Part shown: one piece after another, positions 1-32,787 of the stretch | Layout of the letters: each line of letters starts with the position of its first letter | How positions within the stretch are numbered: the stretch's first letter is position 1 | Source: an uncultured Alphaproteobacteria bacterium | Lineage (GTDB): Bacteria > Pseudomonadota > Alphaproteobacteria > CAAGCB01 > CAG-977 | Direction: 5' to 3' | Assembly: GCA_944393745.1 (NCBI GenBank) | Contig: CALYBD010000029.1 | Coordinates: forward strand, 1-32,787 | DNA: 32,787 nucleotides | Notes under the pieces: model-generated | Seen by the model: the letters and a program-made list of their open reading frames with translations, nothing else | Database searches by the model: none | What the model was told of the DNA's origin: nothing | Translations under genes and position numbers: made by a program

Positions 1-66
1 AACTATCAGGAAAAACGAACATAAAACACAGCCTGCCAGGCCGATTGCTTTTAAGGGACGGATCAT
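1..66 (-). CDS. Start of an exported protein downstream of the type I secretion genes (partial)
   Basis: Only the first 22 codons are present; the gene runs off the left edge. The reading begins MIRPLKAIGLAGC and continues with a hydrophobic run (VLCSFFLIV), which looks like an export signal. LAGC fits a lipobox, but hydrophobic residues continue after the Cys, so an ordinary signal peptide or membrane anchor is equally possible. A GAAAGG-like ribosome site lies about 9 bases before the ATG at 64-66. It is the third gene after the ABC exporter and HlyD adaptor on the same strand, so a TolC-type outer-membrane partner is a reasonable guess, but nothing here proves it. Confidence 0.4.
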   Translation of the reverse strand, partial: MIRPLKAIGLAGCVLCSFFLIV

Positions 67-163
67 ATAAAATACCTTTCTGTAATAATGATGATATCAG
101 GCTATCAGAGAAATTACATACCGTCAAGAGAATTGTTTGACAAATATACAACTTTTGATTGTA

Positions 164-1486
164 TTATCTTTCTCTAAGACTTTCGGACGCATATTCTTTA
201 AACGGTGTCAGGATTATTTCTATCAAACGGCGACGACCCGTCTTGATTTCAGCTGACACGCTCATGCCGGCGGACAGGCGGACGTCTTTGTCTTCCACAC
301 GAATGGTGTCCCGCAACATCGATATACGTGCTATGTAAATTAAGCCGAGCTGTTCGTTTTCAACCGCATCACGCGATAAATGAACCAGTTTTCCTTGAAT
401 CGTTCCGTAGCGCGTATACGGAAAACTGTCTATCTTGATACTGACATTTTGACCTTCTTTGACAAATCCGACATCTTTGTTTAAAACCATGGCTTCGACT
501 TCCAATATGCTGTCGGACGGTACCAGTTTCATCAATGTCTGCGCCGGAGTCACCACTCCGCCAACCGTATGAATTTCCATTTCCTGAACAATTCCGTCAA
601 CGGGAGCCTTGATCGTCGTCAGACCGTCAATCCATTGCGCGTTCGCGTATTCGTCTTTTAACAGCTTTTCTTTATTGGACGCTTCTTGCAAACGATAAAG
701 CAGATCGTTTTTAAAATTAAGCTCCTCCTGATCTCTTTGTGTTGCCAAAACTTGCAATTTCGCTTCTATTTCCGCCAAGGTCTTGTTTTGAACGGATAAG
801 TCTTCTTCGTACTGAATCAACTCCTTTTCTTTTTCTAAAAAAAAGGATTTTGCTATACTGCCTTTTTCATAAATATCACGATATTGATCCACACGAAAAC
901 GAACATTCGGCAATAAACGCTCTATCTTTTTTATCGAAGCTTTCGCCGTTTCCTTTTCCGCTTTTGCCTGAACAATCTGATCATCAATGACGGCCAGTTG
1001 CGCTTTAATCTTGTCCGCTTCGTTTTTTAACATCCGTTTGTTCTTTTCAATCAATTCTTCCGAAGCTTTTAAAGGCGGTATAAAGGTTTTCAACGGATCC
1101 GCCGTCAGTAACGCCGACAAACGCGCCACATCCATTGAAGCAAACAATAATTCCTGTTCCAATCGAACTCGATTGACTTCCGCGTCTTCAAACTTAATCT
1201 GAACAAGAGGATCCCCCTTTTTGACAAACTGCCCGTCACGAACGAAAATATCATCGACAACACCGCTTTTTAACGGTTGAATCAGCTTGTTGTGTCCGCT
1301 GGAAATAATCTTGCCCGGAGCTATGGCAATAATATCCACTTTACAGATCAAACTGAGCAATAACGCAAAACAAAAAACACCAACGATCGCATACATCGTG
1401 GCTCGCCCTAAAGGAGACGGCGGCGTTTCCGTAATTTCCAATACAGCCGGTAAAAACTGTTGTTCCAAAGACGGTTTATTGTTCAT
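164..1486 (-). CDS. HlyD-family membrane fusion (adaptor) protein of a type I secretion system
   Basis: This is the periplasmic adaptor that links an inner-membrane ABC exporter to an outer-membrane TolC-like channel. The 440-residue product has a short cytoplasmic N-terminus, one membrane segment (about residues 30-50) and a first lipoyl/barrel part (APGKI.. to VRDGQFVKKGDPL). A long coiled-coil hairpin rich in Lys, Glu and Gln follows. The second lipoyl half (IKAPVDGIVQEM) and a beta-barrel C-terminus complete the HlyD order. I chose the ATG at 1486 because it overlaps the exporter stop as ATGA and has GGAG just upstream; a longer in-frame extension to 1612 would lie wholly inside the exporter gene. 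The overlap implies translational coupling. The substrate is not identifiable here. Confidence 0.9.
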   Translation of the reverse strand: MNNKPSLEQQFLPAVLEITETPPSPLGRATMYAIVGVFCFALLLSLICKVDIIAIAPGKIISSGHNKLIQPLKSGVVDDIFVRDGQFVKKGDPLVQIKFEDAEVNRVRLEQELLFASMDVARLSALLTADPLKTFIPPLKASEELIEKNKRMLKNEADKIKAQLAVIDDQIVQAKAEKETAKASIKKIERLLPNVRFRVDQYRDIYEKGSIAKSFFLEKEKELIQYEEDLSVQNKTLAEIEAKLQVLATQRDQEELNFKNDLLYRLQEASNKEKLLKDEYANAQWIDGLTTIKAPVDGIVQEMEIHTVGGVVTPAQTLMKLVPSDSILEVEAMVLNKDVGFVKEGQNVSIKIDSFPYTRYGTIQGKLVHLSRDAVENEQLGLIYIARISMLRDTIRVEDKDVRLSAGMSVSAEIKTGRRRLIEIILTPFKEYASESLRER

Positions 1487-3612
1487 ATCGCTTCTCCGTT
1501 CATTTGGCATTTCCACAAATAACCGTAACGGCTGTCCGGACGGGTCAACAAATCGGTATGCGATCCTTGTTCGATTATCCTGCCCTTCTCTATCACAACG
1601 ATACGATCGCACGTTCGAACCGTGGATAAACGATGCGCTATAATAAAGACTGTTCTGTTCTTGCCGATCGCCGCCATGTTCTTTTTGATTAAAGATTCCG
1701 ATTCATAGTCTAAAGCGGATGTCGCTTCATCAAAAATCAAAATCAGCGGATTGACCAGTAAAGCTCGCGCAATCGCGATTCTTTGCCGTTGACCTCCGGA
1801 TAAAGACGCGCCGCGTTCTCCGATAATCGTGTCATAACCTTCGGGCATTTCAGCGATAAAATCATGTGCGCCTGCCATTTTTGCAACTTCTATAATGCGA
1901 TCAATCGGCTGAACGGGATCGGCTAAGGCAATATTGTCACGCACTGAGCGGTTTAATAATGTATTTTCTTGCAAAACAACACCGATTTGTCGCCTTAACC
2001 AAGACGGATCGGCTGTCGATATATCTATATCGTCAATCGTAATACGCCCCGTTTCCGGCAAATACAGCCGCTGGATCAGCTTTGTCAGCGTGCTTTTCCC
2101 CGATCCGGAAGACCCTACGATCCCTATGCTTTCACCCGGCATGACATGTAAAGAAATATCCGACAACACTTGAGGTTTATCCAAAGCATAACGAAATGAA
2201 ACGTTCGTAAACTTTACATCGCCTTTTAACGAAAGAGACGGAGCCTGCCCCGAATTCACAGCCGGCTCGGCAGGTGTGTTTAAAACATCTCCTAACCGGT
2301 CGATTGAAATGCGCACTTGTTGAAAATCCTGCCATAATTGAGCCAAACGCAAAATCGGCGCCGCCACATGACCGGCCAACATATTAAATGCGACTAACTG
2401 ACCAACCGTCATTTTTCCTTCTATGACCAACTTCGCCCCGAAAAACAAAGTCAAAGCGGAGGTTGTTTTTTGAATGAAGCTGATCGCATTATGGCAAATG
2501 TTCGCCAGATTGGACACTCTGAACGAACTGGCGACATACGCGGCCAGCTGTTCTTCCCATCTGCGAACGGATTGCGGTTCAACCGCTAAAGCTTTTAATG
2601 TTTCTATCGCTGAAACGGATTCAACCAAAAAAGCCTGATTTTCAGCCCCGTGCTTGAATTTTTCCTCCACACGTTTATGCAAAACTGGTGAGGCCAATAA
2701 CGATAAAACAATATAAAACGGTATGGATAAAGCGACAATCAGTGTCAAAAACGGCGCGTACAGCAGCATAACGATAAAAAAAACAATCGTAAACGCCGTA
2801 TCAATAACTAACGTTAACGCTGATCCCGTTAAAAAATTCCGAATATTTTCCAATTCCCGTACTCGCGCCACTGTATCACCGACACGTCTTGACCCGAAAT
2901 ACGCTAAAGGTAACGCAAGTAAATGTTTGAACAACTGCGCACCCAGTTCAACATCAATCCGGTTCGTTGTGTGTGAAAAAATATATGTCCGCAAGGTGCT
3001 TAAAATACACTCGAATACCGTCATGCAAATTAACGTAAAAAAGATAACGTCTAAAGTGCTTAAACTGTGATGAACCAAAACTTTGTCGATAATCACCTGA
3101 AACAATAACGGTGACACCAATGCAAATATTTGTAAAAATAAAGATGATAAAAGAACTTCGCCAAACAGTTTTTTATATTTAAGAACTGCCGGAACAAACC
3201 ATGATATGTCAAACCGCCGCCATAGATTTTTAATGCTCTGCCGCGATGTAAATAAAATTATCCGACCCGTCCAGATTTTTTCAAAATCCTGCGCTGAAAG
3301 AATCTCGGGCTTTCCCTTTTCGGGATAATGTATCAAAACCTTATCCGGCGAATACTTTGCCAATATAAAATAACGCCCCTCCGGGGCACAGGCTATTACG
3401 GGCAACGGCGTTTTCGATAAACGTCCGATCGAGCTTTGAACGGCCTTCGCTTTTAAATCTAAAATTTTCGCACTGCGTAAAATATCCGTTTCATTAAACG
3501 GTCTTGATCCGTTACCTGATAAATGCCGGAGCTGTTGCGGATTTGTTTTACGTTCGAATAACTGAGCTATAACGGTCAGGCATAACAGACCGGTATCCGG
3601 ATTTTTATCCAT
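1483..3612 (-). CDS. Type I secretion ABC transporter with a C39-like domain (HlyB family)
   Basis: This inner-membrane exporter powers one-step secretion of a protein substrate. The 709-residue length is that of HlyB/PrtD-type exporters with an N-terminal peptidase-like domain. Residues 1-120 resemble the C39-like domain; I see no convincing catalytic Cys-His set, so it probably docks the substrate without cleaving it. Membrane helices span about 150-440. The nucleotide-binding domain is intact: Walker A GSSGSGKST at 500-508, signature LSGGQ at 604-608, Walker B LIFDEA ending near 630, and switch His660. AGGA lies about 9 bases before the ATG. It is the first gene of the operon with hlyD, and a 12-bp palindrome (3628-3639) lies just upstream. 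Confidence 0.93.
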   Translation of the reverse strand: MDKNPDTGLLCLTVIAQLFERKTNPQQLRHLSGNGSRPFNETDILRSAKILDLKAKAVQSSIGRLSKTPLPVIACAPEGRYFILAKYSPDKVLIHYPEKGKPEILSAQDFEKIWTGRIILFTSRQSIKNLWRRFDISWFVPAVLKYKKLFGEVLLSSLFLQIFALVSPLLFQVIIDKVLVHHSLSTLDVIFFTLICMTVFECILSTLRTYIFSHTTNRIDVELGAQLFKHLLALPLAYFGSRRVGDTVARVRELENIRNFLTGSALTLVIDTAFTIVFFIVMLLYAPFLTLIVALSIPFYIVLSLLASPVLHKRVEEKFKHGAENQAFLVESVSAIETLKALAVEPQSVRRWEEQLAAYVASSFRVSNLANICHNAISFIQKTTSALTLFFGAKLVIEGKMTVGQLVAFNMLAGHVAAPILRLAQLWQDFQQVRISIDRLGDVLNTPAEPAVNSGQAPSLSLKGDVKFTNVSFRYALDKPQVLSDISLHVMPGESIGIVGSSGSGKSTLTKLIQRLYLPETGRITIDDIDISTADPSWLRRQIGVVLQENTLLNRSVRDNIALADPVQPIDRIIEVAKMAGAHDFIAEMPEGYDTIIGERGASLSGGQRQRIAIARALLVNPLILIFDEATSALDYESESLIKKNMAAIGKNRTVFIIAHRLSTVRTCDRIVVIEKGRIIEQGSHTDLLTRPDSRYGYLWKCQMNGEAI

Positions 3613-3627
3613 AAATAATTCCTAATA

Positions 3628-3639
3628 GTTGTATACAAC
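3628..3639. promoter_or_regulatory. Palindromic operator candidate upstream of the secretion operon
   Basis: GTTGTATACAAC is a perfect 12-bp palindrome 16 bases upstream of the exporter ATG. Its core TTGTATACAA has the shape of many GntR-family operators. The flanking AT-rich stretch (3640-3672) is where a minus-strand promoter would sit. The regulator is not in the window. Confidence 0.35.
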
Positions 3640-3686
3640 AAAACAATATATCAATATATTATACATTGTTTGATGATATGCAATCA

Positions 3687-4424
3687 TTAAAATGAACGTT
3701 GTAAAGAAATTCCATTTTTTTGTGCAATCTCTTCAAGTTTCCTTCTCTGTTTGTAGCGGATCGTTTTACGTTTGCGCGGAACAATCATCTGCGTCAGAGA
3801 AAAATCCCTGTCTTGGAAGCGTGTCGCCTGCATCTCCCAACCGAACTCTTTGGCGACTTCGACCTGATGTTGCCGGAGCATTTGAAGCTGTGGCTTTTTG
3901 AATTTCAGACGCTCCCGACCGTTCGACATTTGAAGCAGAATATGCCCGTGCGTTGCCGATTGACGTGTGTGAACGGCGTATAAATACCGGTATCCTTTTT
4001 TCGCAAACGGCTCCATATACCGTTCAACAAACCGATACCCCTCCTCCTCGCCAACCTTCATTCTTTTTGGGAAAGACACGATCAGATGAACCATTAGATT
4101 GCCGTTTTTCCGACGTTGTTTCATCTGATACGCGTCTATCGTTTCGTTCAATTTTTCCGTCTGGATCAGTCGCCGTTCATCGTCATAAACACGAGCGTCT
4201 TTTTCCATTCCCTCCGAACCGTGAGCAATATAATGAGCGATATTCTTCGCCCCTTGCGGCGACTTGATATAAAACGCGACTTTAACCATCGCTTCCGGGA
4301 CGGGAACTTTGAAAGAAAGTGTCGCCTTCTGTTTTGCCGGCGGAGGATAATCAATCGGAAAACGTTGATGTTTAACATAAATCCCACGGATATGTTCGTC
4401 TAACCAGTTCCGTTTATTCGCCAT
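3687..4424 (-). CDS. MOBP-like relaxase (mobilization nuclease)
   Basis: This is the likely enzyme that nicks oriT and pilots the transferred strand during conjugation. The 245-residue protein holds a HUH-type metal site: His152, His159 and His161 in HTRQSATHGH, preceded by a beta strand (GYRYLYAV), as in relaxase motif III. An upstream segment with Tyr65 (NIAHYIAH) is the best candidate for the nicking tyrosine. In typical MOBP proteins the third position of motif III is Asp; here it is Arg. The protein is short, holding only the relaxase domain with no primase or helicase. I chose the ATG at 4424, which overlaps the end of the MobC-like gene by 11 bases; a further in-frame ATG lies at 4514. 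The tail is very basic. Confidence 0.8.
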   Translation of the reverse strand: MANKRNWLDEHIRGIYVKHQRFPIDYPPPAKQKATLSFKVPVPEAMVKVAFYIKSPQGAKNIAHYIAHGSEGMEKDARVYDDERRLIQTEKLNETIDAYQMKQRRKNGNLMVHLIVSFPKRMKVGEEEGYRFVERYMEPFAKKGYRYLYAVHTRQSATHGHILLQMSNGRERLKFKKPQLQMLRQHQVEVAKEFGWEMQATRFQDRDFSLTQMIVPRKRKTIRYKQRRKLEEIAQKNGISLQRSF

Positions 4425-4758
4425 AATACGCCGCCAAAAGCCTGTTAATTTTATCCCGAAGCGCGTGAAGTTCACGACAAACCCGCCGCAAATCCTGCAA
4501 CGTTTTTTCTTCAAGCGAGTCCTTTTTTATCAGCGTCGTGTTCAAAGCGCGGACGGCTTGATTTGTGTTGATACCGACCTTTCGGATCTCTTCTTCCAGC
4601 TTCGTCAGCAGGAGTATTTCGTCATAGTGCGGGATTTTCATCTGATGAATCCCGGCAAGAATGAACAACCGAATCAAACGGGACGGACATTGTTTTTCGG
4701 CGATGAGCGCGTCCCAAATTTCTTTTTCTATTCTGAACGATTTACGCAACATTGGCAT
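4414..4758 (-). CDS. MobC-like relaxosome accessory protein
   Basis: This small basic protein of 114 residues probably binds oriT and helps the relaxase. The N-terminus (MLRKSFRIEKEIWDAL) resembles a ribbon-helix-helix strand and helix. The segment KVGINTNQAVRALN is the MobC-type signature seen beside many relaxases, and the C-terminus is helical and charged. I start it at the ATG at 4758, which has GAGG six bases upstream; a longer reading from a TTG at 4785 has no such site. It overlaps the relaxase start, lies downstream of a good promoter (4804-4832) and beside the predicted oriT. The gene order oriT–mobC–relaxase is standard for mobilizable elements. Confidence 0.72.
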   Translation of the reverse strand: MPMLRKSFRIEKEIWDALIAEKQCPSRLIRLFILAGIHQMKIPHYDEILLLTKLEEEIRKVGINTNQAVRALNTTLIKKDSLEEKTLQDLRRVCRELHALRDKINRLLAAYYGE

Positions 4759-4803
4759 CTTTAGCCTCGCAATAAAGTCGTTCAAGCGTGTGTGACGGAT
4801 AAA

Positions 4804-4832
4804 ATTTTACAGTTATTTCAGGGCAATTTCAA
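4804..4832 (-). promoter_or_regulatory. Promoter of the mobC-relaxase operon
   Basis: Read on the minus strand, TTGAAA (4827-4832) and TAAAAT (4804-4809) are separated by exactly 17 bases. Transcription would begin near 4797, about 40 bases before the mobC ATG. The position next to the nic region would allow the relaxosome to repress its own operon, as in other mobilizable plasmids. Confidence 0.65.
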
Positions 4833-4856
4833 GGGCGGGCTGGTGGGGCAATTTTC

Positions 4857-4900
4857 GCCTTTTTCGTCGGACGAAAAGGCTATCCTGCAAAAAAGTAGCC
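4857..4900 (+). other. Origin of transfer (oriT) with RP4-type nic site
   Basis: TATCCTGC at 4881-4888 matches the conserved core of RP4/MOBP nic sites, predicting cleavage between G4887 and C4888 on the plus strand. Immediately 5' is a nearly perfect inverted repeat (4857-4868 with 4870-4880, core TTTTCGTC/GACGAAAA), the place where relaxosome proteins bind in RP4. A second short stem, GGCTA 4878-4882 with TAGCC 4896-4900, puts nic in its loop. The site is next to mobC and the relaxase. With this polarity the DNA to the right of 4888 enters the recipient first and the mob genes enter last. Confidence 0.7.
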
Positions 4901-4996
4901 TTCAATAAAATCAATCATTTGAAAATCAGCCTCAAAACAGCCTTAAACCCGACCTCGCCCGCCCGACCGCCCTTTATTGATGACTGTTCAAACGGT

Positions 4997-5026
4997 GTCG
5001 CCGCGTGTGCGGCGACCGATTTTTTT
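4997..5026 (+). terminator. Hairpin with T-run near oriT
   Basis: GTCGCCGC and GCGGCGAC form a perfect 8-bp stem with a GTGT loop, followed three bases later by seven T. It has intrinsic-terminator form on the plus strand although no plus-strand gene lies upstream. A second perfect 11-bp inverted repeat (5031-5041 with 5048-5058) overlaps the end of the next minus-strand gene. The two hairpins could insulate oriT from transcription arriving from either side. Confidence 0.5.
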
Positions 5027-5040
5027 CGGAGAATACGGCT

Positions 5041-5313
5041 CTATTCGGAGCCGTATTCTTTCTGCCTGAGATAAATTTTAGGAAGAACCTTTTTTTCAAA
5101 ATAAACATCGAAAGCTTCATTTAAAAGACGCTTTTCCATAGCAAAGAAAACTTCCGACAGCCAACCGCTTTTTGCAAGTTCCCGTAACGCCGGCAAATCC
5201 TCCTCCGGTACTTTGCTGCCGTGAACGAAACAGAATAAAACGGTATCAAATTTTACATCGTCGCGTTCTTCAAAGTCGGGCAAGAACTCCTCGATCAAAT
5301 CCCAATACAGCAT
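5041..5313 (-). CDS. Small acidic hypothetical protein of the leading region
   Basis: A 90-residue protein I do not recognise. It is acidic in its first third (IEEFLPDFEERDDVKFD), with an amphipathic helical middle and a basic C-terminus, and has no membrane segment or known motif. GGGAGG lies eight bases before the ATG, and it starts three bases after the stop of the DUF2958-like gene, so the two form an operon. Its location just past nic on the transferred side suggests a role in establishment after transfer, but this is inference from position only. An 11-bp inverted repeat spans its stop codon. Confidence 0.65.
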   Translation of the reverse strand: MLYWDLIEEFLPDFEERDDVKFDTVLFCFVHGSKVPEEDLPALRELAKSGWLSEVFFAMEKRLLNEAFDVYFEKKVLPKIYLRQKEYGSE

Positions 5314-5316
5314 TGT

Positions 5317-5730
5317 TCAGCCCTCCCTGATGAGCTGATCAACGGGGCAAGGCGTGAAAAACAAATCCAGTTCCGCAAGCTCCAAAAGTTCGTCAACGGA
5401 GATGTATCCGGCCTCGAAACCGTATCCGAAACTCGCCCAACCGAACGCCTGCATTTGTTTGTCGGAGGTGTCTTTTTCAACGATATAGGCATCATACGAA
5501 CCGACAAAATAATGCAGTTGAGCCAAAGCGTTTTTGCCTTGCCCGTCCGTTTCATAGACTTGCGGCATCGTTTTAATGCGTCCGGCAAGGTTCAGAATAA
5601 TGTCCGCGAACGCTTCTGATTCTTCGGAATGAGTCAGATTTTTAATGAGTGTTTGAGCCTGCTTAACCGGCATAAACGGTTTAAGCGTTGTACTCAATTC
5701 GGTTAAAGCTTGATCGATTTTATCAGTCAT
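5317..5730 (-). CDS. DUF2958-like accessory protein of mobile elements
   Basis: A 137-residue protein. Residues about 65-130 (aromatic run, then FGWASFGYGFEAGYISVDE, then LAELDLFFTP) resemble the DUF2958 pattern of plasmid and integrative-element genes; the function of that family is unknown. The first 60 residues are helical. The start at ATG 5730 has AGAAGGAG about nine bases upstream; the longer frame from a GTG at 5760 would read through the leader hairpin. A near-identical leader precedes ardC, and both proteins begin MTDK, so the start region was duplicated together with the leader. It is followed at once by the 90-residue gene. Confidence 0.6.
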   Translation of the reverse strand: MTDKIDQALTELSTTLKPFMPVKQAQTLIKNLTHSEESEAFADIILNLAGRIKTMPQVYETDGQGKNALAQLHYFVGSYDAYIVEKDTSDKQMQAFGWASFGYGFEAGYISVDELLELAELDLFFTPCPVDQLIREG

Positions 5731-5940
5731 ATTGAAAGCTCCTTCTCTGTAAAAAAGCACTGGGTTAAAGGGTTTTTGGCATTGCGCCTGAAACCCTTTC
5801 GAGGTGCTTCGTCGGGGAGAAGAAAGCGATTGTCATTCCAAGAAAAACGGAGGGGTGTCGCCCGACTTGCAACGACACCGGAGCGAAAGTCGGGGAAACC
5901 GTTTTTCTTCCATCAGGCGACAGGGAATTGACAATCAAGA
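5731..5940 (-). repeat. Structured leader, copy 1 (upstream of the DUF2958-like gene)
   Basis: This ~210-bp element is about 95% identical to 7922-8130. In gene direction it folds first into a long rod: 5929-5935 with 5829-5835, 5924-5928 with 5835-5839, 5899-5909 with 5840-5850 (11 bp) and 5887-5894 with 5861-5868 (8 bp). In this copy an extra stem, 5854-5860 with 5873-5879 (7 bp), crosses the inner stem and gives pseudoknot order. The terminator-like hairpin described at 5749-5809 follows, then the ribosome site. It could be an RNA attenuator or a folded single-strand promoter. Confidence 0.75.
5749..5809 (-). terminator. Attenuator-like hairpin in leader copy 1
   Basis: On the minus strand AAGCAC (5804-5809) pairs with GTGCTT (5755-5760), and inside it AAAGGGTTT (5791-5799) pairs with AAACCCTTT (5767-5775). 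A run of T follows at once (5751-5756). The structure ends about 20 bases before the ATG at 5730. An intrinsic terminator placed before the ribosome site is what attenuation would need. Confidence 0.55.
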
Positions 5941-5987
5941 GATTTTTTTGAAAAAACTTTCTTAAATAAGCTGAAATCGAATAAACT

Positions 5988-6923
5988 TTACTGATGAGAA
6001 GAATTTATCAAGGCATTAATCGTTGGAATAAACAACCTCTGAATTTCATTATAAATTTCATGAATTACAGTCAGAGGATCATTTTTTTGAGAGTAAAACA
6101 AATGCCTTTGGTGTGTGTGTGAAATTCTATTTTCTGAATCAAAATCTGGAAATAGTAAAAAAAAATCATTTTTGAAATTTATACCCATCTCGCTATAGAT
6201 ACTAACATCCAAATAAAGGCTACCTTCATGAATTTGCATGTTTCTTACACTTCTTAATTTTTTGATGCAGGGGTTGCCTTTATCAAAAAGAGTTTCTGGA
6301 ATATCTTCACATCGAGACCAAGACATATTTCTTACATTTTTATAGTTTTTACTAAAATACCCTTTTGTTTTTGCAAAATATTCAAGCATTGATGATGCTG
6401 TCGAAAAAAATGAATTGATCAAAATTTTTAACGGAATAATATCAAGACAGCCTCTATAGCAGAGCACCCTTGTTTTTTCGCTAAATTTGCTGTTCCATCC
6501 AATACCTTTCTCATAATACTGGGCTTCGATGCTTGAAACTATAAAGTGTTGTTCATATAAAATATTTTGTAAAAAAGAAACTGCTTGATAAGCATTCTGA
6601 TATGCATACAAGCGAAGAAAAAGGTCTTGAAAATTTTTTTTCGTATTGCGTTTATGCTTTTTTAAAAAAAATGTTAAAGCTTTGCCCACTGTGTCTTCAA
6701 TATTATCGCTACCTTTGTAACCGTATAGGCAGTTGTTATAAAAAGTTTCAAAAGTTTCTTTTGATATGCTTATTTCTTCAGACAAGCCGCCCTCGCAAAA
6801 CCACAATGGCATCTGTATTTCATAATAATTGTCTGCATACTTTCCCATTATATGATCAAGTAAACTATCTCGTAATTTGTTTAACTCAAAATCAACGGTA
6901 TATAAAAAATCATCACCCAGCAT
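5988..6923 (-). CDS. Unknown AT-rich cargo protein with a possible HEPN RNase motif
   Basis: A 311-residue protein of no family I can name. It is much more AT-rich than its neighbours, which suggests recent acquisition. Residues 227-232 read RNMQIH, matching the R-x4-H motif of HEPN ribonucleases, including the common Asn after Arg. A helix at about 168-185 (LINSFFSTASSMLEYF) could be the first HEPN helix. The N-terminal 100 residues are acidic then Lys-rich. GGAG lies about nine bases before the ATG. It sits alone between leader copy 1 and ardC, in the part of the island that would enter a recipient first. A toxin-like or phage-defence role is possible, but the motif is short and could be chance. 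Confidence 0.6.
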   Translation of the reverse strand: MLGDDFLYTVDFELNKLRDSLLDHIMGKYADNYYEIQMPLWFCEGGLSEEISISKETFETFYNNCLYGYKGSDNIEDTVGKALTFFLKKHKRNTKKNFQDLFLRLYAYQNAYQAVSFLQNILYEQHFIVSSIEAQYYEKGIGWNSKFSEKTRVLCYRGCLDIIPLKILINSFFSTASSMLEYFAKTKGYFSKNYKNVRNMSWSRCEDIPETLFDKGNPCIKKLRSVRNMQIHEGSLYLDVSIYSEMGINFKNDFFLLFPDFDSENRISHTHQRHLFYSQKNDPLTVIHEIYNEIQRLFIPTINALINSSHQ

Positions 6924-7035
6924 AGCAAAAGCTCCAAATAAACTATTATAACATTATTTTTATTTTTATAAAAAGGAAGTCTTTTCGGGCGAATCAGCAT
7001 CGCTGATGGGTAAGGCATCGGGCGAAAAAGCGCAT

Positions 7036-7062
7036 AAAAAGGAAGCGGTCAAGCCGCTTCCC
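7036..7062 (-). terminator. Intrinsic terminator of ardC
   Basis: On the minus strand GGAAGCGG and CCGCTTCC form an 8-bp stem around a short loop and are followed by TTTTT. The stem includes the ardC stop codon (7049-7051), so termination is tightly linked to the gene end. Confidence 0.7.
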
Positions 7063-7921
7063 TTCCCATTTCTTGGAACATCATCAGATAGTCAAAAGCC
7101 TTTTGCGCTTCGGAACAGGCTTTGAAAATCGCCTTTTTGTCGTTCTTCAAAACTTTCAGCCAAGATTGCAAATACGCCAGATTGTTTTTACTGAATTGAT
7201 AATCATAACCTAAATATCCCGCGACAAATCCCGCGCCTATATCGGCAATCAGCTCCTCGAAAGCGTAATCTTCACTGCCGAATTTACCCTTAAAATCACG
7301 ATTTAAACGACCTTTGTGTCCCGTGGCGTGTATTGTTTCATGCGCCACTGTGGAAACAAATCCGCTCTCTGTTTTGAATTTGTCTTTATTCGGCAACAAG
7401 ACAATATCATTTTTACTGTCGTAAGCCGCCACGTTTTCGCCGTAAGAATAATAGATATCCGTATTTTCAAAGAACGCCATGACGTTTTCTTTGACCGTAA
7501 ATTCGGCTTTCTCGACATCTTCGCCAAACCCCTCAACCTGAGAGCCGTTAAAAACGGGATAAGAGCGGGCGACACAAGCCTGATTTTCGATTATTTCAAG
7601 CTCACCTGTTTCAGAGTTTTCAACTTCGCATTTATAGGAAACGGGTTTCCAAAAAACGATAGTCGTCGATTTTTCGCCTTTTTTGACTTGGAAGCCTTTT
7701 TCCTGCCATTGCCGGTAAGTTCCCCAAACAGCAGAAGTAAAACCGTTAACGGCGGCGGCAAAGTTCAAAATCAAAATGTTAATGCCGCGATAAGCCTTTT
7801 TAGTCGTGATGTTCCGGGCGAAAGAAGAAAAGAACGGTTTTTCCCATTCGCCGGAAAAGTTTTCCAAGCGTTCAATAATGGTATTTGCGACTTGTTGAAC
7901 GGTATCTTTTTTATCGGTCAT
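7049..7921 (-). CDS. ardC: ArdC-like antirestriction protein (ssDNA-binding plus zinc metallopeptidase fold)
   Basis: ArdC proteins protect incoming plasmid DNA from restriction in the recipient. The 290-residue product has an N-terminal ssDNA-binding domain (about 1-130, with the family-typical KKAYRGIN and TYRQWQEKGFQVKKGE segments). The C-terminal zincin-like domain has the zinc motif HETIH at 194-198, GH at 201-202 and the downstream EELIADIGA (E222/E223). This is the full family length. The start at ATG 7921 has AGAAGGAG upstream; the extended frame to 7951 reads through the leader hairpin. It lies about 2.2-3 kb past nic, in the leading region, behind leader copy 2 and ahead of its own terminator. 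Early expression after transfer is expected from its role. Confidence 0.88.
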   Translation of the reverse strand: MTDKKDTVQQVANTIIERLENFSGEWEKPFFSSFARNITTKKAYRGINILILNFAAAVNGFTSAVWGTYRQWQEKGFQVKKGEKSTTIVFWKPVSYKCEVENSETGELEIIENQACVARSYPVFNGSQVEGFGEDVEKAEFTVKENVMAFFENTDIYYSYGENVAAYDSKNDIVLLPNKDKFKTESGFVSTVAHETIHATGHKGRLNRDFKGKFGSEDYAFEELIADIGAGFVAGYLGYDYQFSKNNLAYLQSWLKVLKNDKKAIFKACSEAQKAFDYLMMFQEMGREAA

Positions 7922-8130
7922 TTTAAAAGCTCCTTCTCTGTAAAAAAGCACTTGTTAAAGGGTTTTTGGCATTGCGCCTGAAACCCTTTCGAGGTGCTTC
8001 GTCGGAGAGAAGAAAGCGATTGTCATTCCAAGAAAAACGAAGGGGGATCTCCCGACTTGCAACGACATGGGAGCGAAAGTCGGGGAAACCGTTTTTCTTC
8101 CATCAGGCGACAGGGAATTGACAATCAAGA
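7922..8130 (-). repeat. Structured leader, copy 2 (upstream of ardC)
   Basis: This is the near-identical partner of 5731-5940. Most of the roughly ten differences fall in two small blocks (about 8043-8053 and 8068-8069). There the copy-1 stem is lost, but an alternative pairing appears (CTCCC 8049-8053 with GGGAG 8069-8073). The rod stems and the terminator-like hairpin are unchanged. Such clustered change with pairing kept hints that structure, not sequence alone, is selected. Confidence 0.75.
7941..7999 (-). terminator. Attenuator-like hairpin in leader copy 2
   Basis: AAGCAC (7994-7999) pairs with GTGCTT (7946-7951) and AAAGGGTTT (7981-7989) pairs with AAACCCTTT (7957-7965), followed by a T-run on the minus strand (7942-7947). 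It lies about 20 bases before the ardC ATG, exactly as in copy 1. Confidence 0.55.
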
Positions 8131-8193
8131 AAAACAAAGACCGTACAGCAAGATCTGTTTGCAGAGTTCTTTTCTTTTTGATAACGTGAAAAA

Positions 8194-8404
8194 GCTTTTA
8201 CAAAAAAAGTAAAAGCGGGGCTTAGAAACCCCTTATAGATAGTCGCCTGTAAATGGTGTATGGCGTCTGAAAATAATACACCGATTTCCGCAGTGGACGG
8301 ATGTCGGTGTAATAAGGCTATATGCACGAAAGCATCGAGCCGTTTTATCTATAACGGTTTCTAACGTCCGCCCACCTTTTTATGAAGGTGGGTTTCCGTT
8401 TTTT
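8194..8404 (+). ncRNA. Candidate structured 5' leader RNA with terminator
   Basis: A small hairpin (8194-8201 with 8209-8216) is followed by a large closed structure. GCGG 8215-8218 pairs with 8368-8371, TTAGAAACC 8222-8230 with 8356-8364, and TTATAGATA 8233-8241 with 8346-8354. Inside are hairpins that exclude each other: ATACACC 8276-8282 can pair with 8255-8261, or ACACCGA 8278-8284 with 8304-8310. A terminator-like stem then follows (8371-8378 with 8385-8392, T-run 8399-8404), directly before AAGGAG at 8407. This is the layout of a riboswitch or attenuator. I cannot match it to a known class by eye. Confidence 0.55.
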
Positions 8405-8419
8405 AAAAGGAGACCGTTC

Positions 8420-8887
8420 ATGCCATTCAAGCCCAAGAAAACAGGAATTAATTTTTTGTGCGACACGATTATTCTGCCGCAATATTACAATTTTGAACGG
8501 GAATCCGCTTTTAAAACGGATTTTGAAAATTTCAAAAAGATCCGTTTTGAATGTTGGAACCTCTTTATCGCCGCATATTACCTGTGCGCGCTGCAAAGCG
8601 TTTTGGGATCAATGAAAGAGGATGTCTATACTCAGTTAATGAAAAAAACGATGAAGTATTTTAGAAAACAATATCCGCTGTTTGATCGGGTTTTAAAAGT
8701 CTTTTTGGATTCTTTTGATCCGGACAATCCGTCCTGCACGGAAATGGGGAAACTGCTGTCATGGAATTTATTGCAAGCACCGGAAGAACAATTATCCATG
8801 AAAGATATAAATATGGGCTGCGATATCGCCGAGACGATTTATAACTTGGTCAGCGTCATCGATCCGGAAGAAATGACGGACTTTTAA
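8420..8887 (+). CDS. Hypothetical protein behind a structured leader
   Basis: A 155-residue soluble protein I do not recognise. It is rich in aromatic residues and helices (FECWNLFIAAYYLCALQSVLG, split here only as a description of one helical stretch), has an acidic C-terminus (VIDPEEMTDF), and shows no signal peptide or catalytic motif. AAGGAG lies seven bases before the ATG at 8420. It is divergent from ardC and precedes the Y-family polymerase by 112 bases, with a separate SOS-type promoter in between, so it is probably its own unit. The long folded leader upstream suggests tight expression control, but the function remains unknown. Confidence 0.65.
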   Translation: MPFKPKKTGINFLCDTIILPQYYNFERESAFKTDFENFKKIRFECWNLFIAAYYLCALQSVLGSMKEDVYTQLMKKTMKYFRKQYPLFDRVLKVFLDSFDPDNPSCTEMGKLLSWNLLQAPEEQLSMKDINMGCDIAETIYNLVSVIDPEEMTDF

Positions 8888-8937
8888 CGTTTTTGCCCCT
8901 CTTTCCTGAAACATCAAGAGATAAGCAAAGTATTTTT

Positions 8938-8952
8938 GTTCTTCTTTTGTTC
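8938..8952 (+). promoter_or_regulatory. LexA (SOS) box of alphaproteobacterial type
   Basis: GTTC-N7-GTTC is the direct-repeat operator used by LexA in alphaproteobacteria, and both half-sites are perfect here. The box overlaps a possible promoter (TTGTTC 8936-8941, TTTAAA 8958-8963) and lies 48 bases before the polymerase ATG. An SOS-controlled Y-family polymerase is biologically expected. Confidence 0.75.
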
Positions 8953-8965
8953 TTGTGTTTAAACA

Positions 8966-8994
8966 CCGAATCTGATAGCTTTTGATTCGGAGGA
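8966..8994 (+). promoter_or_regulatory. Hairpin touching the ribosome site of the Y-family polymerase gene
   Basis: CCGAATC (8966-8972) pairs perfectly with GATTCGG (8984-8990), and the last two G belong to the GGAGGA ribosome site (8989-8994). A perfect palindrome GTGTTTAAACAC (8955-8966) abuts it. The hairpin could lower translation initiation. Confidence 0.35.
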
Positions 8995-8999
8995 CAAGA

Positions 9000-10268
9000 A
9001 TGACGGACAAGGTTTTTATCTGTATTGATCTGAAATCGTTTTACGCGTCCGTGGAATGTGTCGAACGCGGGCTTGATCCGTTTAAGACGAACCTTGTCGT
9101 TGCCGACCCCGCCAGAGGACGCGGAGGAATCTGTCTGGCAATTACTCCGGCGATGAAAGACTTGGGGATTCATAATCGCTGCCGCATTTTTGAAATACCG
9201 AAAAACGTCCGATACATTACGGCTTTACCGCGTATGAAACGGTATATGGAGATATCCGCGGATATTTATGGCACTTATCTGAATTTTGTCGCTCCGGATG
9301 ACATACACCCTTACTCGATTGACGAAGTTTTCATTGACGCGACCAACTATCTGCATATTTACCGTAAAACGCCCAAAGAAATGGCGGTCATGTTGATGAA
9401 CGCCGTCAAAGAACGAAGCGGAATATGCGCAACGGCGGGAATAGGAACAAATCTGTTTTTGGCAAAAGTCGCATTGGACATTACGGCAAAGCACGTTCCC
9501 GATCATATCGGTTATTTGAACGAACGATTGTTTAAAGAGCAACTATGGCATCACCGTCCGATAACGGACATTTGGAACATCGGCAAAGGGATAGCGTTCC
9601 GATTGGAAAAACACGGCATTTTCGATCTTTACGGGATAGCTCATTGCGATGAACGGCTTTTATATAAAGAGTTCGGCGTGAATGCGGAATTTCTGATCGA
9701 TCATGCGCACGGTCGGGAACCTTGCGAGATCAGGGATATTCAAGCCTATAAATCCAAGACGAATTCATTGTCAAACAGTCAAATTTTGTTTTTCGACTAT
9801 ACTTTTGAAGACGCGTTGGTTTGCGTAAAAGAAATGGTCGACATGCTTTCTTTGGAATTGATTGAAAAGCATATGATCGCTTCCGGTATTTCTTTAAGTG
9901 TCGGGTATTCGCGTGATATCGTTTCCCCGACCGGAGGATCGGAAAAATTGTCGGAACAAACATCCTCTTATGAAAAGCTCGTCAAAGAGTTTGAAAGCAT
10001 TTATCGCCGAACGACACGACGAAGCGTTCCCATTCGCAAACTAACCGTTTGTTTAATGAACATTACAGATGAAGATCAGTCTTTTTTACAACAGGATCTG
10101 TTTTCCGTCAGGCAAGAAGACGAAAAGGAACGTAAAATGCAAGAAGCCGTTTTGGCAATCAGGCAAAAATTCGGGAAGAATGCTTTATTGCGCGCAATCA
10201 GCTATACGGACAAAGGGACGGCGCGTGTAAGGAACAAATTGATCGGAGGACACAATGGGGGCGAGTAA
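9000..10268 (+). CDS. Y-family DNA polymerase (UmuC/UvrX-like translesion polymerase)
   Basis: This error-prone polymerase copies past DNA damage. The 422-residue protein has the family's first metal motif (CIDLKSFYASVE, residues about 7-18) and the catalytic SIDEVFID. A helix-hairpin-helix-type thumb part (WNIGKGIAFRLEKHGI) and a little-finger domain follow. QQDLF near the C-terminus fits a sliding-clamp binding peptide. It is more like the UvrX/ImpB group carried by mobile elements than chromosomal DinB. GGAGG lies before the ATG at 9000; an in-frame ATG at 8982 lacks this spacing. The last codons overlap yolD. A perfect LexA box upstream indicates SOS induction. It may help the element survive damage or copy entering DNA. 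Confidence 0.9.
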   Translation: MTDKVFICIDLKSFYASVECVERGLDPFKTNLVVADPARGRGGICLAITPAMKDLGIHNRCRIFEIPKNVRYITALPRMKRYMEISADIYGTYLNFVAPDDIHPYSIDEVFIDATNYLHIYRKTPKEMAVMLMNAVKERSGICATAGIGTNLFLAKVALDITAKHVPDHIGYLNERLFKEQLWHHRPITDIWNIGKGIAFRLEKHGIFDLYGIAHCDERLLYKEFGVNAEFLIDHAHGREPCEIRDIQAYKSKTNSLSNSQILFFDYTFEDALVCVKEMVDMLSLELIEKHMIASGISLSVGYSRDIVSPTGGSEKLSEQTSSYEKLVKEFESIYRRTTRRSVPIRKLTVCLMNITDEDQSFLQQDLFSVRQEDEKERKMQEAVLAIRQKFGKNALLRAISYTDKGTARVRNKLIGGHNGGE

Positions 10269-10575
10269 AGAAGAACGGGCGCGTCAATTCCTGCCGTTCA
10301 ACGCTTTGACAGGGTATTACCGGATGATTTTGGAACGACAGCGCGTTTCCGAACCGAAAAAAGAACTGTCCGAAGACGAAGTGGCGGCTTTGTCCGAAAA
10401 GATAAAAAGCCTCCGGCGACACGACCTTGTTTCCGTAACGTATTACGACAAGGACGCTTATATCACAAAGACAGGTATGATTACGGATATTGATTTCACG
10501 TTCCAAACACTGACAATCGTGAAGACCAAGATATCTTTTCAAGATATTTTTACCGTTTCAGAAAGCGAAAATTAA
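10255..10575 (+). CDS. YolD-like protein
   Basis: A 106-residue protein of the YolD-like family, whose genes typically sit next to UvrX/UmuC-type polymerases; a role as an accessory subunit replacing UmuD is the usual proposal. The diagnostic start RARQFLPFNALTGYYRMI is present, followed by a charged helical middle and a beta-rich end (VSVTYYDKDAYITKTGMI). GGAGG lies eight bases before the ATG, which overlaps the polymerase stop by 14 bases, so the two are co-translated. The pair is best known from Firmicutes and its elements, so its presence here is consistent with carriage on a mobile element. Confidence 0.85.
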   Translation: MGASKEERARQFLPFNALTGYYRMILERQRVSEPKKELSEDEVAALSEKIKSLRRHDLVSVTYYDKDAYITKTGMITDIDFTFQTLTIVKTKISFQDIFTVSESEN

Positions 10576-10823
10576 GGAAGCCGTTTTTATTCCGGGGCGG
10601 AGGGAATTGTCTAGCGAGGATATTTTTTATGCCACTTTCTGTTTGAAACAGCTATCATAAATAATCCCTTAGTATAAAGGAATAGAAACAAAAAAATTGA
10701 AAGAATACGATAAAACGATTTCGTTATTAAAATCAAAAAGTACTGTAAACCTTTTATATAAAATGATAGACTTTTTAACATAAGACGCGTCCAAAATACT
10801 GCAGTGCTTTAAAGGAGAAAACG

Positions 10824-13490
10824 GTGGAAGATTTTGTATCCAGAGGAGAAAACATCCTTAATGTAATGGAAAAAATTTCAGATTCTGCACAAATCGAATT
10901 GAGCAACAATGAACGAACCAACCTCGTGAATTCTATGGCTCAGATAAATACGATGACGACGGATATGAACAAAATGTCGTCATTTTTGGATCAAAAGCAC
11001 ACCGGCCTGAATAAAGCAAAAAATCGCCCGTGCTTTATGCGCATCGTAGTAACCGATGAGGAAGGAAAAAACCAAAAAGAGTTTTTCTTTTCAGAAAGTA
11101 ATTATGTTCCAACTATTAAAGGGATAGCCCTTGCATCTAATAAAGCCCCCATTGGTATTTTAATGTCAAAAGACATCGGAGAAGATTTTGAATGGCATAA
11201 TGAGGTTTATTATGTTCGCGAAAAAGATATTTTTAATCCTACAAAAATAAACACCGATAAGTGGGATGGGGTGAAATTTTCTTTTTGCAAAGACAATGAC
11301 GATATTGAAACAGGAGATTCTATACAAAAAAGAATTTTAGAATTTAAAAACTGTTTAGAAAAAATCGATGAACAAAAAGAGGATATCTGGACTTTCGAAG
11401 GCGATGATATTGAAACATATGAAGATGATTTATTGGGGTTAAGTATCAGAAAAAGCATAAGCCTTAGAAGCCATCCTTTATTGGATAAGATCCAGGAAAA
11501 CATATATCGTCATCCGTTAGACAAACGCCTCAGCTTAATGGGCCCTGCGGGAACAGGAAAAACGACAACACTTATTCGCCGACTTTCTCAAAAACTTTTT
11601 GTTCGTCATTTGAACGAAGATGAGCAAGTTGTCGTTAAAGACGATGACGAATATCCGAACAATTGGACGATGTTCACTCCAACAGATTTGTTAGTTGCTT
11701 ACTTAAAAGACGCTGCAAATAGAGAAGAAGTTATCAATAAAAGCGAAAACATTAAAACATGGAAAAATTATTCCTATAATTTAGCACGTAATATCTTGCC
11801 TATTTTAAGCAAAGAAAAAGGTAAAAGCGGATTTTTATTGAAAGAAGGACTTCAGACTTTATCTGATCATTTTTTCAAAAATATAAACATTTTTTTTGAA
11901 GATTTTCTTTTATGGCAGGAATTCAAATTTGTAGATGAGACAAAAGAAGCTCTTAAGATTATTGTGTCCTACCTTTCTGAAACAAAAAATAATTTCATAG
12001 ATAAAATAAATACTGAAAACTTATACTCTATGATAAGCGGTCTATTATCAATAGAAAATGAAATAAAAAAAGAAGAAACATCTTTAAAAAGCAAGATTAT
12101 AGAAAAGTTAAACAAGATATTACGTTCCAATGAAAATATAAAAACAAAAGATGATAGAGACAAATTCATAAAATCATTACAACGATTTGCAGAAAACTTA
12201 AAAAATGACACAGATGAAGATTTTGAAACCGATGAAGATGAATTAAATGATGAAGAATATGAGCAAGAAACTTTAACAAAAGGAAACGCTATTTCAAGTC
12301 AGGAAATATTTTCTAAATATTTTTATAAACCATTAGAAAATTATTCACGCAGTATAGCCAATTCGAAAAAGCCTTCTGAAAAAAACAAGGCATTCAAAAA
12401 TTTCTTTGAAAAATATGGCTACTCTTTTGACGATAATGAATTTAAAGAAATCGGGAAACTTTCTATTGTTAAAAGTGCTTTTACAAAGATTTCTTCTCCA
12501 GAAGTTAAATATCCTCGTTATCTTACAAAGAGATACAAACGCTTTAGAATGCAGAAGGATTTTTCAAAATATTATGCTTCGGACTTTAAGACCCAGTCAA
12601 ACTTTATATCTCAAGATGAAATCGATATTTTAATTTATTCATATTTATATATTCTTGAAGAGTTTGACGCAAAGCATGTAACTCTTAAAGAAACAGCAAA
12701 CGCTTATCTGTTCCAGTTAAAAAAAGAATTAAAATATCAAATTTACGTCGATGAAATGACCGATTTCACACCGATTCAAATCGCATGCATGTTCCATTTG
12801 ACCAAGAAGCCATTTAGATCGTTTTTTGCCTGTGGTGATTTCAATCAACGTTTAACATCCAACGGTTGCTCAAACAGAAAAAGCTTATCTTGGGCAGTAC
12901 CCAGCATAGAATTTGTAGATATATCCGTCAATTATCGCCAAAGTAAAAAATTACACTCTTTTGCCGAAAAACTTGTATCTGATCCTTATGAAACAACAGA
13001 ACTTGAACAGCCTAATGTTTCTGACGGCGTCAACCCGGTATGGCTTAAATCTTCATCCGACAACGAAATTATAGCACGTTGGCTATACGATCGTATTATG
13101 GAAATCCAACGACAAATAAACACCCTTCCAACAATAGCTATTCTCGTTAATGATGAAGATGAAATTTCAACATTGAAAGCTCCTCTGGAACAAATGTTAG
13201 AAGAAGCGAGCATTCGCGTCGAAGCTTGTTACGAAGGAAAATTCACAGGAGAAGAGAATAATGTTAGAATTTTTTCTGTTGAACACATTAAAGGATTAGA
13301 GTTCGAAGCAGTTTTCTTTATAAATATAGATAAATTAGCAACGAAGACACAGCAGTTTACAAAATATATGTACGTAGGAGCAACCAGAGCTGCAACTTAT
13401 TTTGGTATAACAACAACATCTTCTGATCTTCCAAATGAAATTAAATATTTAGAAACTGATTTTAGAAAAGACTTTGTTTCAAGTGAATAA
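10824..13490 (+). CDS. UvrD-like SF1 helicase with a GreA-like N-terminal segment
   Basis: An 888-residue protein. Residues about 97-137 (SNKAPIGILMSKDIGEDFEW) resemble the C-terminal domain of GreA/GreB, which binds RNA polymerase. A full set of SF1 helicase motifs follows: Walker A GPAGTGKTT at 240-248, YVDEMTDF near 641, GDFNQ near 670, NYRQS near 703, VEHIKGLEFEAVF near 820 and YVGATRA near 849. Between Walker A and motif II lies an insertion of nearly 400 Lys/Glu/Asn-rich residues, AT-rich at DNA level. Translation starts at GTG with AAGGAG upstream. It stands alone between yolD and two small unknown genes. Comparable helicases occur in phage-defence islands and in transcription-coupled repair; which applies is not clear from sequence. 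Confidence 0.82.
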   Translation: MEDFVSRGENILNVMEKISDSAQIELSNNERTNLVNSMAQINTMTTDMNKMSSFLDQKHTGLNKAKNRPCFMRIVVTDEEGKNQKEFFFSESNYVPTIKGIALASNKAPIGILMSKDIGEDFEWHNEVYYVREKDIFNPTKINTDKWDGVKFSFCKDNDDIETGDSIQKRILEFKNCLEKIDEQKEDIWTFEGDDIETYEDDLLGLSIRKSISLRSHPLLDKIQENIYRHPLDKRLSLMGPAGTGKTTTLIRRLSQKLFVRHLNEDEQVVVKDDDEYPNNWTMFTPTDLLVAYLKDAANREEVINKSENIKTWKNYSYNLARNILPILSKEKGKSGFLLKEGLQTLSDHFFKNINIFFEDFLLWQEFKFVDETKEALKIIVSYLSETKNNFIDKINTENLYSMISGLLSIENEIKKEETSLKSKIIEKLNKILRSNENIKTKDDRDKFIKSLQRFAENLKNDTDEDFETDEDELNDEEYEQETLTKGNAISSQEIFSKYFYKPLENYSRSIANSKKPSEKNKAFKNFFEKYGYSFDDNEFKEIGKLSIVKSAFTKISSPEVKYPRYLTKRYKRFRMQKDFSKYYASDFKTQSNFISQDEIDILIYSYLYILEEFDAKHVTLKETANAYLFQLKKELKYQIYVDEMTDFTPIQIACMFHLTKKPFRSFFACGDFNQRLTSNGCSNRKSLSWAVPSIEFVDISVNYRQSKKLHSFAEKLVSDPYETTELEQPNVSDGVNPVWLKSSSDNEIIARWLYDRIMEIQRQINTLPTIAILVNDEDEISTLKAPLEQMLEEASIRVEACYEGKFTGEENNVRIFSVEHIKGLEFEAVFFINIDKLATKTQQFTKYMYVGATRAATYFGITTTSSDLPNEIKYLETDFRKDFVSSE

Positions 13491-13670
13491 CCAAGATTTT
13501 CTTTCAAGCCATTATTTCCGATCTCAGAAAAATCGATGTAAAATTTATATGATCAGAAAACATAAAAAGGTTGTCGGAAAACAAAAATCTCTGATATGAT
13601 AATTGTTAAAGCGGTCATTTGGCTCTGCTTGTCGGCCGCTATAGAAACTCGACTAAATGGAGGATTTTTT

Positions 13671-14195
13671 ATGTCTGTAATTACTTTTTATGCCGAATCT
13701 CCGGCAAAAGATTATCAATCGATAGAATTCTTTTTTAAAAACCTTGATGTCTTCAAGCGTTATAAAAAACAAATCGCCAATCGACATGAATTGGCTTCTT
13801 ACCGTATTGCCGGAACGGGGATTACGGGACTGTATATCGGCAGGTTAACGGCGACAATCGGCGAAATGCTGTCGTTGTACGAAGCCGATTGGAAAATTCA
13901 AAAAGGCGAAAACACTCTTTACCTGATTCATATGTGCGGAACGCCCTTGTCAGGCAGTAACTCCTGTTCGTTTTGGAGCGTTAAAGAACAAAAAATCGTA
14001 ACCGGCAGTTTCGAACGTTTTTTCATGGCGTACAAACCTCTTTCGGATCTGAAAGAAAAGGAAAAAAAACAACCGGCGCGAAATGTTAAGGCAAAAGCAC
14101 CGAAAGAATTATTGGCGTTATACGCATGTTTAAAAGAATTCGATCAGATCTTCGCCGCGCAAAAGAAAAATGCGGAGGAAGCAAATGTCCGATAA
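13671..14195 (+). CDS. Hypothetical protein of the mobile island
   Basis: A 174-residue protein of unknown function. The N-terminal part looks alpha/beta (SVITFYAESPAKDYQSIEFFF) and a Gly-rich stretch lies in the middle (RIAGTGITGLYIGRL). The C-terminus is Lys-rich and helical. No signal peptide or known catalytic motif is seen. I start at the ATG at 13671, which has GGAGG about seven bases upstream; an earlier in-frame ATG at 13596 has no such site. It overlaps the next gene by 11 bases, so the two form an operon. Base composition is closer to the mobilization genes than to the AT-rich helicase before it. Confidence 0.65.
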   Translation: MSVITFYAESPAKDYQSIEFFFKNLDVFKRYKKQIANRHELASYRIAGTGITGLYIGRLTATIGEMLSLYEADWKIQKGENTLYLIHMCGTPLSGSNSCSFWSVKEQKIVTGSFERFFMAYKPLSDLKEKEKKQPARNVKAKAPKELLALYACLKEFDQIFAAQKKNAEEANVR

Positions 14196-14484
14196 AGAAA
14201 ACGTCAAGCGAGGCTCGGGTTGTTTACTCCCCTTTATCGCATTTTTCGGTTTAGCTTTTATAGGAAGTTTAGCCGATGCGAAAAATAGCAATAATCTGAC
14301 AGGAATCGCTTTAACATTTTTCATTACGGTATTTTTATTAATCAAATACCTTTTTCCTAACCCTACCCCAAAACCTCAAAAACCATCGAATTATTCATAT
14401 TCGTCTTACGATGACGACAATGATCCGTATACTTCGGACGATATGGACGATATTTTTAACGAATGGGAAAACGGAAATCATTAA
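14185..14484 (+). CDS. Small membrane protein, unknown function
   Basis: A 99-residue protein with two hydrophobic segments, about residues 16-31 (CLLPFIAFFGLAFIGS) and 39-56, joined by a short polar loop. A Pro/Ser/Tyr and Asp-rich tail follows. Both termini are probably cytoplasmic. GGAGG lies before the ATG at 14185, which overlaps the preceding gene. I do not recognise the family; by position it belongs to the island. Confidence 0.6.
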   Translation: MSDKENVKRGSGCLLPFIAFFGLAFIGSLADAKNSNNLTGIALTFFITVFLLIKYLFPNPTPKPQKPSNYSYSSYDDDNDPYTSDDMDDIFNEWENGNH

Positions 14485-14549
14485 ATCCTTGCCTGCTTCT
14501 TTGAAAAAGCATATGGTCAGACATTCTTTTTTACATGAGGAGTTGCATT

Positions 14550-14822
14550 ATGAACAAAACAGAATTAGTTGCGGAAATTGCGAAGAACACGGGCTTAACA
14601 AAAGTTGATTCCGAACGGGCTGTCGAAGCTTTTTTGAACGCGGTGACCGCGACATTGAAAAAAGGCGATGAAGTCCGCCTGACGGGCTTCGGGACGTTCG
14701 GCGTAACGAAACGCAACGCGACAACCGGCCGCAATCCGCGCACGGGCGCAGAGATCAACATTCCTGCTTCCAAACAGCCGAAATTCAAAGCCGGCAAAGC
14801 TTTAAAAGACGCTTTGAACTGA
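14550..14822 (+). CDS. HU-family DNA-binding protein (island copy)
   Basis: This histone-like protein bends DNA and supports recombination, replication and relaxosome or integration complexes. The 90-residue product shows the HU fold signatures FLNAVT, GFGTF and GRNPRTG in the DNA-binding arm. By hand count 67 of 90 residues match the chromosomal HU at 23528, so it is a paralogue, not a recent copy. GAGGAG precedes the ATG at 14550. It is the last gene before tRNA-Thr and has its own terminator, which fits a mobile element carrying its own architectural protein. Confidence 0.9.
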   Translation: MNKTELVAEIAKNTGLTKVDSERAVEAFLNAVTATLKKGDEVRLTGFGTFGVTKRNATTGRNPRTGAEINIPASKQPKFKAGKALKDALN

Positions 14823-14840
14823 GTTTGCTTGAGAATCTTT

Positions 14841-14878
14841 AAAGGGCGTGTCCTTTTTGACGCGCCCTTTCCTTTTGT
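14841..14878 (+). terminator. Terminator of the island HU gene
   Basis: AAAGGGCGTGTC (14841-14852) pairs with GACGCGCCCTTT (14859-14870) with one G-T pair, followed by a broken T-run. The remaining stretch to 15118 has no gene. It holds AT-rich sequence and a near-direct repeat TTTGTTAGACA (about 15059-15080) that may mark the island end. Confidence 0.6.
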
Positions 14879-15118
14879 CTGAAACAATATTTCCCATTTT
14901 TCCGTATTTTTCCCGACCGATGTTTTGACGAGAGGCCGGACAAACACCAGGTTTATGAAATTATTTTTCCCATATTTCCGATTTTTCCGATTTACCGGAG
15001 TCTGAAAAGAGGCGTTCAGAGCTTATTTTTTTACGTCAGACACACATAAAAAAACTTTTTTTGTTAGACATTTGTTAGACACTTTTATTTTTATGATTTT
15101 CATTCTTGTTTCAAGAAT

Positions 15119-15150
15119 CAAAAAAGCCCTTGAAAATCAAGGGCTTTTTA
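15119..15150. terminator. Bidirectional terminator beside tRNA-Thr
   Basis: AAAAAGCCCTTGA and TCAAGGGCTTTTT form a 13-bp stem around a three-base loop with T-runs on both strands. On the minus strand it ends tRNA-Thr transcripts; on the plus strand it closes the island. Confidence 0.8.
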
Positions 15151-15226
<76 letters not shown>

Positions 15227-15239
15227 TTCCGATGCTGGT

Positions 15240-15268
15240 TTTATATGCGAAGCTTCAGTCTTTGTCAA
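15240..15268 (-). promoter_or_regulatory. tRNA-Thr promoter
   Basis: On the minus strand a perfect TTGACA (15263-15268) and TATAAA (15240-15245) are 17 bases apart and point into tRNA-Thr. Confidence 0.75.
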
Positions 15269-15308
15269 TTAAAATATATACATACAAACCCGATAACGGA
15301 TCGTCCTT

Positions 15309-15322
15309 TTGATATCTATGAA
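15309..15322 (+). promoter_or_regulatory. FNR/ANR-type box upstream of hcp
   Basis: TTGAT-ATCT-ATGAA matches the FNR consensus TTGAT-N4-ATCAA at nine of ten fixed positions and lies 60 bases before the hcp ATG. Low-oxygen or nitrosative control of hcp is known in other bacteria, so the site is plausible, but it is a single short match. Confidence 0.35.
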
Positions 15323-15381
15323 AAGCTTTATTTTCCCCGTATCGTTTCAAACAAAATAAAAACAACGGGAAAGGAAAAAAA

Positions 15382-16920
15382 ATGTTTTGTTTTCAATGTG
15401 AACAAACAGCCTTGGGCAAAGGCTGTTCCCTTCAGGCCGGTGTCTGCGGAAAAAAAGCGCAAACGGCAGACCTTCAGGACGAATTAATCAGCGCTTTGGT
15501 CAGTTTAGCTTTGTCCGAAGAAAAAAACGAAGAAAACACCGGACTGATTATTGACGGGTTGTTTACCACTGTTACCAACGTCAATTTTGATGACGAAACA
15601 ATCAGGCCTTTGATCCGCCGCGTCCGGGAAAGAACGAACAAACCGTCCGATTTTAAAATTTCCGCCGTCTGGAATGCCGAGGAAAACACAAAAAGCCTGA
15701 AATCTTTGCTTTTGTTCGGCTTAAAAGGAATGGCCGCCTATGCGCACCATGCCCGTGTTCTGGGATACAAAAATGAAAAAGTTGATGCGTTTTTTTACGA
15801 TTCTCTGCGCCTGCTGGCTCGAAACGCCGATACGGACGAACTGCTGGGAAATGTTTTAAAAACAGGCGAAGTCAATCTGCTTTGTATGGAGCTTTTGGAC
15901 AAAGCCAATACGGAAACCTACGGAATCCCGGTTCCGACAACCGTTACGACAAACATCGAAAAAGGACCGTTCATCATCGTTTCCGGCCATGACCTGCACG
16001 ATCTGGATCTGCTGCTGCAGCAAACGCGGGACAAGGGTATTAATATCTACACACACGGCGAAATGCTGCCCTGTCACGCTTATCCGAAATTAAAGAAATA
16101 TCCGCACTTAAAAGGAAATTTCGGTACGGCCTGGCAAAATCAGCAAAAAGAATTTGCAAACGTGCCGGGTGCTTTTTTGTTTACGACCAACTGCATCATG
16201 CCCGTTAAAGACAGCTATGCCGATCGCGTGTTTACAACATCTGTCGTTGAATATCCGGGCATTGTTCATATCGGCAAAGACAAAGATTTTTCGCCCGTTA
16301 TCGCCAAAGCCCTGGAATTGGGCGGATATGCCGCAGAACGCAACATGACGGGTATCAACGGCGGCAGCATTTTAACCGTCGGATTCGGGCATCATACGAT
16401 TTTATCCGCCGCGGATAAAATTATCAAAGCCGTTAAAAACGGAACGTTAAAACATATCTTTCTGGTCGGCGGCTGCGACGGCGCCAAACCGGGGCGCAAC
16501 TATTACACGGAATTCGTCAAATCAACGCCGAAAGATACGCTGATATTAACGCTGGCCTGCGGCAAATACCGGTTTAACGATCTTGATTTGGGAAAAATCG
16601 ACGACCTGCCCCGGCTGATGGATATGGGGCAATGCAATGACGCTTTCGGCGCCGTCAAAGTTGCTTTGGCACTAGCAAAAGCGTTTAATTGCTCTGTCAA
16701 CGATCTGCCTTTGTCACTGGTGTTGTCCTGGTACGAACAAAAAGCCGTCTGTATTTTGTTGACCCTTTTGTATTTGGGAATCAAAAATATCCGACTGGGC
16801 CCGACGCTGCCGGCATTTGTCAGTCCGAATGTGTTGAAAATCCTGACAAAAGAATACGGCCTTTCGTTGATTTCAAATCCGACAGAAGACCTAAATTCCC
16901 TTTTAAAGAAACAAAACTGA
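15382..16920 (+). CDS. hcp: Hybrid cluster protein (hydroxylamine reductase family)
   Basis: Hcp carries an unusual Fe-S-O hybrid cluster; the family reduces hydroxylamine in vitro and acts on nitric oxide in cells. The 512-residue protein begins with Cys3, Cys6, Cys15 and Cys22 (C-x2-C-x8-C-x6-C). This is the spacing of the [4Fe-4S] class typical of anaerobes, not the wider spacing of enterobacterial Hcp. Family signatures include SGHDLHDLD, THGEMLPCHAYP, TTNCIMP, GGCDGAKPGRNYY, TLACGKYRF and GQCND, which supply the hybrid-cluster ligands. GGAAAGG precedes the ATG. It lies alone between tRNA-Thr and tRNA-Leu. No partner reductase is encoded beside it. It is somewhat shorter than the roughly 550 residues usual in the family. 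Confidence 0.93.
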   Translation: MFCFQCEQTALGKGCSLQAGVCGKKAQTADLQDELISALVSLALSEEKNEENTGLIIDGLFTTVTNVNFDDETIRPLIRRVRERTNKPSDFKISAVWNAEENTKSLKSLLLFGLKGMAAYAHHARVLGYKNEKVDAFFYDSLRLLARNADTDELLGNVLKTGEVNLLCMELLDKANTETYGIPVPTTVTTNIEKGPFIIVSGHDLHDLDLLLQQTRDKGINIYTHGEMLPCHAYPKLKKYPHLKGNFGTAWQNQQKEFANVPGAFLFTTNCIMPVKDSYADRVFTTSVVEYPGIVHIGKDKDFSPVIAKALELGGYAAERNMTGINGGSILTVGFGHHTILSAADKIIKAVKNGTLKHIFLVGGCDGAKPGRNYYTEFVKSTPKDTLILTLACGKYRFNDLDLGKIDDLPRLMDMGQCNDAFGAVKVALALAKAFNCSVNDLPLSLVLSWYEQKAVCILLTLLYLGIKNIRLGPTLPAFVSPNVLKILTKEYGLSLISNPTEDLNSLLKKQN

Positions 16921-16984
16921 GACTTTTTTCGGGATATTTCGGCGCCCGCAAACAAAAAGATATTGCAAAAACGATTTAAAATGT

Positions 16985-17012
16985 TTGTCGTTTCGCATTT
17001 TTATGCTATAGA
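16985..17012 (+). promoter_or_regulatory. tRNA-Leu (and possibly tig) promoter
   Basis: TTGTCG (16985-16990) and TATAGA (17007-17012) are 16 bases apart and lie about 30 bases before tRNA-Leu. As tig starts 57 bases after the tRNA with no clear terminator between, read-through into tig is possible. Confidence 0.5.
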
Positions 17013-17042
17013 CATCATCAGCGTATTTCGATAAGCCAAAAC

Positions 17043-17124
<82 letters not shown>

Positions 17125-17181
17125 CCCCTGTTTGGCTGTGTCGGACAAGTGAAATGTTTTAATTTTTTTAGGAAAAAGGAT

Positions 17182-18675
17182 ATGCAGGTAACTGAAACAA
17201 AAGCTGAAGGGTTGAAACACGGATTTAAAGTGGTTGTTCCCGCGGAAACAATCGCGGCCAAAGTGACGGATAAAATCAAATCAATCGGCGAAAATGCAAC
17301 GATCCCCGGTTTCCGCAAAGGAAAAGCCCCGGAAAGTTTTCTGCGCCAGCGTTACGAAAAGGCCGTTATGGGCGAAGTTCTGGACGAACTGATCCAGTCC
17401 GAAGCGTCCAAAACACTGTCCGAACGTTCTTTGCGCCCGGCAATGCGCCCGAAAATCGAAATCACCGCTTTTGATGAAGGCAAAGATCTGGAATTCACAC
17501 TGGACGTCGAAGTCATTCCCGAAATCGTTCCTGTTGATTTCGCGACCATTTCTTTGGAAAAACTGATTGCCGATATCCCTGAAGAAGAAATTCAAAAAGC
17601 TTTGGATCGTCTGGCAGCGGCACGCAGCGATTCCGAACCGGTAAAAGAAGACCGCGGCGCAGAAAACGGCGACATTACGGTCATTGACTTTGTCGGTTCC
17701 ATTGACGGCGTCGAATTCGCCGGCGGCAAAGGAGAAAATTATTCCTTGGAATTGGGGTCGGGTTCTTTCATTCCCGGATTTGAAGATCAGCTGATCGGCA
17801 AAAAAGCCGGCGAAAAACTGGACGTCAAGGTTCCCTTCCCCGCTGATTATCATGCCAAAGATCTGGCCGGAAAAGATGCCGTTTTTGCCGTTACCGTCAA
17901 AGAACTGCGCACGAAAAAGCCCGCCGAAATCAATGATGATTTTGCAAAATTCTTCGGCAAAAACTCTTTGGAAGAACTGCGCGACATGATCCGTATGGAA
18001 TTAACGCGCGAATATGAAAACGTTTCCATGAGCAATCTGAAACGCGTTCTGCTTGACGCTTTGGCCGAAGCGCACGACTTCCCCGTACCGGAAAGTATGC
18101 TGGATCTGGAATTTGATTCCATCTGGAAACAGGTCCAGGCCGCCAAAGAAAAAAATCAGCTGGACGAAGAAGACGCCGAAAAAACCGAAGAAGAACTGCG
18201 CGAAGAATACCGTTCGATTGCCGAACGCCGCGTCCGTCTGGGATTGCTGCTGGCCGAAGTCGGCATGAAAAACAAAATCACCGTTACGGACGCCGATCTG
18301 AACCGCGCGATCATGATGGAAGCCCGTCAGTTCCCTGGTCAGGAAAAGGCTGTGTTTGATTTTTATTCCAAACACCCCGAAATGCTGGACAGACTGCGCG
18401 CACCGCTGTTTGAAGAAAAAGTCATCGACTTTATTTTAAAGGCCGTCAAACTGAACGAAAAGAAAGTAACGCCCGAAGAATTATATAAAGCCGATGCCGA
18501 AGAGGCGAAAAAGCCGGCCAAAAAAGCCAAAAAAACAGCTAAAGCCGCCGATAACGCGGAAGAAAAAAAGCCGGCTAAAAAAACAAAAGCCAAAACAAAG
18601 GAAGATACGGCCGAAAAAACCGAAACAAAAAAAACGGCGAAAAAAACGGCTGCCAAGAAAAAAACGGATAAATAA
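17182..18675 (+). CDS. tig: Trigger factor (ribosome-bound chaperone)
   Basis: This chaperone binds the ribosome exit site and shields nascent chains; its middle domain is an FKBP-type prolyl isomerase. The ribosome-binding signature GFRKGKAP is near residue 38. The FKBP part spans about 160-245 (DFVGSIDGVEF, GSGSFIPGFEDQLIG), and the helical C-terminal cradle follows. The 497-residue product ends in about 60 residues dominated by Lys and Ala (repeated KKPAKK and KKTAKK), absent from E. coli Tig. GGA-rich sequence precedes the ATG at 17182; the longer frame would run back through tRNA-Leu and is not real. It heads the classic tig-clpP-clpX-lon cluster. Confidence 0.95.
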   Translation: MQVTETKAEGLKHGFKVVVPAETIAAKVTDKIKSIGENATIPGFRKGKAPESFLRQRYEKAVMGEVLDELIQSEASKTLSERSLRPAMRPKIEITAFDEGKDLEFTLDVEVIPEIVPVDFATISLEKLIADIPEEEIQKALDRLAAARSDSEPVKEDRGAENGDITVIDFVGSIDGVEFAGGKGENYSLELGSGSFIPGFEDQLIGKKAGEKLDVKVPFPADYHAKDLAGKDAVFAVTVKELRTKKPAEINDDFAKFFGKNSLEELRDMIRMELTREYENVSMSNLKRVLLDALAEAHDFPVPESMLDLEFDSIWKQVQAAKEKNQLDEEDAEKTEEELREEYRSIAERRVRLGLLLAEVGMKNKITVTDADLNRAIMMEARQFPGQEKAVFDFYSKHPEMLDRLRAPLFEEKVIDFILKAVKLNEKKVTPEELYKADAEEAKKPAKKAKKTAKAADNAEEKKPAKKTKAKTKEDTAEKTETKKTAKKTAAKKKTDK

Positions 18676-18708
18676 CGTTTTTGAAACTTTTCTTTGTTTG
18701 AGATATAA

Positions 18709-18742
18709 AAGGGAACCGCGGGTTTTTCCGGCGGTTCCTTTA
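18709..18742 (+). terminator. Weak terminator between tig and clpP
   Basis: GGAACCGC and GCGGTTCC can pair over a ten-base loop, flanked by AAA and TTT. The T-run is short, so some read-through into clpP is likely. Confidence 0.45.
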
Positions 18743-18768
18743 ATCGAATAAAAAAACAGGAGATCTAC

Positions 18769-19401
18769 ATGATGCGCGAACGCGATCCGATGGACGTTTA
18801 CATGAATACTCTGGTGCCGATGGTGATTGAACAGACCAGCCGCGGCGAACGGTCCTTCGATATTTATTCCAGACTGCTGAAAGAACGCATCGTCTTTTTG
18901 ACCGGTGAAGTCCATGACGAAGTCGCCAGTTTGATTTGTGCTCAGCTGTTGTTTTTGGAATCCGAAAATCCGAACAAAGACATTGCCTTTTATATTAATT
19001 CGCCGGGCGGTGTCGTTACGTCGGGTATGGCCATTTTTGATACCATGAATTATATCCGCTGCGATGTTTCGACGTTGTGTATCGGACAGGCCGCGTCCAT
19101 GGGATCTTTACTGTTATGCGCCGGGCAGAAAGGCAAACGTTTTTGTCTGCCGAACGCGCGCGTGATGATTCATCAGCCTTCCGGCGGCTTCAGGGGACAG
19201 GCAACGGATATTGAAATTCACGCCCGTGAAATTCTGGCTTTGCGCGCCCGGTTGAATAACATTTACGTTGAACGAACCGGACAAAGCCTGAAAACAATCG
19301 AAAAAGCCATGGAACGCGATAATTTCATGAGTGCCGAAGAAGCCAAGGCGTTCGGTTTGATCGATGAAGTCGTCTCAACCCGTCAAAAGGCAGATGAATA
19401 A
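18769..19401 (+). CDS. clpP: ATP-dependent Clp protease proteolytic subunit
   Basis: ClpP forms the two-ring serine protease chamber fed by ClpX. The 210-residue protein has the complete triad: Ser110 (GQAASMGS), His135 (MIHQPSGG) and Asp184 (MERDNFMS), with the FYINSPGG turn before the active site. The N-terminus is short as usual, with the propeptide likely around [26 protein letters not shown] split across the first 37 residues. GGAG lies eight bases before the ATG. It is followed 76 bases later by clpX, its partner ATPase. Confidence 0.97.
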
Positions 19402-19477
19402 GCCAAACAGGTTGCCGCTGTCTGTGCCGATTTAACAGCATTGAACGGCAAAAAAACAAAAAAGGATTGCAATAATC

Positions 19478-20746
19478 ATGACGAAATCACCGTCTAAAGA
19501 AGATAAAAAGGGAACGTTATACTGTTCTTTTTGCGGTAAAAGCCAGCATGAGGTCAAAAAGCTGATTGCCGGACCGAATGTCTTTATCTGCGATGAATGT
19601 ATCGGTCTGTGTACAGACATTATTGCGGAAGAACATCAGGAAAATACGGTAAAAGAAGGCGAAAAAATGCCTTCCCCTCAGAAAATCAAGCAAATTCTTG
19701 ATGATTACGTCATCGGCCAGGAACTGGCAAAAAAAGTGTTGGCCGTCAGCGTTTATAATCATTACAAGCGCCTGATGACCCGAGAAGAAAAAAAATCGGA
19801 CGTTGAAATTGCCAAATCCAACATATTGCTGATCGGGCCGACGGGATCCGGAAAAACATTATTGGCGCAAACATTGGCGCGCATTTTGGACGTTCCGTTC
19901 TGCATGGCGGACGCAACGACGCTGACCGAGGCGGGGTACGTCGGCGAAGACGTTGAAAACATTATTTTAAAACTGCTGCAGGCTGCTGATTATAATGTGG
20001 AAAAAGCTCAGCGCGGCATTATTTATATTGATGAAATCGACAAGATTTCCAGAAAATCCGAAAACCCTTCCATTACGCGCGACGTTTCGGGCGAAGGTGT
20101 GCAACAGGCTTTGCTGAAAATCATGGAAGGCACGGTGGCTTCGGTTCCGCCTCAGGGCGGCCGCAAGCACCCGCAGCAGGAATTTATTCAGGTAGATACG
20201 ACAAATATATTGTTTATTTGCGGCGGTGCTTTTGCCGGTTTGGAAAAAGTTATTGCGCAAAGAACGAATAAATCCTCCATCGGATTCGGGGCAAATGTTT
20301 CCGGTCCCGACGACCGAAAAACCGGTGAAGTCCTGCGTGATGTGGAACCGGAAGATTTGCTGAAATTCGGTTTAATCCCCGAATTTATCGGCCGCGTTCC
20401 CGTTCTGACGACTTTGGAAGATTTGGACGAAGAAGCTCTGGTCAGCATTTTAACCGAACCGAAAAATGCTTTGGTCAAACAGTATCAGGCTTTGTTTGCC
20501 ATGGAAAACGTCCGGCTGAACTTTACGCCTCAGGCGTTGCGGGAAATTGCCAAAAAAGCCGTTGAACGCAAAACCGGTGCCAGAGGTTTGCGCGCCATCA
20601 TTGAACGACTTTTGTTGGAAACAATGTTTGAACTGCCGTCCATGGAAGGCATCGGCGAAATCGTTATTGATGACAAAGTCGTCCTGGGCGAAACGGAACC
20701 GCTGCGTATTTACAAAAAGAAAAATAAAGAAGCAACCAGCGCATAA
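19478..20746 (+). CDS. clpX: ClpX, ATP-dependent unfoldase of ClpXP
   Basis: ClpX recognises tagged proteins, unfolds them and threads them into ClpP. The 422-residue protein has the zinc-binding domain with Cys16, Cys19, Cys38 and Cys41. Walker A GPTGSGKT is at 120-127, Walker B IIYIDEID near 181-188, and the ClpP-docking IGF loop at 268-270. Sensor and C-terminal domains complete the usual length. An AAAGGA site lies about 13 bases before the ATG, which is rather far. In alphaproteobacteria ClpXP degrades cell-cycle and quality-control substrates. Confidence 0.97.
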
Positions 20747-20829
20747 GATTTTTTAATTATGCTCTTGTACTTTATTTTTTCCGACCTTATTTATTAACCG
20801 ACTTTCACAATCAAGGAGAGGTGGGTATC

Positions 20830-23247
20830 ATGAACGCTTCGGCTGAAGAAAAAATATATCCTTTGTTACCTTTGCGGGATATTGTCATCTTTCCGCATAT
20901 GATCGTTCCTTTGTTTGTCGGCAGGGAAAAATCCGTCAAAGCTTTGGATAAAGCCATGAACGATGATCGTCAGATCGTTTTGCTGACACAAAAGGATCCG
21001 GCTTTGGACAATCCCGGCGCCGAAGAAATGCATACGGTCGGTACGCTGGGATCCGTTGTTCAGCTGTTGCGCCTGCCCGACGGAACGGTCAAAGCGCTGG
21101 TCGAAGGATTAAAGCGTGTTAAAATCAAACAGTTTTCTGACAATAACGGCTGTTTTGAAGCCATAATCGAAGATCTGCCCGATAAAATCAGCACCAAAGA
21201 CGATATTAATGCTTTTATGCGCTCTTTAATGGCGCAGTTTGAAGAATACGTCCGGTTAAACAAAAAAATTCCGCCGGAAATTCTGTTGTCCATCGGCCAG
21301 ATTGAAGATCCGTCAAAGCTGGCTGATGTTATTGCCTCGCATTTATCTTTAAAGCTGGCTGACAGGCAGAATCTTTTGGAAACGCAGAACGTCTTTACGC
21401 GTTTGGAATTGCTGTTCGGTTTTATGGAAGCCGAAATGGGCGTTTTGCAGGTGGAAAAGAAAATCCGCCGCCGCGTGAAAAAGCAGATGGAAAAGTCTCA
21501 GCGCGACTATTACCTGAACGAACAGATGAAGGCGATTCAAAAAGAACTGGGCGATGAAGACGGTTCCGCCGAACTGGACGAGCTGGAATCAAAAATCAAA
21601 AAAACAAAAATGTCGGCGGAAGCAAAAGCCAAAGCCAAATCGGAATTAAAAAAGCTGCGTCATATGAGCCCGATGTCTTCGGAAGCCACGGTTATTCGCA
21701 ATTATCTGGATTGGTTGTTGGATCTGCCTTGGGGTAAAAAATCGCCGATTCAGACGGATCTGAAAAAGGCCGAGGAAATTTTAAACAACGACCATTACGG
21801 TCTGGAAAAGGTCAAGGAACGTATTTTGGAATATCTGGCCGTACAGAAGAAAACAAAATCCGTTAACGGACCGATTCTGTGCTTGGTCGGACCGCCGGGG
21901 GTCGGAAAAACCTCTTTGGGCGAATCGATTGCCCGTGCAACAGGACGTAAGTTTGTCCGTGCCTCTTTGGGCGGTATGCGCGACGAAGCGGAAATCCGCG
22001 GTCATCGCCGGACGTACGTGGGATCTATGCCGGGAAAAATCATTCAAAGCATGAAAAAAGTCAAAACCCGCAATCCGTTATTCCTGCTTGACGAAATTGA
22101 CAAGCTGGGGGCTGATTGGCGCGGAGATCCCTCTTCTGCCCTTTTGGAGGTATTGGATCCGGCGCAGAATTCAACGTTTAACGATCATTATTTGGAAATC
22201 GACTACGATTTGTCCGATGTTATGTTTATTACAACGGCGAACTCGTTAAAGATGCCGCGGCCTTTGCTGGATCGTATGGAAGTTATCCGCATTGCCGGGT
22301 ATACGGAAGATGAAAAAGTCGAAATTGCCAAACGCCACTTAATCAAAAAACAGCGTGAAGCGGCTGGGTTGACCGAAAAAGAATGGACAATCACTGACGG
22401 GGCGTTGCGTTCATTAATCCGTTTATATACGCGCGAATCGGGCGTGCGCAATTTAGACAGAGCTTTGGCCGGACTGGCGCGCAAGGCCACAAAAGAATTG
22501 ATGACGACAAAGAAAAAAACCGTCAACATCACCGAACGCAACCTGAAAAAATATGCCGGCATACCGGTTTACACTTACGGTGTTGCCGAAAAGCAGGATC
22601 AGGTCGGCGTCACAACGGGATTGGCCTGGACAGAAGTCGGCGGCGAAATTTTATCGATAGAAGCCGTCATGATGCCTGGCCACGGACGAGTCACGCAAAC
22701 CGGCCAGCTGGGCGATGTTATGAAAGAATCCATTGCGGCGGCGCGTTCTTTTGTCCGGTCTCATTCCATTTCTTTCGGCATTCGTCCCGATTTGTTTGAC
22801 AAACGCGACATACATATTCACGTTCCCGAAGGCGCCACACCAAAAGACGGTCCTTCTGCCGGAATTGCGATGTGTACGTCCTTGGTTTCCGCCATGACGG
22901 GAATTCCCGTATCCAAGGATATTGCCATGACCGGTGAAATTACTTTGCTGGGCAAAGTCCTGCCTATTGGCGGATTAAAAGAAAAACTGCTGGCGGCTTT
23001 GCGTGCCGGAATAAAAACGGTTTTGATTCCAAAGGACAATGAAAAAGATCTGGAAGAAATTCCCGATAACGTCAAGCAGGGATTAACGATTATTCCCGTT
23101 TCAACGGCGGAAGAAGTTTTAAAACGCTCTTTAACCCGTCCTTTAATTCCGATTGAATGGAATGAAGAAGAAGAGGAAAACAAAGCAAAGGCAGCTTTGT
23201 TGAATCAAGAAGACGATGACGGGGAAGAAAAAATCCGTTGCCATTAA
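20830..23247 (+). CDS. lon: Lon protease (LonA type)
   Basis: Lon is a soluble ATP-dependent protease for damaged and regulatory proteins. The 805-residue protein has the N-terminal substrate domain (YPLLPLRDIVIFPHM), a coiled linker (YYLNEQMKAIQKELG) and the AAA+ module with GPPGVGKT near 354. The Ser-Lys protease domain has Ser near 676 (DGPSAG) and Lys near 719 (GLKEKLLAAL), with the same 43-residue spacing as in E. coli. I favour the ATG at 20830, as the GTG at 20821 sits on top of the AAGGAG site. A promoter-like pair (TTGTAC, TATTTA) lies in the 83-base gap after clpX. HU, encoded next, is a known Lon substrate in some bacteria. Confidence 0.96.
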   Translation: MNASAEEKIYPLLPLRDIVIFPHMIVPLFVGREKSVKALDKAMNDDRQIVLLTQKDPALDNPGAEEMHTVGTLGSVVQLLRLPDGTVKALVEGLKRVKIKQFSDNNGCFEAIIEDLPDKISTKDDINAFMRSLMAQFEEYVRLNKKIPPEILLSIGQIEDPSKLADVIASHLSLKLADRQNLLETQNVFTRLELLFGFMEAEMGVLQVEKKIRRRVKKQMEKSQRDYYLNEQMKAIQKELGDEDGSAELDELESKIKKTKMSAEAKAKAKSELKKLRHMSPMSSEATVIRNYLDWLLDLPWGKKSPIQTDLKKAEEILNNDHYGLEKVKERILEYLAVQKKTKSVNGPILCLVGPPGVGKTSLGESIARATGRKFVRASLGGMRDEAEIRGHRRTYVGSMPGKIIQSMKKVKTRNPLFLLDEIDKLGADWRGDPSSALLEVLDPAQNSTFNDHYLEIDYDLSDVMFITTANSLKMPRPLLDRMEVIRIAGYTEDEKVEIAKRHLIKKQREAAGLTEKEWTITDGALRSLIRLYTRESGVRNLDRALAGLARKATKELMTTKKKTVNITERNLKKYAGIPVYTYGVAEKQDQVGVTTGLAWTEVGGEILSIEAVMMPGHGRVTQTGQLGDVMKESIAAARSFVRSHSISFGIRPDLFDKRDIHIHVPEGATPKDGPSAGIAMCTSLVSAMTGIPVSKDIAMTGEITLLGKVLPIGGLKEKLLAALRAGIKTVLIPKDNEKDLEEIPDNVKQGLTIIPVSTAEEVLKRSLTRPLIPIEWNEEEEENKAKAALLNQEDDDGEEKIRCH

Positions 23248-23250
23248 ACA

Positions 23251-23283
23251 AATGAAAGGAAGGAACTTTGTTTCCTTCCTTTT
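23251..23283 (+). terminator. Terminator of lon
   Basis: AAAGGAAGGAA and TTCCTTCCTTT form an 11-bp stem with a short loop, followed by TT; this separates lon from the HU gene. The stretch 23285-23527 has no gene and carries A-tracts and the HU promoter. Confidence 0.7.
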
Positions 23284-23434
23284 TCGATTCGTTTTGATAT
23301 GCATACCCCTGCAAAAGAGGGAAAAATTCCTGCTCATTTCCTGCCTTTTTCCCGATTTAAGACTCTTTTCGGTCAAAAAAGTTTAAAAATCAAAAAAAAT
23401 TCAAAAAAAAAACAACAAAACCTCTAATCTTCTA

Positions 23435-23462
23435 TTGACCAAAGAAAGCTTAGCGTTCTAAA
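23435..23462 (+). promoter_or_regulatory. HU promoter with upstream A-tracts
   Basis: TTGACC (23435-23440) and TCTAAA (23457-23462) are 16 bases apart. Just upstream (23380-23425) lie several A-tracts, which can act as an UP element or intrinsic bend, as expected for a strongly expressed nucleoid protein gene. Confidence 0.5.
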
Positions 23463-23527
23463 CTTTTCCTTAGATTCGTTGTTGAATCTGAGTTTTGTCT
23501 TTTAATTTTAATAGAGGGAGCCCTCAA

Positions 23528-23800
23528 GTGAATAAGAACGATCTCGTAGCTGAAGTAGCTAAGAATACCGGCCTGTCCAAAACGGACGCCAGCAAGTCTG
23601 TTGATGCTTTTTTGAATGCCGTTACCGGCGCTTTGAAGAAAAATGACGAAGTCCGTCTGGTTGGCTTTGGTACATTCAGCATTGCTCAGCGCGCTGCAAC
23701 CGAAGGCCGCAACCCCCGTACGGGTGCCAAAATTAACATTCCGGCTTCTAAGCAGCCGAAATTTAAGGCCGGCAAAGGTTTAAAAGACGCTGTCAACTAA
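23528..23800 (+). CDS. HU-family DNA-binding protein (chromosomal copy)
   Basis: This is the main nucleoid protein, 90 residues, with VGFGTFS and GRNPRTGAKINIPA forming the saddle and arms. It starts at GTG with GAGGGAG upstream, the usual reading MNKNDLVAEVAKNTG; a longer frame from 23495 would include the ribosome site. Its place after lon is the standard alphaproteobacterial order for the hupB-type gene. The island paralogue at 14550 shares 67 of 90 residues with it. Confidence 0.95.
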   Translation: MNKNDLVAEVAKNTGLSKTDASKSVDAFLNAVTGALKKNDEVRLVGFGTFSIAQRAATEGRNPRTGAKINIPASKQPKFKAGKGLKDAVN

Positions 23801-23822
23801 TAGCGTGCTTTGTTCTTAAAGA

Positions 23823-23857
23823 CAGGCGGTCAGCATTTTGCGGCCGCTTGTTTTTTT
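23823..23857 (+). terminator. Terminator of the chromosomal HU gene
   Basis: CAGGCGG (23823-23829) pairs with CCGCTTG (23844-23850) with one G-T pair, followed by seven T. Confidence 0.7.
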
Positions 23858-23860
23858 ATC

Positions 23861-23889
23861 TTGTTATCTTTCGTTAAATCCTGTATAAC
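23861..23889 (+). promoter_or_regulatory. tRNA-Val promoter
   Basis: TTGTTA (23861-23866) and TATAAC (23884-23889) with a 17-base spacer end 13 bases before the tRNA-Val gene. Confidence 0.6.
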
Positions 23890-23902
23890 CGGTGATGTTG
23901 AC

Positions 23903-23979
23903 GGGCGACTAGCTCAGCTGGTTAGAGCATCTCGTTTACACCGAGAGGGTCTGCGGTTCGAATCCGTAGTCGCCTACCA
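23903..23979 (+). tRNA. tRNA-Val (anticodon TAC)
   Basis: A 77-nt tRNA with acceptor stem GGGCGAC/GTCGCCT (one G-T pair), D-arm AGCTCAGCTGGTTAGAGC, anticodon stem TCTCG/CGAGA around TTTACAC, T-arm GGTTCGAATCC and encoded CCA. Anticodon TAC reads GUA valine codons. Confidence 0.94.
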
Positions 23980-23988
23980 TAAAAAAGA

Positions 23989-24012
23989 GGTATCGAAAGA
24001 TACCTTTTTTTT
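23989..24012 (+). terminator. tRNA-Val terminator (first repeat unit)
   Basis: GGTATC-GAAA-GATACC, a 6-bp stem closed by a GNRA tetraloop, followed by eight T. Confidence 0.8.
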
Positions 24013-24148
24013 ATGGTTAGAAGACTGGGATAAGAACCGCTGGCGGGTCGGTGAGCAAAGCGAACGACGCGCAGGACGAACTATCGTCCGAGCGGCCCCT
24101 TGAGGGTGAGCTAAAGCGAACTATCCGTAGTCGCTTCTCATAAAAAAA

Positions 24149-24174
24149 GGGTATCGAAAGATACCCTTTTTTTT
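24149..24174 (+). terminator. Second copy of the tRNA-Val terminator
   Basis: GGGTATC-GAAA-GATACCC followed by eight T: the same hairpin as at 23989 with one more base pair, in the second repeat unit. Confidence 0.75.
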
Positions 24175-24413
24175 GTGGTTAGAAGACTGGGATAAGAACC
24201 GCTGGCGGGTCGGTCACCGTCAGGGGACGACGCGCAGGACAGCTGTCCGAGCGGCCCCCTTCGAGGGGTGAGCATCTGTAACGCGGCGGCGGATTTTAGA
24301 CATTTCCGATGTGCTTTTTAGACTCTTTTATACTTTGTTTAATCCTAAAACATGCGTCATCAAAATATCGTTATTCTCGCTCTATGTGTAGCGCGCAGAT
24401 TAGTTTTAACCGA

Positions 24414-24452
24414 AACGCAGGAGAATTAAATTAAAACTATCCTGCGTTTTTT
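24414..24452 (+). terminator. Hairpin with T-run in the intergenic region
   Basis: AACGCAGGA and TCCTGCGTT form a 9-bp stem around a long AT-rich loop, followed by TTTT. It lies between the tRNA-Val repeats and the possible gene remnant. The stretch 24274-24413 shows nothing I can name. Confidence 0.5.
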
Positions 24453-24453
24453 A

Positions 24454-24645
24454 TCAGTTACTGATAATCAATTCAGACGCATGTTTTGAGCCATCATTAT
24501 TGATGCTGTAAGTCACATCAACCTGTTTAATGATGAAGTCTTTGAACAGTTCTTGTATTTGCGGTATATCAGATCCGATGGTTTTCCTTTTCCGATTGAT
24601 CAATAACAATCCGAAGACAACACGTCTTCGCAATAAAAGATGAGA
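24454..24645 (-). pseudogene. Possible C-terminal gene remnant
   Basis: An open frame of 63 codons with no convincing start or ribosome site. It begins right after an in-frame stop and ends in TGA. The peptide (basic stretch INRKRK, then IPQIQELFKDFIIKQVDV, then HASELIISN) has ordinary protein composition. It reads like the tail of a decayed gene, but I do not recognise the family. It could also be chance. Confidence 0.3.
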
Positions 24646-24700
24646 TCACAAAACGTTACAGATAAGATTAGTCAGATCACTTATATAAGGAGAACAAAAA

Positions 24701-25594
24701 ATGAAAACGTTTTTAACTTCTACATTTCTTTTATTCTCGGCCTGCCTTAATCCGTTACAGGCAAGTGAAGTTTTTCAATATGATTACGACAATATAACCG
24801 TCATACCGATTCAAGAAAAAGAAAACCGTTTTCCAAAAAGCCTTTTTACCTCTGTCAATAAAGACTCCCCTCTTCCTCAAGCCAAAGATTATGAAGCATC
24901 CATTAATGTTTTTCTGGTCAAAAACAAAACAAATAATACCTATTCGTTATTTGATGTCGGTTTCGGCGATACAAACGGAAATGCCTTGGCCAAGGCTTTA
25001 CAAAAAATGAATATTAATCCGACGGAAATCAAAGCTGTCTTTATTACCCATATGCATTCAGATCATGTCGGCGGATTAGTTAATACCGGAATGACACAAC
25101 AAAATGCCGAAGAAAATACTCGGAATTATTTCCCGAATGCAACCGTTTATCTGGCAAAAACGGAATATGACGCTTGGAAAACGGACAATTCCCGCGCCTC
25201 ATTAAAAGCTTTTTTAGAACCTTATCAACCTGAACAACTGTCTCTTTTTGATTATGAAACAAAACTGACCGGTCCGTTCGGAACGGTTATTCCCCATAAA
25301 AAAGAAGGGCATACTCCCGGACATACCGTTTATGAAATGCATGCATCGGCAAATGAAAAAATTTATTTTGTCGGAGATATCGCTCATGCCGCCGATTTAC
25401 AAATTCCCATGCCTGAGTATTGCGCCCGGTTTGATATGGATCCCCCAAAAGCTGTTCTTTCACGAAAAGATGTCTTTAAAAACTACAAAGGCTCTTTATT
25501 CGGGGCACATTTTCCTTTCCCCGGCAATATTAAAGTCAATCAGCTGGTTTCTGAGGACAAAGAAACATTCAATTATCAGCTGATCCGCCCGTAG
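24701..25594 (+). CDS. Exported metallo-beta-lactamase-fold hydrolase
   Basis: A 297-residue zinc hydrolase of the MBL superfamily, probably periplasmic. The N-terminus is a signal peptide (basic start, hydrophobic core, then SACLNPLQA). Cleavage after QA at about 21 is likely, although Cys15 could be a lipoprotein site. Metal ligands are complete: His117, His119, Asp121 and His122 in HMHSDHVGG, His208 in GHTPGHT, Asp226 in GDIAHA and His271 near the C-terminus. The overall pattern is closer to lactonase- or hydrolase-type MBL proteins than to true beta-lactamases, so the substrate is unknown. AGGAG precedes the ATG. It stands alone and ends in a bidirectional terminator shared with tRNA-Pro. 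Confidence 0.88.
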   Translation: MKTFLTSTFLLFSACLNPLQASEVFQYDYDNITVIPIQEKENRFPKSLFTSVNKDSPLPQAKDYEASINVFLVKNKTNNTYSLFDVGFGDTNGNALAKALQKMNINPTEIKAVFITHMHSDHVGGLVNTGMTQQNAEENTRNYFPNATVYLAKTEYDAWKTDNSRASLKAFLEPYQPEQLSLFDYETKLTGPFGTVIPHKKEGHTPGHTVYEMHASANEKIYFVGDIAHAADLQIPMPEYCARFDMDPPKAVLSRKDVFKNYKGSLFGAHFPFPGNIKVNQLVSEDKETFNYQLIRP

Positions 25595-25605
25595 CAAAAA
25601 TCCTG

Positions 25606-25641
25606 AAAAAAAACAGTCCTTACACAAGGACTGTTTTTTTT
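25606..25641. terminator. Bidirectional terminator between the MBL gene and tRNA-Pro
   Basis: AAAAAACAGTCCTT and AAGGACTGTTTTTT form a long stem around a four-base loop, with T-runs on both strands. Confidence 0.85.
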
Positions 25642-25643
25642 TA

Positions 25644-25720
25644 TGGTCGGAGCGGAGAGATTCGAACTCTCGACCCCTTGCACCCCATACAAGTGCGCTA
25701 CCAGACTGCGCCACGCTCCG
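25644..25720 (-). tRNA. tRNA-Pro (anticodon GGG)
   Basis: A 77-nt tRNA on the minus strand: acceptor CGGAGCG/CGCTCCG, D-arm GCGCAGTCTGGTAGCGC, anticodon stem CTTGT/GCAAG around ATGGGGT, T-arm with GTTCGAATC, and encoded CCA. Anticodon GGG reads CCC and CCU proline codons. Confidence 0.93.
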
Positions 25721-25733
25721 ACAATGTAGAGGG

Positions 25734-25762
25734 ACTATAATACGCCTGTTTTAGAAAAGCAA
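25734..25762 (-). promoter_or_regulatory. tRNA-Pro promoter
   Basis: On the minus strand TTGCTT (25757-25762) and TATAGT (25734-25739) are 17 bases apart and point into tRNA-Pro. Confidence 0.55.
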
Positions 25763-25775
25763 GCCTCTTTATCCG

Positions 25776-26210
25776 TTAAACAACCTTTTTCAACAAGGCG
25801 CTGATTTCTTCCAGTTCTGAAATCACGCTGTCCAATTCCGGTTTCGGTTCTACGGGCTGCCCGTTTTCATCGACCCTGGGCGCAACGGTCATCGTTTGCA
25901 TTCCGCCGTTTTGTCTGCTTTCCACAACGGTATTGATTGTTCCGTCCTTCAACAATTTTTGAACTCCTTTAATCGTATACCCTTCTTGATGCAGCAGATA
26001 TTCAATTTTTTTCAGCAAAGCAATGTCTTCGGGACGGTAATAACGCCGCCCGCCGCCCCGTTGCACCGGAGCCACTTCAGAAAATTTCTTTTCCCAAAAA
26101 CGTAACACATGCGCCGGAACATTTAATTCCGTCGATACTTCCGTAATCGTTCGAAAAGCCCTTGCCGCCTTTTTATCAAACAGATCAGCGTTTTCCGTTT
26201 CCTCTTCCAT
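25776..26210 (-). CDS. MerR-family transcriptional regulator
   Basis: A 144-residue DNA-binding regulator. Residues 19-85 are a MerR winged helix: [25 protein letters not shown], described here in halves as recognition helix plus turn, then the wing [15 protein letters not shown]. The C-terminal part is an acidic helix without the cysteines of metal sensors. This variant, encoded just after ihfA, is a fixed feature of alphaproteobacterial plsX-fabH-ihfA operons; its ligand is unknown. It starts five bases after the ihfA stop with a weak GAG ribosome site. Confidence 0.88.
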
Positions 26211-26215
26211 CGTAA

Positions 26216-26521
26216 TTATTTTTTCTCATTAACCTGTTTTTTCAAGATATGCGACGGGTGAAACGATAATATACGGCGCGGCAAAATCGGAACGTCCACG
26301 CCCGTTTTCGGATTACGTCCCATACGCATTTTTTTACTGCGTACGGAAAAAGAACCAAAAGAAGACAATTTTACCGTTTCCCCTTTTTCCAGCACTTTGG
26401 AAATTTCTTCCAGTACCTGATCCAACAGTTTGGCAGACTCATTTAATGATAAGCCTACTTCGTGATAAACAGCTTCCGCCAATTCAGCACGGGTAATATT
26501 TTTATCCTCTGTTTTTGACAT
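26216..26521 (-). CDS. ihfA: Integration host factor alpha subunit
   Basis: IHF bends specific DNA sites and works as a heterodimer with IhfB. The 101-residue protein has the IHF/HU fold with [11 protein letters not shown], and its arm is [16 protein letters not shown], the IHF-alpha form. GGAG lies about nine bases before the ATG. Its position between fabH and the MerR gene matches the conserved alphaproteobacterial order. The mobile island could use it for integration, but nothing in the sequence shows this directly. Confidence 0.9.
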
Positions 26522-26615
26522 AAAATAGTCTCCCTTACCACAACACTTATCAGGGTAAGAAATTTCTGTCCGTTTTTCAAGGTTTTATTGATTTTTCAAA
26601 GGAATCCCTGAAAAA

Positions 26616-27590
26616 TCACAGGCGAATCAGGCTGGCGCCCCAGGTAAAACCGGCCCCCATACCGGGCAGCAACAAAAGGTGTCCTTCTTTGATTTTTCCT
26701 GTTTTTACGCCTTCTGCCAAAGCCAGAGGAATTGATGCCGCCGAAGTATTGGCATGCAAATCAACGGTTGAAATAACCTTTTCCATCGGAATCCCCAAGC
26801 GCTTTGCCGTTGCTTCCAGAATACGGATATTGGCCTGATGCGGCACCAGCCAGTCAACATCGGCCAAATCTATACCGTTCTTTTCCAGAATTTCATGAGA
26901 AACCTCGGCCATATTCACGGCGGCATGACGAAATACTTCCCGGCCGTTCATCGTAATGTAGCCGACATCATGATTGGTTGACGGCCCGCCTGTCGAGCAC
27001 AGTTCCGGACCGTAAGAACCGTCAGAATAAATCAATGTATCCAGCACGCCGCGATCAGCCGACGTGCCCTGGGATTCTTCACCGCGCAAAACAACGCAGC
27101 CCGCGCCGTCACCAAACAACACACACGTATTACGGTCTGTAAAATCCGTAATCTTGGACAGCGTTTCCACACCGACCACCAAAGCCGTTTTTGCCTGCCC
27201 CAAACGGATCATGTTATCTGCCGTTTTTAACGCATATAAAAATCCTGAACATGCGGCAACAACGTCAAAAGCGCAGCCGTGCTTCATTCCCAAAGCCGCC
27301 TGAACGTAAACGGCTGTTGCCGGAAAGGTCTTGTCCGGCGTAACGGTTCCCAATACAATCAGGTCCAAATCATCACCCGTCAGACCGGCATTTGCCAAAG
27401 CCTGTTGCGCTGCTTTTGTCGCCATGACAGAGGAAGACATATCCTTATCGGCAAAATGACGCACCCGAATTCCCGTTCGTTCGACAATCCATTCATCACT
27501 GGTATCAACGATCTTTGCCATATCATCATTCGTGCTGATATGTTCGGGCAAAAAAGAACCTATGCCGATAATACGGGAACGCAGTGTCAT
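26616..27590 (-). CDS. fabH: Beta-ketoacyl-ACP synthase III
   Basis: FabH starts fatty-acid synthesis by condensing acetyl-CoA with malonyl-ACP. The 324-residue protein has the triad Cys114 (VAACSGF), His251 (VPHQANIRI) and Asn281 (HANTSAAS) and the C-terminal Gly-rich GMGAGFTWGA loop. Its ATG overlaps the plsX stop as ATGA, indicating translational coupling, with GAGG upstream. A 10-bp inverted repeat (26589-26598 with 26609-26618) spans its stop codon without a clear T-run. Confidence 0.96.
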   Translation of the reverse strand: MTLRSRIIGIGSFLPEHISTNDDMAKIVDTSDEWIVERTGIRVRHFADKDMSSSVMATKAAQQALANAGLTGDDLDLIVLGTVTPDKTFPATAVYVQAALGMKHGCAFDVVAACSGFLYALKTADNMIRLGQAKTALVVGVETLSKITDFTDRNTCVLFGDGAGCVVLRGEESQGTSADRGVLDTLIYSDGSYGPELCSTGGPSTNHDVGYITMNGREVFRHAAVNMAEVSHEILEKNGIDLADVDWLVPHQANIRILEATAKRLGIPMEKVISTVDLHANTSAASIPLALAEGVKTGKIKEGHLLLLPGMGAGFTWGASLIRL

Positions 27591-28627
27591 TTTTCTTTTT
27601 CCTCATCTAAAAATTGAATTGATGTCAATTGTTTTGCGATATTTCCGACCAAATCATTACGTACGGTATCAACCGCAACATTGATTGCATTGGCAAACCC
27701 GAATGCATCGGCTCCGCCATGGCTTTTAATGGATATCCCTTTTAATCCGACCAGCATGGCGCCGTTATAGCGGCCGGGATCCATTTTCTTCTTTAAACGT
27801 CTTAAAGCCGGCAAAGCCAGCAAAAATCCCAATTTTGCCAACAAACAGCCCGCCGCAACGTCTTTGAGCAGACCGACCATCAGCCGCGCCGTGCCTTCAA
27901 TCGCTTTTAAAGCGATATTGCCTGTAAAACCGTCCGTTACAAACACATCAACGGCGCCCAAAGCAATATCATCGGATTCAACAAATCCCTTAAATTCATT
28001 TGACAGAGGAGAGTCGCGCAAAATCTGTGCAGCCTGCCTGATTTCGTCACGCCCTTTGATTTCTTCGGATCCGATATTCAACAATCCGATTGTCGGGTGT
28101 TCGCGTTTTAAAACGGCCCGGCAATAAGCTTCGCCCATAACGGCAAACTCAACCAGATTACGCGCGCTGCATTCCGCATTGGCCCCTAAATCCAGCACAA
28201 CGCATTCGCCTTTGCGAGTCGGCAGAATCGTCACGATTGCAGGACGGTGAATTCCGGGCATTGTCCCCAGAATCAATTTTGAAAAAGCCATCAAAGCCCC
28301 GGTATTACCGGAACTGACGACAGCCGCAGCCTTTCCCTTTTTCACGGAATCGATTGCCAGCCACAGGCTGGAATTACGCCCGGAACGAACGGCCGCGGAC
28401 GGTTTTTCGTCAGATGCGACATAATCCGGCGTATGAATAAACTCATATCGTTCCGAATCCAGACGATACTTATCGATAAAAGGACGAACCTTGCCTTCAT
28501 CGCCAAAAATCAAAAACCGGACATCGGAATATTTTTGTTCCGCAGACTTAACACCGGCAATAACACTGTCAGGAGCATTATCGCCGCCCATAGCGTCAAT
28601 AGCTATGATAAGGGAAGAGCTTTCCAC
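27587..28627 (-). CDS. plsX: Phosphate acyltransferase PlsX
   Basis: PlsX makes acyl-phosphate from acyl-ACP for phospholipid synthesis, acting at the inner face of the membrane. The 346-residue protein begins with IIAIDAMGGDNAP, the family signature, and carries SSGNTGA and FVTDGFTGN. It starts at GTG 28627, 20 bases after rpmF, with a GGGG site upstream. The rpmF-plsX-fabH linkage joins ribosome and membrane growth and is widespread in proteobacteria. Confidence 0.95.
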   Translation of the reverse strand: MESSSLIIAIDAMGGDNAPDSVIAGVKSAEQKYSDVRFLIFGDEGKVRPFIDKYRLDSERYEFIHTPDYVASDEKPSAAVRSGRNSSLWLAIDSVKKGKAAAVVSSGNTGALMAFSKLILGTMPGIHRPAIVTILPTRKGECVVLDLGANAECSARNLVEFAVMGEAYCRAVLKREHPTIGLLNIGSEEIKGRDEIRQAAQILRDSPLSNEFKGFVESDDIALGAVDVFVTDGFTGNIALKAIEGTARLMVGLLKDVAAGCLLAKLGFLLALPALRRLKKKMDPGRYNGAMLVGLKGISIKSHGGADAFGFANAINVAVDTVRNDLVGNIAKQLTSIQFLDEEKEK

Positions 28628-28647
28628 CTGATAACCCCGATCAAGCT

Positions 28648-28845
28648 TTATTCTTCGGCCTTATTGTCAGCTTTTTGGGTAACAACTTCTTTACCGTTAT
28701 AGCTGCCGCAGCTGGGGCAAACGTTATGAGGACGTTTGATTTCGCCGCAATTCGGACATTCCATAACGGCATTTGATTTCAGCGCCAAATGAGAACGACG
28801 CATATCACGCGCGGATTTTGATTTTTTACTACGAGGTGTTGCCAT
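28648..28845 (-). CDS. rpmF: 50S ribosomal protein L32
   Basis: A 65-residue basic ribosomal protein. It begins [19 protein letters not shown], the typical L32 start, and has a zinc ribbon formed by CPNCG and CPSCG. AGGA lies just before the ATG at 28845; a longer frame from 28860 is unlikely. It is followed by plsX. A GTTTTCAG/CTGAAAAC hairpin (28879-28896) lies in the 98-base gap upstream. Confidence 0.95.
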
Positions 28846-28943
28846 TTTCCTAACTCTCACATAAAACTGTTGATCATTGTTTTCAGAACTGAAAACATCA
28901 GACCTCTGTCATATAAAAAATTTTGCCAAACTTCAAGGCAATT

Positions 28944-29465
28944 TTACTTAAACTTCAGCTTTTCCAGCACACTGAACGCATTTTTTTGCGTTTCGGGGGC
29001 GGATTCGGAATGAAAAACGGCACCGGGCGCATGCGGAAACGGATCCAAAGCCAAAGAAAGATACTCCGCGCTCAGTTCGCCTATATCGATTTTGGCGTTT
29101 TCCAAAAATTCAACATCGTCCTCTTCGTTTATGTCCAGATCTATTTCATTTAATCTGACAGAGGAATCTTTTTCATGGGAAAAAACAACACTGAAATGAT
29201 CCTGCACCCGTTGAACAAACTTTTCCAAACTGACAACGCAGATCTGTTCGACATCAGCCGTTAAATCCGCTTCCGCCCGAATACGGTCTTTATTGATTTT
29301 TTTCAGCCGCGCATGAACAAAAAAAGCATTAATGCCGGGCAAACCGAATCTGTCGGCCAAGGCCTTGCGCTGCGTTTCATCGGCCTGTAAATCCAGCGTC
29401 AGCCCTGCCCCGGGAATCTGACGAACATCTACGATATACGAAAATTCAGGAGTTGTTTTATTCAT
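28944..29465 (-). CDS. DUF177 (YceD-like) protein
   Basis: A 173-residue acidic protein of the DUF177/YceD family, nearly always encoded next to rpmF and linked to 23S rRNA or L32 accumulation in other organisms. The family core is visible in ADLTADVEQICVVSLEKF and in the acidic middle around DINEEDDVEFLE, then IDIGELSAEYLSLALDPFP, which is the most conserved segment. I start at the ATG at 29465; a TTG five codons earlier is less likely. It is divergent from the BamE-like gene. Confidence 0.85.
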   Translation of the reverse strand: MNKTTPEFSYIVDVRQIPGAGLTLDLQADETQRKALADRFGLPGINAFFVHARLKKINKDRIRAEADLTADVEQICVVSLEKFVQRVQDHFSVVFSHEKDSSVRLNEIDLDINEEDDVEFLENAKIDIGELSAEYLSLALDPFPHAPGAVFHSESAPETQKNAFSVLEKLKFK

Positions 29466-29528
29466 AACGCTTTCTTTCAAATTTCTTTTAAGCTATATTC
29501 TATACACGTTTTGTCACTGAATTAAAAT

Positions 29529-29984
29529 ATGGTTTTATGCATGAACTGTTCCCGACTGTTTTCCGGCAGTATTGTTGTTCTGTTTTTAACGGCCTGTACG
29601 CCGATGATCGATACGCACGGCGATGCTTTGGATCCGGACGTTCTGGCTTCGCTGCAAATCGGCCGGATTTCGTATACGGATGTTCAAAAAAAACTGGGAT
29701 CTCCTTCTGCCAGAGCCGTGTTTGACAGCGAAGACTGGATCTATATTCATTCCCGTCAGGAACGCATTGCTTTTTTTAAGCCGAAAGAAACGCAAAGAAC
29801 CGTTACGGTTTTAAGGTTCGGGCGTGACGGTATTTTGCAAAAAATAGAAACAAAAACTTTGGCGGACGGACGCAATATTGTTCCGGCCGCGGCAAAAACA
29901 CCGACCCATGAAGAAACCCTGACGATTCTGGATCAAATGATCAGCAATGTCGGCCGCATGGGAACGGACACACCCGTTCATTGA
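29529..29984 (+). CDS. BamE/SmpA-like outer-membrane lipoprotein
   Basis: A 151-residue lipoprotein related to BamE, a small part of the beta-barrel assembly machine. It has a signal peptide ending in the lipobox LTAC (Cys23). The SmpA/OmlA-type repeat follows: LQIGRISYTDVQKKLGSPS, then DWIYIHSR, then a strand VTVLRFGRDGILQKIE. The Ala/Thr-rich tail is extended. The start could also be the ATG at 29541; neither has a good ribosome site. The divergent position beside DUF177 is the usual alphaproteobacterial arrangement. Confidence 0.8.
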   Translation: MVLCMNCSRLFSGSIVVLFLTACTPMIDTHGDALDPDVLASLQIGRISYTDVQKKLGSPSARAVFDSEDWIYIHSRQERIAFFKPKETQRTVTVLRFGRDGILQKIETKTLADGRNIVPAAAKTPTHEETLTILDQMISNVGRMGTDTPVH

Positions 29985-30002
29985 TGGCCTCTTAATAAAA
30001 GA

Positions 30003-32165
30003 TTATATTTCGCCCGTTTCCTTGTCTTCTTCGTATATCGGCAAAGAAGAATTAAATGTATCCAGCAATTGTTCCGCCTGGGCAATCTGTGTTTCCAAGA
30101 TCGGGGAAACTTCTTCGGTCCGAGCGACGGCATTGGGCAGAGTCGTTAAAATCCGGCGCACGATTTCATTTTCAGCCACATACTTTTCCATATTGGTCTT
30201 TGCCGTTTCCGCCAGTCCGAAAATCGTCTGCAACCGGCCAAGCTGATTATCCTGTACCGGCATAAAAGCCTGAAAACCGCAACGCAAAGAATCTATATCC
30301 GCGACGATCGTTTTTATATTTTCAAGGAAACGAACGGTTTCTTTATTCACGCCGGCCAAATGCGCGGACAGATGTTCGGCCGCTTCGGCTGTTTTATGCG
30401 TTCGATGCCGCATATCCAAAGAAACGGCGCCGAATGTTTTGGCTTTTTCACCGGCTTTTGCCGCTTCGATAGAGGCGTTCAAAGCCAAAATCTTTGTTTC
30501 CGCGGCGGCGGAATGAATCATATCCGTCAATTCGCCCGCAACCTGCGTCCAATTTAACAACCCGGAAACAAAGTTGCGCATTTGATCAAGCTGTTGAGCC
30601 GCCGAATCCGCAGATTCTGTCTGTTTTTTTAACAAATCCTGCATTTCGTCGGCTAATGAAAAACACACGGAAAAAGAATCCGATACGTTTTTCAGCTGAT
30701 CCAACAGCTGCGCCAAAGTTTCCTGCGATGTTTTTTCCCGGACTTCGACAGTATCCGTTTCGATGGACTGCAGCTGTTCCGTTAAATCAAACAACTGCTT
30801 TTTACACGCGGAAAAACGTTCTTTAATTTCTTTGGTCACAGAGGCGGCAGAAGCACCGATATGCTGCACCAAAGACAGCATCTGGCACAGCTGGCTTTCG
30901 GTATCAACGCCGACCCCTTGACCGAAATAAGCAATTTCATCACCGCCGTTTTCCGTTTCTGCGCCACCGGATCCGGCAGTTCCCGGAGCCCCCAGCGGGA
31001 CATAAGCCACACTGGATCCGTACGTTGTATTTTTACGCCCGAGCAGCGTTTCGTTTGTCAGGAAAGGAAATTCTTTTAGCCGAACCAGCAACACGGCCAA
31101 AGCCCGCGCCAAAGCTCCGACCTCATCTTCTCGTTCGGTAAAATGAATTAAAACAGAACGATCTCCGCGGGCCATTTCCTGAGCATTTTCAATCAAACGC
31201 GCCAAAGGATAACGAATACCGAACAACGATAAAAACGACAGCATCACAGCCAGAAAACCGCCGAATGCCGCCGCAGAAACAAACAGTTTCTGCAATGAAA
31301 TTTTACCGGCTTCCGCCTGGGACAGCAGCTGTGTGCAAGACTGCGCCATCAGATTAATCAGATCTTTGAAATCTTTTGTATTTTGATCACCAAAAGAAGA
31401 CACCGATTGCATCTTTTCACGCAGGGCGGCATCTATTTTTAGCTTTCTGTTGATTTCATCGTCCAGCCCGTTCATGGCCGCAAAAACGTTTTTCAGCTGT
31501 TTTGTATTGATCATTTCCGCTTTTCTTGCGGTATCCTGAGCTTTTTTTAACGCCGCAAAATCCGCACTCAGCTGTTTTTGACTTTCCGCGTTTTCCGCAG
31601 AAGCGTTATCAACAGAATGCAAAACAACATCCAACTGTTCACGCAAAGCATTTAAAGCAAAAGAAGCCGACGGCAAAGTCGTTTCGTCCATCAGAGTATT
31701 TAATTGATTGGACGCCTGTTCGGCATATTGATTGACTTTTTCGGCCGCCTCCGCGCTTTTTTCGTGCAAAGAAAACATCTCGGTCATATTCGTGCGGTAT
31801 TTTTCCAAAGTAGCCGTCAGAACAGTTTTATATTTCTCACTGACTTGTGGAAATTCCAGATATCCTTCAACCTCGCGTGCCTTTTCCTCAAAAGCGTCAA
31901 AAGATTCTTCAACCGTCAATTTTTCTTCGTCCGTCCCTCTTGAGGCAAAGAAAAACAAAGAACGATTTAAAGAAAACAAATACGTTTCCAATGCGGCCAG
32001 CTGACGTGTGCTTTCAATGACATTATCGGCTTTTGTATATTCCCGATGAACATACCCGACAGCAAAAACGGCACCAAAACAGACCAAAACAACATAAGCG
32101 CCCAGAAAAAGGAAGCCGGCGTAAATCCGTGTTGCCAAGTTAAATTTTGACAAAAAACGAAGCAT
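30003..32165 (-). CDS. Chemoreceptor-like membrane protein (HAMP plus divergent MCP signalling domain)
   Basis: A 720-residue protein with membrane segments at about 15-38 and 295-317, a long helical periplasmic domain between them, and HAMP at about 318-365. A Gly-rich linker (about 385-420) and coiled coil follow. The hairpin tip at about 556-590 (ILALNASIEAAKAGEKAKTFGAVSLD in outline) keeps the ALNA.IEAA.AGE core of methyl-accepting proteins but diverges from the canonical tip after it. It may signal to something other than a standard CheA, or be a structural relative. AAGGAAG precedes the ATG. It follows the Pro/Ala repeat gene by 28 bases; no che gene is in view. Confidence 0.8.
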   Translation of the reverse strand: MLRFLSKFNLATRIYAGFLFLGAYVVLVCFGAVFAVGYVHREYTKADNVIESTRQLAALETYLFSLNRSLFFFASRGTDEEKLTVEESFDAFEEKAREVEGYLEFPQVSEKYKTVLTATLEKYRTNMTEMFSLHEKSAEAAEKVNQYAEQASNQLNTLMDETTLPSASFALNALREQLDVVLHSVDNASAENAESQKQLSADFAALKKAQDTARKAEMINTKQLKNVFAAMNGLDDEINRKLKIDAALREKMQSVSSFGDQNTKDFKDLINLMAQSCTQLLSQAEAGKISLQKLFVSAAAFGGFLAVMLSFLSLFGIRYPLARLIENAQEMARGDRSVLIHFTEREDEVGALARALAVLLVRLKEFPFLTNETLLGRKNTTYGSSVAYVPLGAPGTAGSGGAETENGGDEIAYFGQGVGVDTESQLCQMLSLVQHIGASAASVTKEIKERFSACKKQLFDLTEQLQSIETDTVEVREKTSQETLAQLLDQLKNVSDSFSVCFSLADEMQDLLKKQTESADSAAQQLDQMRNFVSGLLNWTQVAGELTDMIHSAAAETKILALNASIEAAKAGEKAKTFGAVSLDMRHRTHKTAEAAEHLSAHLAGVNKETVRFLENIKTIVADIDSLRCGFQAFMPVQDNQLGRLQTIFGLAETAKTNMEKYVAENEIVRRILTTLPNAVARTEEVSPILETQIAQAEQLLDTFNSSLPIYEEDKETGEI

Positions 32166-32193
32166 TATTTTTCTTCCTTTTTCTTAGACATCA

Positions 32194-32763
32194 TTAACCT
32201 TCTGCCAAAGCGGGAGCCGGAACCGCAGGAGTCTGCATCAGATCCGCCGGAAGCGGTTCAAGCGCAGGCACCGGAAGCGGATCGGTTACGGTGGCGGGCT
32301 CTGCAACAACTGCCGGAACCGCAGGATCTGCAACAGGTGCCGGAGTGCCGTCTGCCGAAGCAGGTTCAGCCGCGGGAGCCGGAACCGCAGGAGTCTGCAT
32401 CAGATCCGCCGGAAGCGGTTCAAGCGCAGGCACCGGAAGCGGATCGGTTACGGTGGCGGGCTCTGCAACAACTGCCGGAGTACCGTCCGCCGAAGCGGGT
32501 TCAGTCGCGGGAGCCGGAACCGCAGGAGTCTGCATCAGATCCGCCGAAAGCGGTTCAAGCGCAGGTACCGGAAGCGGATCGGTTACAGGGGCGGGTTCGG
32601 TTGCGGAAGCCGGAACCGCAGGATCTGCAACAGGTGCCGAAGTGCCGTCCGCCGAAGCGGGTTCAGCCGCGGGAGTCGGAGCTGCAGGATCTGCAACAGG
32701 TGCCGGAGTGCCGTCTGCCGAAGCAGGTTCAGCCGCGGGAGCCGGCGCTGCAGGATCTGCAAC
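32194..32763 (-). CDS. Pro/Ala-rich repeat protein (5' partial)
   Basis: The last 189 codons of a gene cut by the contig end. It is almost entirely repeats of two modules: AAEPASADGTPAPVADPA (about 23 residues) and TDPLPVPALEPLPADLMQTP (with its flanks 30-plus residues). At DNA level one long unit recurs at about 32211, 32373 and 32508 (spacings 162 and 135 bases). Such Pro/Ala runs act as extended linkers or wall-spanning segments, often in membrane-anchored proteins, but the missing N-terminus hides the anchor. It is probably in one operon with the chemoreceptor-like gene. Codons beyond 32763 come from adapter sequence and are not part of the gene. Confidence 0.65.
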   Translation of the reverse strand, partial: VADPAAPAPAAEPASADGTPAPVADPAAPTPAAEPASADGTSAPVADPAVPASATEPAPVTDPLPVPALEPLSADLMQTPAVPAPATEPASADGTPAVVAEPATVTDPLPVPALEPLPADLMQTPAVPAPAAEPASADGTPAPVADPAVPAVVAEPATVTDPLPVPALEPLPADLMQTPAVPAPALAEG

Positions 32764-32787
32764 AGATCGCAAGAGCACACGTCTGAA
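32764..32787 (+). other. Sequencing-adapter remnant at the contig end
   Basis: The final 24 bases begin AGATCGCAAGAGC and end CACACGTCTGAA. They equal the start of the Illumina TruSeq read-1 adapter except for C in place of G at the seventh base. This is assembly contamination, not genome. Confidence 0.88.

Follow-up and report, generated by a model that had tools for sequence, protein, structure and literature searches.

The 226-nt leader that ends directly before a 155-aa gene, for which no Pfam or PHROG match was found, raises the question of what kind of regulatory RNA it may encode and on what that RNA would act. The leader lies in the window, by which we mean the whole stretch of 32,787 nucleotides from an uncultured alphaproteobacterium that was analysed. 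The original prediction described it as a riboswitch-like cis-regulatory RNA with mutually exclusive hairpins. We propose that it is probably a C4-type antisense RNA switch (Table 1), a reading that sequence comparison supports by two alternative folds, by a triplicate complementarity and its covariation, by the position before genes, by a relation to the Rfam family RF02221 (sRNA-Xcc1), and by a C4-like topology. In C4 itself, RNase P cuts at the 5' end of the first stem, the segment b' covers the ribosome site, and the segment a' gives specificity (PMC5320573).

Table 1. Features of the leader and its gene in the window; fold elements, signals and roles are predictions.
Feature	Position	Strand	Remarks
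-10-like motif TTTTGATA(A)	8177..8184	+	seen by eye, about 20 nt 5' of the 5' hairpin in most of 30 copies
5' hairpin P0	8194..8216	+	GCTTTTAC/GTAAAAGC; sequence varies among other copies
Outer closing helix P1	8222-8230 with 8356-8364		TTAGAAACC with GGTTTCTAA
P1 5' strand, a1-like (decoy for the target)	8222..8230	+	partner 8356-8364; covaries
Inner closing helix P2	8233-8241 with 8346-8354		TTATAGATA with TATCTATAA
P2 5' strand, b1-like	8233..8241	+	partner 8346-8354; variable, always complementary to the hairpin-2 loop region
P3 hairpin	8243..8267	+	loop GGTGTAT can instead pair with ATACACC 8276-8282
P4 5' strand, ACACCGAT region	8277..8286	+	partner in the precursor fold ATGTCGGTGT
C4-like / sRNA-Xcc1-like core	8295..8373	+	closing helix 8295-8303 with 8365-8373
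Core hairpin 1	8304-8309/8333-8338	+	
Core hairpin 2	8339-8344/8353-8358	+	antisense loop (b')
Core linker (a')	8359-8364	+	
Antisense strand AACGGTTTCT	8353..8362	+	pairs with the ribosome site
Terminator-like hairpin and T-run	8370..8405	+	5' side overlaps the core closing helix; stem pairs covary
Target copy, a2/b2-like	8409..8418	+	contains the Shine-Dalgarno sequence GGAG
Controlled gene (predicted), 155 aa	8420..8887	+	97% identical copy in genome G176

The leader has a predicted folding energy of -88.7 kcal/mol, compared with -54.9 kcal/mol (sd 4.95) for its dinucleotide shuffles (z -6.8; 0 of 200). The two 9-bp closing helices agree letter for letter with the coordinates given for them originally, and a terminator scan likewise recovered the terminator-like stem (8370-8393) with its T-run 5' of the ribosome site; counting both strands, the region has four terminator-like sites where 0.5 would be expected. 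The -10-like motif is graded weak, because it was seen by eye and a sigma-70 consensus scan gave no plus-strand match at its position. The gene is located between the ardC gene and a UmuC/DinB-like gene. As originally stated, the duplicated ardC leader nearby differs from the leader studied here: it is a separate 177-nt direct repeat, 96% identical, at 5764-5940 and 7954-8130, before an ORF at 5317-5760(-) (phrog_5203) and ardC at 7049-7951(-), respectively. Further along the island, an 888-aa UvrD-like helicase (10824-13490) adjoins the UmuC/DinB-like and YolD-like genes and forms a DNA-repair cluster with them.

Used as a DNA query, the window leader finds six more places in its own genome, and a better-kept copy finds 21 in that genome; six congeneric genomes each yield 3 to 19. 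A covariance model (R1) yields 26 matches in the genome of origin, about 15 of which are strong or well kept. Matches to this model occur in 10 out of 12 genomes of the family, spanning three genera, and members occur in at least seven further families, a lower bound given that few candidates were scored per genome in a thin sample of the class. The pattern-scan matches include contigs of the uncultured Alphaproteobacteria RUG12246 (a MAG labelled Rhodospirillales) and UBA2903; the letters RUG we take to stand for rumen. A distant blastn search with the window leader among plasmids gave no match. The paired segments, whose absence from homologous loci had been named as grounds for doubt, are all kept in about 30 other copies and are incomplete in one: in genome G176, which belongs to another family, the similarity between locus L179 (G176:C200) and window positions 8301-8886 stops inside the leader, with the 3' half and the ribosome site kept and the 5' half missing, which reflects either decay or a simpler variant. 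Another locus, L005 (G000:C24, 38576-38977), near a contig end, is rearranged and carries a copy of the 3' half followed by a separate copy of the 5' half.

Comparison of the copies reveals two folds that are incompatible in two places, P4 and the top of P1. Fold A, the presumed precursor, comprises P1, P2, P3, P4, and P5 and has 95.3% standard pairs across 30 copies, versus 85.8% in shuffles and 32-40% when slid. The covariation that the original prediction had proposed to look for is present in the closing helices, where 7 of the 7 aligned P2 pairs and 3 of the 9 outer pairs changed on both sides, P2 pairs taking up to five pair types among 30 copies. Fold B reuses the 3' half, with the closing helix GGGCGGATG/CATCCGCCC, hairpin 1 (TCGGCG/CGCCGA), and hairpin 2 (CCG/CGG), and the core alone is predicted to fold into this shape of closing helix, two hairpins, and linker. 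The either-way pairing claimed for ACACC is real: GGTGTAT/ATACACC and ACACCGAT/ATGTCGGTGT compete, and the former is preserved in 92.8% of cells (30 copies; 0 of 500 shuffles). In fold B, 97.4% of the pairs form and double changes are found in 7 out of 18 pairs, with 30 such cells compared with 8.0 after shuffling (30 copies; 0 of 500); the 30-copy covariation counts are strong and not independent, as the copies come from only seven genomes and the shuffles ignore relatedness. Judged from these paired changes, both mutually exclusive folds are under selection.

The original prediction missed the most important switch, in which the ribosome site is a second partner for the closing-helix 3' strand: AACGGTTTCT (8353-8362) and GGAGACCGTT (8409-8418) form ten consecutive pairs with a duplex energy of -14.1 kcal/mol. 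The consensus of the P1 3' strand, GGTTTCTGAACATCC, is complementary to GGATTGTTCAGAAATG, a region that contains both the Shine-Dalgarno sequence and the start codon of the following gene. In 32 copies, the antisense fit averages -15.5 kcal/mol to the own site, compared with -12.2 kcal/mol (sd 0.40; 0 of 20,000 permutations) to the sites of other copies and -5.2 kcal/mol to shuffled sites, and the antisense and target variants change in step, for instance CATACAAACC, GGTTTGTAACATCC, and GGATTTTACAAATG. The antisense/target combination of the window is private, fitting its own site at -13.4 and those of others at -5 to -10.7 kcal/mol; six sister copies share one common antisense sequence, with mutual fits of -16.6 to -18.1 kcal/mol. 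Among the copies tested, L020, L031, and L039 fit their own sites no better than other sites.

Genes downstream of the window group of leaders encode mostly lipoproteins, outer-membrane beta-barrels, and Cys-rich secreted proteins, in addition to a single hexapeptide transferase and a single HU-like protein. Many dispersed copies, several of them rearranged or at contig ends, might also be expected of a mobile MITE-like repeat whose inverted ends mimic a closing helix and have no regulatory role. We consider such an origin extremely improbable, since the copies stand in a single orientation before ORFs at a fixed spacing, covariation affects both their helices and the pairing with the target, and 27 out of 32 downstream genes have signal-peptide-like starts (judged by hydrophobicity with a simple rule) versus 15 out of 56 long ORFs nearby. 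The element looks as if it had been multiplied in this lineage into a predicted regulon of mostly surface and secreted proteins. In one genome, G006 (L017, L023, L035, and others), many leaders are found at contig ends, and the signal peptides of their genes are near-identical while the mature parts differ, a pattern that suggests families of exchanged surface or secreted proteins.

Scanned at gathering thresholds, the window matches no Rfam family other than tRNA. With the threshold relaxed, RF02221 scores best in the leader, at 8295-8381 with 24.8 bits (E 0.053), and an E-value scan aligns this model in full length and on the correct strand with the element in 17 out of 20 loci at 24-41 bits. 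A hit to a known class, which had been raised in advance as an argument against the original prediction, is thereby half present: relatives reach 41.4 bits, and the gathering cut-off is 53. The core fold of RF02221 (closing helix, two hairpins, and linker) is recovered both in the covariation of fold B and in the full-length model alignment. The family and the window element have in common the layout of the 87-nt core and the motif GCCGT..ACGGTTT.TGA.C...CC.CC, and RF02221 loci, canonical ones above the cut-off among them, likewise possess upstream and downstream target copies, both outside the Rfam model, which covers only half of the element. On these alignments, the 3' half of the window leader is a remote relative of RF02221.

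These matches bear on the rival view of the leader as a ligand riboswitch or a protein-sensing attenuator, in which the P2-P5 junction would be an aptamer choosing between P1 and ribosome-site pairing. A conserved multi-helix junction, the terminator-like stem, the pairing with the ribosome site, and a regulon of related genes would all agree with it; however, conservation is highest in the C4-like core that it has in common with RF02221, the loop and linker of which vary with the target, the downstream genes have no common metabolic theme, and no Rfam riboswitch matches the window at the gathering threshold or the leader at the relaxed one, so that we regard this rival view as unlikely. The structured leader with exclusive pairings, a terminator-like stem, and a ribosome site is retained from the original prediction. 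The ligand sensor is not supported, because both the repeated RF02221 matches under the cut-off and the arrangement a1/b1 - b'/a' - a2/b2 indicate a C4-type RNA.

sRNA-Xcc1 was defined by RACE as an 88-nt RNA and seen on Northern blots in Xanthomonas (PMC2996969), where it is found upstream of symE in integrons (PMC12444791). The length of the core matches these 88 nt; in contrast to the cis leader proposed here, however, sRNA-Xcc1 figures in the literature as a virulence sRNA that acts in trans. In Xylella, the RNA is reportedly sent out in vesicles. As sRNA-Xcc1 is integron-borne, an attC attachment site was also considered and rejected: RYYYAAC/GTTRRRY ends are absent by eye, and the copies lead ORFs. 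We searched for RF02221 loci and found them in 18 out of 385 genomes of the class and 41 out of 398 genomes of the phylum, with up to nine copies each. In 19 of these loci (L137, with no clear downstream gene, was omitted; L139 and L141 were kept despite having no clear boxes), the colinear two-box complement amounts to 11.16 nt downstream and 14.11 nt upstream, compared with 9.36 (sd 0.40) and 9.27 (sd 0.53) nt, respectively, after permutation. An independent set of 29 loci gave 12.14 downstream versus 9.00 (sd 0.35) and 14.66 upstream versus 9.65 (sd 0.37), each of the four comparisons at 0 of 20,000. An earlier downstream test, which scored free duplex energies across 125 nt of GC-rich DNA, gave 562 of 20,000 and is weak, because long chance duplexes dominate it. 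In many RF02221 loci (e.g., L129, L153, and L182), a GC-rich hairpin and T-run separate the upstream boxes from the core, a position like that of the isrK-type terminator in phage P1.

RF02221 loci in other alphaproteobacteria precede KilA-N, Rha-like, HTH, and Mrr-like genes. In phages and plasmids, matches over the cut-off are located upstream of ant in Rac-SA53 and Aaphi23, upstream of KilA-N in Acinetobacter phage 4316 and Vibrio phage Cla (in the latter overlapping the annotated ORF start), and upstream of Rha on a Pantoea plasmid; in Smp131, the match lies inside an ORF annotated as anti-repressor. The copies in these named records end about 40-46 nt before the ant, KilA-N, or Rha genes and have both boxes on both sides, the upstream ones being weakest in phage 4316. 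That the element is, as in Xanthomonas, a trans-acting sRNA lying before genes by mere chance is very improbable in our view: the blotted RNA and the identical antisense and target sequences of several copies in the genome of the window speak for it, and this identity makes cross-action plausible, but 48 RF02221 loci have a locus-specific complement directly downstream at the ribosome site, and the phage copies precede antirepressor genes. Given the triplicate pairing in these 48 loci and the phage copies, sRNA-Xcc1 itself looks like a C4-type antisense switch. This would assign to an orphan Rfam family a concrete function, C4-architecture antisense control of the next gene, which in phages would be the antirepressor; symE in the Xanthomonas integrons would be the sRNA-Xcc1 target if the RNA is of C4 type. 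A search of the openly readable literature yielded no link of sRNA-Xcc1 to C4 or antirepressors.

For transcription and processing of the leader, release of the core by RNase P, the direction of control, action in trans, and the cue for flipping, we infer the following course of a C4-type switch. One transcript would carry three versions of a signal, namely the upstream copy (8222-8241), the antisense within the core (8295-8373), and the target (8409-8418). In fold A, the upstream copy would hold the antisense strand and leave the ribosome site free. Once the 5' end is cut off or the upstream strand lets go, the core would fold alone (fold B), and its exposed loop and linker would pair with the ribosome site, either on the same transcript or, acting in trans, on those of sister copies, and would block translation. 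Early termination at the terminator-like stem may contribute. Because the full precursor is predicted to fold very stably, a trigger would be needed to expose the core. A phage-type antisense switch would here have become a multiplied, predicted regulon in uncultured alphaproteobacteria that include rumen members. More tentatively, and on balance doubtfully, a lysogeny-type switch of phages may have been domesticated into a genome-wide regulon, in which about 15 leaders per genome would have antisense "dialects" in common. Expressing one surface-protein gene could then silence its sisters in trans, whereas private dialects, like that of the window, would be insulated on mobile islands.

Comparison with C4 of phages P1 and P7 (RF01695, with c4-a1b1 RF03163) reveals the same architecture. 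The phage P1 record has the order a1, b1, 77-nt C4 RNA, a2, b2, and icd, with spacing similar to that of the window leader, and a hairpin just 5' of a1, as in the window. The C4 consensus consists of a closing helix, a tetraloop hairpin, a hairpin with a 12-nt loop, and a 7-nt linker, which is the topology of the core; in both systems, a second target copy (a1-b1) stands upstream of the antisense RNA, b' occupies a hairpin loop and a' the linker, a2-b2 lies at the ribosome site of the next gene, CC follows the closing helix, and the gene starts about 50 nt after the RNA. ACC or GCC, resembling an RNase P substrate, follows the core closing helix in 27 out of 30 copies, and RCC occurs at a fixed position in 22 out of 49 RF02221 loci. 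The antisense is complementary to two boxes in canonical RF02221 and C4, whereas the target copy of the window group mimics the outer (P1) box only and not the P2 box. Also unlike C4, the window element has no RF01695 score (no match at E up to 10 in 20 loci), precedes a functionally unassigned gene where C4 has icd/ant, and has a precursor that also pairs P4 against hairpin 1. By score, it belongs to neither RF02221 nor RF01695, and on the features compared the most fitting name for it is that of a divergent C4-type leader related to RF02221. In Acinetobacter baumannii, the C4-like Group 1 sRNAs conform to the C4 motif and are described as free sRNAs (PMC5320573). Like the window element, they represent a phage-type C4 RNA multiplied in one genome with variable a' loops; in the window element, however, every copy precedes an ORF and has retained a target of its own.
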